In this document: piece by piece, positions 1 to 64,000 of the stretch | Layout of the letters: each line of letters begins with the position of its first letter | How positions within the stretch are numbered: position 1 is the stretch's first letter | Assembly: GCF_002355835.1 (NCBI RefSeq) | Contig: NZ_AP017459.1 | Location: forward strand, 1 to 64,000 | Direction of reading: 5' to 3' | DNA: 64,000 nt | Source: Candidatus Endomicrobiellum trichonymphae | Lineage (GTDB): Bacteria > Elusimicrobiota > Endomicrobiia > Endomicrobiales > Endomicrobiaceae | Made by a program: the position numbers and the translations under genes | Notes under the pieces: model-generated | The model's input: the letters and a program-made list of their open reading frames with translations, nothing else | Databases searched by the model: none | What the model was told of the DNA's origin: nothing

Positions 1-618
1 ATGAGAATTTCCGTACCTGATTTATGGCAAAAGGTCATAAACAATATTAAATTGTCCGTAACACCTGAAACTTATAATCTGTGGATTTCACCTATAAAAC
101 CTCTAACCCTTGAAAACAATATATTTACTTTAGAAGTGCCAAATATCTATTTTTCACAGTGGATAACAAACAACAAAAAAAATATTGAGCAAATTTTATC
201 CGATTTATGTGGACAACAGATAGCTTTAGAGTTAAAACCACATCAAAATATATCCGACATAATAAAAAAAGTTGAAGATATGCCTGATCATGAAGATGTT
301 CGAGTGCTGATAATGCAGAAAGATCAGATAAATCCTAAATACGTTTTTTCCGGCTTTGTTATCGGCGCTTCAAACAGATTTGCGCACGGATGTTCCGAAG
401 CGGTTGCAAAAAATCCCGGCAAACAGTTTAATCCTTTATTTCTTTACAGCGGAGTAGGACTAGGTAAAACGCATTTGTTAAACGCAATAGGCAATCACAT
501 AAAACAGTCAACGCCAAAACTAAAAGCTCTTTACGTCACCTGTGAGAAGTTCGTCACGGAATTTATAGAGTTAATACGATTTGATAAAATATCGTTTTTC
601 AAAAGCAAATACAGAAGT
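1..618 (+). pseudogene. dnaA: dnaA, 5' fragment (domains I-II and the Walker A half of domain III)
   Basis: This is the N-terminal part of the chromosomal replication initiator. Domain I covers about residues 1-80 (LWQKVINNIKLSV...). The AAA+ domain begins near residue 112 (KYVFSGFVIGASNRFA), with Walker A GVGLGKTH near residue 151. DnaA similarity stops after FFKSKYRS, at about nt 618. A normal protein would continue into the Walker B motif LLIDDIQF, but that motif is found 6.3 kb downstream at 6941. The reading frame runs on to nt 723 with unrelated, insertion-derived residues. A product from this piece would have Walker A and no Walker B or DNA-binding domain, so it cannot act as an initiator. 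The ATG at nt 1 is taken as the start because domain I begins directly after it. Confidence 0.95.
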
Positions 619-626
619 TTAGTAGG

Positions 627-660
627 AACGAAGTATCGACCCTGTCTAATGTGCTTAATT
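627..660 (+). repeat. 34-bp unit-end repeat, copy 1
   Basis: The sequence beginning AACGAAGTATCGACCCTG is identical over 34 bp to 2937-2970. It lies within about 10 bp of the left dnaA junction. A shorter version is at 23518. It marks the start of each tandem unit and may be the recombination end of the element. Confidence 0.85.
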
Positions 661-770
661 GGAGTTTTCCGACTTTACTTGTGCTTGGAGAATGTCTGTA
701 TTTCTCTGGACATCGAGTATTAATTTGAGGCAAAAGACTTGATTAATTATTAAATTATAAATTATGAAAA

Positions 771-798
771 AGCCTGCAGAAATGCAGGCTCTTTTTTT
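771..798 (+). terminator. Rho-independent terminator upstream of truncated rep
   Basis: The stem AGCCTGCA / TGCAGGCT closes on a GAAA tetraloop and is followed directly by CTTTTTTT. It is duplicated at 3063-3090. It would insulate rep transcription from upstream transcription. Confidence 0.85.
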
Positions 799-808
799 GC
801 GTTGTGTT

Positions 809-831
809 ATGTGTTTTCGGTTTGGTTTTTT
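809..831 (+). repeat. Single residual iteron of unit 1
   Basis: One ATGTGTTTTCGGTTTGG unit followed by a T-run matches the last iteron of the array at 3101-3321. Unit 1 therefore has one iteron where unit 2 has about ten, which suggests contraction by recombination between repeats. Confidence 0.75.
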
Positions 832-918
832 TGGCAAAAAGTGGCTATAAATAAGGATTTGGCTTACTCTCTATCTCTAACTACTCTATTGCTACTAAGT
901 CTGGCAGACAATTTTTGA

Positions 919-1950
919 GATTTTAAAAAGATAAAAAGCAAAGAATTTAACGGCAAGCCTTATTATAAAAATTACAAAGAGATTGTATTAGTCGCAAAAG
1001 AAGCAAAGCAAATAAAAATAAAAGAGAACAATATTAAGAAAGTCGAGTTAACTTCAATGCCGACTAAATACGGCATAGAGAATGTAGCAACTTTCAATCT
1101 ATTCAATAGCAAGATGTTTACTTATCCAAACGACAAAAGAAAAAAAGCGAAAGTAAGTATGAAAATAAGATTTAACGATGGCACCAGCAAAGAGTATGAA
1201 TTGTACAGAGGACAGATTGCACGTCATAACGATACGGGAACAGGGCAATTAACAACAACGCACGCAAAGATATTCCTTGCCATCACACATATTTGGCAAG
1301 AGCAGAAAAGCAGATTCGCTAACGACAGCTATTGTGCCGTTGTTGATACTTCATTAACAGAAATCGCAAAGAAGTTAGGTTATAAAAAAGTAAGCGGAGC
1401 CGACCGAAGCAGAATACTGCAAAAGATAAAAGAGATGGTATATTTTTATATGATGGTTTCAGACGGGGTACGAGATTGCGGATTTTCACTTTTAAACAAT
1501 ATTATCGTATGGGATAAAGAAGACCGCAAAGAGAACAATTACAAATCAACGATAAGAATTTCTATAAGTCCATTCGTTTCAAAACAATTATACGACAGAA
1601 AAATTATTATGAGAAAACCTCAATGCTATAAGATTAAAAATCCTACGGCTATTAAATTCCTGTTATGTTATGACAAAAGAATAGTTGCGGGAAACAGCTT
1701 AAGAATGAATATATCCGAAGTAGCAAATGATTTGGAAATAAATATATCTACTAATAAATCAATGATAATTGAAGTACTAAACAATGCATTAAAAGAATTA
1801 AACGGCTACGAACTTAACGATAGTTATCGCTTGTATGTAGAATTAGTTAAAGAGGAAAAGGAATGGATTGTCGTTGCCGACCGTATCTTAAAAGAGAAAC
1901 AACAATCATTAGAAGTGAACTGCAGAACTGACATAGAATGCGAAGCATAA
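919..1950 (+). pseudogene. Truncated plasmid replication initiator (unit 1), lacks DnaA-like domain
   Basis: This is a paralogue of the rep gene at 3476-4732. It aligns with it from KFNGKPYF (here EFNGKPYY, about nt 937) to near the C-terminus. The open frame starts after a TGA at 916-918 and has no ATG until 1057 (MPTKYGIENVATF). That ATG has no clear ribosome-binding site. The first ~95 residues of the full-length paralogue (DnaA-like domain I and part of the linker) are missing. The deletion joins the A-rich rep leader to the A-rich linker. The winged-helix core (LTTTHAKIFLAITHIWQEQ) and the C-terminal part are open. It is probably a non-functional copy. If translated from 1057, the 297-aa product would have the DNA-binding core without the helicase-contact domain. 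Confidence 0.7.
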
Positions 1951-1971
1951 GAGGAGCGAAGCTCCGTGCTT
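1943..1971 (+). terminator. Two-tier stem-loop after truncated rep
   Basis: An outer stem AAGCA/TGCTT encloses an inner stem GGAGC-GAA-GCTCC, followed by a pyrimidine-rich tract. The same structure follows the second rep at 4744-4772. It could be a terminator or a structured plasmid element such as a single-strand origin. Confidence 0.5.
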
Positions 1972-2355
1972 GTCTTTCCTATCTTAAAATACTGCCCTCA
2001 AAAAGCTCAAATCTAAAGGTAAATATAGTCATATCAAACATTGTCTAACATTCTGTCTTTGAAAAAAAAGCTATGATAAAATATTAAGTGGAATATAAAA
2101 AAGAAACTGACTATTATGAAAACGATATGCGTCATATTGCTGACGCTCTAAAACTTGAAAAATATTTGTTCAAATAGTATCCGTATCAGCAAGGATATAG
2201 GCATTATAACTCTACTTGATGTATATAATTGCCCACTGTAAATAGATTTGAGGGTCAAAAATGACTGACTTCCACCCACGTTTAGACCCTTCAAAAATAT
2301 ATTTAGTCCAGCCAAATAGTGATAATTCTCTTAATCTGTAAGCAGAGATATTCTT
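1972..2355. other. Intergenic part of unit 1 with decayed remnants
   Basis: No convincing gene is present. The first ~70 bp are collinear with 4773-4850 of unit 2. A short frame near 2090 ends in RHIADALKLEKYLFK, which resembles the tail of an XRE-type regulator but is too short to support. ACTTGATGTATATAAT near 2215 recurs near 5108 in unit 2, indicating a deletion between the shared blocks. Confidence 0.5.
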
Positions 2356-2499
2356 ATGAAAAAAACTAATAATAAATATAATAAAGATAAATATAAACCC
2401 ATAGAAAATGCATTTCCTATTAACAATCCGTTTAGAAGTTCTAGAACTGTTCAAAAAGCTTTAAAAATAATTAATAAAAAGGTTGTTAAAAAAGATTAA
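2356..2499 (+). CDS. Small basic protein, 47 aa (unit 1)
   Basis: The product starts MKKTNNKYNKDKYKP and ends in KKVVKKD. It is very rich in Lys and Asn, with an IENAFPINNPFR segment. A second copy at 6382-6510 has nearly the same sequence but lacks five residues near the N-terminus. Conservation of the frame in both diverged units, and of the order small ORF then lipoprotein, supports a real gene. The stop is 8 bp before the lipoprotein start, and the lipoprotein's ribosome-binding site (TGAGGAT) abuts the stop. No family is recognised. Its charge would suit nucleic-acid binding or a membrane-associated regulator, but there is no motif to decide. Confidence 0.55.
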   Translation: MKKTNNKYNKDKYKPIENAFPINNPFRSSRTVQKALKIINKKVVKKD

Positions 2500-2507
2500 A
2501 TGAGGAT

Positions 2508-2726
2508 ATGATTGTAATTAAATTTAAAAAAATATTTGCTGTGATTTTAATGTTGTCTGTGTTCTTGTCTGGCTGTCAGAGGAAGGTTATAACAGGCGTT
2601 TCTAAAAATAAAAATGATGTTTCAACTTTAACGAATACTCCTGCTCCATGGGATAATGATACATGGTGGGATGGTCATAAGTTTACCGAAGCTACTAAGA
2701 ACTTGTTACGGCCTTGGGATGATTAG
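2508..2726 (+). CDS. Small lipoprotein, 72 aa (unit 1)
   Basis: A short basic start (MIVIKFKK) is followed by a hydrophobic core (IFAVILMLSVF) and the lipobox LSGC, so cleavage would leave Cys23 lipidated. The mature part is about 50 residues, rich in Asn, Thr and Trp, with no recognised domain. The first ~45 residues are almost identical to the lipoprotein at 6519. After NTPAP the two diverge completely, so the 3' ends have been replaced or shifted in at least one copy. A good Shine-Dalgarno (TGAGGAT) precedes the ATG. It resembles small plasmid or phage lipoproteins in size, such as lysis or exclusion proteins, but no specific function can be assigned. Confidence 0.6.
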   Translation: MIVIKFKKIFAVILMLSVFLSGCQRKVITGVSKNKNDVSTLTNTPAPWDNDTWWDGHKFTEATKNLLRPWDD

Positions 2727-2936
2727 TTGTCTGCGCCTACTCCATCGCTTACTCCTACTTCACCAGAGCCTGCGTCTCAAGGCAAACTCAAAAAAATGGC
2801 GTTGTTATGCCCGCCATTAACACAATTTTCTTTTATGTCGCCCGCACTTGTTTCCCCAATCATATCAATTTCAAGAGCAGCGCTCTTAGCTGTGCCAACT
2901 GTCTGCGGAATGTGGTTCGCACTATTCTCTTATAGA
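2727..2936 (+). other. Non-coding or decayed 3' segment of unit 1
   Basis: This stretch follows the lipoprotein stop and is collinear with 6712-6930 of unit 2 (shared CTCAAAAAAATGGCGTTG and GCGCTCTTA.CTGTGCCAA). An open frame exists here but its counterpart in unit 2 is in a different frame, so protein coding is not supported. Near its end, TTCGCAC...TTATAGAAAC (2916-2939) has the arm arrangement of a weak dif-like site. Confidence 0.45.
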
Positions 2937-2970
2937 AACGAAGTATCGACCCTGTCTAATGTGCTTAATT
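2937..2970 (+). repeat. 34-bp unit-end repeat, copy 2
   Basis: Identical over 34 bp to 627-660, this marks the junction between the two tandem units. Similarity to unit 1 continues through the downstream terminator. Confidence 0.85.
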
Positions 2971-3062
2971 TGAGTTTGCTAGCTCTCTGCATTGGAAGTG
3001 TACGCTTATTTAGAATTCTACGTTAAAAACTCGATTAATTATTAAATTATAAATTATGAAAA

Positions 3063-3090
3063 AGCCTGCAGAAATGCAGGCTCTTTTTTT
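3063..3090 (+). terminator. Rho-independent terminator upstream of iterons and rep
   Basis: The stem AGCCTGCA / TGCAGGCT with a GAAA loop and CTTTTTTT tail is identical to 771-798. It sits about 10 bp before the iteron array. Confidence 0.85.
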
Positions 3091-3100
3091 GTGTTGTGTT

Positions 3101-3321
3101 ATGTGTTAGTAGTTTGTTATAATATGTGTTCCTAGTTTGGTTTTTATGCGTTGGTAGTTTGGTTTTTATGCGTTGGTAGTTTGGTTTTTATGTGTTAGTA
3201 GTTTGGTTTTTATGTGTTGGTAGTTTGGTTTTTATGTGTTAGTAGTTTGGTTTTTATGTGTTAGTAGTTTGGTTTTTATGTGTTTTCGGTTTGGTTTTTA
3301 TGTGTTTTCGGTTTGGTTTTT
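3101..3321 (+). repeat. Iteron array: about ten 22-bp direct repeats (candidate plasmid origin)
   Basis: Direct repeats of ATGTGTTAGTAGTTTGGTTT plus TT start at 3101, 3124, 3146, 3168, 3190, 3212, 3234, 3256, 3278 and 3300. The first two are degenerate (the first spacing is 23 bp); the rest are exactly 22 bp apart. Variation is confined to TTAGTAGT, TTGGTAGT and TTTTCGGT. A repeat of two helical turns lying 154 bp upstream of a Rep gene is the hallmark of iteron-controlled plasmid origins, where the repeats are Rep-binding sites. The region that follows (GGCTATAAATAAGG...) is AT-rich and could be the melting region. There are no spacers, so it is not a CRISPR. Confidence 0.9.
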
Positions 3322-3475
3322 ATGGCAAAAAGTGGCTATAAATAAGGATTTGGCTTACTCTCTATCTCTATTACTACTATTAAAGACTATGTCTGCCTAA
3401 AGTCTGGCAGACAATTTCCTTTTGAAATTTTAAAAGAAAAAAAAGACAAAAAACCAAAGAAATAAAGGATAAAAA

Positions 3476-4732
3476 ATGTGGAATGAAATCATTACAGAAT
3501 TAAAAGAAAAAATACCGACTGAATGGCTTGAACCAATAAAAGAGGAAAGCTTTAAAGACGATATGTTAACGCTTGCTGTTCCTGATACATATTATGCTCA
3601 AAAGTATGAAACTGATTATAAACCATTAATTCAAAATATACTAAAAGCAAAAACAGGCAAAGCCGTCGGCTTGCAATTTCAAATTGTTGCTTCTAAATTA
3701 CTGGCAGAGCCTGTTATAAAAGACGAAAAGCCAAAAACGCAATTAATGAAAAAAACGAAGTTTAACGGCAAGCCCTATTTTAAAAATTCTGCGGAGCTTG
3801 CATTGGTTGCAAGAGACGCAATTCAAGTAAAAAATATAGATACTCAAAATGCCGAGTTAACTTCAATGCCGAGTAAATACGGCATAAAAGATGTCGTATC
3901 TTTTTGCCTCTTTAATAGCAAAATGTTTACTTATCCAAATGATAAAAGAAAAAAAGTTAAAGTTAGTATGGATGTAAGGTTTAGTAATGGCACTCTTAAA
4001 ACGTTTGATTTATATCGAGGTCAAATTACGTTTAATGATGTTGGTCGTGGACAGTTGACAACAACGCACGCAAAGATATTCCTTGCCATTATTCATATTT
4101 GGCAAGAGCAGGGTTGTAAGTTTGCGGATAATAAGGGCTTTTATGCAGTTGTTGATATTTCAATGCGGGAGCTTGCTAAACGGTTAGGCTATCAAAAATT
4201 AAGCGGAGCCGACGTAAAGCGATTGACTGTATTGACTAACGACCTTGTCGATTTCCCTATGATACTTTCTGATGGATATACGGCTTATACTTTTACATTC
4301 TTGTTTGACGTTGTTGCCCGCACTTTTAAAAAGAGCAGAAGCAATAGGACTATGTTGAGATTAACTATTAATCCTTTTATTTCAAAACAATTTTACGATA
4401 GAAAGGTTTTCTTAAGAAATCCTCAATGCTATAAAATCAAAAATCCTACTGCTATTAAATTTCTGTTATGTTATGACAAAAGAATAGTTAAAGGAAATGG
4501 TTTAAAACTAAATATATCTGAAGTCGCAAATGATTTGGAAATTCTAACAGAGCAAAAATCAATAGTTGCCGAACATTTGGGAAATGCGTTTCAGGAGTTA
4601 AACGGATACGAACTTAACGATAGGTATCGCTTGTATGTAGAATTAGTTAAAGAAGAAAGGGAATGGATTGTCGTTGCTGAACGTATCTTAAAAGAAAAAA
4701 CAACAATCATTAAAAGTGAACTGCAGAACTGA
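3476..4732 (+). CDS. Iteron-type replication initiator with DnaA domain I-like N-terminus
   Basis: The 418-aa protein begins at an ATG preceded by AAAGGATAAAA. Residues 1-75 (MWNEIITELKEKI, TEWLEPIK, DDMLTLAVPDTYY, LIQNILKAKTG) align with the N-terminus of this genome's own DnaA (LWQKVINNIK, LWISPIK, NIFTLEVPNIYF, NIEQILSDLCG). In DnaA this domain contacts the replicative helicase. A linker to about residue 130 leads to the conserved core (SMPSKYGIKDVVSF, FNSKMFTYPNDKRKK). Winged-helix-like segments follow (LTTTHAKIFLAIIHIWQEQ; YKIKNPTAIKFLLCYDKR ... LNISEVANDLEI), as in plasmid Rep proteins. It lies just downstream of the iteron array, its likely target. Unlike the upstream copy it has no visible lesion. 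The Rep assignment comes from layout and fold-like pattern; the DnaA-like N-terminus is directly visible. Confidence 0.85.
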   Translation: MWNEIITELKEKIPTEWLEPIKEESFKDDMLTLAVPDTYYAQKYETDYKPLIQNILKAKTGKAVGLQFQIVASKLLAEPVIKDEKPKTQLMKKTKFNGKPYFKNSAELALVARDAIQVKNIDTQNAELTSMPSKYGIKDVVSFCLFNSKMFTYPNDKRKKVKVSMDVRFSNGTLKTFDLYRGQITFNDVGRGQLTTTHAKIFLAIIHIWQEQGCKFADNKGFYAVVDISMRELAKRLGYQKLSGADVKRLTVLTNDLVDFPMILSDGYTAYTFTFLFDVVARTFKKSRSNRTMLRLTINPFISKQFYDRKVFLRNPQCYKIKNPTAIKFLLCYDKRIVKGNGLKLNISEVANDLEILTEQKSIVAEHLGNAFQELNGYELNDRYRLYVELVKEEREWIVVAERILKEKTTIIKSELQN

Positions 4733-4743
4733 CATAGAATGCG

Positions 4744-4772
4744 AAGCATAAGAGGAGCGAAGCTCCGTGCTT
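4744..4772 (+). terminator. Two-tier stem-loop after full-length rep
   Basis: It has the same AAGCA..GGAGC-GAA-GCTCC..TGCTT structure as 1943-1971 and lies 12 bp after the rep stop. It is a probable terminator or structured plasmid element. Confidence 0.5.
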
Positions 4773-5537
4773 GTCTTCCCTCTCTTACTTAAAAGCCTGC
4801 CTTTAAAAAACTCAAATCTAAAAGTAAAGATAGTCATATCAAACGTTGTCTAAAATCTTGTCTTTAAAATCTATTCTGTTTACTTTTAAAACGTAAAAAA
4901 ACTATTAAAAATCGTAAAAACTGTGTTAAAGGCGCGCTGGCGCCTCAAATAACGCAAAAATTACATTAAGAACGTCATAAAATGTCAAAATATGTCAGTA
5001 TTGTGTCATAATAAGGAATTATCACATAGTCTAAAGCCTTAAAATTGTATTAGCACGCTGTCCACATTGTTTTTGATTATTGTGGAAAAATGTGAAAAAA
5101 AACCTTACTTGATGTATATAATGCCCATTGCGTACCAATTTCAGGAAAAAAATGCCAGTTGGATATACTTGATATGCAATTGGCTGACTTGTTTCAAAAA
5201 GACACCGATTGTACCTCAAAATAACAGCGATAGTTTATGAAAGCGTAAAAAGCTAAGACGTTATGATAATGCTTAGTCGCTGTTTGTAAATATGGCGAAA
5301 AAATGTATTATATGTTTATAGGCTCGTACAACATTTGGATAATGCTTGTGATATATAAATAGTCAAAAGCCGTCTTAAAGTAGACGGCAAAAAAACTAAA
5401 AAAAGTGAGCGAAGCGAACACCTATTATACTTGATATACATATCAAAAAATAGACCCGAATAAAACTTATCTGCTTTGTTATACAAACTTACCTTAAAAT
5501 CCACGAAAAAAAATATCTGGACAGTTTAAAGAAAAAA
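4773..5537. other. Intergenic part of unit 2 with DnaA-box-like sites and hairpins
   Basis: No convincing gene is present. Visible features are a hairpin GGCGC-GCTG-GCGCC near 4933, several GTCATAA/ATGTCA motifs at 4974-5012, and two divergent DnaA-box-like 9-mers, CTGTCCACA (5058-5066) and TGTGGAAAA (5081-5089, the reverse of TTTTCCACA). The block ACTTGATGTATATAAT recurs from unit 1. It could hold accessory origin elements. Confidence 0.4.
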
Positions 5538-6333
5538 ATGAAATTGAAAAAAACTTTATGCGTATATTTAACGCTTGTTCTGTTTTTGACAGGCTGTGGA
5601 AATCTTAAAAGCCATATAAGAGGTAATCAGAATACTGACGCTTTCTGCCGACCAGCAGACAGGCAATATTATAAAAAGCGATAATAGTGGAATAATTGAA
5701 AAAGAGGAAATAAAAAAATTTGACTATAAAGTAATTGGATTAGTTGGATTAGACGATGATGGCGATTTATTTCAAGATGAAGATGAAAAGGAGAAAACTT
5801 CCAGCAAAGAACCAGAGCTGATGTGGCAGGATAAGGCGAAAAAGTATGCTGGTGATGCTGGACACTTTTTGTATGAACATAAAGGGAAGATAGCTTTTGC
5901 TGTGGTAGTAGTAGCTGGTGTTTACTGGTTCGGGATAAGACCTATAAAAACGGGCTACCCGTACAACCAGAAGTCTTACAACTACGACAACAACAAGCTT
6001 TACAACAATACCAACAGCAACAGCACGAAATAGAAGCACTATTTGTACCAGACGACTTGTTAGACACGGATAGGACCGAGCTGGATGTGATGTTATCTGA
6101 CCTATAAAGACAACTAACCCAACTATACCAACTACAAGAACTACTACTACTACAACGACAATTACAACAAAGACTGCTTTTAGCACAAGAACGGCAACAA
6201 CTATTACAACTACAAATAAGTCTTTCTACAACACCAAACAATGCCATTTCTGCAAATAGAATACTTAGGGTACCAACATCGATTAACACAACAATTATTG
6301 CAACAAGAACAACAACTAGCAGAACAACTATGA
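5538..6333 (+). pseudogene. Decayed lipoprotein gene with transmembrane segment and Gln-rich tail
   Basis: The start (MKLKKTLCVYLTLVLFLTGC) is a lipoprotein signal with lipobox LTGC. After ~30 residues the frame shifts to LTLSADQQTGNIIKSDNSG, an acidic stretch (GLDDDGDLFQDEDEKEK), then MWQDKAKKYAGDAGHFLYEH and a transmembrane segment (IAFAVVVVAGVYWFGI). A second shift leads into a Gln/Leu-rich coiled region (VLQLRQQQALQQYQQQQ, RQLTQLYQLQELLLLQRQ) broken by a stop after DVMLSDL. A further shift gives QHRLTQQLLQQEQQLAEQL and the end. At least three frame changes and one in-frame stop make it a pseudogene. It is present only in unit 2. The original product would have been a lipid-anchored or membrane-spanning protein with a coiled tail. 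No family is recognised. Confidence 0.6.
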
Positions 6334-6381
6334 CTACAAGCAGTATAATATTTTAAATAAATTAAAATGAGAGATATTCTT

Positions 6382-6510
6382 ATGAAAAAAACTAAAGATA
6401 AATATAAACCCATAGGAAATGCATTTCCTATTAACAATCCGTTTAGAGGTTCTAGAACTGTCCAAAAGGTTTTAAAAATAATTAATAAAAAAGTTGTTAA
6501 AAAAGATTAA
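6382..6510 (+). CDS. Small basic protein, 42 aa (unit 2)
   Basis: This is the paralogue of 2356-2499, starting MKKTKDKYKPIGNAFPINNP. It may instead start at the in-frame ATG at 6367 (MRDIL). It differs from the unit 1 copy mainly by a five-residue deletion that preserves the frame, and by a few substitutions. Its stop is 8 bp before the lipoprotein start at 6519, the same arrangement as in unit 1. The function is unknown. Confidence 0.55.
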   Translation: MKKTKDKYKPIGNAFPINNPFRGSRTVQKVLKIINKKVVKKD

Positions 6511-6518
6511 ATGAGGAT

Positions 6519-6785
6519 ATGACTGTAGTGAAATTAAAAAAAATATTTGCTGTGATTTTAATGTTGTCTGTGTTCTTGTCTGGCTGTCATAGGCAGGTTA
6601 TAACAGGTATTTCTAAAAATAAAAATGATGTTTCAACTTCAACGAATACTCCTGCTCCAGAGGACTACGCCTACTACTCGGTCTTGGCTTTGGTAATTTC
6701 CATCGTCTACGCCTGCTCCTACTTCACCAGAAGACTACGTCTCAAGACAAACTCAAAAAAATGGCGTTGTTATGCCCGCCATTAA
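6519..6785 (+). CDS. Small lipoprotein with second hydrophobic segment, 88 aa (unit 2)
   Basis: The signal and lipobox (FAVILMLSVFLSGC) are almost identical to the unit 1 copy. After NTPAP the sequence becomes EDYAYYSVLALVISIVYACSYF, a hydrophobic segment, then a basic tail (RRLRLKTNSKKW). The frame downstream of NTPAP differs from unit 1, so one or both 3' ends are probably frameshifted. Alternatively the variable tail could be selected diversity. A small membrane lipoprotein of unknown function is all that can be said. Confidence 0.5.
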   Translation: MTVVKLKKIFAVILMLSVFLSGCHRQVITGISKNKNDVSTSTNTPAPEDYAYYSVLALVISIVYACSYFTRRLRLKTNSKKWRCYARH

Positions 6786-6925
6786 CGCAATTAATACTGG
6801 TTGAAGGTTTGACATTGCTAATTCTGTAATCCGCGAATTAGTTCTGTATCTCTTTTCTTTTATGCCGACCGCACTTAGTTCACCAATCATATTAACTTCA
6901 AGGTTAGCGCTCTTAACTGTGCCAA

Positions 6926-7656
6926 TTGTCGGCGCACTGTCTATTGATAGACGACATACAGTTTCTAGTAGGCAAGGAAGGCTCGCAGGAAGAATTTTTC
7001 CACATGTTTAACAGTCTAAAAAAGCAGATAGTCATTTCGTCTGACAGACCGCCTAAAGATCTCAAAGACGTTGAAGAAAGACTCATTTCAAGATTTGAAT
7101 GGGGTATTATAGCTGATATACAGCCACCGGATTTAGAGACAAGAATCGCAATTTTACGCAAAAAATCCGAAGAGGAAAAAATATATATCCCTGATGATGT
7201 TATTTTACATATAGCAACGCAGATCAAGTCAAACATAAGACAACTTGAGGGATCGCTTCTGAGAATAACAGCTTTTTTCAGCATTTACAGGAACACCTTT
7301 AACTGTGGATTCCGCACAAAAAATGCTCAAAATCATTAGAATAAATAACTCCGAACATATACAATAGAAAATATACAAAAAGCTATTTCAGACGATTTCA
7401 ACATAGAAATAAAAGATATGAAATCAAAACGCAGGACAGACGCCGTTGCATTTCCAAGGCAAATCGCAATGTATCTTGCGAGAACGCTAACCGATGAATT
7501 TTCAACCAATGCTATTAGTTAGGCGAAGCGTTCGGCGGAAGAGATTACTCAACCGTCATGCACGCCTGCAATAAGATAAAAGAAAAAATGGACTCCGATC
7601 CATATTTTAACGCTAAAATTAATAAAATTATCAAAAAAATACGAAGCGAGCAATAA
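6926..7656 (+). pseudogene. dnaA: dnaA, 3' fragment (Walker B half of domain III and domain IV), frameshifted
   Basis: DnaA similarity resumes with [20 protein letters not shown] (Walker B) and runs through the sensor region ([14 protein letters not shown]), [19 protein letters not shown] and [15 protein letters not shown]. About three residues are missing in FNSL-KKQIV. An extra T near 7275 shifts the frame; the correct frame continues as [19 protein letters not shown] and meets a stop. It reopens as [19 protein letters not shown], hits another stop after STNAIS, and ends with the domain IV signature GEAFGGRDYSTVMHACNKI. Multiple lesions beyond the insertion show that dnaA is dead and decaying, not simply split into two working parts. 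Confidence 0.93.
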
Positions 7657-7877
7657 AAAGAACAACTCTGCGCATAAAATATAAAAATTTGATATAATAT
7701 AAAAACAGGCTAATAATTCTAATAACTTCATTGCTTTATCAGCATAGTTATCTTCATTAAATTTTTATAAATTCTATTTGATAATTATACTTTTTTAGCA
7801 TTCAAAAAAAACTTATCAACAATATACAGGACATTATAGTAACTAATGTGCTTTTATAGAAATTTGGGAGAAAGTGA
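7657..7877. other. dnaA-dnaN intergenic region, eroded candidate oriC
   Basis: This is a very AT-rich 220-bp spacer in the usual position of oriC. Only one DnaA-box-like 9-mer is visible, TTATCAACA at 7813-7821 (one mismatch to TTATCCACA). There is no cluster of boxes and no DnaA-trio-like series that I can support. It also contains the dnaN promoter region and its Shine-Dalgarno (GGGAG at 7866). Confidence 0.4.
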
Positions 7878-8999
7878 ATGAAAGTAATTTGTGAAAAAGA
7901 AGAATTAATGAGAGGAATTCAGATGGTATCTCCAGTAACACCATCTAAAAATACACTTCCTGCTTTGTCAAACATTCTATTCGAAGCCGAAAGAGATAAA
8001 ATAAAACTTTCATCCACAGATCTTGAAATAGCTGTACAGTGTTATATTAAGGGAGAAATAACAGAAGATGGTGGAATTACGATACCCTCTAAGAGATTTG
8101 CAAACATTATAAAAGAGCTTTCTACTGACGACGAAATAGAAATTAAAGCCGATGAAACAAATCAGATAAATATTAAATCCGGAAAATCAAAATTTAATCT
8201 TATGGGAATTTCAAAAACAGAATACCCTGTAATACCGGAACCTCCTAAGAACAACAATTTTACTATTAAAAGAGGAATATTTGCCTCAATGCTCAAAAAG
8301 ATTGTTTTTGCAGCGTCAAGAGATTCACAAAGATACGTTTTGAACGGAATTTATTTTATACTTGGAGACAGCAAACTTACAATGGTTGCCACAGACGGCA
8401 GAAGACTTGCTTATGCTAAGACTAATATAACACAAGCAGAGGTAAAAGGAAAAGCTATCGTTCCGACAAAAGCAGTAAATGATATATTAAGACTTCTTTA
8501 TTCAGATATAAACTCTGAAGACATGAGAATCGGCATCTCGGACAATCGAATCTCTGCAGAAATCGATGATATAACTCTACTTTCAACGCTTATAGAAGGA
8601 GTGTTTCCAAACTATGAGCAAGTTATACCTAAAAAATCAGATTTAAAGATAAAACTTAATGTGAAAAACACACTTACTGCGGTAAAACAAATGGCTCTTT
8701 TGACTGATAACCACCTTTCGTCAGATAGATCGTCAGCAGTGAAGTTTTATTTTAGCCAGGATCTTTTGAAAATCTCAGCTTCATCAGCTGGAATCGGTTC
8801 AGGCGAAACCGACCTTGAAATTGAATATAAAAATGATCCGGCAGAGATTAATTTTAACCCAGATTTTATAAAAGAAATTTTCCAAAGCATTGATGAATAT
8901 TCAGCGATATTTGAATTTACTAATTCTTTAAATCCTGCGGTAATATATCCTGAAACAGATGAAAACTATCTTTGTGTCGTGATGCCGATGAGAGTATAG
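7878..8999 (+). CDS. dnaN: DNA polymerase III beta subunit (sliding clamp)
   Basis: This 373-aa protein matches the usual clamp length and has three repeated clamp domains. It begins MKVICEKEELMRGIQMVSPV, with recognisable landmarks FATDGRRLAYAK-like MVATDGRRLAYAKTN near residue 170 and a C-terminal YLCVVMPMRV, the canonical (V)MPMR end. It forms the dimeric ring that tethers DNA polymerases to DNA. The start is supported by GGGAG 8 bp upstream. It lies directly after the dead dnaA, as in most bacteria, and is followed 2 bp later by the DciA-like gene, so the dnaN-dciA-gyrB order suggests a replication operon. Confidence 0.98.
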   Translation: MKVICEKEELMRGIQMVSPVTPSKNTLPALSNILFEAERDKIKLSSTDLEIAVQCYIKGEITEDGGITIPSKRFANIIKELSTDDEIEIKADETNQINIKSGKSKFNLMGISKTEYPVIPEPPKNNNFTIKRGIFASMLKKIVFAASRDSQRYVLNGIYFILGDSKLTMVATDGRRLAYAKTNITQAEVKGKAIVPTKAVNDILRLLYSDINSEDMRIGISDNRISAEIDDITLLSTLIEGVFPNYEQVIPKKSDLKIKLNVKNTLTAVKQMALLTDNHLSSDRSSAVKFYFSQDLLKISASSAGIGSGETDLEIEYKNDPAEINFNPDFIKEIFQSIDEYSAIFEFTNSLNPAVIYPETDENYLCVVMPMRV

Positions 9000-9001
9000 A
9001 A

Positions 9002-9274
9002 GTGTCTTGGACGCGGTCTGAGGAAATAATTAGTTTATTAAAGAAAAAGCTGGGTTTAGACGAAGATTTTTTTATTGTAAGGAAAAGCTGGGAGAAAGAA
9101 ATAGCTATAAGCGGCATTGAGATAAGTGGATATAAAAGCGGCACGATTTTTGCACAGACGCAGAGTTCAACTGCGAGCTTCGAGCTTACAGCTCGCAAAA
9201 AGGAAATAATAAAAAAGTTAAATCAGTATATCGGCAGTTCAAAAATAAAGAATATAAAAGTAGAGATAAAATAG
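9002..9274 (+). CDS. dciA: DciA-like DUF721 protein (replicative helicase operator)
   Basis: About 90 aa. The GTG at 9002 is preferred (two bases after the dnaN stop); an in-frame TTG at 8972 overlapping dnaN is possible. The sequence has the DUF721 pattern: an N-terminal helix (ISLLKKKLGLDEDFFIVRKSW), the ISGYKSGTIFAQTQSSTASFEL strand region, and a C-terminal helix (KKEIIKKLNQYIG). DciA proteins recruit and load the replicative helicase DnaB in bacteria that lack DnaC. The position between dnaN and gyrB matches the location of DciA genes in many bacteria. In a genome with no working DnaA it is a candidate partner for whatever initiates replication. Family assignment is by pattern and position. 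Confidence 0.75.
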   Translation: MSWTRSEEIISLLKKKLGLDEDFFIVRKSWEKEIAISGIEISGYKSGTIFAQTQSSTASFELTARKKEIIKKLNQYIGSSKIKNIKVEIK

Positions 9275-9304
9275 TATATTTTATATTTCAAGTAGAAAAG
9301 TTGA

Positions 9305-11818
<2,514 letters not shown>

Positions 11819-12192
11819 TGGCGAGATATGCTGTGTCTGTCGGAAATAAAAAAGAAAAGTAAAATGATTTCTATTTCAATTTTAGTATTTTGTGCCCCTC
11901 CCCTAAATGATTTTAAAGATTGTAAAGAAGAAATATAAAGATATTCAAAGAGTGGAAATTTAACTTTTTTTGTCTGTTATATTGAGAGACGAAGTCCCTG
12001 AAATATGAAAGTATGTTGATTTTATTGTTAAAATATCAGGAGAGTTAAAAGCATAAGATATATTATTTGTGATTGTTAAGAGGTGCGAACTGTAACTCTA
12101 AGTCTAAGAAAGTATTTTTAATCAATCAAATTACATGGTCAAAGCTTAATCCTACACCCAGATAGGAAAAAAGAAAACTCACACAAGCAACT
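11819..12192. other. Intergenic, no gene seen
   Basis: AT-rich spacer after gyrB. A stretch near 11966 (TGTTATATTGAGAGACGAAGTC) resembles a sequence near 54736 (TGTCATGTTGAGGGGACGAA) and may be a dispersed repeat. No ORF or RNA gene is supported. Confidence 0.4.
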
Positions 12193-12574
12193 GAACCTTT
12201 TTTCATTTTTGTAAAATCTAAAGATTATTATTTTAACTTAGATAATTATTTGCGGCATTTTTATAGCTTAAATAAAAATTTAAGTTCTAACCATCATCAA
12301 GACTGGGTAAGAAATATTTTTGAGCAATAGAAGTAAAAGAGACTAATCCTGAACAATATTTAAAATATTTGCTTTTTAGGTTAATAAAATTATCAAAAAT
12401 AGATGGAGCATTATTTAAAAGTACGAAGTCTCGGATCTTAGATAATAATAAAACTTGATAAGCGATGCTGAGAATTCTACAGAAGTTAAAGGGTTCCATT
12501 TGACTGAATGGAATAATATAAGAAAGAAATATGCTGAAGGTGGGTATGAAGAGACAAGAAAGTATAACAAATAA
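12193..12574 (+). pseudogene. Decayed gene in three frames between gyrB and gyrA
   Basis: Three consecutive protein-like pieces sit in different frames. The first contains EPFFIFVKSKDYYFNLDNYL and RHFYSLNKNLSSNHHQDWVR. The second contains NPEQYLKYLLFRLIKLSKID. The third contains KGFHLTEWNNIRKKYAEGGY and ends in a TAA at 12572. Each keeps sensible amino-acid composition between stops, so this is a broken gene rather than random sequence. The family is not recognised. The original length cannot be told because the 5' end is not visible. Confidence 0.45.
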
Positions 12575-12615
12575 AGCAGATTCTATAATGCAAGAATGCA
12601 AATAAGAGGTTTGAA

Positions 12616-15138
12616 ATGCCGAAAGAAAAGAACATAAAAGATGAACAGGAAATATTGCCGGTAAGCATTATTCCGCGAAATATTGAAGATGAAATGAAAA
12701 ACTCTTATATAGATTACGCTATGAGCGTAATTGTCGGAAGAGCGTTGCCTGACGTGCGCGACGGCTTAAAGCCGGTTCACAGAAGAATACTTTATGCGAT
12801 GAAAGAAATGGGATTAAAACATAATACTGCATATAAAAAGTCAGCGAGAATCGTCGGAGATGTGCTAGGTAAATACCATCCTCACGGTGATTCTGCAGTT
12901 TACGGCGCCATGGTCAGAATGGTACAGGATTTCTCTTTAAGGTATCCGATGATTGACGGTCAGGGAAACTTCGGAAGTATAGACGGCGATTTTGCCGCTG
13001 CTATGCGTTATACCGAAGTGAGAATGGATGCGATTACCGATGAAATGCTTGTAGATTTAGATAAAAATACTGTTGATTTTATTCCTAATTATGACGGTTC
13101 TTTAAAAGAACCTGTGATACTTCCCACAAAGCTTCCCAGTCTTTTGATTAACGGTTCTGCAGGTATTGCCGTAGGTATGGCTACAAATATTCCTGCCCAT
13201 AATATAGTAGAAGTCAGCGATGCATTGGTGACTTTGATTGACGATAAAGAGATTTCAGTTTCAGAAATTGTAAAATATATTAAGGGTCCGGACTTTCCGA
13301 CAGGTGCAATAATTTTAGGAAAGAGCGGCATTAAAGACTATATGGAAAAAGGCAGAGGTTCAGTAAAAATCAGAGCCAAAACCGAAATAGAAGAAGTTAA
13401 AAGCGGCAGAGAAGCCATTATAGTAAATGAAATTCCTTATCAGGTAAATAAAGCAAATCTTATAACTTCTATTGCTGATTTGGTAAAAGATAAAAAAATT
13501 GACGGTATTGCAGATTTACGCGATGAGTCTGACCGCGACGGTATAAGAATAGTCATTGAAATTAAAAGAGATGCAAATGTGCAGGTTGTTTTAAACCAGT
13601 TGTACAAACACACTCAGATGCAGTTGTCTTTCGGCGTTATAATGCTTGCGCTTGTAAACAATAGACCTAAAGTAATGAATGTTAAAGAAATTTTAATACA
13701 TCATATTGAACACAGAAAAGTTATTATTATAAGAAGAACAAAATTTGACTTACAGAAAGCCGAAGCAAGATTCCATATTTTAGAAGGACTAAAAATAGCG
13801 ATTGACAATATTGATGCTGTTATCAAAATTATAAAAGAATCTGCCGATGAGGATAATGCGCGTGTAAGTTTGATGTCAAAATTACGCTTAACTAAAATTC
13901 AGACTGAAGCTATTTTAGAAATGAAAATCCGTCAGCTGACCGGACTAAAGAGAAAGGAGATCGATGATGAATATTTAGAGCTAATAAGACTTATCGAGAA
14001 ACTTCGCTCTGTACTAGCGGACCCTAAGAAGGTTTTGGATATAATTAAAAACGAAGCCCTTGATATAAAGAGAAAGTACGGCGATAAAAGAAGAACGCAA
14101 ATTCAAGCTGCAGAAGCTGATTTCAATATTGAAGATTTAATTCAAGAAGAGGAAGTTGCGGTGACAATGTCGCATGCCGGGTATATTAAACGCATACCAC
14201 TTGACACTTACAAAGCACAGCACAGAGGCGGACGCGGAATAGCTGCGATGAACACAAGAGAGGAAGATTTTGTCGAGAATTTATTTATTACAAGTTCTCA
14301 TTCATATATGCTGTTCTTTACAACGCGTGGAAGATTGTACTGGATGAGAATTTACGAAATTCCTGAGGGAGCGAGAACGTCAAAAGGAAAAGCTATAGTA
14401 AATCTCCTGCAGCTACAGGGAACGGAAGAGAAAATTACCGCGGCGATTCCGATAAGATCTTTTAATCCTGAATATACTAAAGACGAATATCTGCTGATGT
14501 GTACGAGAAACGGCATAATCAAGAAAATTGCGCTTGACAAGTTTATAAATCCGAGAAAACGCGGCATAATAGCGATTAAACTTGAAGACGGTGATATTTT
14601 AACGGAAGTAAAAGCGATAAATAAGAACCCTGAAGTTGTAATAGCTACAAAAAAAGGCAGTTCTATTAGGTTTAAAGAGAGTGATATAAGAGTGATAGGT
14701 AGAGCCGGTCGGGGCGTAAAGGGGATAGAGCTTAAAAAAGGTGACGAAGTTATAGGTATGGAAGTTTTTTCCCCTGATGATGTTTTCCTTTCGATCTCCG
14801 AAAACGGTTATGGCAAAAGAACGAAAGTAGGCAAGTATCGTTTGCAGAAAAGAGCGGGACATGGTGTTATAAATATGCAGATGTCAGAAAGAAATGGAAA
14901 TATGATAGGCATTAAAAAAGCAAATGATGGCGAAGAGGTAATGATAATAACCCAAAACGGCATAACGATAAGACTCAGAGTAAACAGTATTTCTGTTATA
15001 GGCAGGAATACGCAAGGCGTGCGTCTGGTGCGGCTTGATGCCGGGGACAAAGTGGCGGCAATCGCCTGTGTGGTGAAAGATGAAAACAGCGAAGAACCGC
15101 AGTGTACTGTAAAGAAAGTTGAAAAAGAGGGTTGGTAA
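12616..15138 (+). CDS. gyrA: DNA gyrase subunit A
   Basis: At 840 aa it shows the start region [20 protein letters not shown], the quinolone-resistance region [20 protein letters not shown] and the catalytic tyrosine in [10 protein letters not shown] (near residue 135). The C-terminal domain carries the GyrA box QHRGGRGI (near 535), which wraps DNA and separates gyrase from topoisomerase IV. Repeated beta-pinwheel blades follow ([35 protein letters not shown]). It breaks and rejoins DNA in the A2B2 gyrase. It is separated from gyrB by ~800 bp with a dead gene, so it probably has its own promoter. The Shine-Dalgarno AAGAGG precedes the ATG. Confidence 0.98.
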
Positions 15139-15429
15139 AACAGGATAAAGAATGGAGAAAAAATATAATAGAAAGAAAAAGTGTAAAATCACTAGTATGC
15201 TATATGCTAAGAATTTGAAGATATGAAGCTGTAAGAATTTAAAACAATTAGAATAGACCGATGAAACAGTAAGCATTTCCCGAATATATTAATCCACCTG
15301 CGTTCTGCATTTATTATTTGCTGAGCCTGTGTCCTTTTATATTATTCAGTAACCGTCCTTACAGTTTTGGATTATAGTAGATATATAATATAAAAATTTG
15401 TGGAAAAGCTGGTATTTTATTTGTTATTT

Positions 15430-16833
15430 TTAACTTTTTTCATTTCGGATATTTTGTACTTTGTACAATGCATAAACAATCAGTATCCAAAGGGGTACTG
15501 CGATAGTCTGTCTAGTACATCCACAAAATTTTGCCATAACGATCAAGATGAAAAGGATAAATGCGAATATCAAATAATTTGTATAAGGATAGAGAGGCGA
15601 TGGAAACAAAGTTTTGTGATTTTCAAGATTTTTTTGTTTTTTAAACTTTATGTGAGACATTGCAATCAGACCCCAGTTAATAAGAATACAAACAACTACA
15701 AAGCTTATAACTGTTTGAAAGGCATCAACCCAATTTGGCATAAAATAGTTTAACGGAACTACTAAAAAAGTTAAGACGCCAGATAGCATCTGTGCAGCGA
15801 CAGGCACACCTTTTTTAGTTGTTTTTGCAAAAATCTGCGGAGCATTATTTTGTAGAGCAAGTCCGTAAAGCGTGCGACTGTTGCTGTAAATACAGCTGTT
15901 ATAAACTGATAATGCAGCGCTTAAAATTACGAAATTAAGAGCCCATGCGGCATGTTTAAACCCTGTTTTGTCAAATATCATTACAAAAGGACTGTCAGTA
16001 GTGTGCAAATTGCTCCAGTGATAGAGTGCTAAAAGCACAATAATAGAGCCGATATAAAAGAACAAAATGCGAAATACCACCTGATTTACGGCTTTAGGAA
16101 TAGTTTTTTGGGGATCGGCAGTTTCCGCGGCTGTAATTCCTATGAGTTCCAGCCCACCAAAAGCAAAAGTTATCATTGGAATAGCTGCCAGAAGTCCGAT
16201 AATACCGTGAGGAAAAAATCCGCTTAAAGCAGGATCGCCTGTATGTTCGCCGATAGTTGCCGCCATCCATAAGTTTTTAATGGTTGCACCGTCAACTAAG
16301 CCAGGATTTATAATTAATATGTATCCGCCTGCCAGAATCATAGCGCAGATTGCAGTTACTTTTATAATTGAAAACCAAAATTCTATTTCGGCGTAAGCCT
16401 TTACCGCGGTCAAATTTATTGCATTTATAAGTATAAAAAATAGTAAAGCTGTTTTCCATGTTGCCAATGTCGGAAACCAGTACTGCGCGTATGCTGCTAC
16501 CGCGGTCAGTTCCGCTATACCGACAAGAACATATTGAATCCAGTAATTCCATCCTGATAAAAATCCCGGAAATTTTCCCCAATATTTATAAGCAAAATAG
16601 CTGAAAGATCCCGTCATAGGCTCTTCTGTTTCCATTTCGCCAAGCTGGCGCATAGTTAAGAAAATTGAAATCCCAGCAATCAAGTATCCCAAAATGACCG
16701 CGGGACCTGCCTTAAAAATTGCCTCTCCTGTTCCTAGAAATAAACCGGTTCCTATGGCGCCGCCGATTACAATAAACTGAATGTGACGGTTTTTAAGTTT
16801 GCGTTTCAAATTGCCTTCTTGAGGCTGTTTCAT
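15430..16833 (-). CDS. Aromatic amino acid permease (APC superfamily, AroP/PheP type)
   Basis: This 467-aa protein has about 12 hydrophobic segments. The APC signature is at the N-terminus (HIQFIVIGGAIGTGLFLGTG), and the AAT-subfamily landmarks are FGGLELIGITAAETADPQKT and IPKAVNQVVFRILFFYIGS. These are closest in pattern to the AroP/PheP/LysP group of proton-coupled amino-acid importers in the inner membrane. Substrate specificity is inferred from these landmarks and could be wrong within the family. It stands alone and divergent from the gyrase genes. Uptake of an aromatic amino acid from the host cytoplasm would fit an endosymbiont. Confidence 0.85.
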   Translation of the reverse strand: MKQPQEGNLKRKLKNRHIQFIVIGGAIGTGLFLGTGEAIFKAGPAVILGYLIAGISIFLTMRQLGEMETEEPMTGSFSYFAYKYWGKFPGFLSGWNYWIQYVLVGIAELTAVAAYAQYWFPTLATWKTALLFFILINAINLTAVKAYAEIEFWFSIIKVTAICAMILAGGYILIINPGLVDGATIKNLWMAATIGEHTGDPALSGFFPHGIIGLLAAIPMITFAFGGLELIGITAAETADPQKTIPKAVNQVVFRILFFYIGSIIVLLALYHWSNLHTTDSPFVMIFDKTGFKHAAWALNFVILSAALSVYNSCIYSNSRTLYGLALQNNAPQIFAKTTKKGVPVAAQMLSGVLTFLVVPLNYFMPNWVDAFQTVISFVVVCILINWGLIAMSHIKFKKQKNLENHKTLFPSPLYPYTNYLIFAFILFILIVMAKFCGCTRQTIAVPLWILIVYALYKVQNIRNEKS

Positions 16834-17169
16834 AATGACTCCAGTAAAAAATTTTAATTTTGAAAGAAGAGACTATATATTTATATATAGTATAGCAAAG
16901 AATTGTCGGTCAATTCACCTGAAGGGGAATCCCTATGCTTTCTTCCAAGCCGTCTCTTTATACATCTTGTATTTAACGTCTGGACTGTTAGGTATTTGTC
17001 TATCTGTACCAATCGCGGCCGAACAGTACAAGCTTAGCGTCGTTGTTTTTTATTTCCCAATAAGTATGTTGGGAAGGTCTGGTTATCAAGCAAGTAAATC
17101 ATACCGGAGTGCCTGCCAGACGTTGTTTAAGCACACACAGCAGCTCCATCCCAACAACATAAGTCCTCT
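16834..17169. other. Intergenic or decayed sequence, no supported gene
   Basis: An open frame on the plus strand (16835-17212) has no family resemblance and overlaps a minus-strand remnant. Minus-strand fragments such as NSPDVKYKMYKETAWKKA are protein-like. A CCCAA...TTGGG hairpin lies near 17055. The composition is more GC-rich than the flanks. Confidence 0.35.
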
Positions 17170-17448
17170 TTATTTCATTGTCCTTTTTAGGTCTTTATTA
17201 TTCTCGATATAATCGTTGTACACCTTTTCTGATAGCTTTTTGACTTCCTTATTATTATAAAAGACCTCTAATAAGCTCGCGGACATTGTCCAGTCTTTTA
17301 AGATCGCCATAGCGGCGGCTGGGGCCTGTCTTAAACTCGCTGATGCACGACGGAATGTTATATTACTTTCCCCAACAATGTATGGTTTAAAGACATAAAG
17401 CCAGCCGTATCGAGGCAGGCATAGCCGAGAAGGAGAGAGATACCATTA
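17170..17448 (-). pseudogene. C-terminal remnant of an unidentified protein
   Basis: An open minus-strand frame of ~92 codons ends in a TAA at 17170. It reads WYLSPSRLCLPRYGWLYV, then YIVGESNITFRRASASLRQ, APAAAMAILKDWTMSASLL and VYNDYIENNKDLKRTMK. It opens just after a stop and has no plausible start, so it looks like the 3' end of a longer gene whose 5' part is lost. Codon and base composition are richer in G and C than neighbouring genes, suggesting recent acquisition. I do not recognise the family. Confidence 0.4.
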
Positions 17449-18510
17449 TCCCTACACTATTATTATATCAATTATATGATAGCATAAAGCTATTTCTATT
17501 CCTTGCTTGTCAACATATTGACACTGGAAAAGTGTAGCATGATGGTAAAAGCGAGCGAAAAGCTAGAAGAGAATTTAGCGACAAAAGAAATAATTGAAGC
17601 GGATAATAAAGCGGAGAGAATGATAAAAAAAGACAAGTCGCTTATAAATCGTCATATCTGAAAATCCTCTTCGGTTTCAATGCAAGAGAGCTGAAAACTA
17701 TGGAAGACGAACTGAAAATAGAATGACTATAAAAGCTAAATATAGTAAATATAGCAAGCCATCCCTTTCAAATACGTCTTATCAGGGATAGTTAATACTT
17801 CTTAGTGGAATGGAAAAGCTGAGTAGTGTAAAAAAACCTAAAAGTCAGACAAGCAAAGTTTGAAAACGCTCTAAAAGCCGCATAGAAAGATATGGAAGAT
17901 CTAATTTCATGGGAGCTACTTTACTTATGTTGTAATCCGTATATCAAAAATATCTCAAAAAGCTGGAGTTGTAAAATACCGACTATCAGGATATAAAAAG
18001 AATCTAGAAGATAAACACGCAGCAGCTTAAGAACTTCTAGAATCCAAAGAATTAAAGATAAAAAGAAAGACTAAGAATAACTATGAATTTCAGAGCTGTC
18101 AGTGATACTATTTTTGAGTTGCGCTGACAAGCGAAAGACTTTGAGTTGAAAGCTGTCACGGCTATTGACTCAAAATTTTCTGTAATGCTAATGGCTAAGG
18201 CAATTGCTTTTAGAAATGCCGCAAATAAAATAGTAGATAAAAATATTGAATATAGTATTACAAAAAAAGAGATGGATATAGATAACTATCCAGAGTCTGA
18301 GTTATTAGTAATAATAAAAAGAATAATTAGATTTACGTAGCAAATAAATTGTTGATGTTGAAAGAGAATGCCAAACGAGATCTTTACTACGCTTATAAAA
18401 ATTATGAAAATAAAAAGAAAGAAGCTTTAGAAAAAGGCTGAAAAAACTCCTAGCTAAGAAGTTCTTTCCAATTTTGTACACCCCGGATTAACGGAAATAA
18501 GACAAAATAT
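17449..18510. other. Gene graveyard: short coding remnants on the plus strand
   Basis: Several short frames are rich in Lys and Glu. The best are 17539-17661 (starts MMVKASEKLEENLATKEIIE, 40 aa) and 18146-18340 (contains SVMLMAKAIAFRNAANKIVD and ends IIKRIIRFT, 64 aa), with stops and frame changes between them. They read like pieces of one or two coiled-coil proteins. No family can be named and no RNA gene is seen. Confidence 0.35.
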
Positions 18511-21500
18511 CTAATTAATATTTTGGCGGGCAACGCTCATTAAAAGCTTAATTCTATTGATTTGATTAACTTCGCTTACACCTGGATCATAGTCAACAGA
18601 GATGATATTTATGTCATTGTAGCGTCGTTTGAGTTCTTTCATAACGCCTTTGCCTGTAATATGGTTTGGCAGACATCCGAAAGGCTGTACGCAGACAATA
18701 TTTTTTACACCGTCTTCTATAAGTTCTAACATTTCAGCGGTCAGCAGCCAGCCTTCGCCAGTTTGATTACATACCGAAATAATATCGGAAGCTTTGTGTG
18801 CTAAATCTTTTGTTGTCTGATATGAATGAAAATGCTTGCTTTTTTTAAGGGTTTTTCTTATACCAGAACGAAGTCTTTCTATATAACTGCTTGCAATAAG
18901 TGACATAACTTTGTTTTTAAAGCTTCCGGCGAGATATTTATGTTTGTATATATCATCAAGCATACAATAATTTATAAAATCTGTCATATCGGGAACTACT
19001 ATTTCCGCTTCTTCTTTTTCTAAAACTGAAACCAAATTATTGTTTGCGTAAGGATGAAATTTAACTAAAATTTCCCCAACGATGCCGACGCGCGGTTTTT
19101 TTACCTTTTGGGCGACTATGCCGTCAAAATCTTTGACAATTTTTTTTACGGTGTTTTTGAAATCAAAGTACAATGTTTTTCCTATTCTGTCGGAAAGCCT
19201 CATAAGCCATGTTTCAACTAAAGCATCCGTCTGTCCCGAATGAACTTCATAAGGGCGCATGCGGTTTGACAGTCTCATAAGCAAATCGCCGTAGAGAAGT
19301 ATAAGCAGAGTATCTTTTAACATTGAAAAAGAAACACCCAGAGATTTATTGAGTGAAGAATCCGTAGTGCTTAAAGAAATTACCGGTACATTTTTAAAGC
19401 CTGCTTTCTCTGCGGCTTTTCTTAAAAAACTTGCATAATTTGTAGCTCTGCATCCGCCGCCTGTCTGGGAAATTATCATTGCGGTCTTATTTATATCGTA
19501 TCTGCCGGATTTTAAAGCGTTTATAAGCTGTCCAACGACAACTATCGTTGGGTAACACGCATCGTTATTTACGTATCTTAATCCTTCTTCAATATCGGCT
19601 TTATTAACTTCAGGCAAGACTTCTAATTTTATTCCATAATTGCGCATAACAGAACCTGCGAGGCGGAAATGTACGGGGGACATCTGAGGGCATAAAATGG
19701 TGTGAGAATCTTTCATATCTTTTGTAAATTCTGAAAACTTCGAGACCTTCGTCCCTTCAAAAATAGTATCTTTAAATTTTAATCCTTTTCTTTCTTTTAT
19801 TGCGGCAAGTAGCGAACGTATGCGTATCTTCACCGCGCCCAAATTAGAACCTTCATCTATTTTTAGGACTGTATAAATTTTGCCTGATTTTGAAAGAATC
19901 TCTTCCGTTTGTTCCATTGTAATCGCATCTAGTCCGCAGCCGAAAGAATTGAGTTGTATAAGCTCTAGACTGTCTATTTTTGTAGCGAGATTAGCGGCGC
20001 GGTAGAGGCGAGAATGATACATCCACTGGTCGACAAAACTAATTTTCGGAAGCGGTCCCGACAGATTTGCCACAGAGTCTTCGCTTAAAACTATTACTTT
20101 GTAAGAGGCAATTAAATCTGCGATGCCGTGATTTATCGCCGGGTCAATATGATACGGCCTTCCCGCAAGAATAACTGCCGGTTTTTTGGTTTCTTTAATT
20201 TCCCTTATAAGCACCGTCCCTCGTTTTCTTATATCTTTTTTAAACAGGTTAAGAGCAGCTCTCGCTCTAAGTATTGCAAAGACTAAATTCTTTTTTGTTA
20301 TATTGAAATCTTTGAGTTCTTCAGCAAGTCTGTGTATAAGTCTTTTAATATTGTCAAAAGGCAGAAAAGGCTGAAGAAATTTTATTCCTTTTTCTTCTAA
20401 AGCGCTCATATTTAAACGTATAACTTCAGGATAGCTTCCCACTATAGGACAATTATAATGGTTGGCAACATCTTTAAATTCTTCCACTTCATACGGTATG
20501 CACGGATAAAAAATTATTTTAATGCCTTTTTCAACAAGATTTTCTATATGCCCGTGAACCATTTTTGCAGGAAAACATACGGTTTGTGACGAAATGGTGT
20601 CAAGTCCGCTGTTAAATAAAACGTTCGATGATTGATCCGACAAAACCACTCTAAAGTCGAGTTTTGTAAAAAAGGCAAACCAGAAAGGATAATTTTCGTA
20701 CATATTTAAAACACGCGGTATGCCGATTTCGCCTCGCGGCGCTTTTTCCAAAGGGAGCGGTTTGTAATAACTAAAAAGGCGTTTGTATTTGTAATCAAAC
20801 ATATTAAAAGCGAAACTCTGCTCTTTTTTATTCTGCAAAACATTTTCGCATCTGTTGCCAGAGATAAAGGTTTTGCCGTTGGGGAAAACAGTTATATTAA
20901 GCAGACATTTATTTTCGCAGCCTTTACAACGCGTAGTTCTCATTTTACATACAAATCCTGCGAGTTTTTCCTTAGATATAAGCGAAGTTGAATATTTTTT
21001 ATTCTGCATGGCAATGATTGCAGAGCCGAAAGCTCCCATAAGTCCTGCAATGTTGGGACGAATAACTTCTGTTTTTAAAAGAATTTCAGTAGCTCGCAGG
21101 ATACCGTTATTAAAAAACGTGCCACCCTGAACAACGATATGCCCTCCGAGTTCTTCGGGATTGTTTATTTTTATGACTTTATACAAAGCGTTTTTTATAA
21201 TGGAGTAATCTAGACCTGCGGAAATATTGCCCGCGCTTGTGCCCTCTTTCTGCACCTGCTTTATTTTAGAGTTCATAAAAACCGTGCATCTAGAGCCTAA
21301 ATCCGCAGGTTTTTTTGCAAACAGCGCCAGCTGTGCAAAATCCTGCAGCTCATAATTCATCGACTTTGCGCAACTCTGCACGAAAGATCCGCATCCCGAA
21401 GAGCAGGCTTCGTTTAAAGCTATTTTATCTATAAGTCCATTTTTAACGTATATACATTTCATATCCTGTCCGCCGATATCCAGGATAAAAGACACTTTCG

Positions 21501-22767
21501 GATTAAAATAATATGCTGCCTTATAGTGGGCTATTGTTTCAACTTCTCCATGATCAAAATTAAGTGCAGCTTTTATCAATGCTTCGCCGTAGCCGGTAAT
21601 ACATGCGCCCGCTATATGTGCCTTGCGGGGAAGTTCCTCATAAATGTTTTTTAAAACGTTTATTGCAGACTGTAGTGGAGTTCCATCGTTTGAACCGTAA
21701 TAAGAATATGCTATCGCTTTATCTTTGTTTATTAAAACCGACTTAGTGGTTGTAGATCCCGCGTCGACTCCCAAAAACAAATCCCCTTCGACGTCTTTAA
21801 CTTTAACGGCAGGCGTTTCGTTATGGCGCCGAATAAACATTTCATAATCTTTTTCGTTTACAAACAGCGGAGGCAGAACTTCCGACGCGCTACGCAAAGG
21901 TTTGTACTTAAGATTTTTAAATTTTTCTTTTAAACTTTTTAGCGTAATTTTATCGCCTTTGCCTAACAAAGCCGCTCCGAAAGACACGAAGAAGTGTGCA
22001 TTGTCAGGGGAAAATACGTTTTCAGGTTTTAATTTTAACGATTTAATAAAAAAGTTGCGGAGTTCTGATAAAAAGAAAAGCGGTCCTCCGAGGAAACATA
22101 CGTTTCCTCTGATTGTGTGTCCTCTTGCCAAACCGCCTATAGTTTGGTTGACGACAGCCTGTAAAATGCTTGCCGCTATATCTTCTTTTGATACTCCATC
22201 GTTCAAAAGCGGCATGATATCAGTTTTTGCAAAAACGCCGCACCTTGCGGCTATTGGATAAACTGTTTTATGGTTTTTTGAAAGTTTGTTTATGCCTGCA
22301 GCATCAGTCTTAAGCGTCTGTGCCATTTGATCTATAAAAGCACCAGTGCCGCCGGCACACGTTTCATTCATTCTCTGGTCTGTTAAAGCGTTGTCAAAAA
22401 ATGTAATTTTTGCGTCTTCCCCGCCCAGTTCTATTGCAACATCGACTTTTGGGAGAAAGGTTTTTATGGCTTTTGTGCAGGCTATAACTTCCTGCTCGAA
22501 ATATATATTTGCTTTACGCGATAAATCTATTGCACCTGATCCCGTTGTACAAATTGTAAGATTTGTAGTTTTCAGTTTTTCCGGAGTTTCATCAATTAAA
22601 CTGATAATCGTATTTAATAAATCCGACTGATGCCTTTTATAGTTGCAGTAAATAGGTTCGTTATTTTTATTGAGTATTGAAAGTTTAACGGTTGTAGAAC
22701 CTATGTCAATTCCTGCACTGCCCAATTCGTATTCTAATTGATTCCCCTGCTTATAAAATGTATTCAT
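18511..22767 (-). CDS. Acyl-CoA dehydratase activase fusion (BadF/BadG/HgdC type plus DUF2229-like)
   Basis: This 1418-aa protein carries two ASKHA-fold ATPase modules in tandem. The first begins GIDIGSTTVKLSILNK (about residue 20) with the cluster-binding-type motif NETCAGGTGAF (about 135). The second begins LFLGVDAGSTTTKSVLI (about 330) with NEACSSGCGSFVQS. A Cys-rich stretch follows (CKMRTTRCKGCENKC), then a DUF2229-like region (GIPRVLNMYENYPFWFAFF) and a C-terminal region with GGGCRATNYASF that resembles the 2-hydroxyacyl-CoA dehydratase component family. Activases of this family use ATP to inject an electron through a bridging [4Fe-4S] cluster into a dehydratase. Such giant fusions are common in anaerobes, but their substrates are mostly unknown. 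It stands alone, so there is no operon clue. Confidence 0.88.
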   Translation of the reverse strand: MNTFYKQGNQLEYELGSAGIDIGSTTVKLSILNKNNEPIYCNYKRHQSDLLNTIISLIDETPEKLKTTNLTICTTGSGAIDLSRKANIYFEQEVIACTKAIKTFLPKVDVAIELGGEDAKITFFDNALTDQRMNETCAGGTGAFIDQMAQTLKTDAAGINKLSKNHKTVYPIAARCGVFAKTDIMPLLNDGVSKEDIAASILQAVVNQTIGGLARGHTIRGNVCFLGGPLFFLSELRNFFIKSLKLKPENVFSPDNAHFFVSFGAALLGKGDKITLKSLKEKFKNLKYKPLRSASEVLPPLFVNEKDYEMFIRRHNETPAVKVKDVEGDLFLGVDAGSTTTKSVLINKDKAIAYSYYGSNDGTPLQSAINVLKNIYEELPRKAHIAGACITGYGEALIKAALNFDHGEVETIAHYKAAYYFNPKVSFILDIGGQDMKCIYVKNGLIDKIALNEACSSGCGSFVQSCAKSMNYELQDFAQLALFAKKPADLGSRCTVFMNSKIKQVQKEGTSAGNISAGLDYSIIKNALYKVIKINNPEELGGHIVVQGGTFFNNGILRATEILLKTEVIRPNIAGLMGAFGSAIIAMQNKKYSTSLISKEKLAGFVCKMRTTRCKGCENKCLLNITVFPNGKTFISGNRCENVLQNKKEQSFAFNMFDYKYKRLFSYYKPLPLEKAPRGEIGIPRVLNMYENYPFWFAFFTKLDFRVVLSDQSSNVLFNSGLDTISSQTVCFPAKMVHGHIENLVEKGIKIIFYPCIPYEVEEFKDVANHYNCPIVGSYPEVIRLNMSALEEKGIKFLQPFLPFDNIKRLIHRLAEELKDFNITKKNLVFAILRARAALNLFKKDIRKRGTVLIREIKETKKPAVILAGRPYHIDPAINHGIADLIASYKVIVLSEDSVANLSGPLPKISFVDQWMYHSRLYRAANLATKIDSLELIQLNSFGCGLDAITMEQTEEILSKSGKIYTVLKIDEGSNLGAVKIRIRSLLAAIKERKGLKFKDTIFEGTKVSKFSEFTKDMKDSHTILCPQMSPVHFRLAGSVMRNYGIKLEVLPEVNKADIEEGLRYVNNDACYPTIVVVGQLINALKSGRYDINKTAMIISQTGGGCRATNYASFLRKAAEKAGFKNVPVISLSTTDSSLNKSLGVSFSMLKDTLLILLYGDLLMRLSNRMRPYEVHSGQTDALVETWLMRLSDRIGKTLYFDFKNTVKKIVKDFDGIVAQKVKKPRVGIVGEILVKFHPYANNNLVSVLEKEEAEIVVPDMTDFINYCMLDDIYKHKYLAGSFKNKVMSLIASSYIERLRSGIRKTLKKSKHFHSYQTTKDLAHKASDIISVCNQTGEGWLLTAEMLELIEDGVKNIVCVQPFGCLPNHITGKGVMKELKRRYNDINIISVDYDPGVSEVNQINRIKLLMSVARQNIN

Positions 22768-22931
22768 TTTTATGTATTTATGTAGGTTTGTAAAATATCA
22801 GCAATAACACTTTTATAATATCAAAATTAATTTGTTTAGTAAAGCTAATGTAAAACAAAATTGACGGTAGAAAATAAATTTGATACTCTAAAAAAAAGAT
22901 TTATTGTGTGTAAATAAATAACGCGTATATC

Positions 22932-23004
22932 GGGCAGTTAGCTCAGCTGGAAGAGCATTTCCCTTACAAGGAAGAGGTCGCAGGTTCAATTCCTGCACTG
23001 CCCA
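22932..23004 (+). tRNA. tRNA-Val (anticodon UAC)
   Basis: A 73-nt cloverleaf. Acceptor GGGCAGT pairs with ACTGCCC, the D stem is GCTC/GAGC, the anticodon loop CTTACAA gives UAC, and the T arm is GCAGG-TTCAATT-CCTGC with discriminator A. CCA is not encoded. Confidence 0.97.
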
Positions 23005-23517
23005 CTATTGATTATTCCTCTTTCTTTATCTCTCTGCAAAAGAAGTCTTTAAAAAAACAACCGGCAACAGAATATTCCCAATCAATCCCGCTATTACTTA
23101 TATGTTATATATCATTGGGCATTAAGCGCCGTCGCTGTGAATTTGGGCCAGAGCTGTTTGTTCACTAACGAATAATTTTTTATCTTATAAACTTAAGTTT
23201 TGCCTGTCATCTTAAAGAACTATTCTCTCTTATTTGTCCTGTTGATGGAACAAAATTCACGAAACATCTTGTCTATTTTCTTCTTAGGATTTTTCAAAGG
23301 CTCTGCTTTCTCAGAATGATAACGACTTTAAAGGTAAATTTTTAATTAGGTTTATATATTAATCAGATAAATATACGGCATTTTAAAATTGATGATGGTT
23401 TTTCAGTTGTCAGATTTCAATAGCTCAACAGCTTTATTTTTAACAATACCAATACTAAGCAAGTTCATGCGTGGATAAAACGAGTAAATTCAATATGGAC
23501 ATTCTATTTACAAAAAG

Positions 23518-23533
23518 AACGAAGTATCGACCC
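23518..23533 (+). repeat. Third copy of the unit-end sequence AACGAAGTATCGACCC
   Basis: An exact 16-bp match to both element ends (627 and 2937), extended to GAACGAAGTATCGACCC with copy 1. GTCT follows after one mismatch. No rep or iterons follow it here, so it is either a solo recombination site or the scar of a lost copy. Confidence 0.7.
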
Positions 23534-23680
23534 GGTCTTTTAAATAAGCTGTCGGTTATTTTTGCTTGTCTTTACGAGTAGAGTAGAAACTTACGTTTTA
23601 AACAATTGAAAGCAACTTTAAATGTCAATGAACCTTTTTCAATATATTATGATTACATTTCAACGATAGAGATTGTTTTG

Positions 23681-23713
23681 ACAGGACATTGTCTAGTAAT
23701 ATCCTGTTTTTTA
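23681..23713 (+). terminator. Terminator-like hairpin upstream of def
   Basis: The stem ACAGGA / TCCTGT has a 15-nt loop and runs into a T-rich tail (GTTTTTTATT). The stem is short, so it is only probable. Confidence 0.45.
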
Positions 23714-23956
23714 TTCCGCCTTTTTGAGGAAAAAAAAGAAAACGCACGGGCAGGCAAGACAAAAAGGTGAAAAGAATTTAGTTTTATGACCGCTTTTTAG
23801 GATGAAAGGGAAACGGAGGAATGCTAACATAAGAGTTTATGTTTTACGAGCTGCAAGATTGGAAGAGAGGACTAACCGCAATGTGATTTTTGAGGTTTTA
23901 TGACCAATCCATTTGTTGAAACTATCCGGCATAAAATGATAAAATAACTTTTTATT

Positions 23957-24463
23957 ATGGCAAAACTCAAAATAAAAAAATATGGCGATCCTGCTTTAAG
24001 AAAAAGAGCAGAAGCGGTTTCAGAAATTAACGAAATCATAAAAGAACTCGCTTCCGATATGCTTGAAACAATGTATTCCGCTTCGGGAGTAGGTCTTGCT
24101 GCTCCGCAAGTGGGCATTTTACTCAGGTTTTGTGTTATTGACGTGGATCCAAATAAAAAATCTCCCATTGTTATGATAAATCCTGAGATTATTTCAGGCG
24201 AAAACAAAATAACCGCTGAGGAAGGATGTCTGTCTTTCCCGGGTTTTTACGGAAATGTAAATCGTTTTGAGAATATTATTGCCGGATACACTGACTTAAA
24301 CGGCAATAGACAAGAAATAAAAGCGCAGAATTTTCTTGCTAAAGCCCTACAGCATGAAATAGACCATTTAGATGCAAAACTTTTTATAGATTACCTCCCG
24401 GACTGGAAAAGAGAGTCTATTGAAAAAAAAATAAAAAGGAAGAAAAAAGCAGGCGATTGGTGA
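23957..24463 (+). CDS. def: Peptide deformylase
   Basis: This 168-aa protein removes the N-formyl group from new proteins. All three metal-site motifs are present: GVGLAAPQVG near residue 45, EEGCLSFPG near 95 and HEIDHLD near 135. The usual Gly after HEIDHL is Asp here. The length is typical. It overlaps the fmt start by a few bases and forms the classic def-fmt pair, which couples deformylation with formylation of initiator tRNA. Confidence 0.97.
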   Translation: MAKLKIKKYGDPALRKRAEAVSEINEIIKELASDMLETMYSASGVGLAAPQVGILLRFCVIDVDPNKKSPIVMINPEIISGENKITAEEGCLSFPGFYGNVNRFENIIAGYTDLNGNRQEIKAQNFLAKALQHEIDHLDAKLFIDYLPDWKRESIEKKIKRKKKAGDW

Positions 24464-25398
24464 GGATATTATTTTTTGGCACAGCTTTCATTTCAGAAAC
24501 TTATCTTAAAGAATTGCATAAAAAATGCCATGAAATTTTTGTCGTAACAATGCCGGATAAACCTGCTTTGAGAGGTCAAAAACTTATTTATCCCGCAGTA
24601 AAGGTTTATGCCGTAAAAAACAATATCAGTTTCATCCAGCCTGAAAAATTTACACTTGATGTTATTGAAACAATAAAGAATTTCGCCGCGGATACAGGTG
24701 TTGCTGTAGCTTACGGCAAGCTCATTCCGAAAGTTGTTTTTGACATTCCAAAATACAAAACTTTTAATATACATTTTTCACTTCTTCCCAAATATAAAGG
24801 GGCGGCTCCTGTTCAGCATGCTTTATGCAGAGGAGAAACAGAAACGGGCATATCTTCTTTCTATATTGAAGAAGGACTTGATACCGGCGGCATAATAATT
24901 CAGGAAAAACTTAATATAAGTATAAAAGATAATGCGGAAACTCTATTAAATAAGCTTATTCTTTTGGGTATAGACGTTATGAATAAAACTCTCGAACTTT
25001 TTAGATGTGGAAAATGCGATGCAGCATCTCAAACAGGTGATCCGAGCTTTGCCCCGCCCCTTAAAAAGATAGACGGTTTAGTCAACTGGAATAAGAGAGC
25101 GGGCGAAATATATAACCAGTTTAGAGGCTTATATCTTTGGCCGGGAATATACTCAACAATTTCGCAGGGCAAACTCGTGGGTAAAAGAATCAAATTTAGG
25201 GAGATAGAAGTATTTGACAGCGATTCGATAAATAAAGATTCCGGAATTGTGTACTCGGCAGAAAAAAACAGGGGGTTTACGGTATCATGCGCCGTCGGCA
25301 GTATTTTGGTTGTAAAAATGCAGTCTGAAAATAAACCTGTCGTGTCCGCATGGGATTTTATTCAAGGCAGGCAGATTTCTGCGGGCGACCGTTTTTAA
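24460..25398 (+). CDS. fmt: Methionyl-tRNA formyltransferase
   Basis: About 312 aa. The N-terminal transferase domain has the start RILFFGTAFISETYL, the folate-site-like region NIHFSLLPKYKGAAPVQHAL (near residue 105, containing the HxSLLPxxxG signature) and GISSFYIEEGLDTGGII. The C-terminal tRNA-binding domain includes GLVNWNKRAGEIYNQFRGLY. It adds a formyl group from 10-formyl-THF to Met-tRNAfMet. The GTG at 24460 gives the normal N-terminus; a TTG one codon earlier is less likely. It overlaps def by 4 bp, implying translational coupling. Confidence 0.96.
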   Translation: MRILFFGTAFISETYLKELHKKCHEIFVVTMPDKPALRGQKLIYPAVKVYAVKNNISFIQPEKFTLDVIETIKNFAADTGVAVAYGKLIPKVVFDIPKYKTFNIHFSLLPKYKGAAPVQHALCRGETETGISSFYIEEGLDTGGIIIQEKLNISIKDNAETLLNKLILLGIDVMNKTLELFRCGKCDAASQTGDPSFAPPLKKIDGLVNWNKRAGEIYNQFRGLYLWPGIYSTISQGKLVGKRIKFREIEVFDSDSINKDSGIVYSAEKNRGFTVSCAVGSILVVKMQSENKPVVSAWDFIQGRQISAGDRF

Positions 25399-25590
25399 AT
25401 TATTATGATATAATGAAATAGTTGTAAAAATTGACGCTTAATCCTATAAACCTGCCAGTACTCAACGACTAAAACCTTAATTTGTTGCCCGGTTCGGCAT
25501 TCGGTATGATGCCGGCAGGAGCGGCGGTCTAATTTTTTCACAGCACGAATTGTTTCGCAGTTAAACAAATCAAATAAGGAGGATTTTGCT

Positions 25591-25923
25591 ATGGCAGTCG
25601 AAATCAATAAAAACAATTTTGCACAGGAAGTATTATCGTCAGATAAACCGGTGTTGGTTGATTTTTGGGCGCCTTGGTGCAATCCTTGTAAAATGCTTTC
25701 CCCGATTATTGAAGAACTTGCCGCTGAATATGAAGACAGTGTAAAAGTAGGTAAAGTAAATACAGATGAAAATATGTCTTTATCAGCAAAATTTCAGATT
25801 GTTTCAATTCCGTGCCTGATTTTGTTTAAAAACGGTAAAACGCTACATAAAACAGTTGGATTCAGATCTAAAAACGATATAAAAAAGATTATTGACAGTG
25901 CACTTATGGTAGGGGATGAATAG
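25591..25923 (+). CDS. trxA: Thioredoxin with a CNPC active site
   Basis: The 110-aa thioredoxin fold has VLVDFWAPWCNPCKMLSPII at residues ~24-43, the cis-Pro loop IVSIPCLILFKNGK and GFRSKNDIKK. The active site is Cys-Asn-Pro-Cys instead of the usual CGPC. The strong Shine-Dalgarno AAGGAGG precedes the ATG. It donates electrons to ribonucleotide reductase and other targets, and is recharged by thioredoxin reductase (27291). The ~190 bp upstream holds a small GC-rich patch (minus-strand reading PAGIIPNAEPGNKL) that looks like a remnant of another gene. Confidence 0.95.
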   Translation: MAVEINKNNFAQEVLSSDKPVLVDFWAPWCNPCKMLSPIIEELAAEYEDSVKVGKVNTDENMSLSAKFQIVSIPCLILFKNGKTLHKTVGFRSKNDIKKIIDSALMVGDE

Positions 25924-25924
25924 A

Positions 25925-26459
25925 ATGAGTTACTCAAAAGAAGTAATACCTGTTATTGAAAATGTTATGCCTTTAGCTGCGTATATTAAACATGAATGTC
26001 TAGATTTAAAGAAGAATACGATATCGCCTTTAAAACTTCAAAAATCGTTATATTTCTTATTTGCGTATTGGGGAGGATTCATAAGAAAAAGTAAACAGAT
26101 TCAACAGACAGTACCTGCGAAATGTAATAATAATGAAGAATCCAGCTATTATAGTGATTATTCAGAGTATTTGTATTACTCAAAAATAGAAGCATGGATG
26201 TATGACCCCTGTACTTCCTATTGTTTATAAAGAACAAGATATTGATAAATACTACAATCCCCAATTTATTAAGGAAAATTTTGTAAAAGAATTTGTAAAC
26301 GATTTATTATTTCAATTGTTTAAAATTAGTGATTTTAGACTGGTTGATATAGCACATTCTGACAGAGTTTGGAAAAAGTATTTCGACAAACAGGAAAAGC
26401 ATCATAAGACTGAAATGCTTCTTGAAGAAATAATCGATGAATACGTATCCAAAATTTAA
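25925..26459 (+). pseudogene. Panacea-type (DUF4065/SocA-like) antitoxin gene, frameshifted
   Basis: Frame 1 (MSYSKEVIPVIENVMPLAAY) contains PLKLQKSLYFLFAYWGGFIR, the N-terminal Panacea pattern. It reaches IEAWMY and then shifts in a short C-run (GACCCCT). The second frame continues PVLPIVYKEQDIDKYYN, matching the conserved AW.YGPV.P.VY landmark, and ends with the domain's tail (LVDIAHSDRVWKKYF). One base indel explains the break. Panacea domains are antitoxins of PanAT toxin-antitoxin systems and also adaptors in related modules. The family call is from these landmarks. The following ORF at 26437 overlaps its end, as expected for a TA partner. Confidence 0.7.
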
Positions 26460-26740
26460 AGTATTTACTTCAGATGATCCATCAAAATTAGATAGAGAAG
26501 AATCCTTAATTTTAAAAGAGTCTACATATTTCCCCAAAGATAAGACAGCTAAAATTATTGCTTTGAAATCTTTAAAGTCAAGAATTTTAAGGATTTATCT
26601 TTTACAAATTATTTATCCAGTAATGAATGCAAAGAATATAATATTTTAAAAAAGGTATAAGTATTTTGGATATATTTTATATAGAAGATACAAAGGGAAG
26701 CAATATATACAAATTAAAACGCTTATGCTGTATAATGTCA
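26437..26740 (+). pseudogene. Decayed partner gene downstream of the Panacea gene
   Basis: The ATG at 26437 overlaps the end of the antitoxin relic by 23 bp. The product starts MNTYPKFKVFTSDDPSKLDR and continues ESTYFPKDKTAKIIALKSL. A frameshift after SRILR moves the likely frame to DLSFTNYLSSNECKEYNIL before stops accumulate. Its position is that of a PanT toxin, but the sequence does not identify a toxin family. It is probably inactive, like its neighbour. Confidence 0.4.
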
Positions 26741-27290
26741 AGGTATAGAAATAGAAAATGTTATTCAAATTGTTCAAAGCATTATGGAAAATGTAAGGAC
26801 AGAAACATACCAAAAATACGAAAATGTAGATATAAAAAAGATAAACGACTCCCCTTGAGAATTTTTTTAAAAGAAATAGACAATTGCTTTTATATATGTT
26901 TGATTGACTTGTATCACATGGGTATGGGTTGGCCTGCTACGAACAAAAAAATTGGGAAAGAGGATTTGCAGGGATTATATAATGGTCATAAAAAGTACTG
27001 TATATCAAATATTCAGAATACATAATTTTTTATAGCTTTCATTTGCATCATTGTAAATGCCTATCTCCAACACACTAAAATTAAATGAGAAATCTATTCT
27101 TGCTTGCTTGTGAAATTATTTAAAATATAGACTTATGATATGAAGCAATCGGTTTCATTTTAAAGTTAAAAAATGGATAAAGATAAGCCAGGCAGTTTTC
27201 ATGATAAACAGTTTCTCCATCTATTTTATTAACGAGGTGTAATTCCGTATTATAATATTTTATCCAATCAATAATAAAAAGGGGTATTAT
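26741..27290. other. Intergenic or decayed sequence before trxB
   Basis: Protein-like scraps such as EIENVIQIVQSIMENVRTET (near 26755) are interrupted by stops in every frame, so they are probably remnants of the same or another lost gene. The ribosome-binding site AGGGG for trxB is at 27280. Confidence 0.4.
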
Positions 27291-28199
27291 GTGATATACG
27301 ATGTTATTATTATTGGAGGCGGACCTGCAGGACTGTCGGCGGCAATTTACGCTTCAAGAGCGAGATTAAAAACGCTTATTATAGAAAAAACAGGTTGCGG
27401 TGGACAGATGACAACAACTGATTTGCTTGAAAACTATCCGGGTTTTAACGGAGGAATTAATGGTTTTGAGCTTGCCGTAAAACTTGAGAAACAGGCAAGA
27501 GATTTCGGCGCGGAAATAATTTATGATGAAGTCGGCGCTATTGAACAGGGACTGTCGAAAAAGGTGATTACCACAAATTCCGCTTATGAAACTAAGACTG
27601 TTATTATTGCCGCGGGGACGTATGCAAAAAAAATGAATATACCCGGCGAGTCAGAGTTTATGGGCAGGGGCGTGTCTTTCTGTGCTGTATGCGACGCTCC
27701 TTTTTATAGAGATAAAAACGTATTAGTTGTCGGCGGAGGTGATTCTGCAATCGAGGAAGCTGCTTACATATCAAAATTTGCAAAAAACGTAACTGTTGTC
27801 CATAGAAGAGACAAGTTAAGAGCTGCGAAAATTCTGCAGGAAAGAATGAAATTGCATCCAAATATTTCAGTAATATACGATTCTGTGCCGAAAGAAATTT
27901 TCGGTAGTGATTCTGTCGAGAAAGTAACGATAACAAATGTAAAGACAAATGAAAGTAAAGATTTGATAATCGACGGCATTTTTGTTTTTACAGGGTTGAT
28001 TCCAAATACTTTATTTCTTTCGGGTGTTGCACTTGATAAAACGGGATATATTATAACGGATGAAGATATGAATACTTCCTCTACCGGTATTTTTGCCTGC
28101 GGCGATATAAGGAAAAAACAGCTGAGACAAGTTGTGACAGCTGCATCAGACGGTGCTCAGGCAGCTGTAAGTGCGCAACGCTGCATAGAAAATCTATGA
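27291..28199 (+). CDS. trxB: Thioredoxin reductase
   Basis: The 302-aa flavoprotein has the FAD-binding motif VIIIGGGPAGLSAAIYASRA at its start, the redox-active disulfide CAVCDAPFYR near residue 130 (CxxC), the NAD(P)H motif GGGDSAIEEAAY near 150 and the second FAD motif TGIFACGDIR near 270. It reduces thioredoxin with NADPH. It starts with GTG at 27291 behind AAAGGGG. It overlaps polA by 4 bp (ATGA), so trxB-polA-coaE are very likely co-transcribed. No frame problems are seen. Confidence 0.96.
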   Translation: MIYDVIIIGGGPAGLSAAIYASRARLKTLIIEKTGCGGQMTTTDLLENYPGFNGGINGFELAVKLEKQARDFGAEIIYDEVGAIEQGLSKKVITTNSAYETKTVIIAAGTYAKKMNIPGESEFMGRGVSFCAVCDAPFYRDKNVLVVGGGDSAIEEAAYISKFAKNVTVVHRRDKLRAAKILQERMKLHPNISVIYDSVPKEIFGSDSVEKVTITNVKTNESKDLIIDGIFVFTGLIPNTLFLSGVALDKTGYIITDEDMNTSSTGIFACGDIRKKQLRQVVTAASDGAQAAVSAQRCIENL

Positions 28200-30922
28200 A
28201 AAAATTTTTTATTATAGACGGAAATGCGTATATCCACAGAGCGTATCATGCTTTGCCACCGCTTTCTACTTCAAATAACCGTCAGGTCAACGCAGTTTAC
28301 GGTTTTGTAAAGCTTCTGCTTAAAATCAAAAATAGTTTTAAGCCGGACTATATGGCAGTTTGTTTTGATTATCCGTCAAAAAATTTCAGGCATGAAATTT
28401 TTAAAGATTATAAAGCAAACAGAAAACCTCTTGACAAAGCACTTATAAGCCAGATGCCGATAGCAAGAGAAGCCGTAAAAGCTTTAAACGTTGTGGGAAT
28501 AGAAATAAAGGGTTATGAAGCCGACGATTTAATCGCCACGGTAACCGGGAACAATAAAGGAAGTGGGGTACAGACTGTTATCGTAACTGGCGATAAAGAT
28601 ATTTTACAGCTGGCTGAAGATGAAACCGTTTTAATCTGGAACTATTCTAAAGACATTATGTACGATACGAAGAAAGTTGAAGAAAAATACGGTGTTGCGC
28701 CTAAACAGCTGTCCGATATTTTTGCTTTAATGGGAGATGCCTCCGACAATATTCCCGGTATAAAAGGCATCGGCGAGAAAACTGCGGTAAAGCTCATAGA
28801 GAAATTCGGGAATCTAGAAAATGTTTTGCAAAATGCGGATTCCGTAAAAGGAAATATGGGAAAACTGCTCAGTCATGGTAAAGAGCAGGCGTTGCTTAGC
28901 AGGAAATTAATAGAACTGAACAGACGGGTCCCTTTGGACTATAAACTTGGAGAGTTTGAAAGTAAAGATATAGATGCTGGGAAAGCCGTTTCTTTCTTTG
29001 AAAAATACGAGTTTAAAAGTCTGTTGGCTAAGTACTCCGTTAAGGAGCATGAACTTCAATTCCCTGTTATTTTGAATGAAACTCATCGCAATGAAGAAGC
29101 CGGATCCGGTAGCTTTGTGACAGACAAACCGGTTTTTGAAGTAGTAAATTCTCAAGAAAGGGCAGCTGAAGTTGCAGAGAAAATAGAGCAAGCGGGAATT
29201 TTTGCATTAAAAACCGTAAGATCCACACTCGACTCTTTAAAGACGCGGATTGTAGGCATATCATTGTGCGTTGAAAACAAAGCTTTTTATTTTCCAATCG
29301 GGCATAATGATTTAACCGCACGGCAGGTAATTTTTGAGGACTTCAAAGATATTTTCGCCCCGTTATTTTTTTCGGATAAAATAAAGAAAATAGGACACGA
29401 CCTGAAACAGGAAAGAAATATTTACAGTATGTCCGGAGTCGGACTGAATAATATATATTTTGACATAATGCTGGCGTCGTATTGTTTAAATCCCGCAAAG
29501 TCACACTGTATAACCGATATATCGAAAGAGTATTTAGATTTTACGGCTGGTGTCGGAAGTTATGCATGGAAAGGAGCAAAAAAATCTTCGTTTGCGAATT
29601 CTTCAATAGAAGCCGGCGCAAAATATGCAAATTCAATTTCTGCGGCGGTTTTCGCTATATATAAAATATTTGATTTTCAGATAAAAGAGAAAAAACTTTC
29701 GCTTCTTTTCTTTGATACGGAAATGTCTTTGGTTGAAATTCTTTCCGAAATGGAAATCTCAGGCATAAAAGTTGACTTGCCTTTTCTGCGCAACTTCAAC
29801 GAAAAAATTGTTTACGAACTCAAAATAATTGAAAATAATATATACAAGATTGCAGGCATAGAATTCAATATTAATTCTCAAAAACAGCTTTCTTCCGTAA
29901 TGTTTGAAAAGCTTAATCTGCCTGTAATTAAAAAAACTAAAACCGGTTATTCCACCGATGAGGAAGTGTTGGTTGAATTGTCTTCTCACGAATTCCCAGC
30001 CGAAATATTAAAATACAGAGAACTCCAAAAACTAAAAAGCACTTATATAGATCCTTTAACAGATTACTGCGTTTATTACGGCAGCAGAATTCATACTATT
30101 TTCAATCAGGCTGTGACAACTACGGGAAGATTGTCGTCAACAGAACCTAACCTGCAGAATATTCCTGTAAAATCTGCCTACGGAAAGGAGTTTAGGAAAG
30201 CATTTGTGCCGGAAAGAAATAAGATTTTTATATCTGCGGACTACTCGCAGATTGATTTAAGAGTTTTAGCTCATATTTCGCAGGACACAAAATTTATTGA
30301 AGCTTTTAAAGCCGGCACGGACATACACAGCGCAACGGCAAGGGAAATTTTTAACATACCGGAAGGATATCCGCTGACTGACAGTTTAAGAAGCGCTGCA
30401 AAGTCTATAAATTTCGGCATAATTTACGGTATGTCGCCTTTCGGGCTTTCAAAACAGTTAAATATTCCATTTGGGAAAGCAAAAGAATATATCGACGGAT
30501 ATTTTGAAAGATACGACAAAGTAAAATTTTGGATGGAACAGATTGTCAAGCAGGCTTCAGAAGACGGATATGTGCGTACGATTACCGGAAGAATAAGATA
30601 TATTCCCGAATTGCGTTCGACAAACGCTCAAGTGAGGAAAGCAGGTGAGAGGATGGCTTTAAACACTCCGGTGCAGGGGAGCTCTGCAGACATCATAAAA
30701 ATTGCTATGATAAGCGTATATAATGAAATAAAACTCAAAGGTTATAAATCTTTAATGCTTCTGCAAGTACACGACGATCTGCTTTTTGAAGTTCCTGACG
30801 GAGAATCTGAAAATATGATTTCAATTATAAAAAATAAAATGGAAAATCCGTTACATTTAAGTATTCCTATAGTTGTCGATATTAAAGCAGGCAGGAACTG
30901 GGGAGAAATGAAAAAAATATGA
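28196..30922 (+). CDS. polA: DNA polymerase I, proofreading site degenerate
   Basis: At 908 aa it has three domains. The 5' nuclease (1-~290) includes IIDGNAYIHRAYHALPPL and GDASDNIPGIKGIGEKTA. The 3'-5' exonuclease-like domain spans ~310-500. The polymerase domain (~520-908) shows TGRLSSTEPNLQNIPVK, ADYSQIDLRVLAHISQD, RSAAKSINFGIIYGMSPFGL and LLQVHDDLLFEVP. In the middle domain the first exonuclease motif, normally DTETDSLD, reads KTVRSTLD, so the catalytic Asp and Glu are absent. The second motif has Glu (KQERNI) where Asp is usual. Polymerase and 5' nuclease appear intact while proofreading is probably lost, as in several other Pol I proteins. It functions in repair and primer removal. Confidence 0.96.
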   Translation: MKKFFIIDGNAYIHRAYHALPPLSTSNNRQVNAVYGFVKLLLKIKNSFKPDYMAVCFDYPSKNFRHEIFKDYKANRKPLDKALISQMPIAREAVKALNVVGIEIKGYEADDLIATVTGNNKGSGVQTVIVTGDKDILQLAEDETVLIWNYSKDIMYDTKKVEEKYGVAPKQLSDIFALMGDASDNIPGIKGIGEKTAVKLIEKFGNLENVLQNADSVKGNMGKLLSHGKEQALLSRKLIELNRRVPLDYKLGEFESKDIDAGKAVSFFEKYEFKSLLAKYSVKEHELQFPVILNETHRNEEAGSGSFVTDKPVFEVVNSQERAAEVAEKIEQAGIFALKTVRSTLDSLKTRIVGISLCVENKAFYFPIGHNDLTARQVIFEDFKDIFAPLFFSDKIKKIGHDLKQERNIYSMSGVGLNNIYFDIMLASYCLNPAKSHCITDISKEYLDFTAGVGSYAWKGAKKSSFANSSIEAGAKYANSISAAVFAIYKIFDFQIKEKKLSLLFFDTEMSLVEILSEMEISGIKVDLPFLRNFNEKIVYELKIIENNIYKIAGIEFNINSQKQLSSVMFEKLNLPVIKKTKTGYSTDEEVLVELSSHEFPAEILKYRELQKLKSTYIDPLTDYCVYYGSRIHTIFNQAVTTTGRLSSTEPNLQNIPVKSAYGKEFRKAFVPERNKIFISADYSQIDLRVLAHISQDTKFIEAFKAGTDIHSATAREIFNIPEGYPLTDSLRSAAKSINFGIIYGMSPFGLSKQLNIPFGKAKEYIDGYFERYDKVKFWMEQIVKQASEDGYVRTITGRIRYIPELRSTNAQVRKAGERMALNTPVQGSSADIIKIAMISVYNEIKLKGYKSLMLLQVHDDLLFEVPDGESENMISIIKNKMENPLHLSIPIVVDIKAGRNWGEMKKI

Positions 30923-31518
30923 TAATAGGTTTGACGGGCGGGATTGCTGCTGGAAAAAGTGAAAGCGCTAAATATTTTGAATCGCTCGGCGCCTGTGCTA
31001 TAGATGCCGACGCAATAGCGCACGAACTGACCGCCAAAGGCATGCCGGCTTTAGACGAACTGTCGAAAAGTTTTGGAGGCAGTATTTTGCTTTCCAGCGG
31101 AGATCTAAACAGAAAAAAACTTGCCGATATAATTTTTTCAGATGAGAAAGCAAAACTCAGGATTGAAAAAATTATTCACTCTCATATAATTTCGCGTATA
31201 AATGAAATAATTTCGCAAAATATAATGAGGAGCAATATAGTAATTGACGCACCGCTTCTTTTTGAGGTCGGGTTAGACAGAATATGTGATAAAAGCGCAG
31301 TTGTTCGGGTTTCGTATAATATTCAGGTAGAACGGCTAGTGCTGCGCGATAAACTAAATGCTGATCAGGCAAAAAGGAGAATTAGTTCCCAGATGCCGAT
31401 GGAAAAAAAAGTTGAACTTGCCGACTTTGTAATAGATAATTCCGGATCTAAAGAAAATTTGAAAAAAAGAGTAAAGGACTTATATAAATTGTTGACATCC
31501 GAAGTAAAAATAATATAA
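30919..31518 (+). CDS. coaE: Dephospho-CoA kinase
   Basis: The 199-aa P-loop kinase has Walker A GLTGGIAAGKS at the N-terminus, DADAIAHELTAKG, and NIVIDAPLLFEVGLDRICDK near residue 110. It catalyses the last step of coenzyme A synthesis. It overlaps polA by 4 bp (ATGA-type), which argues for translational coupling. The length is typical and no lesion is seen. Confidence 0.95.
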   Translation: MIIGLTGGIAAGKSESAKYFESLGACAIDADAIAHELTAKGMPALDELSKSFGGSILLSSGDLNRKKLADIIFSDEKAKLRIEKIIHSHIISRINEIISQNIMRSNIVIDAPLLFEVGLDRICDKSAVVRVSYNIQVERLVLRDKLNADQAKRRISSQMPMEKKVELADFVIDNSGSKENLKKRVKDLYKLLTSEVKII

Positions 31519-31683
31519 AATTCTTTTCGTCTAATTGTAAATGTTTTTCAAATCAAAAATAATAATCAGAATGAAATAACAAGTCAAACAGTCAGTGCAA
31601 TAAAGTAAAAATATCTATGTGAAATTTCTTTATAATAAAGCAATCGAAAAATCAAAAGAGCGTTAAAAACTCTGGAGGGGCTA

Positions 31684-32976
31684 ATGGAAAGGGGCAAATC
31701 TTCTATGGATGTGTCGGTTTTGTCAAAACGGACAATGGCAGAGCTTATAGAAATTGCAAAGAGTTTTAAAGTTGATTCTGTTGCAGGTTTAAGAAAACAA
31801 GAGTTAATAGCAAAAATTTTTGAGGCGCAGACAAAAGAAAACAAATCGGTTTACGATGAAGGGGTTTTAGAAATTCTGCCTGACGGTTTTGGCTTTTTGC
31901 GTTCTCCGGATTACAATTATCTGCCGGGTCCGGACGATATATACATATCTCCTTCACAAATAAAGAAATTTGCCTTAAGAAAAGGCGATACGGTTGCGGG
32001 TTATGTTCGTCCCCCTCAGTCGCAGCAGGAACGCTATTTTGCGCTTCTTCAGGTAAGGTCAATCAACGGACAGGAAAATCTTGAAAATATAAGAGACCGC
32101 GATCTTTTTGATAATTTAACGCCGCTTTATCCTGACGAAAAAATGGTTCTTGAAACAAAAAAAGAAGAAATATCGATGAGAATTATAGATATGCTTGTTC
32201 CTATAGGGAAGGGACAGAGAGTTTTGATTAATGCTGCTCCGAGAACGGGCAAAACCGTTCTTCTGCAAAAAATAGCTAATGCAGTAACTAAAAATAATCC
32301 CGATATTGTTCTTATGGTTCTGTTGATAGATGAAAGACCGGAAGAAGTTACGGATATGCAGCGTTCAGTTAAAGGCGAAGTCATATCCTCAACTTTTGAC
32401 GAGCCGTCAGACAGGCACATACAGGTTGCCGAAATGGTTATAGAAAAAGCCAAACGAATAGTTGAAAACGGAAAACACGTAGTTGTTCTTTTGGATTCCA
32501 TTACAAGGCTTGCAAGAGCTTACAATACGGCAATGCCGTCAAGCGGAAGAATTCTTTCCGGCGGTCTCGATTCAAATGCTCTGCAGAGACCTAAAAGATT
32601 TTTTGGAGCTGCAAGAAATATTGAAGAAGGCGGCAGTCTTACTATTATAGGCACTGCTCTTGTTGAAACAGGAAGCAGAATGGACGATGTCATATTTGAG
32701 GAGTTTAAAGGAACCGGTAACTGCGAGATTTATCTTGACAGGAAACTTGCCGACAGAAGAATATTTCCCTCGATAGATCTTTTGCGTTCAGGCACGAGAA
32801 AAGAAGAACTCCTTCTAAGCGAAGATGAAAAAAACAAAATGTGGATATTGAGAAAATGGATGAACTCAATGAATTCCATAGAAGTTATGGAAGAGTTAAG
32901 CAAAAGATTACTCAACTCAAAATCTAATAAAGATTTCCTAAAACAGATGGAACTTTCCAGTATGGAAAGGTTATAA
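31684..32976 (+). CDS. rho: Transcription termination factor Rho
   Basis: The 430-aa hexameric RNA helicase has the N-terminal helix-extended domain ([20 protein letters not shown]), the RNA-binding cold-shock-like fold ([20 protein letters not shown]), Walker [15 protein letters not shown] near residue 185, Walker [17 protein letters not shown] near 265, and the Q/R loop regions [20 protein letters not shown] and [18 protein letters not shown] strong Shine-Dalgarno (CTGGAGGGG) precedes the ATG. A second in-frame Met at codon 9 is possible. It ends transcription at rho-dependent sites. Confidence 0.98.
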
Positions 32977-33068
32977 CGGCTTGGAATCCTGCGGACTAGA
33001 TAAAACTTGTGTAATTATGTTTACAATATTAAGTTATTGAATAAAGCACGGAAAAGAGGAGCATTACA

Positions 33069-33626
33069 ATGAATTTAGAAAAAACCATTCAGATAGTAAA
33101 TTACGTTTTACAAAAGTATGATTTCAGTCTAAATTATACCAAACTGTTAAAGCTGCTCTATATTGCCGACAGAGAGTGTTTAGACAGATGGAATTTTACA
33201 ATTTCTGAAGATAATTATGCTGCGATGAAGCAGGGAATGGTACTCAGCGGGCTTTATGATTTTATCCGCGGAAATGCGGATAAATTATCTCAACTTAAGT
33301 GGGATAGTTATTTTTATAGAGACAACTATGATTTGCGTTCCAAACATATAGAGAATTGTTCTTATGACGAATTGAGTGAAGCAGAAAAAGAAATACTGGA
33401 CGAAGTTGATAAGAAGTATCATTTTAAACCTTGGGATTATTTGGTTAACGAGGTTGTTCATAAATTTCCCGAATGGAAAGAGGTTGAGGATAAGATAAGA
33501 AATTCTTCCTTAAAAATTGAAAAAGAAAAAATACTTTCGGTTTTAGACAGAGATGAACGAGAGATAAAAGAGATAATCTCAAGTGAAAATGCGTACGAAA
33601 AGTGTAAAAATGATTTGAAAGGCTGA
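33069..33626 (+). CDS. Panacea-domain (SocA/PanA-like) antitoxin
   Basis: This 185-aa protein matches the Panacea (DUF4065) pattern: SLNYTKLLKLLYIADRECLD at ~20, then AAMKQGMVLSGLYDFIRGN at ~57 (normally MK.GPVPS.LYD), an acidic helix LSEAEKEILDEVDKKY, and KPWDYLVNEVVHKFPEW near 125 (normally L...TH..P.W). A charged C-terminal extension follows from ~145. It overlaps nothing and is followed after 5 bp by the next ORF, forming a two-gene TA-like operon. Panacea domains neutralise many unrelated toxins. The ribosome-binding site AGAGGAG supports the start. It appears intact, unlike the trxA-linked copy. Confidence 0.8.
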   Translation: MNLEKTIQIVNYVLQKYDFSLNYTKLLKLLYIADRECLDRWNFTISEDNYAAMKQGMVLSGLYDFIRGNADKLSQLKWDSYFYRDNYDLRSKHIENCSYDELSEAEKEILDEVDKKYHFKPWDYLVNEVVHKFPEWKEVEDKIRNSSLKIEKEKILSVLDRDEREIKEIISSENAYEKCKNDLKG

Positions 33627-33631
33627 TTTTT

Positions 33632-34003
33632 ATGGGATTTAAGGGGATAACTTTCTGGTGCGATGATGAAAGTGAAAAAAATCACTTGCGTTTTGTGATA
33701 TCTGACCCCGATGTTTATGGTAATGTGCTGACAGTAAACATGACAACGTTGTATAATCGTGAAAGAGCGGACATTTCCTGTGTTTTAGATTGCGGTGACC
33801 ACCCGGGAATAAAACATGAATCATTTGTTGCTTATCAAAAAGCCCTTGGAGTATCTGTCGAAAAGATTATGACAAAAATTTTAAGGCACTGTTATAAAAA
33901 CACCGCAAAATTAACTGACGAAATCTTGAGAAAAATTCAGGAAGGCGCAAAAAAGAGTAATTTCCTTCCCCAAAAACTAAAAAAATATTTTGAATATTTT
34001 TAA
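33632..34003 (+). CDS. Probable PanT-type toxin partner
   Basis: The 123-aa protein starts MGFKGITFWCDDESEKNHLR and contains VISDPDVYGNVLTVNMTTLY, DISCVLDCGDHPGIKHESFV and AYQKALGVSVEKI. The pattern 'SDP...VLTVNMTT' followed by 'CVL..GDHP.I.H.S.VAY..A' is, from my recollection, one found next to Panacea antitoxins. It has no enzymatic motif I can name with confidence, though Asp-His pairs and the conserved GDHP could be catalytic. It begins 5 bp after the antitoxin gene, so the two are co-expressed. It is called a toxin by position and pattern, not by known activity. Confidence 0.6.
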   Translation: MGFKGITFWCDDESEKNHLRFVISDPDVYGNVLTVNMTTLYNRERADISCVLDCGDHPGIKHESFVAYQKALGVSVEKIMTKILRHCYKNTAKLTDEILRKIQEGAKKSNFLPQKLKKYFEYF

Positions 34004-34158
34004 GCTTCTTAAAAAATTCTTAAACAAAAAATGACTGTAATTATTGAATAAAACACAATAATATTGTAAAATTATGCCTCATCAATATAATGCGGCGTGT
34101 TCCAAGAGAACTTTAAAAGCGGCACATCATATTATTATGTAAACAATAAATGCTGATA

Positions 34159-34248
34159 GGAGAGATGGCCGAGCGGTTTAAGGCGATAGTCTTGAAAACT
34201 ATTATAGGGGAAACTCTATCGGGGGTTCAAATCCCTCTCTCTCCGCCA
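34159..34248 (+). tRNA. tRNA-Ser (anticodon UGA)
   Basis: A 90-nt cloverleaf with a long variable arm. Acceptor GGAGAGA pairs with TCTCTCC, the anticodon stem ATAGT/ACTAT carries loop CTTGAAA (UGA), and the T arm is GGGGG-TTCAAAT-CCCTC. The 3' end GCCA is encoded. Confidence 0.97.
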
Positions 34249-34357
34249 GACGATTCCATTTTTGTCATTAGATGTTTACTTTAATAACAAGTCTTAAAGC
34301 TGCGTTTTCGCTTCATTGATTTTATTATTTTATTATATTATTGACTGGTTTTTTTCC

Positions 34358-37033
34358 TTAAGAAATCAGATCTTCAATGTTTTTAACAGTCTTAAAGCGG
34401 ACATCCGTAAATGCTTTAAAATGCGCTTTACCGCATTTTATTTTAAGTTTTTCCTCTGTTCTAAGTTTATCCAAATTTAATTTAGATTTAGTTTCGGCTA
34501 CGAAATATATTCTTTTATCATTTTTGTATATCAATGCCCAGTCGGGATTATAATTTCCCAGCGGAGTCATTATTTTAAACCAGTACGGCAGTTTGATAAA
34601 GAAGTCTATATTATCATTGCTGTCGCAGTCTTCGGCAAATTGTTTTTCCGGATCGGATAAAGAATTAATAACAATGCTGTCTGTTATTGTTTTACTTTGG
34701 TTTTTAACAGCATAGAGATTTTCAATATATGTTTCTATTTCGTTATCTTTGAAAAGCTGCATCTGCCATTCCCGTCCTGCTATTTTTTCATATTTAATAC
34801 CGTCTGTCATAAGCTTATTTATAACGCTGTTTATTTTGTTAACGGCAAGGTCTAAAAACATCTGCGGGTTTTTCAAAATATCTGCAGTTCTGCCTGAACA
34901 TGTTACTATTTCAACTATGGTCTTTCTTGTCAGTTTTGCATTGAGCTTGTTTTGGATATAATCAATAATATTGGGTATTTCAAAACTGCACTGTACGCTT
35001 TTGGAGGCAATGCCTTTCATAGCTGCTGAAACCCTTTCCTCCGTTAGGTTAATATCAGATTTAACGGTTCTTATTATGGGAGCTTTTATTTCGTCTTCAA
35101 TCTCTTTTAAGTCTTTGCCCGCTTCAGATACAAGTTTTTCAGTCTCATAATTTACTCTGTATGCGGTTTTGTGTTTAATCTTGTCCCAAAGCTCTTTAAA
35201 TTTTGCATCAAGTTCAAATCCCTTTTTTAAAGTTACTTTTTTTCTGTTTCTTTTATTTTTTATCTTTTCGCTGAAGTCAACTCCGCAGTCTTTTTCAATT
35301 TCTTTTTGAAGACTTTTTACAAAATCGACATAAGCTTCGTTAGAGATAAACGTGAGCTTGTTAATGTTGTTATCATAAATTCTTTTCCCTTCGGCGTTTA
35401 CGGCAAGCCGCAGTCCGCGTCCTATTTCTTGTCTTTTTTTCATTTCGGAGTGAGATTCATTAAGCGTGCATATTTGGAATACCATTAGGATTATCCCAGC
35501 CTTCCCTTAAAGCAGAATGGCTGAATATAAATCTCAAAGGGTTATTTATGTCTAAAAGCTTTTCTTTATCTTTCATGATTAACCGGTAAGTATCCATATC
35601 GGCTTTTGTTTCTCTGCTTTCAGAGGAATCCGTTAAATGTCCTTTTTTGTTCTGTGAAAAATACCCGTTGTGAATATCTTTAAGTTCAAACGGTATGATT
35701 CCTCTGTAATCCGGATTGGAAACCGTTTGATTGTAAATGTATTCAAACCATTTAAATATTTTACCTTTAATAATATTCCCGTTTTCATCATAAGATCTGT
35801 AATTTGCCACTCTGTCTATAAAGAACAGCGAAAGAACTTTAATTTTTTGAGTTTTAAAGGATTTTTCTTTCTGCAGATGTTCCATAATAGTTCTTTCTAT
35901 TTGGGTTTTCGTTATTTCATCTTGTATCCGGCTGTTGTTTTGTCCCGACGAATATATCCTTCTTCCGTTTTCAAACTCAACGAATTTTTCAGCAATATTC
36001 ATCTCTATTGGTATAAACCCGTTTCTGTAGATTTCTCTTTTTCCGGACAGTTTAAACAAGTTATATTTTTCATCTGCATCTATACCTATACTTACAGTTT
36101 TAGGCTTAATTCCCGCTGCGGTTTCACGCTCTATTTTCACTTCTGCCCCCTGATGCTGTTTTTGTTTTGTTTAAATCTCAAAAGCTCTATAAACGCATTA
36201 TTATGGTTATGCTCTGTTGTTACCGAATCTACTTCTATCTGTTTTACAAGTCCAAGCTCAAATGCTTTGACAGGGTTTAAACTGTAAACCAGATTATAAA
36301 GGTTTCTGTGCGTGGCAGAATACCTTAAAGTACAGGCGGGATTCAGTCTTTCGACGGCTCTTTTTCTTATATCCGTTTCCATGTTTTGCGGCTCGTCAAC
36401 TATAACTATCGGATTTACGTTTTGTATAAATTCTATAGGCTGTTTGCCGGTCAGTTTGTCATTGGGGCGGTTTACAATATTTTCATCTTTTGCAAAAGAA
36501 TCTATGTTTATAACCAGTATTTGTATATTATTGCTGTCGGCAAACCCGCGTACAGCGGACACTTTTGAGGAATCATAGACCTGAAAGTCTGCAGGCGTAT
36601 TTCCGTATAATCCCTGAAAGTGTTCGTATGTTATTTCTAAATTTTTAACGACGCCCTCTTTTATGGCAATGCTCGGCACCACTATTACGAATTTTTTAAA
36701 ACCGTATTGTTTATTGAGTTCATAAATTGTCCGCAGATAAACATAAGTTTTTCCTGTTCCCGTTTCCATTTCAACAGTAAAGTTTAAGCCTTCCAGTTTT
36801 GAAGAAACAGGCAGATTATTGTTTTTCTGTATCTCCCGTATATTTTTTAAAATTTGTTCTTCCGATAAAACAATATTATTCTTAACGCCTTTTACAAGCA
36901 GATTTAAACCGTCCTGCCCTCCGAAAGATACCTCAAAATCTCCGTTGTTTACGGACTGTCCTTTAAATATTTCCGTTACGGCTTTTACAGCCTCCTGTTG
37001 GTGCGGTTGTCCGGCGTCAAAATGTAGTTTCAT
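34358..37033 (-). pseudogene. Type III restriction enzyme Res subunit, two frameshifts
   Basis: Three consecutive frames together make ~900 aa, the size of type III Res proteins. Piece 1 (37033-36137) has the helicase motif I METGTGKTYVYL, motif II IVIVDEPQNMET and LRYSATH. Piece 2 (36140-35460) has FIFSHSALREGWDNPN. Piece 3 (35485-34358) has QEIGRGLRLAV (motif VI) and a C-terminal nuclease site NPDWALIYKNDKRIYFVAETKS (PD...ExK). The first break is near 36138. The second, after DNPN (near 35475), is explained by one extra G: the other frame continues VFQICTLNESHSE. Restriction activity should be lost unless both shifts are sequencing errors. It lies downstream of mod and the RloC-like gene on the same strand. 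Confidence 0.9.
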
Positions 37034-37047
37034 ATTTACAATCTCTT

Positions 37048-39384
37048 TTAATTTGCGGCTTTGTCTTGAAGTTTAATTCCTAAACCGTTAAAATGTTTTT
37101 CATCGTTGTCTTTCATGAATTCAAATAATTCTCTAATTTCTTGTCTGCCGGCTGTATAACTAAAATCATTTGCATCTGTTACTGATGAAATTTCTGTTGT
37201 ATGGGAAAATGCATTTGCCATATTAAGTAGCCCTGGATACTTATTGTCATTTCCTGCAATTGACTGAAAATTAATATACAAATTTCTTTTATTTGGAACT
37301 TTAAAAGATAAAAAAACTTCTAAAACTCTTCTTATCAAGTTGCCGGTCGACAAATCTTTTTCATCATCTTTTCTATTGTATATACCGTTTAACTTTTCAA
37401 TCAGACTCATATACTCAGAGATATGGGTTTTTATATACTTATTGGCAGGTTTTAGCATTGAACCAGAATCTTTTCTGTTTTCAATTTCAAATATCTCTAC
37501 AGGAGTTTGAGGTTCCGCGTTGTTTTTAATTTGAGATTTAAATTTAGCTTTCAAAGCCTCTCTTATTTTGGCAAAGAAATAAAAATTATGCGTTAAGAAA
37601 AATATCTGTCCGTAATCTATTACTGAACTAGTTAATAGTTCTTGAATATTGAATAAGTTATGACTGTCAAAACTTGAGACCGGGTCGTCAATAACTATAA
37701 TCTCATTTTTTTTCTCATTTTTGGTTGAAGATTCCAAAGACGCAATAAAATACAGGAAAGCAATAAGACTCTTCTCGCCATCGCTTAAATTTTTAGCAGG
37801 TTTGTGCTGTCCATTGATTTCTCTCTTAAAGAAATAACTGTCATTTTCAAGTTCTAAAACAAGGCCGGTATCTAAAAAATTTTTAAGAAATACATTGATT
37901 TTTTCAATGACTTGTGGTAGGTTACTAAGCAAAGTTTTTTTATCTTTTATTTCTTTGTCTATATTTTTAACCTTTTGAGTATCTTGCAACTCATTTTCTG
38001 TTTTCACTTTTATATCAGCTTCTAGTTTTGTTAAATCTTTATACTTCGTTTGAATATAATAATAAATAACTTTTTTCCTGCTTTCACTTTTCAATGAATT
38101 GCTTTTACTTACATATTCATTATTTTGTTCTATGGATTTGATTGTATTAGTTATGGCTTGTTTTAATTCGTTTATCACATCTATAAAATTATCTACATTG
38201 TCAAAATAAATTTCTCTGTCTTTATGTTCAGATTTTTCTTTTATTTTTTGTTTTAGAGTTTGAAAATATTCTTTAAAATCATTAAATTGTTTGCCAGTTG
38301 CTTCTATATTTGTTTGATATGCCTTAAAGAGTTCTTCAGTAAAAAAGTCAGTATTCTTTAATTTATGATATATTGGGTATGAATTAATCTTTTCAGAAAA
38401 AGCATTTATTTTATTTTTATTTTCTTCAAATTCTTTTTCCCATTTTAATAAATCATCGTCTTTTTTAATTATTTCCTTTATCTCATTTGCCCTTGTATCC
38501 CAATAGAAGTCAGATATTTTTTGTCCGCAGAACAGACATTTCGAATGGTCTTCTTGATGAATACAAGAACCTTCCTCTATCCATTTTATGACTTTTTCTT
38601 TCAATTCGGCTGTTTTTCTTTTGATTGGATTTTTAAGTAATTCAATAGAATTATTGAAATCATTTGTCGATAAGACGACTTCTTCTATATTTTTAAGTAT
38701 TTCAATATATGGTTGGTCTATTTTTGATTTTTGGGGGGATGTAAAGATGTAAACAGCTTGTCTCTTTTCGTCATCTGTAATTTTATCTGGAGAAGGAGAT
38801 GAAGATTTGTAGTTTTTATAATCGCTTTCAAAATGGTTTTTTTTATAATCATTCTGTTTCAGATTTAATGTGCCTTTAATTTCGCTAGCGATAGTTGTGT
38901 AATGGTTATCCAGTTGCTTTTTTACTTGCGATAGTTCTACAGAGACATTCAATTCGTCTTTGTCATTTTTGAGAGCTTTTCGTTCTTCTTCAAGTTTTGT
39001 AATATCATTTTTAATGTCAATGTTTTCTTTTCCGATAACAGCGTATAGTTTTTTTGCCTGCCCTTCTTTTAACTGCAGATTATCTTCAATAAAATCGGAA
39101 TTGAAAACTCGTATCTTATTTTTTATATGCGAATCGCTGAAATTTTTAATGTTAATGGCTTTATCATTAACTGAAATCTCTAATTCGCATCCTTCAAGTT
39201 CCGGCGTAACAAATCTGCCGTTATTAAGACAGGAAAATACTCTGGTAAGTGTTGTTTTTCCGCTCGCATTACAGCCGTAAAATAAATTCGCTTGCTTGAA
39301 TTCTGGCAAAGAAGTACCTTTTGAGAAATCTCTAAAAGATCCGAAGTTTTTCAATTTATTGACGCTGTTTATAAAGTTTGTCAT
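37048..39384 (-). CDS. RloC/PrrC-like ATPase, candidate anticodon nuclease
   Basis: The 778-aa protein is ABC/SMC-type. It has Walker A GCNASGKTT (residues 37-45), long coiled coils, a zinc-hook-like CLFCGQ preceded by SCIHQEDHSKC near residue 285, the signature LSDGEKSLIAFLYF near 540, Walker B IIVIDDPVSSFD and the H-loop FLTHNFYFF. The head arrangement matches the AAA_13 group of PrrC and RloC. The C-terminal region has Arg685-x3-Glu689 (RRVLE) and His728 (AFSH), matching the Arg-Glu-His triad described for the PrrC anticodon nuclease. RloC proteins combine such a domain with a zinc hook and cleave tRNA after DNA damage or when restriction is blocked. It sits between mod and res, spaced 15 bp from res, and appears intact. 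Nuclease activity is inferred. Confidence 0.75.
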   Translation of the reverse strand: MTNFINSVNKLKNFGSFRDFSKGTSLPEFKQANLFYGCNASGKTTLTRVFSCLNNGRFVTPELEGCELEISVNDKAINIKNFSDSHIKNKIRVFNSDFIEDNLQLKEGQAKKLYAVIGKENIDIKNDITKLEEERKALKNDKDELNVSVELSQVKKQLDNHYTTIASEIKGTLNLKQNDYKKNHFESDYKNYKSSSPSPDKITDDEKRQAVYIFTSPQKSKIDQPYIEILKNIEEVVLSTNDFNNSIELLKNPIKRKTAELKEKVIKWIEEGSCIHQEDHSKCLFCGQKISDFYWDTRANEIKEIIKKDDDLLKWEKEFEENKNKINAFSEKINSYPIYHKLKNTDFFTEELFKAYQTNIEATGKQFNDFKEYFQTLKQKIKEKSEHKDREIYFDNVDNFIDVINELKQAITNTIKSIEQNNEYVSKSNSLKSESRKKVIYYYIQTKYKDLTKLEADIKVKTENELQDTQKVKNIDKEIKDKKTLLSNLPQVIEKINVFLKNFLDTGLVLELENDSYFFKREINGQHKPAKNLSDGEKSLIAFLYFIASLESSTKNEKKNEIIVIDDPVSSFDSHNLFNIQELLTSSVIDYGQIFFLTHNFYFFAKIREALKAKFKSQIKNNAEPQTPVEIFEIENRKDSGSMLKPANKYIKTHISEYMSLIEKLNGIYNRKDDEKDLSTGNLIRRVLEVFLSFKVPNKRNLYINFQSIAGNDNKYPGLLNMANAFSHTTEISSVTDANDFSYTAGRQEIRELFEFMKDNDEKHFNGLGIKLQDKAAN

Positions 39385-39420
39385 TATTGCCTGTCTTTAA
39401 AGCAAATGTTTTTACAAATT

Positions 39421-41321
39421 TTAAATTACAACTAAATCAATTTCTGCATCTTGCAGCTGCAATACAGTGTTTGTTTTAAAGCTGTCCCGACCGTCAAACA
39501 AGCTGTCCAGCATAAGACATTTTGCAGGTTTTAATTCTAATATTTTTGAAATTATTTTATCCGATACTTTTTCTAAACAAACTATAAGTTCGTTGTCATT
39601 TACGGCATAAATTTTAGAATTATCTGCTTCTATAATTTCAGCTTTGACATTGAGATCATATCCGCATTTTAAAAGAAGTTCTAAAAGCACATTTTCTTCT
39701 TTAGCGCCGTCTTTCAAGGGATTTTCAAACAGGTCAATGCCGGCTTTCAGTTCCTCTTCATCGGAAACCATATCGCTGCGCCAGATTTTAAAGCTGGATT
39801 CTTTCAATTTATACACTTTAAAGCCTAAATCCGGACATTCCTTCCCTTGTCTTTCGCTGGAGAGGGACGACAGTATAGGATATTCTCTTTTCGCTTCGGC
39901 TTCAATTTTTTTAGCGGCTCTTCTTATGCGTTCTTTAGATATTTCAGCTATTGTTTTATATCCGGCTTTAAACGCTTCGGATTTTTCTTCTGTTTTTTCA
40001 GGCAGTTGAACGCATATAAATTTCCTGTTTCCGCCGTCTTGTTTATTTAATTCCATAACAGCCTGCGCTGTTGTGCCGGATCCGGCAAAAAAGTCTAAAA
40101 TGATATCTTGATTTGATGCATTACCCAATTTCAATAACCTTAATAACAATGAAACTCCTTTTGGATTATCAAAAATTCCTTTTCCTAGTAAAGAAGCTAT
40201 TTCCTCATTATTGCCATGTGTATGACCGACAGCTTGATACCTCAATATACTTCCAGATACTACGCCTTTTGGTTCAACTTTAGAAAGATATGTTTTTTTA
40301 TCCACTCCTCCATTAGAATTGAAATATAATTCTCCATTTTTATATAAGTTTATCAAGGTATCTTTCGAATATCTTGGATAACGACCGGAAGGGCATTTCC
40401 ATTCTATTCCATTATCAAATACAATAGAATACTTTGAATTTTCAGTGCCGCTTTTAGCATGCAATGGGGTTGCTTTCCATGCTCCTTTAATATCATTATC
40501 TCTGTTTTTGTAACTTTGATTTTGTTCATCTGTTCTGTCTAATTTTCCAATAGAAAACTCTTCTTTGTTTTTGCAAAAGAACAGAATATTCTCATGCTGA
40601 TAGGAAATATATTTTGCATCATTTGATACGGTATATTTACTTTCCCAAATTAAATTTGCTATAAAATTCTCTTCCCCGAAAATCTCGTTCATCAAAAGTC
40701 TTAAATTGTGAACTTCATTATCGTCTATAGATATAAAAATTACGCCGTCGTCTTTAAGAAGGTTTTTGGCTAAAAATAATCTGGGATACATCATATTAAG
40801 CTACAGTTGCTGTGGAACTGTCCATTTTCTTTGGAGTTTTTGTGAAATAGTCCTTCTTTAAGCAGGTATCCTTTTTCGTCTTTTTCTTTAATTTTTTTGA
40901 GATATTCTGATTTGGTTTCTGAAAATTTGTCAGGATATATAAAATTGTCGTTGCCGGTGTTGTACGGCGGGTCTATATAAATCATTTTAATTTTACCGAA
41001 ATACGGCTTTTGGAGAATTTTTAATACTTCCAGATTTTCTCCTTCTATAAACACGTTTCCTGAAGAATTGAATTCGACGGATCCTTCCGGCGCCGGATAC
41101 AGAGTTTTTGTCGTAGGGGTTTGTATGGTGGTAAAGGCTTCGCTTTTGTCTGCCCAGTTCAAAACATATCTTTCGTTGGAAATTGATGCGCTTTCGCCGA
41201 GAATTAATTTAAGACGTTCAAAATCAACTTTGCCTTCGCTGAAAACTTCCGGGAACAACTGCTTAAACTTTGTTAATTTTTCTTCTGCAATATTAATTGA
41301 TTCTTTAGAGAAATTCTGCAT
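39421..41321 (-). pseudogene. Type III DNA methyltransferase Mod subunit, frameshifted
   Basis: Piece 1 (41321-40791) carries EGENLEVLKILQKPYFGKIK and the catalytic motif IYIDPPYNTGND, then ends in HSNCSLI. Piece 2 (40794-39421) resumes with MMYPRLFLAKNLLKDDGVIF and has the AdoMet motif DFFAGSGTTAQAVMELN near its middle. The order (DPPY before FxGxG) is that of the beta class used by type III Mod proteins. Two extra bases (TA) in the AACTGTAGCTTAAT stretch explain the break. Together the pieces give ~630 aa, the usual Mod size. Without a joined protein, methylation is probably lost. This is the first gene of the mod-rloC-res operon. Confidence 0.9.
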
Positions 41322-42240
41322 AAGAACTCCGGTTTTATTGGCTTTATTTACTTATAAAAAATGTATTGTTCCTATTATTTTATTTTAATTTTTATTATTG
41401 TAATTATAACTAATTAGGTTAAAGTTGTCATTTTGCCCGCCCTGTGAAGCTGTTATTTTTTTTCTGGATTCTTCAAAGACTATGCCTTTTCAGAGTGGCA
41501 GATAAAGATTGCGACAACAAACTATGATACACAGCAGCGGCTGATGAAATTTTTTATTTGTTATTCCTGCGAAAGCAGGAATCTATTTCACAGCTGAAAG
41601 CAAATATATGTCGTTATTTATTTTACTATTGTTTTTTTATTGAAAGAAAAACCGCATCCGGGTTTTAGTTAGATAAAAGAAATTATTTTTGTGGTTGTTG
41701 CTTAATTTCTTTTAAATTTGATAAACAAATTTTTTTGTTTTATGTTTATTGTGGAGTGTTGTCTCATCGTTCTCTTTGTCTGTCCACGCAAGATGATAAA
41801 TGTCAATAAGATATATATAAAATACAAAATCACTTCTTACTTTAACATATATTCTTACATGAAAATAAGCCAGACGCGCTCTAAACCCGCTTGCACTCTC
41901 CCGCTCTTCATTCAAAAACTTATTTATTATTTATGTCTTATCTTTAACTTCAAAAACGGGACAGTCGTCTAGGTTTGTCCCGCCAGCAACCCTATAGCTT
42001 TTTGATTTACTGCAGAGCATCAACATCATTAACGACTCTTTCGCTGTTTCCATAATAAAGCGCTTCATACTGTGCAATTATTATACGCTATGGATCCGCA
42101 AAATCGCTTTACAACATGAACATCTAAATTGTGTGTATCTGTCTGATATATTTTATGTTGGGTTGTGTGTGTAGTGCTTCGGCACTGTTGAAAAGTCTTT
42201 CTACTTCTAAAAAAACTGCCGTTATTGCAATATTTTAATT
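41322..42240. other. Intergenic region with hairpins and remnants
   Basis: No supported gene. There are two hairpins: ATTCCTGC-GAAA-GCAGGAAT at 41563-41582, typical of dispersed repeats, and CGGGACA...TGTCCCG near 41957-41982. A minus-strand scrap near 42030-42070 reads AQYEALYYGNSERVVNDVD and may be the end of a lost gene. Confidence 0.45.
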
Positions 42241-42250
42241 ATGAAAGATA

Positions 42251-42351
42251 AGGCACGTACTCCCTATTGCTACTACTACTACTGCCTTTTATACCAAGAT
42301 CTATCGCGTCATCAAAAGGCACGTACTCCCTATTGCTACTACTACTACTGC
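42251..42351. repeat. Two 35-bp direct repeats, 66 bp apart
   Basis: AGGCACGTACTCCCTATTGC and the following TACTACTACTACTGC occur at 42251-42285 and again at 42317-42351. The second copy is the 3' end of the exported-protein gene below and the first copy lies beyond its stop, so the gene's end was tandemly duplicated. Confidence 0.85.
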
Positions 42352-42645
42352 TGCACCACCTATTCCCATACCTATTTGCAAGCCCTTATTCAAGCCCTCA
42401 TTCAAGCCCTCAGAAAAGGATAAACTCTCGCGGCATTCTGTGGTTTTTGCCGTTTGGTCTCCCAAGCTTTTATCACAGTTTGTCTTTGTTGTAGCCAGAT
42501 CAGTTTTACACTGGTTAAGTTTGGCCTTCTGACGCTTACATAAGTCACATAAGTCTATGCCTAAGGCGTTCGAGTACGACACTAAAAATAACAACATAAG
42601 TACAACTGATACTGCTTTTGATACTGCTTTTCTTATTTTCATTTT
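42301..42645 (-). CDS. Small exported Cys-rich protein with C-terminal membrane segment
   Basis: About 114 aa from ATG 42645 (MKIRKAVSKAVSVVLMLLFL), preceded by AGGAG. A signal-peptide-like N-terminus is followed by LCDLCKRQKAKLNQCKTDLA with several cysteines, a charged middle, a repeated NEGLNKGL and a hydrophobic segment (IGMGIGGAAVVVVAIGS). The layout (signal, short helical ectodomain, transmembrane anchor) suggests a cell-envelope protein. It is not recognised. The downstream gene is a small lipoprotein, and a broken copy of this gene's start lies at 42980-43119, so the locus has been duplicated. The layout recalls the lipoprotein genes of the dnaA insertion, but I see no sequence identity. 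Confidence 0.5.
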   Translation of the reverse strand, partial: KMKIRKAVSKAVSVVLMLLFLVSYSNALGIDLCDLCKRQKAKLNQCKTDLATTKTNCDKSLGDQTAKTTECRESLSFSEGLNEGLNKGLQIGMGIGGAAVVVVAIGSTCLLMTR

Positions 42646-42725
42646 TATTCTCCTGTTTCTTAAAAGGACTTTTTTTGTCAAACTCTCAATTATAACGTTG
42701 TACGCGTGGCAGCTACTGCCCGTCT

Positions 42726-42965
42726 TTATTGTTTTTTTTGTTTTGAACCGCTGTTGATTTTGTTTTTAAGAGTGGCAGCAGTTGATAGGTAATCTAGATA
42801 CTCGGTTATAATACTCCAATTCGGAGATGCCACTTTAAATTGTTCTTCAATTTTTTCATACGCTACCTCCATCGACCTAAAGATCTTTTTGTTAAGGGCA
42901 GTCTGCGGCTGACTGCACGCCGAAAATGTTAAAGCTAATAACATTAAAGAAACTACTTTTTTCAT
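42726..42965 (-). CDS. Small lipoprotein, 79 aa
   Basis: The product starts MKKVVSLMLLALTFSACSQP, with lipobox FSAC giving a lipidated Cys17. The mature part is a short helical stretch (MEVAYEKIEEQFKVASPNWS, EYLDYLSTAATLKNKI) and a Lys-rich end. A good Shine-Dalgarno (GGAGG) precedes the ATG. The function is unknown. It lies between the intact exported-protein gene (downstream) and its broken copy (upstream). Confidence 0.6.
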   Translation of the reverse strand: MKKVVSLMLLALTFSACSQPQTALNKKIFRSMEVAYEKIEEQFKVASPNWSIITEYLDYLSTAATLKNKINSGSKQKKQ

Positions 42966-42979
42966 TTTTCCTCCTTGGG

Positions 42980-43119
42980 ATGGTTGTGTGTGTAGTTGCA
43001 GCGCTATTGACCAGTTCTACACTGGTTAAGCTTTGGCTTTTCTCATGCTTACAGAATATGGGGAAAAGGCGTTCGAGTACGACACTAAAAATGACAATCA
43101 TTGCCTTTCTTATTTTCAT
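42980..43119 (-). pseudogene. Broken duplicate of the exported-protein gene start
   Basis: The ribosome-binding site and start (AGGAGAATAAAAATG then MKIRKA) are identical to those of the gene at 42645. The shared GTGTCGTACTCGAACGCCTT follows in a different frame. The rest is deleted or scrambled. This is a duplication relic. Confidence 0.65.
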
Positions 43120-43620
43120 TTTTATTCTCCTGTTTCTAAATTTGACATTAAAAGCCTTAACGTTTTTATTTTTTATTATAAATCCGTCCCAATATGCAAA
43201 CAAAAAATATAATGACTTTTGTAGTTTTAAAGAAGAAATTTCTCTCTTTTGGCATCACGATATTTTTGTTTAACATATCCGGCTAAAGCTATAATATTTT
43301 TAATCTCAGCCATTTTATCTCTCATGCTGGGAAGCTTCTTGTAGGATAAATTATTTTTATTATAATGTCAAATGATTGAATATAATTTGTTAAAAAAGAG
43401 GATAAATTAAATAGATGGTTTGGCTATGTACTTTTTGTCTTGGCAGTAAAAGACTTCAACTGGTATCCTTTGTCTTGAACACTTCATTGTTTTGTTGTTT
43501 AGATTATTTTCAAATCTCTTTATATATCGGTTTTATTACCCTTTTTAAGTTCTCTACGCTTGCTTAATAATATTAGTTTAGTTTTTCTCTGCATTCATAT
43601 TAAGTTTGTTCACATAATGA
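43120..43620. other. Intergenic, no gene seen
   Basis: AT-rich sequence between the duplicated exported-protein relic and the yraN relic. I found no supported ORF, RNA gene or strong hairpin. Confidence 0.4.
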
Positions 43621-43631
43621 CAAAAATATAA

Positions 43632-43895
43632 AAATTTTTATAAATAATATAAATTTTCAAGCAGGATAAAGCGGAGTTTATAATTTTTTGCTGTTTTTTT
43701 GCGGTTACCGCTTCCTGAGGCGTTCCGCTGTAAGAAGATTTTCTGTATTTTGCTTCTATAAAAACTATCGTATCGTTATGTTTTGCTATTATGTCTATTT
43801 CGCCAAAATTTGTTCTGAAATTTGTCGTTAAAATTATTCAGATGGTTAACGACTGCTTTCTCTTTTTCAAAACCGATGTCTCTGATATTTTTCAT
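43632..43895 (-). pseudogene. YraN/UPF0102-family gene, frameshifted and shortened
   Basis: The first frame starts MKNIRDIGFEKEKAVVNHL. After a deletion and shift, the conserved core continues as NFGEIDIIAKHNDTIVFIEA and KYRKSSYSGTPQEAVTAKKQ, then KIINSALSCLKIY. GEIDII ... VFIEAKYR is the UPF0102 (YraN) endonuclease-fold signature, with Asp and E-x-K. YraN genes often follow rnhB, exactly as here. Stops between the frames show it is dead. Its position just downstream of rnhB on the same strand fits an old operon. Confidence 0.75.
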
Positions 43896-43941
43896 TTTAT
43901 ATCCGCAACTGTTATCCGTTCGGAATAAAAAACTTAAAACT

Positions 43942-44574
43942 TTAAATATTTAATTTAGTTTGGGAAATAATATCGTTTACAGGGGAAAATGTTAATCTGT
44001 GAATAGGGCAGATTCCGTGTTTTTTTAAAGCTTCTATATGTTTTTTTGTTCCGTATCCTTTGTGTTTTTCAAACTCATAAACAGGATACTGTTTTGCATA
44101 TTCAAGCATCATTTTATCTCTGGAGACTTTGGCAAGTATTGAAGCTGCGGCAATGCATGCACTTTTTGCATCGCCGCCTACAATAGTTTCCTGATTAAAA
44201 GATAGTCCGTGAACCTTGCGGTTTCCGTCTATGAGGTATAAATCAGGCTGTGTTTTTAATTTTAATACGGCACGCGACATTGCAAGAAACGTTGCCTGTA
44301 AAATATTTATTTCGTCAATAATTTCATTGTTGACGAGTTCAACTGCATAATCCAGTGCTGTTTCTTTTATTATTTCAAAAAGGATTTCTCTTTTTTTTTC
44401 TGATAATTGTTTGGAATCGTTTAAATAGGGGATCGCTGAATCTTTGGGAAGTATAACAACAGCCGCTACCACTGGACCTGCTAAAGGACCTCGTCCGGCT
44501 TCATCAATACCTGCAACCGGATAAAAGCCCTTGTTATAAAAATTTCTGTCAAAAGAGAATATATTTGAAAACAT
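43942..44574 (-). CDS. rnhB: Ribonuclease HII
   Basis: The 210-aa enzyme has GIDEAGRGPLAGPVVAAVVI near residue 24, the first Asp-Glu pair of the active site, DSKQLSEKKRE, LIDGNRKV near 115, GGDAKSACIAAASILAKVSR and the C-terminal GYGTKKHIEALKKHGICPIH. It cuts RNA in RNA:DNA hybrids and removes misincorporated ribonucleotides. The length is typical and no lesion is visible. Confidence 0.97.
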   Translation of the reverse strand: MFSNIFSFDRNFYNKGFYPVAGIDEAGRGPLAGPVVAAVVILPKDSAIPYLNDSKQLSEKKREILFEIIKETALDYAVELVNNEIIDEINILQATFLAMSRAVLKLKTQPDLYLIDGNRKVHGLSFNQETIVGGDAKSACIAAASILAKVSRDKMMLEYAKQYPVYEFEKHKGYGTKKHIEALKKHGICPIHRLTFSPVNDIISQTKLNI

Positions 44575-45063
44575 ACTCTCACCACAACCGATAAGTCAAA
44601 GTTTTTAAATAACGGCAGTTTATCCTTTTCATCTCGAATTTCTCCTTCAAGACATTAGTCCGCGGCGTTAAGAGGTATGTAAAACTCAAATTTGTGTTGC
44701 AACTCAAGCTGTCTGCGAATAAACTCGGCGTTTAGTCAACGTATCTAATATCCCGCTGAAATTATCTCTATCATATAATTGACGTTAATGTTTTTTGTAT
44801 TATTTATGGTGTAGAAGTGGAATGTTGAAGAAAATGGATTATTGAAAAGCAGTTAATAATACTGGCAAATTCAATTATCCTCTCGTACTATCGAGAATAG
44901 TTAAGCTCTCTCCTCGTATCTCTAAAAGTGTATTTTGAAAATACATAAGTGTAAGCGACAGTTTAACAGCTTTAAAAAACAGAAAAAAAATATATCCATC
45001 TTTCTCAAGCTGGATGAGCGGAAAAAATATTTGTCTCCGAGTGATGAGCTAAAAAATAGTTTC
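44575..45063. other. Intergenic, no gene seen
   Basis: About 490 bp between rnhB and rplS, AT-rich, with no supported coding or RNA feature. A short plus-strand frame near 44935 has no family resemblance. Confidence 0.45.
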
Positions 45064-45462
45064 TTAATTTGCCGCGGGAACTTGGTTTACTGTTTCTTTT
45101 TTGAGATTTCTTCTTGAAGAATATTCAGAGATTCTTGCAGCTTTACCTGAAAGATTTCTCAGATAATAAAGTTTTGCTCTGCGTACTTTTCCGCGTCTTA
45201 CAACTTCAATTTTATCAATACGTGGAGAGTGAATAGGAAAAATTCTTTCAACCCCTATTCCGAAAGAAATCTTTCTAACCGTGAAAGTTTTTGAAAGTCC
45301 GCTGCCTTTAATGCGTATAACTATACCCTCAAAAATCTGTATTCTTTCATTTCCGCCTTCAACTATTTTAAAGTGTACTTTTATCTGATCGCCCGATTTA
45401 AAACTGACTCCTAGATCTCTTTTCTGTGCTATCTGTACTTGCGCTAATAACGATAACGACAT
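45064..45462 (-). CDS. rplS: Ribosomal protein L19
   Basis: About 132 aa from ATG 45462 ([20 protein letters not shown]), chosen because AAGGAGC lies just upstream and L19 proteins begin near here; an upstream frame extension is not conserved. Landmarks are [60 protein letters not shown] and [20 protein letters not shown]. It is part of the 50S subunit at the 30S-50S interface. It is the last gene of the rpsP-khpA-rimM-trmD-rplS operon. Confidence 0.96.
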
Positions 45463-45607
45463 TTTACTGCTCCTTATAATACGGAATAAAGTAAGAGCTG
45501 AATTTGAGTTAGAGACAGCAGATAACTGCAAAACTGAATTTATCCGTGCAAATAAACACTGTCATTTGTCTTTTTATCGCCGACCTAGATTCATTCAACT
45601 TTTTACT

Positions 45608-46309
45608 CTATTTCTTTAATAAATCCGGACGGCGCTCTTTTGTTCTTTTGTATGATTCCTCTACGCGCCACTCGCTGATTTTTTTATGATCTCCCGACAA
45701 GAGAACTTCGGGAATTTTATAACCTTTGAATACCGCAGGCCTTGTATAATGCGGATAGTCCAATAAGTTGTTATAAAATGAGTCGTTTTTTACGGAACTT
45801 TTTTCTTTGACGACGCCGGTAAGCATTCTTGCGGTGCTGTCAATTAAAACCATAGCGGGAATCTCGCCGCCGGTAAGAATATAATCGCCTATAGATATTT
45901 CTTCGTCAACATAATTCATAGTACGTTCATCAACACCTTCATAATGACCGCATATAATAACCAGCTGTTTAAATTTTGCAAGATTTTTTACAATGCTGTC
46001 ACTAAGAATTCTGCCCTGCGGAGACATATAGATGACATAAGGCTTTGTATAAGGATTCTTGTAAGTGCTATTCTTTTTTTTAACACCCGTGCTCTTTATG
46101 GCATCATAGAGCGGCTCTAGTTTCATAACCATACCACAACCGCCGCCGAAAGACTTGTCGTCAACTTTTTTATGTTTGTCTTTGGAGAAAGATCTTATAT
46201 CGATTATATTAATCTTGAGAATCTCTTTTTCTATTGCTTTACCTATCAGACTTTCTGTAAGAGGTCCTTTGAACATTCCCGGAAATATTGTAAGAATATC
46301 AATCTTCAT
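45608..46309 (-). CDS. trmD: tRNA (guanine-N1)-methyltransferase
   Basis: About 233 aa from ATG 46309 (MKIDILTIFPGMFKGPL). The SPOUT knot region has VIICGHYEGVDERTMNYVDE and EISIGDYILTGGEIPAMVLI; the C-terminal part has YPHYTRPAVFKGYKIPEVLL. It methylates G37 of tRNAs to prevent frameshifting. The start overlaps the end of the rimM fragment by 11 bp, consistent with coupling. The C-terminal RRPDLLKK is usual. It appears intact. Confidence 0.97.
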   Translation of the reverse strand: MKIDILTIFPGMFKGPLTESLIGKAIEKEILKINIIDIRSFSKDKHKKVDDKSFGGGCGMVMKLEPLYDAIKSTGVKKKNSTYKNPYTKPYVIYMSPQGRILSDSIVKNLAKFKQLVIICGHYEGVDERTMNYVDEEISIGDYILTGGEIPAMVLIDSTARMLTGVVKEKSSVKNDSFYNNLLDYPHYTRPAVFKGYKIPEVLLSGDHKKISEWRVEESYKRTKERRPDLLKK

Positions 46310-46610
46310 ATACAAAATAGCCGTTGTATTCAAGAACATCGTCTGCCAATTTTACTTGACTGTAAATATATTCGTACTCTTTAGGCAAGATGACAAAAAT
46401 CTTTTTCCTTATAACGTTTACTTCTTTTACTATATTTTTTAGTGCAGGAATCAAGACTTCTTCGTTGTAGTATTTTACAACCCAGACATCGTTGCTACCT
46501 GTTAATATAATATCAGAAAGAATACCCAGTCGCTTTCCATTCTGGTTAAAAACTTCAAAACCTAGAATATCGGAAACTTTCCATTTCAAATCTCTCTTTT
46601 TAGAATCCAT
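46299..46610 (-). CDS. rimM: RimM, C-terminal PRC-barrel domain only
   Basis: 103 aa. The sequence (DILGFEVFNQNGKRLGILSD, VWVVKYYNEEVLIPALKNIV, RKKIFVILP) matches the C-terminal half of the 16S rRNA processing factor RimM. RimM is usually ~170 aa and begins with an N-terminal barrel, which is absent here. The ATG at 46610 lies 4 bp after the khpA stop, with no space for the missing half. It is either a truncated functional form or a decaying gene. It keeps its place between khpA and trmD, and its frame has no lesion. The PRC domain binds ribosomal protein S19 in characterised RimM; the N-terminal half completes 30S maturation. Confidence 0.85.
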   Translation of the reverse strand: MDSKKRDLKWKVSDILGFEVFNQNGKRLGILSDIILTGSNDVWVVKYYNEEVLIPALKNIVKEVNVIRKKIFVILPKEYEYIYSQVKLADDVLEYNGYFVYED

Positions 46611-46614
46611 TTTA

Positions 46615-46845
46615 TTACTCTACAACTTCAACGGTTGCTCTCTTATCGAGTTTAGCAGAAGCTGAATTTATAATAACTCTTATTGCTTTTATAATTCTGC
46701 CTTCTTTGCCAATAATTTTACCTCTGTCCCCCTCGGCAACTTTTAATTCTAAAACAGTTGCTTTCTCGCCAGTAACTTCTCTTACTTCTACTTGATCCGG
46801 ATTATCAACTAAAGCTTTCGCAATAAAAAGCACTAGGTCTTTCAT
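46615..46845 (-). CDS. khpA: KhpA, KH-domain RNA-binding protein
   Basis: The 76-aa single KH domain has the loop GDRGKIIGKEGRIIKAIRVI (GxxG-type contact) near residue 40 and starts MKDLVLFIAKALVDNPDQVE. It is the usual neighbour of rpsP and rimM in many bacteria. It is a small RNA-binding protein that, in Gram-positives, works with KhpB. The length is typical. Confidence 0.95.
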   Translation of the reverse strand: MKDLVLFIAKALVDNPDQVEVREVTGEKATVLELKVAEGDRGKIIGKEGRIIKAIRVIINSASAKLDKRATVEVVE

Positions 46846-46880
46846 AAGTCCCCCCGTAATTTGTGTAACTTAAAACTAAA

Positions 46881-47135
46881 CTATTGTTTAATTTCAACTG
46901 TTCGGTTCTTTTTTATCAATGCAGCTACAGTTTCCGAAGCTTTTGCTCCGACACCTAACCAATAATTTATTCTTTCTATATTAACTTTAAATTTATTATC
47001 TTCTGCGATAGGGTCATACTGACCAAGAATTTCAATAGGCTCTCCGTCTCTTTTTGCTCTTTGATCAATCGCTACAACTCTGTAATAAGGCCTTTTGGGT
47101 TTGCCCCTTCTTTGCAAACGTAGTCGGACTGCCAT
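46881..47135 (-). CDS. rpsP: Ribosomal protein S16
   Basis: 84 aa, starting MAVRLRLQRRGKPKRPYYRV with VVAIDQRAKRDGEPIEILGQ and ERINYWLGVGAKASETVAAL, the S16 signature. GGAGGTAGCAA precedes the ATG. It is an early assembly protein of the 30S subunit and the first gene of the rpsP-khpA-rimM-trmD-rplS operon, whose promoter must lie in the ~180 bp before it. Confidence 0.98.
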   Translation of the reverse strand: MAVRLRLQRRGKPKRPYYRVVAIDQRAKRDGEPIEILGQYDPIAEDNKFKVNIERINYWLGVGAKASETVAALIKKNRTVEIKQ

Positions 47136-47315
47136 TTGCTACCTCCATAGCGCTTAACATCGTAATCCACTCGAAAACTGGAATATCTAAAAAATTATAT
47201 ATAAATGTATTCAGTTTTGTCAAATATGCTTTTAAGACTTTACCTCAAAATTAATGTATAAAATAATTTAGAGTATATTCAAATTGTTGTTAGCGCATCC
47301 CAGAAAAAATTAGAG

Positions 47316-47407
47316 CGGAGGGGGAGAGATTCGAACTCTCGGTACGGATTTTCATCCGTACACCGGTTTAGCAAACCAGCGCACTAGACCTGCTATGCGA
47401 CCCCTCC
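47316..47407 (-). tRNA. tRNA-Ser (anticodon GCU)
   Basis: A 92-nt cloverleaf on the minus strand. Acceptor GGAGGGG pairs with CCCCTCC, the anticodon stem CTGGT/ACCGG carries loop TTGCTAA (GCU), the variable arm is GTACGGAT-GAAA-ATCCGTAC and the T arm is GAGAG-TTCGAAT-CTCTC. CCA is not encoded. Confidence 0.96.
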
Positions 47408-47568
47408 ACACCATCCACACTTTAAGAAAAAGTGTACTAAATAAACATTATTCTTTGCAACGTTTTATGTCGTTAGCGTTGCTTTTTCATATATTAGTTT
47501 ATATAATCCTAACTCAATGGCGTAAGGACATATTTGCTGAAAATACTCCAATTTATATTGAGGTAAAA

Positions 47569-48459
47569 GTGAAGTTAATTGACGGTAAAAAAATTTCAAG
47601 CGATAAAAGAGCCGAAATTAAAGAAGAAGTTGCTAAAATTAAGCAACAAACTGAGAAAATTCCGGGTTTGGCGACAGTTCTGGTAGGCGGAGATCCTGCA
47701 AGCAGGGTGTATATCAAATCAAAAATTAAAGCATGCGAGGATGCAGGGATAAAATCTTTTCATCATAACCTTGATGCAAACTCATCAAAGGAAGAGATTA
47801 TCGCTTTAATAAAGAAATTAAATGAAAATTCTGAGATTGACGGGATTCTACTTCAGTTGCCTCTTCCGCAAAATAAAGATGCCCAAGAGTGCCTTAATGC
47901 AGTAAGTCCTTTGAAGGATGTCGACGGACTTCATCCTTTTAATGCAGGGCTTCTCAATTTGTCAAAAAGCTGGAATGAGATAATTGAAAAAAATATTCTA
48001 GTTTCCTGTACACCTCTTGGTGTTTTGCATATTTTACATAAATCAGGCATTATAATTGAAGGTAAAACGGCTGTTGTCATAGGAAGGTCAAATCTTGTAG
48101 GAAAACCTCTTTCTATGCTTTTGCTGGCAAACAATGCAACGGTTGTAATGGCGCATTCAAAAACAAGGAATCTGAAAGAAATATGCAAGTCTGCAGATAT
48201 TGTTGTTGCGGCTGTAGGCAAATCTAAATTTGTAAACAAGGATTTTATAAAAACAGGAGCTGTGGTTATTGATGTTGGTATAAACAGAACGGCTGAAGGA
48301 TTATGCGGTGACGTTGATTTTGATGCGGTTAAAGATATGGATATAAAAATAACTCCCGTTCCAGGCGGCGTGGGTCCGATGACTATAACAATGCTTTTAG
48401 AAAATACGCTGAAAGCGTTTAATAATAGAAAAAGATATTTGTCTAACAGGATGCCATAA
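47569..48459 (+). CDS. folD: FolD: methylene-THF dehydrogenase / cyclohydrolase
   Basis: 296 aa from GTG 47569 (KLIDGKKISSDKRAEIKEEV), with GAGG 6 bp upstream. A longer open frame reaching 47395 would run through the tRNA and is rejected. Landmarks are LATVLVGGDPASRVYIKSKI with the catalytic Lys near residue 52, ILLQLPLPQ, SPLKDVDGLHPFNAGLL, VIGRSNLVGKPLSMLLLANN (NADP site) and TPVPGGVGPMTITMLLENT. It makes 10-formyl-THF, the donor used by Fmt (24460) for initiator tRNA, so the two link one-carbon metabolism to translation. Confidence 0.96.
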   Translation: MKLIDGKKISSDKRAEIKEEVAKIKQQTEKIPGLATVLVGGDPASRVYIKSKIKACEDAGIKSFHHNLDANSSKEEIIALIKKLNENSEIDGILLQLPLPQNKDAQECLNAVSPLKDVDGLHPFNAGLLNLSKSWNEIIEKNILVSCTPLGVLHILHKSGIIIEGKTAVVIGRSNLVGKPLSMLLLANNATVVMAHSKTRNLKEICKSADIVVAAVGKSKFVNKDFIKTGAVVIDVGINRTAEGLCGDVDFDAVKDMDIKITPVPGGVGPMTITMLLENTLKAFNNRKRYLSNRMP

Positions 48460-48613
48460 GAGATTCTGTAACAAAAAACTATTTATAATAAAGGCAAAAT
48501 AATTGCAGAAAACAGAAAAAAAACGTATCCTGTTTTTTTGTAAACGCCTGTCTCATCTCAAAAATAATAAATTAACAACTAACAACTGAAAACTGCAACA
48601 TTATGGAGATAAA

Positions 48614-49188
48614 ATGGACTTTGATTTTATAATAACTTTTTTCTTCCCATTTTAACGGGTCTTATGTATTTTTTTTATGGCGTTTAAAGTAAGTCGCATA
48701 AAAATATTCCGCTCTATGATGTTTGGAGAAATAGGTTTTAAAAAAATTGAGTCCGCTTTTATAATGTTTGGAATTTATTTTATTACGCGCCTGCTTCAGA
48801 ACATTTTAGGACCGCATCCGCTGCCGTTAATAATAAATTGTATAAGACAGTTTTTTTAATGGCAATTATCGCCCCGTCAATTCTCATTGCGATTTTCCAC
48901 TGAATGCCCATATCCCAGGTGTGGTGGTACTCCGCGTTCGACGAACTTTGCTGCTTATATAATCCTGATGGGGATAATTTTTATTTTACTTAACAACGTT
49001 GTCCTAAGTGGTTTAAAAAAGTTTTGTCGTCATGGGGAAATATCAATATTTATGAGCCTGTGCGGTTTCAGTCCATTTCCACAATACAGTTTTTACTGAT
49101 ACACTTAGTTTATCAGGCAAAATGGAAATATCTTGAAATAATAGGCATTAAACTTCCGCCGCGCGAAGTACCCAGCGATTTAAAATAA
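48614..49188 (+). pseudogene. Decayed integral membrane protein
   Basis: It starts MDFDFIITFFFPILTGLMYF and then breaks repeatedly. Hydrophobic pieces continue in several frames: FIMFGIYFITRLLQNILGPH, then VFLMAIIAPSILIAIFH, then YEPVRFQSISTIQFLLIHLV. The last piece ends AKWKYLEIIGIKLPPREVPS and DLK before a TAA at 49186. The pieces line up as a ~190-aa protein with about four membrane segments. The family is not recognised. Several frameshifts and stops make it a clear relic. Confidence 0.6.
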
Positions 49189-49320
49189 AAAAATTTATAA
49201 TACGGGCGTAGTCTAAAATCTTTCTGTGCTTTATGCAGAAATAAAAATAAGAACTGCATTTATTGATTTTTATTTTAGCATAAGCGGGATCCAGAGAATA
49301 ATGAAACCTTTATCAAAATA

Positions 49321-50592
49321 TTAGGGTTTTATTATGTCAAAGCCAGTGTATTCGCGTAATGAATTGGGAATCACTACGGATCCGTCTTCCTGCTGATAAT
49401 TTTCAAGTATTGCGGCAAAAGTTCTTCCAACAGCGACTCCTGAGCCGTTTAACGTATGTAAAAGTTCTCTTTTTTTATTTTGGGAATATTTTACTTTTAT
49501 ATTCATTCTTCTTGCCTGAAAATCTTTTAAATTTGAACACGATGAAATTTCTCTGTATATTCCGTATCCTGCAAACCATACTTCCAAATCATAAGTTTTT
49601 GATGAAGAGAAACCAATATCTCCAGTGGATAAAAGCACAACCCTGTAAGGAAGCCCGAGCAGTTCCAATACGTTTCCAGCATCAAGAACGAGAGATTCTA
49701 ATTCTTCGCTTGAAGTCTCAGGCTTGGCAAATTTTACAAGTTCCACTTTATCAAACTGATGGTTTCTAATAAGACCTTTTGTATCTTTTCCATAAGAACC
49801 GGATTCTCTCCTGAAGCATGCTGAATAAGAAACATATTTTTGCGGCAGAGCAGATTCTTCTAAAACGTCATCTCTGTAAATATTTGTTACGGGAACTTCT
49901 GCTGTTGGTATCAGATATAAATCGTCAATGGCGCACTTAAATGAATCTTCTTCAAGATTTGGGAGCTGTCCTGTGCCTGTCATTGAAGTCCGATTTACAA
50001 GGTAAGGCGTTGTTATTTCTTTGTATCCTTTTTCTTTGTGTTTGTCGAGGAAAAAAGATATGATTGCTCTTTCCAGAGCGGAGCCTTCATTTTTTAGAAC
50101 CGCAAAATGCGGACCTGAAATTTTTGAAGCAGCTGCAAAGTCAATAATGCCTAATTTTTCTCCAATTTCCCAATGATATTTGGGTTTGAAAGAAAACTTT
50201 TCCGGTTTTCCGACAAACCTTATAATTTTATTGTCTTTTTCGTCTTTCCCAACGGGAACACTTTTGTCCGGGATATTGGGAATGCGGAGAAGAAAATCTT
50301 CTATACGCTTTTCAATTGTCAAAAGCTGTTTTTCCTGTTCTTGAATTATATCTCTTACTTTATTTATTTCAGCAAGAAGTTCAGCCGGAGGTTCTTTGCT
50401 TTCTTTTTTTAGTCTGCCTATTTCTTCGGATTCTTTATTTCTTTTAAGGCGCAGCTGTTCTATTTTGCCGATTATGGTTTTTCTTTCGCTGTCCCAGTTT
50501 AAAAGCTGGTCGAAACTGATATCCAGATTTCTGTTTAACATTGCCTGCTTAACTTCTTTTACATTTTCTCTGATAACTTTAATGTCTAACAT
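49321..50592 (-). CDS. serS: Seryl-tRNA synthetase
   Basis: The 423-aa class II synthetase starts [20 protein letters not shown], followed by the long antiparallel coiled coil that binds the tRNA-Ser variable arm (residues ~30-100). Motif 2 is [20 protein letters not shown] near 270 and motif 3 is [19 protein letters not shown] near 385. It charges the two tRNA-Ser species seen in this window. No lesion is visible. Confidence 0.98.
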
Positions 50593-50981
50593 TTATTCTC
50601 CTGTGTCACGCTCGTATAGTCAGATTGGTTGATATTACTACAGCTTTATCACCCAGAGTATGATATCTCCACTCTAACTACTCTAAAAAATTGCAGCTAT
50701 CTAAATTGCTTTTATTTCAATCAATGTAGCGTCATCGTTATTTTATGAACAAATCGGCTTCGTGTTGCAGCTGTCTCTGTAAAAATATAGATTCTCTCTG
50801 CTCTTATAATTAAATTTATTTTTTAGAATATTTAGTGCTGTCATATTTTCAAACACAGTTTCAGAAGTCCAATTTCTGGCAAAGACTCAGCAAAATATTT
50901 TTGAGGAATATTTTAAAATGATACCTTACATAAAAGTTTGCTATTCAGTGCGATTTAACGGTAGTAACTTATCTGCATAAT
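50593..50981. other. Intergenic, no gene seen
   Basis: About 390 bp between serS and dnaE. No coding, RNA or strong hairpin feature was found. Confidence 0.45.
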
Positions 50982-53900
50982 TTAGTTTGTATAATGGAGT
51001 TCTACTGAATCTTTAACTCCGATTATTGTTTCAACATCGTTTATAAAATTGTCGGAACAGTCGGATAAATATTCAGTTTCAATAGAAAAATTACCGTGCA
51101 GTGAATCTTCCAGAATCAGATAAACTTTCGTTTTACCTGTATGTATCTTAAAAATTTTCTTCAGCTCTTCTTCTAAAGCTACATTAAAGCTTGCAGCTGA
51201 AAATTTTATGCGTATTTCGTCGCATTTTGACGGAGATTTCTTTTTTGCTTCGTCTATTGTCATTATATCTTCCGTTATCATTTCAAGCTGTCCTTGCATA
51301 TTCGTAAGCCAGCCTTTTATTACGACAATGTTGTTAAGAGTGAGGTACCCTCCGAATTTTTCAAAATTTTTAGGGAAAAGTAATGCATTAACGTTGCCGT
51401 GTAAATCTTCTATCTTAAATCTTGCGTACGGTTCTTTTCTAGTTGTTGAAGTAAGTTTTTTTACCGAAACTATCATACCGGCAATACGCACTGTTTTGCG
51501 ATCAGCATTTTCCTTGAGCTGAGGAAGCTTATCGAGTCTGTAATTAGAATAAGCAATAATATCTTTCTTTCTATGTGTTAAAGGATGTCCGGAAATATAA
51601 AAACCTAAAACTTCTTTTTCAAAATTCAGTGCTTCAAGCGGTTCGAGCGGTTTTACTTCTTGTAGGGAAAGTATGTCGTCTGTAATAGTTTTTACGTTGT
51701 CAAAGAGAAAGCCTTGTAATGATTCTCTGTATTGTTTTACTTTTGCGGCTTTATCTGCATATGAATCTATGCTTTGAATCAGTCTTCCTCTTATTGTAAA
51801 TTTATCTTTACCGAAAGAGTCGAAGACTCCTGCCTTTATAAGACTTTCCAAAGCTTTTTTGTTAATTGACTTTAAATCTATTCTCTGTAAAAAATCAACC
51901 CAATCTTTAAAACTTTTAAGTTGCCCGTTTTCAATTCTTGACTGTTCTATGGAGTCTGTTACTCCTTTGCCCACATTTTTAATGGCAAGCATACCGAAAC
52001 GTATATTTTTATCTTCAGTTTTAAATTTTCCGTCAGAATACTGCACATCGGGCGGAAGCACTTTAATGTCGAAACCTAACGCATCGCCCAGATAGGCTAC
52101 AAGTTTGCTTTCTTCGTTGTTTTTTGTCGCAGGGCGTCCTATTTCGCTATTACACAGAGCCGTTATATATTCTAGAGGATAGTTTGCTTTTAAGTAGGCT
52201 GTTTTGTAAGAAATTATGCCGTAAGCGGCAGAATGGGATTTATTAAAGCCGTATCCGCCGAACGCTACTATATTATTGAATATTTTTTCCGAAATTTTTT
52301 TGTTTACGCCTTTTTCTTTAGTGCCTCTTACAAATTTTTCTCTTTGCTTTTCAATAACTTCAGGTATTTTTTTACTCATAGCTTTACGTAAGCTGTCTGC
52401 TTCTCCGGGAGTAAACCCTGCGAGCGCTACGGACATTTTCATTACCTGTTCCTGATATAGAATGACGCCGTATGTATCTTTTAATATGGATTCTTGTAAC
52501 GGATGATCATAAACAATTTTTGTTCTGCCGTGTTTACGGTTTACGAAGTTGTCCAGCATCCCCGAACCCATAGGTCCCGGGCGATATAAAGCGATTAAAG
52601 CTATTATGTCATCGATATTACTGGGTTTAAGTTTTTTTATTAAATCCCTCATACCTATGCTTTCAAGCTGAAATATGCCCATAGTTTTAGCTTCGCCAAG
52701 GAGTTCATAAGTTTTTTTGTCGTCCAGAGGGATATTGTCTAAATTGAAACTTGGATTTTTTTCCCGTATAAATTTCACACAGTCGTCAATAATAGTAAGC
52801 GTTTTTAAACCTAAAAAGTCAATTTTCAAAAGTCCAAGCTGTGGCAGCACGCCACCGTCATACTGAGTTGTAACAATATCTTTTGAACCCTTTGCAAGCG
52901 GCGAATAACTTGTAATTTCTTTGTTTGCTATAACCATACCGGCGGCGTGCACTCCGGTATGTCTTTTTAAGCCTTCAAGTTTTTGCGAGGCAGCTATAAG
53001 TTTTGCAATTTTTTCGTCCGCTTTAACAAGTTTTGACAAGTCTGTAGAAGCCTGCAGAGCTTCAGCAATGCTTGCATTTTGGGGAATAAGTTTTGCAATA
53101 TTATTTGATTCTGCGGGGGTAAAGCCCATGACCCGCGCGACGTCTTTTATAACAAGTCTCGATTGCATTGAGCCGAATGTTATAATCTGAGCGCATTTTT
53201 CTTCGCCGTATTTCCGACGCACATATTGTATAATCTCATCGCGTCCGTAATCTGCAAAGTCTATATCTAAATCGGGCATTGATCGTCTGTCGGGGTTTAA
53301 AAATCTTTCAAAAAGCAAACCGTACTTTAAAGGGCAGATGTCTGTAATGCCTAAAGTGTATGCAACCATAGCTCCGGATCCCGACCCTCTTCCGGGTCCT
53401 ACGGGAATGCGGTGATCTTTTGCATATTTTATAAAGTCTGAAACTATTAAAAAATAAGAAGCAAATCCCATCTTATTGATTACGGAAAGCTCGTGTTTTA
53501 ATCTTTCCTCATGTTCCGGCTTTATCGTGTCGTATCTTGCAGCAAGTCCTCTGCGGCAGAGCGTTTCAAGATATTCTGAATCTGATTTATATTCTTTCGG
53601 TATTGGAAACTGCGGCAGAAGCAGTTTGTCTGTATTTATCTCAAGATTGGTTTTTTCTGCAATTTCCAAAGTATTTTTTATCGCTTCAGGCACAGAGGAA
53701 AACGTTTTTATCATATCTTCTGCGCTGCGGTAGTAAAAAAGATCGGAATCAAAATGAAGTCTTTTAGTCTCATTTAGCATTTTGCCTGTTCCGATACAAA
53801 GCAGAATATCGTGTACTTCAGCATCTTCTTTTTTTAAAAAATGGCAGTCGTTTGTTGCGACAAGTGGAATTGCGGCGCTTTTTGATAGTTCAATGAGACT

Positions 53901-54506
53901 TGGAATTATTTTCTTCTGGGTTTCAAGACCATTGTCCATAATTTCTATATAAAAATTATCTTTGTCGAAAATATCGCGGTATTCTATTGCGGCGTTTTGC
54001 GCTTTTTTTTTATTTCCTTTGACTAAAGCAGACGCAACTTCGCCCGCAAGGCAGCCCGAAAGAGCAATCAGTCCGCGTCTGTACTTTTTTAAAACTTCTT
54101 TGTCTACGCGCGGTTTATAATAAAAGCCTTCCGTAAAACCTGCGCTTACTATGCGCATGAGATTTTGATACCCTTCAAAATCTTTGGCAAGTAGCGTTAA
54201 ATGGTGATAGTTTACGTTATCTTCGGTAATTCTATTGATATTTTTTTTATCAAAACGCGATTTTGGAGCCACATATATTTCACAGCCTATGATAGGCTTT
54301 ATGCCGCTTTGTTTTGCAGCCAAGTAAAATTCCATAGCGCCGTACATATTGCCATGGTCGGTAATGGCAAGGGCTGGCATTTTATATTCTTTAGCTATCA
54401 AATTGAATAATTCGCCGGGCTTTCCTTTATCATCTATAAGTTTGCATGCGCCGTCAAGGAGAGAATATTCAGTATGATTGTGTAAATGTACAAATTCCGC
54501 AGCCAT
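50982..54506 (-). CDS. dnaE: DNA polymerase III alpha subunit
   Basis: At 1174 aa it has the N-terminal PHP domain (FVHLHNHTEYSLLDGACKL; ITDHGNMYGAMEFY), palm with GPGRGSGSGAMVAYTLG and catalytic Asp pair in MPDLDIDFADYGRDEI (near residue 410), IDFLGLKTL with the third Asp, fingers, a helix-hairpin-helix region (YGFNKSHSAAYGIISYKTAY), and a C-terminal OB fold (VRIAGMIVSVKKL; ARFKIEDLHGNVNALLFPKN). It is the replicative polymerase, working with the clamp (dnaN). DnaE of this type usually relies on a separate proofreading subunit; none is in this window. Confidence 0.98.
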   Translation of the reverse strand: MAAEFVHLHNHTEYSLLDGACKLIDDKGKPGELFNLIAKEYKMPALAITDHGNMYGAMEFYLAAKQSGIKPIIGCEIYVAPKSRFDKKNINRITEDNVNYHHLTLLAKDFEGYQNLMRIVSAGFTEGFYYKPRVDKEVLKKYRRGLIALSGCLAGEVASALVKGNKKKAQNAAIEYRDIFDKDNFYIEIMDNGLETQKKIIPSLIELSKSAAIPLVATNDCHFLKKEDAEVHDILLCIGTGKMLNETKRLHFDSDLFYYRSAEDMIKTFSSVPEAIKNTLEIAEKTNLEINTDKLLLPQFPIPKEYKSDSEYLETLCRRGLAARYDTIKPEHEERLKHELSVINKMGFASYFLIVSDFIKYAKDHRIPVGPGRGSGSGAMVAYTLGITDICPLKYGLLFERFLNPDRRSMPDLDIDFADYGRDEIIQYVRRKYGEEKCAQIITFGSMQSRLVIKDVARVMGFTPAESNNIAKLIPQNASIAEALQASTDLSKLVKADEKIAKLIAASQKLEGLKRHTGVHAAGMVIANKEITSYSPLAKGSKDIVTTQYDGGVLPQLGLLKIDFLGLKTLTIIDDCVKFIREKNPSFNLDNIPLDDKKTYELLGEAKTMGIFQLESIGMRDLIKKLKPSNIDDIIALIALYRPGPMGSGMLDNFVNRKHGRTKIVYDHPLQESILKDTYGVILYQEQVMKMSVALAGFTPGEADSLRKAMSKKIPEVIEKQREKFVRGTKEKGVNKKISEKIFNNIVAFGGYGFNKSHSAAYGIISYKTAYLKANYPLEYITALCNSEIGRPATKNNEESKLVAYLGDALGFDIKVLPPDVQYSDGKFKTEDKNIRFGMLAIKNVGKGVTDSIEQSRIENGQLKSFKDWVDFLQRIDLKSINKKALESLIKAGVFDSFGKDKFTIRGRLIQSIDSYADKAAKVKQYRESLQGFLFDNVKTITDDILSLQEVKPLEPLEALNFEKEVLGFYISGHPLTHRKKDIIAYSNYRLDKLPQLKENADRKTVRIAGMIVSVKKLTSTTRKEPYARFKIEDLHGNVNALLFPKNFEKFGGYLTLNNIVVIKGWLTNMQGQLEMITEDIMTIDEAKKKSPSKCDEIRIKFSAASFNVALEEELKKIFKIHTGKTKVYLILEDSLHGNFSIETEYLSDCSDNFINDVETIIGVKDSVELHYTN

Positions 54507-55114
54507 AAAAAATACCTGTTTTTTGGATTTTGATTATTTGTATTGTATCATTTTTAAAGATTTAATTTAACGAGTATGGATTGTATTCATCCGCATAGCT
54601 GAAATCCCCCCCCCTAATCGTAACCTCTCAATAATAGAGGGAAAAAGAGAGAAGAATTAATATCAATGTTAGATATATCTGTTTTATCTATTGAGTAAGG
54701 CATATATCTGTAATTTAAGATAATTCAGTTTTTGTTTGTCATGTTGAGGGGACGAAATATCCAGTCTTTTCCGGGTTTGTCAAAATTTTCGCATTTTTAG
54801 AATTACAACAACTTAACGTTCTTTGCCTGTGAATGCACTCATCCTCCAAAACTTTTTTACATTCTCTGCAAGAAAATATACCGGATTGTCTTTGCAATGC
54901 TTTGGCGATAAAGATAAATCTTATTTTGTTGTACGACAAAAATAATTTCATATAATATAAAAAAGATAGTTATACAATATTTCATTTTGACGCTGAAACA
55001 AAAATACTTTCTAAAAGCAGCGAAATGCAGGGATACATAAAAATATCGGACTGTTATAGAAAAATGTCCGCGGTATCTAATGCGTATTTAAATCAAAGAT
55101 GATGGAGAAAAATT
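54507..55114. other. Intergenic with a C9 tract; no supported gene
   Basis: A run of nine C (54606-54614) stands out in this AT-rich sequence. A minus-strand frame at 54739-54951 (GIFSCRECKKVLEDE) has no family resemblance and overlaps a repeat-like stretch near 54736. No RNA gene is seen. Confidence 0.4.
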
Positions 55115-55684
55115 ATGTTGACAACAGCTATGACAACTTTCATTGTTTTAATCGTTCTTGCGGGATTATATATTCTTTTGACTTATAATAGATTTGTGAT
55201 GCTTAAGAACAGGGTAAAAGAAGCGTGGAGTGATATTGAAGTGCAGATGAAACGCCGCTATGACTTAATACCTAACCTTGTGGAAACGGTTAAAGGTTAT
55301 GCTTCGCACGAAAAGAATACGCTTGATGCTGTTATAAAAGCAAGAAATGCCGCTATGCAAAACACCGGAAACATTGCGGATAAAGCCCAATCTGAAAATG
55401 CGTTATCCGGAACGTTAAAATCTCTTTTTGCTCTATCTGAAAGTTATCCGAAATTAAAAGCGAACGAAAATTTTTTAGAACTTCAAAGAGAACTTACGGA
55501 TACCGAAAACAAAATACAGTCGAGCCGGAGATTTTATAATTCAAACGTTCTTGCCGTCAATACGAAACTAGAGCTGTTTCCAAGTAATATTATAGGCGGC
55601 GCATTTGGTTTTACAAAACAGGATTTCTTTAAACTTGACGATACTGAACAAGACGCAAAAAAAAATGTTAAAGTTTCGTTTTAA
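55115..55684 (+). CDS. lemA: LemA family protein
   Basis: The 189-aa protein has one N-terminal membrane segment (FIVLIVLAGLYILLTYNRFV), then the conserved LemA helical region NRVKEAWSDIEVQMKRRYDL, IPNLVETVKGYASHEKNTLD, LQRELTDTENKIQSSRRFYN and FPSNIIGGAFGF. The function is unclear; LemA proteins are often paired with M48 peptidases, as here with the HtpX-like gene 118 bp downstream. The ATG is preceded by TGGAG. It appears complete. Confidence 0.93.
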   Translation: MLTTAMTTFIVLIVLAGLYILLTYNRFVMLKNRVKEAWSDIEVQMKRRYDLIPNLVETVKGYASHEKNTLDAVIKARNAAMQNTGNIADKAQSENALSGTLKSLFALSESYPKLKANENFLELQRELTDTENKIQSSRRFYNSNVLAVNTKLELFPSNIIGGAFGFTKQDFFKLDDTEQDAKKNVKVSF

Positions 55685-55802
55685 CTTTTCTGTTGCCTGC
55701 TGCTGTTTATTTTTTTTGACTGCGTGCACTTAATTGAGTTCAAAGTGATGCTTAGCTTAGTAGGTCTTAATAGTTATATATGCTGCAAATGAGAGTTTTA
55801 TT

Positions 55803-56807
55803 ATGACAAATATTACGACTTACGACTTTATCAGCTCAAACTCCAGAAAAACCGTATGGCTTATGATTTTGTTTCCGATAAGTCTTGCTGTGATAGTTTA
55901 TCTGATAATACTGTTGGCAAGTGCTGTCGTGGCTGTTGATAACAGTCAAATATACAATCGGGTTTCCGTGCTTGCGGTTGCCAACCAAACGGCTGCTCAT
56001 GTTCTCCCGGTAGTGTCGGTTATAGCGATCCTTTGGGTTCTGATAAGCTATTATGCGGGACAAAATTTTGTTCTCTCAGTTGTAGGCGCTGTTGAACTTA
56101 CAAAAAAAAATGCTCCTGAAGTAATACGCACTGTTGAAAATGTCGCTGTAGCGGCAGGTCTTCCGGTGCCGAAAATTTATGCAATAAACGATGAGGCATT
56201 AAATGCTTTTGCAACCGGAAGAGATCCGACTCATTCTTATATAGTTTTGACAAAGGGCATTATCAATAAACTTGAAAAACCAGAACTTGAGGGCGTTATA
56301 GCGCATGAAATGTCACATATAGGAAACAGAGATATACGGCTTATGCTTATAATGATTGTATGTATAAGTTTTGCTACTGTTGTTGCGGAATTATTATTGA
56401 GATTTGTGTTAACAGCAAAAATAAACAAGTCTAAAAATAATAATAGTTCTGCTGCAGTACAAATATTTTTGTTTGCTTTGGCAACAGCTTTTTATATGTA
56501 CGGATATCTGATTGCTCCACTTATAAAGTTTGCGGTATCGCGTACAAGAGAATTTCAGGCTGATGCAACTGCCGCTTTGATAACAAGAAATCCTCAAGGA
56601 CTTATAGATGCCTTAAAAAAGATTTCAGGCAACTCTAGAGTTGAAAAATTAAGCGATAAACAAACAATTTCATCAGTCTGCATTGCAAATCCGTTAACTA
56701 AAGATAAACAAAATTCTTTCTTCTCAAAAATTTCAGGACTTTTCGCAACACATCCGCCTATTGAAGACCGAATAAAAGTGTTGCAGGCTATGGATGGATA
56801 CAGATAA
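55803..56807 (+). CDS. htpX: HtpX-like M48 family membrane metalloprotease
   Basis: The 334-aa protein has about four membrane segments, two near the N-terminus (WLMILFPISLAVIVYLIILL; VLPVVSVIAILWVLISYY) and two after the active site. The zinc motif HEMSHIGNRD is near residue 165, with a downstream Glu ligand in SRTREFQADATAALIT. The C-terminal HPPIEDRIKVLQAM is typical. HtpX degrades damaged or misfolded membrane proteins. It follows lemA, a common pairing. It appears intact. Confidence 0.93.
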   Translation: MTNITTYDFISSNSRKTVWLMILFPISLAVIVYLIILLASAVVAVDNSQIYNRVSVLAVANQTAAHVLPVVSVIAILWVLISYYAGQNFVLSVVGAVELTKKNAPEVIRTVENVAVAAGLPVPKIYAINDEALNAFATGRDPTHSYIVLTKGIINKLEKPELEGVIAHEMSHIGNRDIRLMLIMIVCISFATVVAELLLRFVLTAKINKSKNNNSSAAVQIFLFALATAFYMYGYLIAPLIKFAVSRTREFQADATAALITRNPQGLIDALKKISGNSRVEKLSDKQTISSVCIANPLTKDKQNSFFSKISGLFATHPPIEDRIKVLQAMDGYR

Positions 56808-56956
56808 AACCAAAGACTGTAGAAGTCCGTCTTTCTTTTAAGATTTGAAAGAAAAAACATATCGAAAAGAAATAATATTATCAAAGCGTCAGTTTTTTTG
56901 TGTATTTTTTATCTGCATAATTTTTGCAGTTATTACTGGGTTTGTGCATTTTTGAT

Positions 56957-57340
56957 ATGAGTTATTCTTTTAATAAATTTGTAAATAGCTTTGTAATTAT
57001 TGGCGGTTTTATTTTTTATAGCTTTCAGTATTCGGTTAGATTGTTATTTGTTTTCTATAAATATCTTACAGATAAGCAATTAAAACCAATTAGTAAGCCT
57101 TTGATTATTATAAACATATTTATTGTTATTACTGTTATAACTGTCTTGTTCTCTTTCTGTTTTTATACGCACGGAAAATTAAGAATAGCAATAGAAGATC
57201 AGATGCGGAACATGGAAATACATACATTCGTAGATTGTAACGGCAAGGAATATTTTATCAGAGGTAGGGACAGAAAGGAAGCGGGGGAAAACCTAAAGAG
57301 ACTGCTTGCTGCTGGGATAGATGTCTCAAAGTGGAAGTAG
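56957..57340 (+). CDS. Small membrane protein of unknown function
   Basis: 127 aa from ATG 56957 (MSYSFNKFVNSFVIIGGFIF); an upstream TTG at 56924 is possible. There are two hydrophobic segments, at ~10-40 and at ~55-80 (PLIIINIFIVITVITVLFSF). A soluble tail follows with IHTFVDCNGKEYFIRGRDRK and ENLKRLLAAGIDVSKWK. No family is recognised. No clear ribosome-binding site is seen, so the start is uncertain. It follows htpX on the same strand after ~150 bp. Confidence 0.55.
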   Translation: MSYSFNKFVNSFVIIGGFIFYSFQYSVRLLFVFYKYLTDKQLKPISKPLIIINIFIVITVITVLFSFCFYTHGKLRIAIEDQMRNMEIHTFVDCNGKEYFIRGRDRKEAGENLKRLLAAGIDVSKWK

Positions 57341-58207
57341 TAATAAATTATGTAAAAAAACACTCAGATGAAAGAAGCATTAATCTGGCGTTAGCGGTAT
57401 ATAAGTTTCAAAGATGTTTTAAAGCCATAAATAACCGAATGTATTATGACATAATTTGTTGTCAAGGTTTAAGCGGCTAAATTTTATTTCCTATACGGGA
57501 ATTCATATCATTTGAAAAGAAGTGACCTACGGCATAGATCATTTTATCCCACTTCCTAGTTCGTTTAAAAATTTCAATGCTCCTGTCGAACTAAGAAAAA
57601 GTTTGTCAAAAATCAGCATTGTTTCGGCTAGAAGCTTCACAGCTTTGGCATTATCCTTAACGTTTCCTTCCGTTACTATGTTGTTAAGAATAGTCTTCTG
57701 TTTTTACAATATAAACTTTTTCATTGCTATAAGTTCTTCTTTAGACATTTTGTGACTCCTTTTATAATTTATTTTAAAAACTTTATTTTCAATCAATTTC
57801 CTCAAACGTCACGAAAATCACACATAAATACATTCCGCTCCCACAAACATAGTGAAATTATCATCCCTGCTATTATGCTACAATTTTACTTTGTGTTTGT
57901 TAAGCCATTTACGTCTTGTTACGTTTACGCCTACGATATAGTTGCTTACCTTCATTGCTAATGGAAAGAGGACGCAGTTCGGAGCCGTAAAGAATAGAAA
58001 AGCAGTATAAACATGTCGAGAGTCCTTAAGAAAGAGATACAGACACATTATCTGTCGCACTGGTTTCAAATAGCAGAGCTTTTGTTTCCTCTCTGTCAAT
58101 TTATACGCTTTTTGATTAATTTTTATAGTAGAGTGGTGGTGTTGCAACAACGTTACTGCGTAAAAGGTGTTCCTTGCGATATAATAGTCACCCGATAATG
58201 AAAACCG
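57341..58207. other. Intergenic region with minus-strand remnants
   Basis: The clearest remnant runs from 57748 down to about 57540 on the minus strand. It reads MSKEELIAMKKFIL, a stop, then TILNNIVTEGNVKDNAKAVK and LSSTGALKFLNELGSGIK. A 90-aa frame at 57878-58150 (minus) has no family resemblance. These look like decayed genes. Confidence 0.4.
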
Positions 58208-58963
58208 CTAAAAAACTGTTATTGAAACCGGGCAGTGGTCTGAACCTGAAACTGATTTCTTAATATCTGCAGATTTCAGTCGTTTGACTGAATGTTGCGA
58301 CATAAAAAAGTGATCTATCCTCCAGCCTATGTTCCTTGATCTTGCGGCAGTTTTATAATCCCACCATGTATAATTGCCTGGTTCTTTATTAAAGTACCTG
58401 AATGTATCAATGAAACCAGATGAAACAAGATTATCAAGTTTTTCTCTTTCTTCAGGCATAAAACCGGATACTTTTTCATTTTCTTTGGGTCTTGCCAAAT
58501 CTATCGAAAAATGTGCGGTATTATAATCGCCGCATATAATTACTGTTTTATCTTTAAACTGTTTGAGATATTTGATTAAATAGTCGTAAAATTCCATTTT
58601 ATATTTAAGACGCTCTTGCGAGGCGCCGCCATTAGGAAAGTAAACGTTGAAAATAATAAAATCCTTAAAATCAAGGCGGATTATTCTGCCTTCATTGTCA
58701 AAAACTTTATTTTCAATGCTGGCGATTACGAAATCGGGCTTGATTTTTGACCAGACGGCAACGCCGCTGTAACCCTTTTTTTCTGCGGAAGAACAATAAA
58801 AATTGTATCCATTGATTTCTTTTATATCTTTGGGAAACTGTGTCTCGACGGCTTTTGTTTCCTGCACGCAGACAATATCGGCGTTTTCATCTTTAAACCA
58901 AGCAGTAAAATCTTTTTTATATATTGCTCTTATTCCGTTTACATTCCATGAAACTATTTTCAT
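58208..58963 (-). CDS. xthA: Exodeoxyribonuclease III / AP endonuclease
   Basis: The 251-aa EEP-fold nuclease starts MKIVSWNVNGIRAIYKKDFT with the catalytic Glu in VCVQETKAVE. GVAVWSKIKPDF, VYFPNGGASQERLKYKMEFY, ICGDYNTAHFSIDLARPKEN (active-site Asp-Asn) and the C-terminal GSDHCPVSITVF follow. It cuts at abasic sites in base excision repair. The ATG at the canonical MKI is used. No lesion is visible. Confidence 0.97.
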   Translation of the reverse strand: MKIVSWNVNGIRAIYKKDFTAWFKDENADIVCVQETKAVETQFPKDIKEINGYNFYCSSAEKKGYSGVAVWSKIKPDFVIASIENKVFDNEGRIIRLDFKDFIIFNVYFPNGGASQERLKYKMEFYDYLIKYLKQFKDKTVIICGDYNTAHFSIDLARPKENEKVSGFMPEEREKLDNLVSSGFIDTFRYFNKEPGNYTWWDYKTAARSRNIGWRIDHFFMSQHSVKRLKSADIKKSVSGSDHCPVSITVF

Positions 58964-59053
58964 TTAGCCTTTCTCAAAATAGATTCTGCAGTCAGTGTGT
59001 TGACTGCGGACTTGAAGCCATCTCTTAGTACTGCTGATGTTTCTCTTGCGAGA

Positions 59054-59515
59054 TTAAAACCTTGCATTGGCAATTATCATTATAGGAATAGGACCCTTTT
59101 TAATGAAATTTATAAAACCGAGTTGTATGCCTTCCATATTTTCAGCCACATTTATAAAGCCTACCTGAATACCTTTTACTGATACTGCTTTGTTAAAAAA
59201 TCCTTTCTGTATGCCTGAAATTTCACCTGAGTTTAAATTTATTATACCGGTCTGCAATCCTTTAAATAATTCTGTAAAAGTTATAAGACATGCGTGCTGC
59301 CAGCCTGAACAATCATCGGTTTTTGCATAAATGAGATTACACAGTATACCTTTTACTTCAGGAGTGTAAGTTCCGATACCTATTTCTAAACCGTTAACAG
59401 AATCGTCTTGCGGTATAGCGGTTTTTTCCCATATAGAAAGTTTAAGCGGCGTTGTTGCAAAAGAGATACTTGTAAACACGGCAATTGCGCATAATGCTGA
59501 CAATAATCTATTCAT
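59054..59515 (-). CDS. Exported repeat protein (LA_2272-like surface protein)
   Basis: The 153-aa protein has an N-terminal signal peptide (MNRLLSALCAIAVFTSISFA). It then carries short repeats of the type 'G(I/L)Q.G.IN': ELFKGLQTGIINLNSG, EISGIQKGFFNKAVS, VKGIQVGFINVAENM and EGIQLGFINFIKKG. This repeat is found in the LA_2272-type surface-exposed protein family. An outer-membrane or periplasmic location is likely. The C-terminus ends soon after the last repeat (IIANARF), so a membrane-barrel end is missing or short. The function is unknown. Confidence 0.7.
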   Translation of the reverse strand: MNRLLSALCAIAVFTSISFATTPLKLSIWEKTAIPQDDSVNGLEIGIGTYTPEVKGILCNLIYAKTDDCSGWQHACLITFTELFKGLQTGIINLNSGEISGIQKGFFNKAVSVKGIQVGFINVAENMEGIQLGFINFIKKGPIPIMIIANARF

Positions 59516-59603
59516 TCCCAGACCATCCTTTTTTCTTTACTTACGGTATTATTCAGACCGCTGCGGGAATTGCTTTTATACCTATGGTCAGCATAAATAT
59601 GTT

Positions 59604-60185
59604 CTAACTGTTAAAGAATTTTAAAATATCTGTTTTCAGTTTATTAAATCCGTTTCTCTTTTTTGCGCTTACTGTAAATACGTTTGGTTTATCTGTACCA
59701 AAACACTCTGCCGCTTTACTTTGTATTTCGTCTTCAGAAATAGTTTGAGGCACTTTATCGCATTTGTTTGCGATAATTTTAAAAGAAATATTATACTCTT
59801 TAAGCCATTTAGTCATATCGAAATCTAATTCTGTAGGACCTACAAAGGCGTCTATAACTATGTAAACCGTCTTATTGCTATTTCTTTTGATTATGCATTC
59901 TTCCATCATCTTATTCCAAAGTTTTTTTTCCTGCAGACTTACTCTTGCAAAGCCGTACCCCGGCAAATCTACTATCCATTTTCTTAAAGAAACGCTGTAA
60001 ACATTTATGCTTCTAGTTCTGCCTGGCGTTTTTGATATTCTTGCTAAATTCTTTTGCGAACATAAAGCGTTTATAACGCTGCTTTTTCCGACATTAGATC
60101 TTCCGGAAAAAATAATCTCTGCAACACTTTTTGGCAGAGAATCCGCCTCTGCTGTAGCTCTGAAAAAAACTGTTTTCTCTAACAT
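59604..60185 (-). CDS. engB: EngB / YsxC ribosome-biogenesis GTPase
   Basis: 193 aa from ATG 60185 (MLEKTVFFRATAEADSLPKS); an upstream extension to 60227 is less likely. GTPase motifs are P-loop SGRSNVGKSSVINAL, G2/G3 RISKTPGRTRSINVY and VDLPGYGFARVS, G4 ANKCDKVP and G5 VSAKKRNG. It is essential for 50S assembly in many bacteria. It has the EngB length (~190-210 aa). No lesion is visible. Confidence 0.96.
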   Translation of the reverse strand: MLEKTVFFRATAEADSLPKSVAEIIFSGRSNVGKSSVINALCSQKNLARISKTPGRTRSINVYSVSLRKWIVDLPGYGFARVSLQEKKLWNKMMEECIIKRNSNKTVYIVIDAFVGPTELDFDMTKWLKEYNISFKIIANKCDKVPQTISEDEIQSKAAECFGTDKPNVFTVSAKKRNGFNKLKTDILKFFNS

Positions 60186-60258
60186 ATGGTTTTTATCAAC
60201 ATATACAGTGTGCTTGTTTTGGAACAAAATAAAATGTGTAGCGCTAAGTTTCCGCTTG

Positions 60259-60305
60259 CGTCGTTTATTCTCAGCAGGCAGTTTACCTGCTGAGAATAAA
60301 CGACG
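60259..60305. repeat. 20-bp perfect inverted repeat (hairpin)
   Basis: CGTCGTTTATTCTCAGCAGG and its exact complement CCTGCTGAGAATAAACGACG flank a 7-base loop (CAGTTTA). It lies between engB (reads away) and the Bax-inhibitor gene (reads toward it). It lacks a T-tail, so it is not a standard terminator on either strand. Confidence 0.95.
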
Positions 60306-60415
60306 TTTGTATTGACAGGGAAACAGGGAATTCTGATGGATAGTGCGCTGTTTTTGTTCTAACTCAAAAGTCTGTATTCCTTTTTTATGAATTTTACTTT
60401 ATTAGTAGGCAGACT

Positions 60416-61132
60416 TCAGTCTTTCCTGTTCAGCTTTGAAAGGAGTTTCAGCATTTCGAGATAAAGCCATACGAGCGTTATCATAAGAGAAAGAGCGCTG
60501 TACCACTCCATATATTTGGGAGCGCGGTCATACGCGCCTTTTTCAATCAAATCGAAATCAATGATAAGATTAAAAGATGCAACGGCTACAATCACAATAC
60601 TTATGATGACTCCAAAAGTCGAAGAATCATGAATGTATGGCAATTTCCCGGCTCCAAAACTGTTTAAAAGTAAATCCGCTATATAGACAAACGCTATGGC
60701 AAGTGTTGAAAATATTACAGTTTTTTGAAATCTCGGAGTGGCTTTAAGTATGCCGGCTTTGTAAGAGGCAAGCATACAAAATAAAACGCAGATTGTTGAA
60801 AGGATTGCATTTACTACAATGCCCGGATACGACTTTTCAAAATACAAAGAAACCGTACCAAGAACAAATCCTTCGCACATTGCATAAAGTGGTGACAAAA
60901 ACGGCGTTGCTGTCTTTTTAAATATTGAAACAAAAGCCAGAACAAAAGCTCCGATTGATATCGGAAACAGCAAAGGCGCTATTACTCCGGGATGCGTCCA
61001 CGAATAAAATGCGCTCCCCACAAGAAGAATCCATAAAATTATACTTTTATTTATTGTTCCCGACATCGTCATAACTTCACTATAGCTTTCAGTCGATTGA
61101 AAAACGCTATCTTTTAAAAGCGGATTGCTCAT
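60416..61132 (-). CDS. Bax inhibitor-1/YccA family membrane protein
   Basis: About 238 aa from ATG 61132 (MSNPLLKDSVFQSTESY); a start four codons earlier is possible. Seven hydrophobic segments follow, including IILWILLVGSAFYSW, FVLGTVSLYFEKSYPGIVVN and VIISIVIVAVASFNLIIDFD, ending in EWYSALSLMITLVWLYLEML. The motif FNLIIDFDLIEKG and the Asp-rich TM6-TM7 region are typical of the bacterial 'Bax inhibitor-1 like' group that includes YccA-like proteins. The function in bacteria is uncertain; Ca2+ leak has been shown for a relative. Its start overlaps the end of the NUDIX gene. Confidence 0.85.
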   Translation of the reverse strand: MSNPLLKDSVFQSTESYSEVMTMSGTINKSIILWILLVGSAFYSWTHPGVIAPLLFPISIGAFVLAFVSIFKKTATPFLSPLYAMCEGFVLGTVSLYFEKSYPGIVVNAILSTICVLFCMLASYKAGILKATPRFQKTVIFSTLAIAFVYIADLLLNSFGAGKLPYIHDSSTFGVIISIVIVAVASFNLIIDFDLIEKGAYDRAPKYMEWYSALSLMITLVWLYLEMLKLLSKLNRKD

Positions 61133-61574
61133 GTTGTCCTCCAATGATTAAATTATAAGCTGCTGAATTTACGATTTTTTTTTGATTGACGAAAGAAAGC
61201 ATATCTCGCGCTTGATTTATATTAGCCCATTTTAATTCCAATATCTCGTTTTTGTCAAAATCCGAAGCGTCTTCAAGTGCCGATGCAAGAAAATATATTG
61301 AATGTTTTTCGACTTGTCTTTCGTCCGTGCGACTTGCTGTGTCGTCAATTATATATACATCCTCCTGTCTGAAATTTTTAATGAACGAAATATTTTTAAT
61401 TCCCGTTTCTTCAAAAATTTCTCTTCTTGCAGTCTCTATTTCGCTCTCGCAGTTTTCAATATGTCCTTTTGGAAATCCCCATATTCTGCTTCGTTTTGAA
61501 TTTACAAGCAAAAATAAAGGATTGTCATTTTTCATTTTATAAAGTACCGCGCCGCAGGAAAATTCTTTAAGCAT
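61107..61574 (-). CDS. NUDIX hydrolase
   Basis: 155 aa. The Nudix box GHIENCESEIETARREIFEE is followed by TGI (G-x5-E-x7-REUxEExGU), at residues ~36-58. The start MLKEFSCGAVLYKMKNDNPL and GFPKGHIE recall bis(5'-nucleosyl)-tetraphosphatase (Ap4A) type hydrolases. The substrate is inferred, not certain. It overlaps the next gene by ~25 bp, so the two are likely co-transcribed. Confidence 0.9.
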   Translation of the reverse strand: MLKEFSCGAVLYKMKNDNPLFLLVNSKRSRIWGFPKGHIENCESEIETARREIFEETGIKNISFIKNFRQEDVYIIDDTASRTDERQVEKHSIYFLASALEDASDFDKNEILELKWANINQARDMLSFVNQKKIVNSAAYNLIIGGQHEQSAFKR

Positions 61575-61869
61575 GCATATACTCCTATTTTTATTGGTTG
61601 TATCGTTAGTCCGTAATTAAAACCGGCAACGGATAACAGTCCGGGGGACCAGTAATTCATTGTTATCTCTTAATGATATTGCCGTCTGACTATTGAAACG
61701 GACAAACCCTTTGGCAGATTCAGCTCTGAAGCTCGATAAAAACTATACAAATAATCTAAGTTGAAAGTTTCAGCTTTTTGGGGCGGCGGTCATTTGTCAT
61801 TAAAAAGTAGCCGCCGCGTCAATTTCCTATTTTAAAGTCCGGTGAGAAAAATATAATTGAAAGACGCTT

Positions 61870-63156
61870 TTAATAGGAATGTTTTGCTATAAGCTTTCTT
61901 CTCAATAAATCCAGCGCTGTATTTACGGTTCTTTTTCTTATGTCTTTTCTTGTTCCGCTAAAATTAAATTTAAAGCTCTCAGTTTTCTTTTTATCGGCAG
62001 AACCTATATACACAAGACCAACCGGTTTTTTTTTTGTTCCGCCGATTGGTCCTGCAATTCCAGTTACTGAAAAAGCATAATCACTGTCCGAAAGTTTCAG
62101 AACGCCTTCCGCCATCTCTTTGACTGTCTCTTTGCTTACAGCTCCGAAATTTGTCAAAGTTTCTTCTTTTACTCCGAGCAGTTTCATTTTTGATTCATTT
62201 GAGTATGTGACAACAGAACTTTTAAAATATAAAGAACTTCCGGGAATGTCTGTAATTGCTGCCGCTATATTTCCCCCTGTGCAAGACTCTGCAAAAGAAA
62301 CTGTTTTTTTATTTTCAAGCAGGAGTCGTCCCGCGACGGATGCAAGAGTATCGTTATCAAAACCAAAAATATTGTCTTTTAAGACGTTGCCAAACCCGAG
62401 TTTTAACTTGCTTATTGTCTCATCGACAAAAAGTTCATCTGTTCCGGAAACTGAAAATTTTATGTCTATAACCGATTTACTTGCGAGAATGCCGAACTCC
62501 ACAAATTTTGAATCGCCGGATACGGCTTCCTCCATAACGGGCTTTATCATCTCTTCAACCGCGGATTCTGCAATTCCGAATACATGTAATACTCCATTCT
62601 TCTTTATGCCGACAGAATAACTTTTTAAAAACGGCTCGACGTTTTCTTCAAATATCGGCTTCATTTCTTCTGGAGGTCCGGGAAGCAGAAACAATGTTTT
62701 TCGGTATTTTTTTTCGCTGTCTTTAAATTTAAAATGTAACATCTGACCCGGCGCTGTTCCAACGCGGTTTTCTAAAACTTTTGCGCCTCTGATAATATTT
62801 GCCTGTTTCTCGTTAATTTTAGGAATTGAAGCAGCAACAGAGCGTTTTAAGAAGTACTCTTTTATAGAATTTAAAACTTTTTCGTCGGGATATATCTCGA
62901 GATTTAAGCATTCCGCAGCGGTTTCAACTGTTATATCGTCAAATGTCGGACCTAGTCCGCCTGTGGTAATAACAATATTACTTCTCTTAAAAGCTCTTTT
63001 AAATTCCCGCAGCAAATCCTGTTTTTTGTCACCGACGTCGGTAACAAGCGATATTTCAAATCCTATAGCAGAAAGTCTTGAGCCTATATAAGCGGCATTG
63101 GTATTAACTTTTCCGGTAAGGAGTTCGCTTCCCGTACAGATGAGTTCAATTTTCAT
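61870..63156 (-). CDS. cinA: CinA: competence/damage-inducible protein
   Basis: At 428 aa it has an N-terminal MoaB/Mog-like domain (MKIELICTGSELLTGKVNTN; VITTGGLGPTFDDITVETAA; LLPGPPEEMKPIFEENVEPF) and a C-terminal amidohydrolase domain (VSFAESCTGGNIAAAITDIP; YAFSVTGIAGPIGGTKKKPV; GLVYIGSADK). The two-domain form has ADP-ribose pyrophosphatase and/or nicotinamide-mononucleotide deamidase activity in characterised members, recycling pyridine nucleotides. Ser-Cys in the C-terminal SCTGG is present. It appears intact. It stands between the NUDIX gene and thrC. Confidence 0.95.
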   Translation of the reverse strand: MKIELICTGSELLTGKVNTNAAYIGSRLSAIGFEISLVTDVGDKKQDLLREFKRAFKRSNIVITTGGLGPTFDDITVETAAECLNLEIYPDEKVLNSIKEYFLKRSVAASIPKINEKQANIIRGAKVLENRVGTAPGQMLHFKFKDSEKKYRKTLFLLPGPPEEMKPIFEENVEPFLKSYSVGIKKNGVLHVFGIAESAVEEMIKPVMEEAVSGDSKFVEFGILASKSVIDIKFSVSGTDELFVDETISKLKLGFGNVLKDNIFGFDNDTLASVAGRLLLENKKTVSFAESCTGGNIAAAITDIPGSSLYFKSSVVTYSNESKMKLLGVKEETLTNFGAVSKETVKEMAEGVLKLSDSDYAFSVTGIAGPIGGTKKKPVGLVYIGSADKKKTESFKFNFSGTRKDIRKRTVNTALDLLRRKLIAKHSY

Positions 63157-63334
63157 ATTTTTTTAGTAAAGTCTGTTGTTGACTATTATCAATAACAAAT
63201 ACAGTTATAGTCAGTCTGACGAAACAGCAATATTCCTGTTCACATTTATAAAAAGTCTGCCAAAACAACATATTTTTCGATTTTACTGCTGTAATGATAT
63301 CGACTCCTAAACCATGAGTCATATACAAAAGATT

Positions 63335-64000
63335 TTAAAATCCTATAGTGTTTATAATATCTTTAATATCTGCTTTAACTTTTTTGGGCTTAACAGCGTT
63401 TGTTACTGCGGTATCCGGATCTTTCAAGCCGTGTCCGGTAAGTATGCAGACAATTTTTGCGGGAGCAGCACTTTTAAAATAGCCCTGCTTAATATATTTT
63501 ATAAGTCCCGCTATAGATGAAGCAGAAGCAGGCTCGCAGAAAACGCCTTCCGTTACAGCCACAATTCTGTACGCTTCCAGTATTTCTTCGTCTGTTACTT
63601 TGTCTATTACGCCGCCGGATTCATCTCTTGCTTCTTCGGCGGTCTTCCATGAAGCGGGATTTCCTATTCTTATAGCGGTTGCTATTGTTTCAGGGTTTGT
63701 AATAGGATGTCCTTCAACTATCGGAGCTGAACCTGCTGCTTGAAAACCCATCATTTTAGGAAGAGTATATTTTTCCGGTGCTGCCTTATTATATTCTTTA
63801 TATCCTTTCCAGTATGCGGTAATATTTCCGGCATTACCGACCGGCATAAACTGATAGTCAGGAGACTGCTCCAGACTTTCGCATATTTCATAAGCTGCGG
63901 TTTTTTGTCCTTCTATTCTGAAAGGATTGATTGAATTAACCAAAGTAAGAGGATATTTGCTGCTTAACTCTTTTACGAGATTTAACGCTTCATCAAAGTT
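63335..64000 (-). CDS. thrC: Threonine synthase, 3' part (gene continues past the window)
   Basis: At least 221 aa. The frame is open to the window edge (NFDEALNLVKELSSKYPLTL). Landmarks are VNSINPFRIEGQKTAAYEIC, MPVGNAGNITAYWKGYKEY (PLP-phosphate site), GFQAAGSAPIVEG, NPETIATAIRIGNPASW and TEGVFCEPASASSIAGLIKY. The N-terminal Lys that binds PLP lies upstream of the window. It makes threonine from phosphohomoserine. The C-terminal CILTGHGLKDPDTAV is typical. No lesion is visible in the seen part. Confidence 0.93.
   Translation of the reverse strand, partial: NFDEALNLVKELSSKYPLTLVNSINPFRIEGQKTAAYEICESLEQSPDYQFMPVGNAGNITAYWKGYKEYNKAAPEKYTLPKMMGFQAAGSAPIVEGHPITNPETIATAIRIGNPASWKTAEEARDESGGVIDKVTDEEILEAYRIVAVTEGVFCEPASASSIAGLIKYIKQGYFKSAAPAKIVCILTGHGLKDPDTAVTNAVKPKKVKADIKDIINTIGF

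Follow-up and report, generated by a model that had tools for sequence, protein, structure and literature searches.

The dnaA gene of Candidatus Endomicrobiellum trichonymphae, a symbiont living within termite-gut protists, is split by a pair of plasmid units in tandem, one of which retains a complete iteron replicon. We regard natural integrative suppression as the best explanation of this arrangement and give it a roughly even chance of being right. We are slightly more tentative about the accompanying claim that in nature DnaA gave way to a plasmid Rep bearing a DnaA-type helicase-contact domain, and that one insertion both destroyed dnaA and set a plasmid origin at the old oriC. Judged from the sequence, replication of the chromosome from a plasmid origin deserves serious consideration but is unproven.

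Interruption and decay of dnaA

The window is the 64-kb stretch of DNA at the start of the 1,114,532-bp chromosome, and all features described here lie on its plus strand. The dnaA 5' remnant (1..622) encodes domains I-II and the AAA+ core through Walker A, matches the profiles DnaA_N and Bac_DnaA (positions 2-97 of 162), and continues as an open reading frame for 33 codons into the insert, to a stop at 723. The 3' remnant (6936..7656) extends from Walker B to domain IV and matches Bac_DnaA over positions 97 (or 99) to 161. As an earlier note on this DNA had claimed, the gene is thus cut between Walker A, which stays with the 5' remnant, and Walker B, which falls in the 3' remnant, by an insertion of about 6.3 kb (623-6935), and its 3' half has frame damage besides. 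Relative to the nearest relative, G022, in which dnaA is intact, the 5' part is 92% identical with two in-frame indels, and the 3' part differs by five indels (-9, +1, -3, -1 and +5), that is, three frameshifts (+1, -1 and +5) and two in-frame deletions. The earlier note had also called for a search for an intact second dnaA elsewhere; none was found in the genome (completeness 99.58%) with either the PF00308 profile or the full-length DnaA of a relative as query. With the lone dnaA split and frameshifted, chromosomal DnaA is inactive, as integrative suppression presupposes. The pseudogene status of dnaA in this symbiont has already been published (PMC10579323).

The rival that we weigh most closely is that the plasmid inserted neutrally into a dispensable dnaA. 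Copying of the chromosome would already have been DnaA-independent, through multi-copy genomes, host control or restart at scattered sites, as in other reduced endosymbionts, and the integrated replicon would be silent or incidental. We view this as a real, if doubtful, possibility. Substitution counts argue against it: polarised changes in dnaA on the branch to this genome (G000) comprise 5 nonsynonymous and 13 synonymous in the 5' part and 8 and 16 in the 3' part, compared with 7 and 14 and 6 and 12, respectively, on the G022 branch (5 differences were left unpolarised). By these counts, selection on dnaA shows no relaxation before the gene was inactivated; dnaA was constrained until recently, so its loss looks abrupt. 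It also counts against a neutral event that the sole large plasmid insert found hit dnaA, which is 0.12% of the chromosome, and brought a complete replicon. All other chromosomal matches to the insert are shorter than 100 bp, among the 40 of 112 candidates scored in a search that plasmids unrelated to the insert would escape.

Evidence from relatives points both ways. G023 and G026 have dnaN and gyrB, no detectable dnaA and no Rep match, and the DnaA of G035 is badly altered, missing residues of Walker A and a block that follows Walker B, again with no Rep match. DnaA loss or degeneration in these genomes without a pTGRD-type Rep indicates that there are other loss routes in the genus, and thus the neutral explanation stays in play. 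It is further favoured by G004, which has an intact Rep ORF in its chromosome and an intact dnaA as well, and by PMC10579323, which names several endosymbionts with dnaA loss and describes the GC skew of an earlier Ca. E. trichonymphae genome as atypical. In a GyrB tree, on the other hand, G000 pairs with dnaA-positive G022, apart from the dnaA-less or DnaA-degenerate genomes, which lie on long branches and are placed less surely.

Anatomy of the insert and its Rep protein

The insert (623..6935), which the earlier note took for a single plasmid element, actually comprises two related pTGRD-type plasmid units in tandem. The uninterrupted site in G022 reads TTTGGACTGT, and the insert ends at 6935, with its ends uncertain by a base or two. 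We find no target-site duplication at the insert; dnaA lost 0-2 bp, and the plasmid circle lost about 23 bp by reference to pTGRD3 and to C4, a 5,038-bp plasmid contig of the same genome. Unit 1 consists of a lone surviving iteron (807..828), a first Rep copy (931..1950) that is open, lacks the N-terminal ~90 residues (DnaA domain I) and is about 60-62% identical to the second copy, and a lipoprotein-like cargo gene (2508..3026) with an in-frame stop (ORFs 2508-2726 and 2727-3026). Unit 2 begins with an iteron array (3099..3324; 22 bp x 10.2), followed by an A+T-rich spacer (3325..3475) that is a candidate unwinding region (84% A+T in 3421-3475) and by Rep copy 2 (3476..4732; 418 aa). Downstream are a cargo gene resembling the C2 232-aa ORF (5538..5928), with a frameshift near 5643, and a second lipoprotein-like gene (6519..6820), whose frame changes after 6662 and which is shortened before the right junction. 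Three cargo genes in the insert are therefore broken, and the body of Rep copy 2 and the iterons are whole; the cargo breakage may be earlier and date from the plasmid.

We judge ten tandem 22-mers to be far beyond chance. The iterons occupy 3099-3324, and the range 3101-3475 given by the earlier note for the array also takes in the spacer before Rep. Tandem iterons of ~20 bp adjoining a rep gene are the mark of an iteron-type theta plasmid replicon; here the predicted iterons at 3099-3324 and Rep at 3476-4732 place a replicon with initiator and origin in the chromosome, the situation found in integrative suppression. The initiator, described earlier as intact-looking, is a 418-aa ORF with a whole body, although its C-terminal tail (the last ~11 residues) is altered by a +1 frameshift. 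There are no frameshifts in 1218 nt of this body versus three in 713 nt of dnaA (P 0.006-0.03, a comparison that ignores plasmid-stage selection). In favour of the neutral explanation, Rep copy 1, truncated and presumably without use, is equally frameshift-free over 1023 nt. Since the inactivation of dnaA is young, Rep should in any case stay intact for a while. We make no claim of selection on the 5' half of dnaA (0 frameshifts in 621 nt, P 0.07-0.11). The dN/dS of Rep outside its N-terminal module (about 0.11/0.22-0.25 on the copy 2 branch and 0.11-0.12/0.42-0.45 on the pTGRD2 branch) was set aside, as it mostly reflects plasmid-stage history.

DnaA domain I contacts the replicative helicase in other bacteria. 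By both sequence and fold, the N-terminus of Rep copy 2 (residues about 1-70) is such a domain, with matches to TIGR00362 (E 1.5e-6), in hhalign (E 2.8e-10) and to DnaA in the PDB (E 4.3e-5). PF11638 is found in 5 of the 9 Rep family members, and Rep copy 2 itself does not match it at E 1. The top three Foldseek matches of the Rep model are DnaA N-terminal domains (E 0.0017-0.018, from a low-confidence model in which domain I is the best part); the whole-Rep model has a mean pLDDT of 41.5 (two rows), and only residues 1-70 were used. Beyond domain I, Rep is without a confident family match: no plasmid-initiator family in Pfam, PHROGs or NCBIfam matches copy 2, which is not assigned to a curated family such as Rep_3. 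RepE54 and another iteron Rep reach only E 0.13-0.44 in Foldseek with the same low-confidence model, and PF10134 reaches E 0.08 in a single one of the nine family members. A search for relatives of Rep returned none among viral contigs and one, partial, among genome contigs (BNVT01000005.1). DnaA boxes are common, though not universal, in the origins of iteron plasmids. Here they are absent from the origin: TTWTNCACA boxes are found neither in the 600 bp preceding Rep in the insert and four free plasmids nor within 900 bp upstream at four Rep loci of relatives, and the insert has no perfect TTATNCACA, with looser matches at 5081 and 5091.

Homology of its Rep and backbone to pTGRD1-3 places the insert in the pTGRD family. 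Contig C4, which is 95-97% alike to circular pTGRD3 over long stretches, has 3.8 iterons and a Rep of this family, which shares 69% identity with Rep copy 2; for the Reps of pTGRD1-3 the figure is 68-76%. The iteron consensus of the insert is unlike those of C4, pTGRD1 and pTGRD2. Two of its ten iterons (3276 and 3298) have a 15-base word common to the C4 array, so cross-talk or incompatibility with C4 is possible. We also considered whether long arrays mark integrated copies and rejected this idea: the array near Rep in G004 lies within a protein-coding repeat, and a 10.2-copy array in G073 is on a contig with conjugation genes.

Related plasmids in the same assembly, together with what was presumably amplification of the DNA from few cells, lend something to the view that the junction is an artefact, in which assembly or whole-genome amplification linked a free plasmid to dnaA. 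We consider such a chimera very improbable. The insert matches none of the six closely compared plasmids over its length, dnaA has three frameshifts that are independent of the insert, and an absent or pseudogenised dnaA in the symbiont is on record in two works (references 20 and 68) cited by PMC10579323.

The old origin and a proposal for initiation

The likely ancestral oriC site is the A+T-rich interval between dnaA and dnaN (7657..7877), which is followed by an intact dnaN (7878..8999) and can be aligned with G022 and 13 further relatives. At four-fold sites GC skew switches within this interval (G:C 99:143 upstream versus 183:151 downstream, p 0.0013). The switch thus maps to the dnaA/dnaN locus and not far from the insertion, an outcome that the earlier note would have taken as a refutation, but dnaA-positive G022 has the same switch at the same place (106:152 versus 133:118, p 0.0078). 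The skew is therefore inherited; it is not positive evidence for plasmid-driven initiation and is unable to separate a plasmid origin from the old oriC, and we do not rely on it to show origin use. Plain cumulative G-C skew reaches its minimum at 1,107,930, about 6.6 kb before dnaA and within a flat stretch; between 32 and 64 kb of the window plain skew is negative or close to zero, although four-fold sites there are G-rich.

Another reading is that the old oriC is still active with another initiator, or that a DnaA-independent start lies near dnaN, and that the adjoining insert is unused. The interval is indeed still conserved relative to G022 and is the point of the skew switch, and Synechococcus PCC 7002 reportedly starts at a unique site without DnaA (PMC7198777). 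We find no clear excess of decay in the interval (21 changes versus 16 in G022 over 301 columns, compared with G022 and 13 of 14 other relatives; the interval was not located in G038, which was left out). We nevertheless consider this reading improbable: perfect TTATNCACA boxes are absent from the 19.5 kb upstream, the whole 64-kb window has a single one (at 20331) against a chance expectation of 2.8, and no other initiator candidate is known from a search that covered DnaA and pTGRD-type Rep. Of the 30 relatives with a located dnaA, 24 have a perfect box in the 200 bp preceding the gene. Given that G022 is also without it, box erosion was not used as a sign of a dead oriC.

Based on these data, we propose that two pTGRD-type iteron plasmids in tandem entered dnaA by illegitimate insertion, and that one unit retained its complete replicon of ten 22-bp iterons, A+T-rich spacer and Rep. 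Chromosome initiation would thereafter most likely have taken place at 3099-3475, where an active Rep would bind the iterons, open the A+T-rich spacer and use its own DnaA domain I to recruit the replicative helicase. Such recruitment would make the lost DnaA dispensable, and the position of the insert at the old oriC would leave replichore layout and strand skew unchanged. The start from plasmid iterons and Rep suggested by the earlier note is thus feasible, given domain I on Rep, the lack of an upstream DnaA box and the presence of C4 in the genome; the skew switch, being the same in G022, adds nothing to it. PriA is present in the genome, so restart-type initiation is possible. RNase HI is also present, and constitutive stable replication via its loss was rejected.

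Comparison with known systems

In the literature covered, as far as its available text goes, integrative suppression is known from the laboratory. If true, a natural case would show a route from DnaA to another initiator and a concrete mechanism for dnaA loss in one endosymbiont, and thanks to the fusion of Rep to DnaA domain I the hypothesis can be tested in a laboratory host. The literature searched, which does not include the two primary genome papers, holds no statement of plasmid takeover.

The closest relatives of the insert are pTGRD1-3 (NC_020420-NC_020422), plasmids of Ca. Endomicrobium trichonymphae, whose Reps have the same DnaA domain I module. pTGRD1 and pTGRD2 also resemble the insert in having 22-bp iterons directly upstream of Rep. 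Unlike the insert, pTGRD1-3 are free circles, and the arrays of pTGRD1 and pTGRD2 are shorter (4.6 and 4.8 copies) and of another consensus. In the single-chromosome strains of Vibrio cholerae, dnaA is intact. Those natural strains, as here, have a plasmid-type beside an oriC-type origin, but their second origin comes from a second chromosome (PMC6284228, PMC5603330). Other dnaA-less endosymbionts are likewise symbiont genomes without intact DnaA, and the available text on them makes no mention of an integrated replicon at the dnaA locus, unlike here (PMC10579323, PMC7198777). In E. coli, defects in dnaA or oriC have been overcome in the laboratory through integrative suppression by plasmids or phages; as here, a plasmid replicon sits in a chromosome without functional DnaA, whereas the present case is natural, its insert splits dnaA and lies at the old origin, and its use as a start site is only proposed (PMC4287441). 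Similarly, the loss of dnaA in Synechococcus elongatus was suppressed by integration of an episomal plasmid, a combination also found here; in that laboratory precedent the deletion was engineered and an origin shift was reported, whereas here the loss is natural and the change of origin is a proposal (PMC7198777).

The split dnaA gene and its tandem plasmid insert

An earlier note proposed that dnaA is broken by a plasmid insert whose iterons and Rep now serve as the chromosome origin. The split itself is confirmed. The 5' piece of dnaA begins at base 1, runs through Walker A and matches relatives up to 622; the match restarts at 6936, shortly before Walker B, and the gene is thus cut between the two motifs, as the note held. 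In the closest relative, G022 (GyrB 94% identical), the corresponding stretch is uninterrupted and forms an open frame of 456 codons. Against this gene, the 5' piece has two indels, both in-frame, and the 3' piece has five, of which three shift the frame, in agreement with the note's frameshifted 3' half. No second dnaA, which would have countered the proposal, was found elsewhere in the genome (4 contigs, 1,130,840 bp, 99.58% complete; main contig 1,114,532 bp). The window is made up of bases 1-64,000 of this main contig, C1. The insertion site has lost 0-2 bases of dnaA, no target duplication was found there, and the insert lacks about 23 bp of the circular plasmid, judged against plasmid pTGRD3 and the small contig C4. 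From these junctions, the insertion looks like illegitimate joining rather than transposition.

The note described a single plasmid element; we find instead two related plasmid units in tandem, the second of which does carry an iteron array and an initiator gene. Unit 1 has a single iteron at 807 and a Rep gene (copy 1, 931-1950) that starts at about residue 91, and this frame is open for about 1 kb despite the absence of the DnaA-like domain I. A Rep shortened in this way could inhibit the origin. In unit 2, ten 22-bp iterons (3099-3324) are accompanied by an A+T-rich spacer and by a Rep of 418 aa (copy 2), which has a +1 frameshift confined to its last codons; in this tail, plasmids pTGRD1 and pTGRD2 are likewise unlike pTGRD3 and C4. 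Three cargo genes of the insert are broken by stop or frame changes, either before or after insertion, and comparable ORFs are open on the small contig C2, C4 and pTGRD2. The rest of the chromosome matches the insert in short pieces of <100 bp (40 of 112 candidates scored), and a Rep fragment with four stops lies at 1,070,089.

The insert is matched by only three plasmid records, pTGRD1-3 of 'Candidatus Endomicrobium trichonymphae', which places the genome in this species or a very close one, possibly as its second published genomovar. Of the three small contigs, C2 (L041, 5,518 bp) and C3 (L042, 5,752 bp) have no Rep match and no 22-bp iteron array. The third, C4 (5,038 bp), carries iterons and a Rep of the insert's family in a genome with no other DnaA found; if C4 is a living plasmid, a replicon of the insert type works without DnaA.

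Replication start and the timing of dnaA loss

GC skew, sampled in 12-kb stretches along the chromosome (20 kb at 1,056 kb), is positive in all seven stretches from 96 to 492 kb, negative in all six from 672 to 1,004 kb, and weak at 544, 608 and 1,056 kb. For an earlier genome of 'Candidatus Endomicrobium trichonymphae', the skew has been termed atypical (PMC10579323). Counted at four-fold sites, the skew switches sign between dnaA and dnaN, with G:C of 99:143 on the upstream side and 183:151 on the downstream side (Fisher p 0.0013), so the note's skew check does map to this locus. However, G022 has its switch at this position too, without the insert (106:152 and 133:118; p 0.0078). The position of the switch is thus that of the ancestral origin, with the insert next to it. 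This speaks against a move of the origin away from here in the distant past, and does not bear on whether the plasmid or the ancestral origin is the present start. Near the cumulative skew minimum, a decayed intergenic stretch holds a perfect 57-bp tandem duplication (L060:12261-12374). In G022, short remnants of plasmid origins lie about 13 kb upstream of dnaA (L182:1500-1600 and L186), beside genes presumably for purine synthesis.

Substitutions in dnaA were polarised with three related genomes (G004, G038 and G040), leaving 5 differences unpolarised. The branch to the subject genome has 5 nonsynonymous and 13 synonymous changes in the 5' part and 8 and 16 in the 3' part, much like the G022 branch (7 and 14; 6 and 12), and hence dnaA was normally constrained for most of the branch and died recently. 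Such constraint speaks against a long dispensable phase, and so against a strong rival that we consider somewhat unlikely, a neutral insertion in a lineage already able to live without DnaA. A constrained dnaA was lost abruptly just as a replicon arrived at the origin itself; on this ground we prefer natural integrative suppression to any other single explanation and give it an even chance of being correct. The arriving replicon probably needs no DnaA; within 600 bp upstream of Rep, no DnaA box was found in the insert or in the four free plasmids that carry Rep.

Rep as a candidate initiator

Residues 1 to about 70 of Rep are a DnaA domain I. In other bacteria, this domain makes contact with the replicative helicase or with partners of it. 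TIGR00362 matches residues 3-95 (E 1.5e-6), profile-profile comparison of the N-terminus with Endomicrobium DnaA gives E 2.8e-10, and PDB DnaA chains match at E 4.3e-5 and 6.4e-5. PF11638 is matched by five of nine Rep family members, copy 2 not among them, and the best three Foldseek matches of the Rep model are DnaA N-terminal domains (E 0.0017-0.018). Beyond the first 70 or so residues no confident match was found; weak structural matches of the model to RepE54 and another iteron Rep fit an iteron initiator without proving one. Over its N-terminal 105 residues, Rep is almost unchanged relative to pTGRD2 and pTGRD1 (dS 0.03 and 0.06), while beyond them it has diverged strongly (dS 0.67 and 0.91), so the domain I end has moved as a module (window 3476-3790 versus L003:1-315 in pTGRD2 and L004:1-315 in pTGRD1). 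The insert's iteron consensus is unlike those of C4, pTGRD1 and pTGRD2. Two of the insert's ten iterons have a 15-base word in common with the C4 array, making cross-talk possible.

DnaA and Rep in related genomes

The DnaA domain PF00308 is present in 69 of 76 genomes of the family and 37 of 41 of the genus, in one piece in 35, split in the subject genome and partial in G035. It was not found in G023, G024, G026 and G033 (60-78% complete). G023 and G026 carry full-length dnaN (C2:302125 and C2:25856) and gyrB, which makes a genuine loss of their dnaA probable. The G035 DnaA (L112:5038-6384) is open over 448 aa and has lost both the usual Walker A residues and the segment between DDIQ and ADIQ; with this sequence it can hardly be a normal initiator. 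These five genomes have no Rep match. On a GyrB tree, where G033 is absent (no gyrB) and several genomes with missing or altered DnaA form long branches, the subject genome pairs with G022 (100/100) apart from them, and its DnaA loss is therefore separate. G056 has, besides a normal-sized dnaA, a second DnaA-type ATPase domain (C5:3207-3710; E 4.8e-64) in a 709-codon open frame.

An earlier publication (PMC10579323) already records dnaA of 'Candidatus Endomicrobium trichonymphae' as a pseudogene. No statement of a takeover by a plasmid origin was found in the portions of literature searched, including PMC8809381, PMC10579323, PMC4287441 and PMC7198777; two primary genome papers outside that scope may describe the insertion. 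The neutral reading draws support from G004, where dnaA is intact and the chromosome also carries an intact Rep (L188:9921-11324) between the Obg/aminotransferase and HisS genes; an intact Rep can thus be integrated without a chromosomal role. The approximately 350 bp upstream of the G004 Rep yielded no iteron array. Between these two chromosomal Reps, iterons accompany only that of the genome lacking an intact dnaA.

Follow-up and report, generated by a model that had tools for sequence, protein, structure and literature searches.

How does an endosymbiont whose dnaA gene has been destroyed still start replication of its chromosome, and what is a plasmid initiator doing inside that gene? The stretch of DNA analysed here (64,000 nucleotides, called the window throughout) raises both questions. 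It covers the opening 64 kb of a chromosome contig of 1,114,532 bp; the genome consists of four contigs, totals 1.13 Mb and is 99.6% complete. Within it, dnaA lies in two parts on either side of 6.3 kb of plasmid-like DNA, and the inserted DNA encodes a replication initiator, Rep (Table 1). A reading made from the sequence alone had proposed that the N-terminus of Rep corresponds to domain I of DnaA, the part that contacts the replicative helicase. The plasmids pTGRD1, 2 and 3 belong to Candidatus Endomicrobium trichonymphae, a symbiont from the Elusimicrobiota that lives within the cells of Trichonympha in the termite gut. Their first genes are 67-76% identical to Rep, and the proteins of these genes are annotated as hypothetical only; the genome analysed is therefore probably from this species or from a very near relative of it.

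Table 1. Features of the interrupted dnaA locus and of the initiator gene within it, in window coordinates.
Feature	Position	Strand	Evidence and remarks
dnaA 5' part: domain I, domain II, first half of AAA+	1..622	+	Open to the insertion; Pfam DnaA_N 2.7e-10, Bac_DnaA 2.6e-34; relic alignment
Inserted DNA, two tandem plasmid-like units (about 623-2932 and 2933-6935)	623..6935	.	Repeat families D2-D17; similarity to pTGRD1-3 and contig C4
Rep of unit 1, core only	about 919..1950; first ATG 1057 (297 aa)	+	62% identity to residues 89-410 of Rep (3476-4732); no stops
Iteron array, 10.2 copies of a 22-bp repeat, consensus TTATGTGTTAGTAGTTTGGTTT	3099..3324	+	TRF, 91% matches
Rep initiator, 418 aa	3476..4732	+	ORF list, homology searches, predicted structure
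DnaA domain I, Rep residues 1-73	3476..3694	+	Helix-helix-strand-strand-helix-strand; profile and fold evidence
Flexible linker, Rep residues about 74-97	3695..3766	+	pLDDT below 50 over residues 73-97
Winged-helix initiator core, Rep residues about 98-410	3767..4705	+	Foldseek
dnaA 3' part, pseudogene with three frameshifting indels	6936..7655	+	75-79% identity in alignment to intact dnaA of relatives
373-aa ORF, dnaN by position and sequence (our own reading)	7878..8999	+	
DciA-like ORF, candidate helicase loader	8972..9274	+	Partial, weak PF05258 match, E 7.5e-4, below cut-off

Searches by phmmer, against the whole genome and with profiles agree that the Rep N-terminus aligns with that of DnaA. 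In phmmer, Rep residues 1-102 pair with residues 8-116 of the window DnaA; the whole-genome search gave 29% identity (E 9e-5), with residues 1-75 set against DnaA residues 8-82. As a single-sequence query, Rep retrieved the N-termini of DnaA ORFs of about 454 aa from some twenty relatives (E 3e-4 to 5e-7), and a profile built from eight Reps retrieved DnaA N-termini throughout the phylum, in about 200 genomes and nearly always over query positions 1 to about 120. The N-terminus of a related Rep, searched against a plasmid collection, matched outside Endomicrobium only genes annotated as dnaA, unannotated sites in records of chromosome size, and the Rep of one Rubrobacter plasmid. The NCBIfam DnaA model TIGR00362 matches Rep residues 3-95 (E 1.5e-6). 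Against Pfam DnaA_N (PF11638) the window Rep scores 19.9 bits, under the gathering cut-off of 24.6, probably because it and its pTGRD sisters are without four helix 2 residues that other Reps keep; we therefore place it in DnaA_N with its family and on the profile-profile comparison. Seven sister Reps pass the same cut-off with 26.6-41.2 bits (E-values 3.7e-10, 5.1e-6, 1.4e-10, 1.7e-7, 1.8e-10, 3.1e-7 and 2.7e-6). DnaX domain V was considered as the true relative and set aside, since it reached E-values of only 0.03-0.04 as against 6e-4 to 1.6e-3 for DnaA_N.

The predicted structure leads to the same place. An AlphaFold2 model of Rep built from 17 sequences (mean pLDDT 85) has helices at residues 2-9, 15-18 and 38-60 and strands at 22-27, 30-35 and 65-70, with pLDDT of 82-90 across residues 1-70. 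Foldseek matched this N-terminus to chains of Bacillus subtilis DnaA domain I (4tps) with an rmsd of 1.5-1.8 Å and a target TM of 0.73-0.78, and a profile of domain I only, searched against the PDB, put DnaA first (B. subtilis 1.7e-9, E. coli 4.3e-7, a third DnaA, 2z4r, 0.013). KH-like folds are common, and with the window Rep under the Pfam cut-off one could argue that its N-terminus merely resembles domain I by convergence. In hhalign, however, Rep domain I and DnaA domain I match at 99.3% with an E-value of 1.9e-20 over 76 columns, whereas the N-terminus of the clade-B Reps of other Elusimicrobiota, used as the negative control, reached 1.8%; the unbiased searches, moreover, retrieve DnaA specifically. 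Convergence is thus extremely improbable, and we take the profile-profile comparison with its control to rule it out. Residues 1-75 of Rep constitute a genuine domain I of DnaA, as both the profile searches and the structure prediction that the sequence-only reading had called for now establish.

The remainder of the protein is of another kind. In Pfam, neither Bac_DnaA (AAA+ domain III) nor Bac_DnaA_C (the helix-turn-helix domain IV) has a match in Rep. Set beside DnaA domain I (PF11638; B. subtilis 4tps, E. coli 2e0g), Rep is alike in profile, in fold, in the N-terminal place of the domain and in the flexible linker after it, which on the model appears comparable to DnaA domain II; it differs in having no domain III or IV, in its plasmid-type DNA-binding core and in a helix 2 that is four residues shorter. 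The core is predicted to comprise two winged-helix domains of the RepE/pi/RctB fold. Its best Foldseek match is to domains 2-3 of RctB of Vibrio chromosome 2 (5tbf, E 2.1e-9), alongside RepE at about 5e-6 with other plasmid Reps and pi at 1.5e-3. The likeness to RctB, a plasmid-type initiator serving a chromosome, covers those two domains at about 12% identity and with no match at the level of sequence. With RepE of F and pi of R6K the window Rep shares the double winged-helix fold, and likewise iterons that are direct repeats some two helical turns long; to our knowledge, neither of these initiators, nor RepA of pSC101, carries a DnaA domain I. It differs from RepE and pi also in Pfam, where full-length Rep has no match to Rep_3 or RPA (0 families at E up to 10), and so we describe the core as having a RepE/RctB-type fold but lying outside Rep_3. 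Between this fold and the iterons adjoining the gene, the earlier description of the protein as a winged-helix plasmid initiator is well founded.

Rep is found in 8 of the 77 Endomicrobiaceae genomes, and among the Elusimicrobiota genomes sampled the fusion is restricted to this family. The intact N-termini are domain I, except in one divergent Rep (L037, genome G010) that groups with the other Rep clade. In a tree of the core only, the Reps with domain I come together as one clade (support 100/100), and a single joining or replacement event is therefore enough to account for them. The clade-B Reps have the same core behind a different, four-helix N-terminus, which is conserved (L053-L062) and carries the motif NPAKYLT.LLK; scans of three of these N-termini gave no match in Pfam, a sequence search of the PDB gave none either, and the segment might be another helicase-recruiting module. 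The tree of domain I itself places the Reps outside the Endomicrobium DnaAs, does not resolve a single origin and names no donor; recent capture of the domain from the host's own DnaA finds no support in it. Phages gave no relatives of Rep in IMG/VR, and matches of the Reps to PHROG were at noise level. The strongest matches in phage-labelled records were to entire bacterial DnaA genes; four such records (MT839682, MT836192, MT839331 and MG065691) contain complete bacterial-type DnaA genes, which are probably contamination.

What would a DnaA domain I do on such a core? We think it probable that Rep is an iteron-type initiator of theta replication, built of domain I, a disordered linker and an RctB/RepE-like core, in which domain I allows the helicase to dock without DnaA. 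The core would bind the adjoining 22-bp iterons and open the origin; domain I would dock the host replicative helicase DnaB, which the genome encodes, perhaps with a loader of the DciA type; and the plasmid would thereby start replication without DnaA. The iteron initiators pi, RepE and pSC101 RepA are known to contact the helicase, and some hosts allow plasmids to replicate whether or not DnaA takes part (PMC4980987). Such initiators need a helicase contact, and domain I would be the part that supplies it here. As for freedom from DnaA, which the sequence-only reading had also proposed, the evidence is circumstantial: a plasmid contig whose domain-I Rep is intact (C4) persists in a cell without intact DnaA.

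The residues of the domain leave some room for other uses. Phe46 of E. coli DnaA is a helicase-contact residue (PMC4980987). Its counterpart is Tyr39 in the window Rep and Tyr in the host DnaA, while some sister Reps have Ile or Thr there; the contact residue is kept only loosely. The four helix 2 residues that this lineage has lost likewise count against helicase docking. DnaA domain I binds other partners too, so that helicase docking is not its sole possible role, and we allow a minor chance that the domain, though real, makes a different contact, either self-association of Rep on the iterons or pairing with host DnaA. Trp2, the counterpart of the self-association residue Trp6 of E. coli DnaA, is kept in most Reps, and a full-length DnaA ORF (about 454 aa) is kept in six or more of the other genomes with Rep, which means that a DnaA partner is available there. 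Pairing with DnaA fits poorly with the persistence of contig C4 where no intact DnaA is present, and self-association alone would leave the joining of this particular fold unexplained.

Arrays of 22-bp repeats lie upstream of most related Reps with sequences that differ between plasmids, and number ten in the window as against 4-5 in sister plasmids, while upstream of Rep in two relatives no array was detected. A DNA block at 3445-3745, which holds domain I and the start of the linker, matches pTGRD1 and pTGRD2 at 95-100% identity, whereas the rest of the gene is mostly 52-93% identical; against pTGRD2, dS is 0.03 in the domain I block and 0.73 in the core region. Domain I thus seems to have been exchanged as a block, with a break near the linker. 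Viewed over window positions 3385-3745, the domain I block is nearly identical to the plasmids of another strain while its surroundings have diverged, a pattern in the alignments that suggests recent exchange of the domain I module alone.

The sequence-only reading had called Rep a plasmid initiator. Its gene does come from a plasmid, but here it sits in a plasmid integrated into chromosomal dnaA, not on a free one. No target loss or duplication is obvious at the insertion, and the two flanks join in frame within the same codon; the 3' part of dnaA ends at a stop codon near 7655. A whole-genome search found no Bac_DnaA match beyond the two dnaA parts at this locus. Unit 1 of the insert has lost domain I and nearly all of its iterons, and unit 2 is complete. 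The Rep frames appear to have been under constraint, with dN/dS of 0.21-0.37 in the pairs of the unit 1 Rep and of 0.26-0.34 between the unit 2 Rep and plasmid Reps. Small related plasmids are present in the same genome, and an assembly error that fused one of them to the chromosome must be considered, but we regard it as very unlikely. Both junctions lie at one dnaA site, where the gene reads in frame again once its flanks are put together; the two inserted Reps and the C4 Rep are only 62-69% alike to one another, so that the insert was not copied from the C4 plasmid. Pseudogenisation of dnaA in E. trichonymphae is, besides, already reported (PMC10579323).

Several further traces of plasmids accompany this locus. 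The ends of the insert and the junction of its units (623-635, 2905-2945 and 6925-6950) have a short sequence in common, and about 25 bp are found solely at the inner junction; these are possibly a site-specific (Xer-like) plasmid site used in integration. A small, decayed fragment of a Rep core with several stops lies on the chromosome contig (C1) at 1070089-1070241 and is perhaps another old plasmid insertion. Contigs C2 (L030) and C3 (L031) are plasmid-like and have a pTGRD backbone in common, with no Rep of the domain-I family, and in C3 small lipoprotein-like ORFs occupy the position of the pTGRD2 rep; they might be satellites that lack a Rep of their own and rely on replication in trans, or else the contigs may be incomplete. 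A scan of the genome contigs found only three Reps, all of them already known.

It is tempting to ask whether the integrated plasmid now serves the chromosome. Two features of integrative suppression are present, the lack of a functional dnaA and a plasmid replicon integrated in the chromosome, and the cumulative GC skew forms a clear V with its minimum at position 540, the locus of the insert, and its maximum at 630,753. With the insert in a destroyed dnaA, no other dnaA in the genome and the skew minimum at this very place, the plasmid replicon may drive chromosome replication. This would be integrative suppression that arose in nature where oriC originally lay: the integrated iterons and Rep would be the chromosome origin, in place of DnaA and oriC. 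We put this forward as a tentative possibility, one that supplements the domain I initiator mechanism and does not exclude it. In its favour, dnaA is not only split by the insert but frameshifted, while Rep is open, was constrained and lies beside ten iterons where the sister plasmids have fewer. No exact TTATNCACA DnaA box occurs between -8 and +12 kb relative to position 1, as compared with about two on average in the 1.5 kb upstream of dnaA in 14 relatives, although 3 of those 14 likewise have none. There is a precedent in Synechococcus elongatus, in which dnaA deletion mutants segregated fully through plasmid integration that relocated the origin (PMC7198777).

The same evidence bears another reading. 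The skew records history and the ancestral origin was probably at the same place, so that a minimum at the insert cannot separate an old origin from a new one; PMC10579323, moreover, calls the GC skew of the dnaA-pseudogenised E. trichonymphae genome atypical. The dN/dS values may stem from selection that preceded integration, or from gene conversion with plasmids. The presence of PriA, intact, makes other DnaA-free initiation possible. The insert could accordingly be a passive relic in a dnaA that was already dispensable, with the chromosome starting by a PriA-dependent or some other route, and to this reading we give an even chance. Loss or pseudogenisation of dnaA is recorded in several endosymbionts (PMC10579323), and the state of unit 1, deprived of domain I and of nearly all its iterons, is what one might expect of a relic. 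What speaks against a relic is the absence of any stop or frameshift in either Rep frame (about 2.3 kb together) beside three frameshifts in the 1.35-kb dnaA relic, where a rough Poisson expectation would be about 5 for the Rep frames, on the assumption that decay began at integration.

The sequence-only reading had known of no initiator with this architecture, and for the arrangement found here that stands: in the literature searched we found no description of a fusion with an N-terminal DnaA domain I on an RctB/RepE-like core. It does not stand for the pairing of DnaA_N with plasmid proteins in general, as initiators with a C-terminal DnaA_N are known. The Rickettsia protein DALP is, like Rep, a plasmid protein with DnaA_N in an obligate intracellular lineage, but its DnaA_N is C-terminal and the remaining protein highly variable (PMC4316617), whereas in Rep the domain comes first. 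The Rep of a Rubrobacter tropicus plasmid (WP_166180863; RPA/Rep3_N with DnaA_N, at 1795-3243 of NZ_CP045120.1, L141) is a winged-helix initiator with DnaA_N (1.8e-10), but here too DnaA_N is C-terminal, and the initiator belongs to a different family (PF10134); it is a separate joining of the module. Similarity in a second Rubrobacter plasmid extends across the DnaA_N region. The S. elongatus mutants resemble the present case in the loss of dnaA and the integration of a plasmid replicon in the chromosome (PMC7198777), but they were selected in the laboratory, whereas the present case is natural and lies within dnaA itself.

In summary, in one clade of plasmid initiators from one bacterial family, the N-terminus is the module with which the chromosomal initiator recruits the helicase, and initiators related to them through a common core have a different module at that end. 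The modular view of initiators, with one part that reads DNA and another that brings the helicase, is thereby made directly testable. It is conceivable, though we would not lean on it, that a Rep which sets the helicase-recruiting domain of DnaA on an iteron-binding core drives the chromosome and so let DnaA be lost. With the Rep plasmid inside a destroyed dnaA at the apparent origin, Rep may have replaced DnaA in function, and this gives a concrete answer, one that can be tested, to the question of how chromosome replication still begins in an endosymbiont whose dnaA is dead: in this strain, a plasmid Rep may have taken over the job of DnaA.
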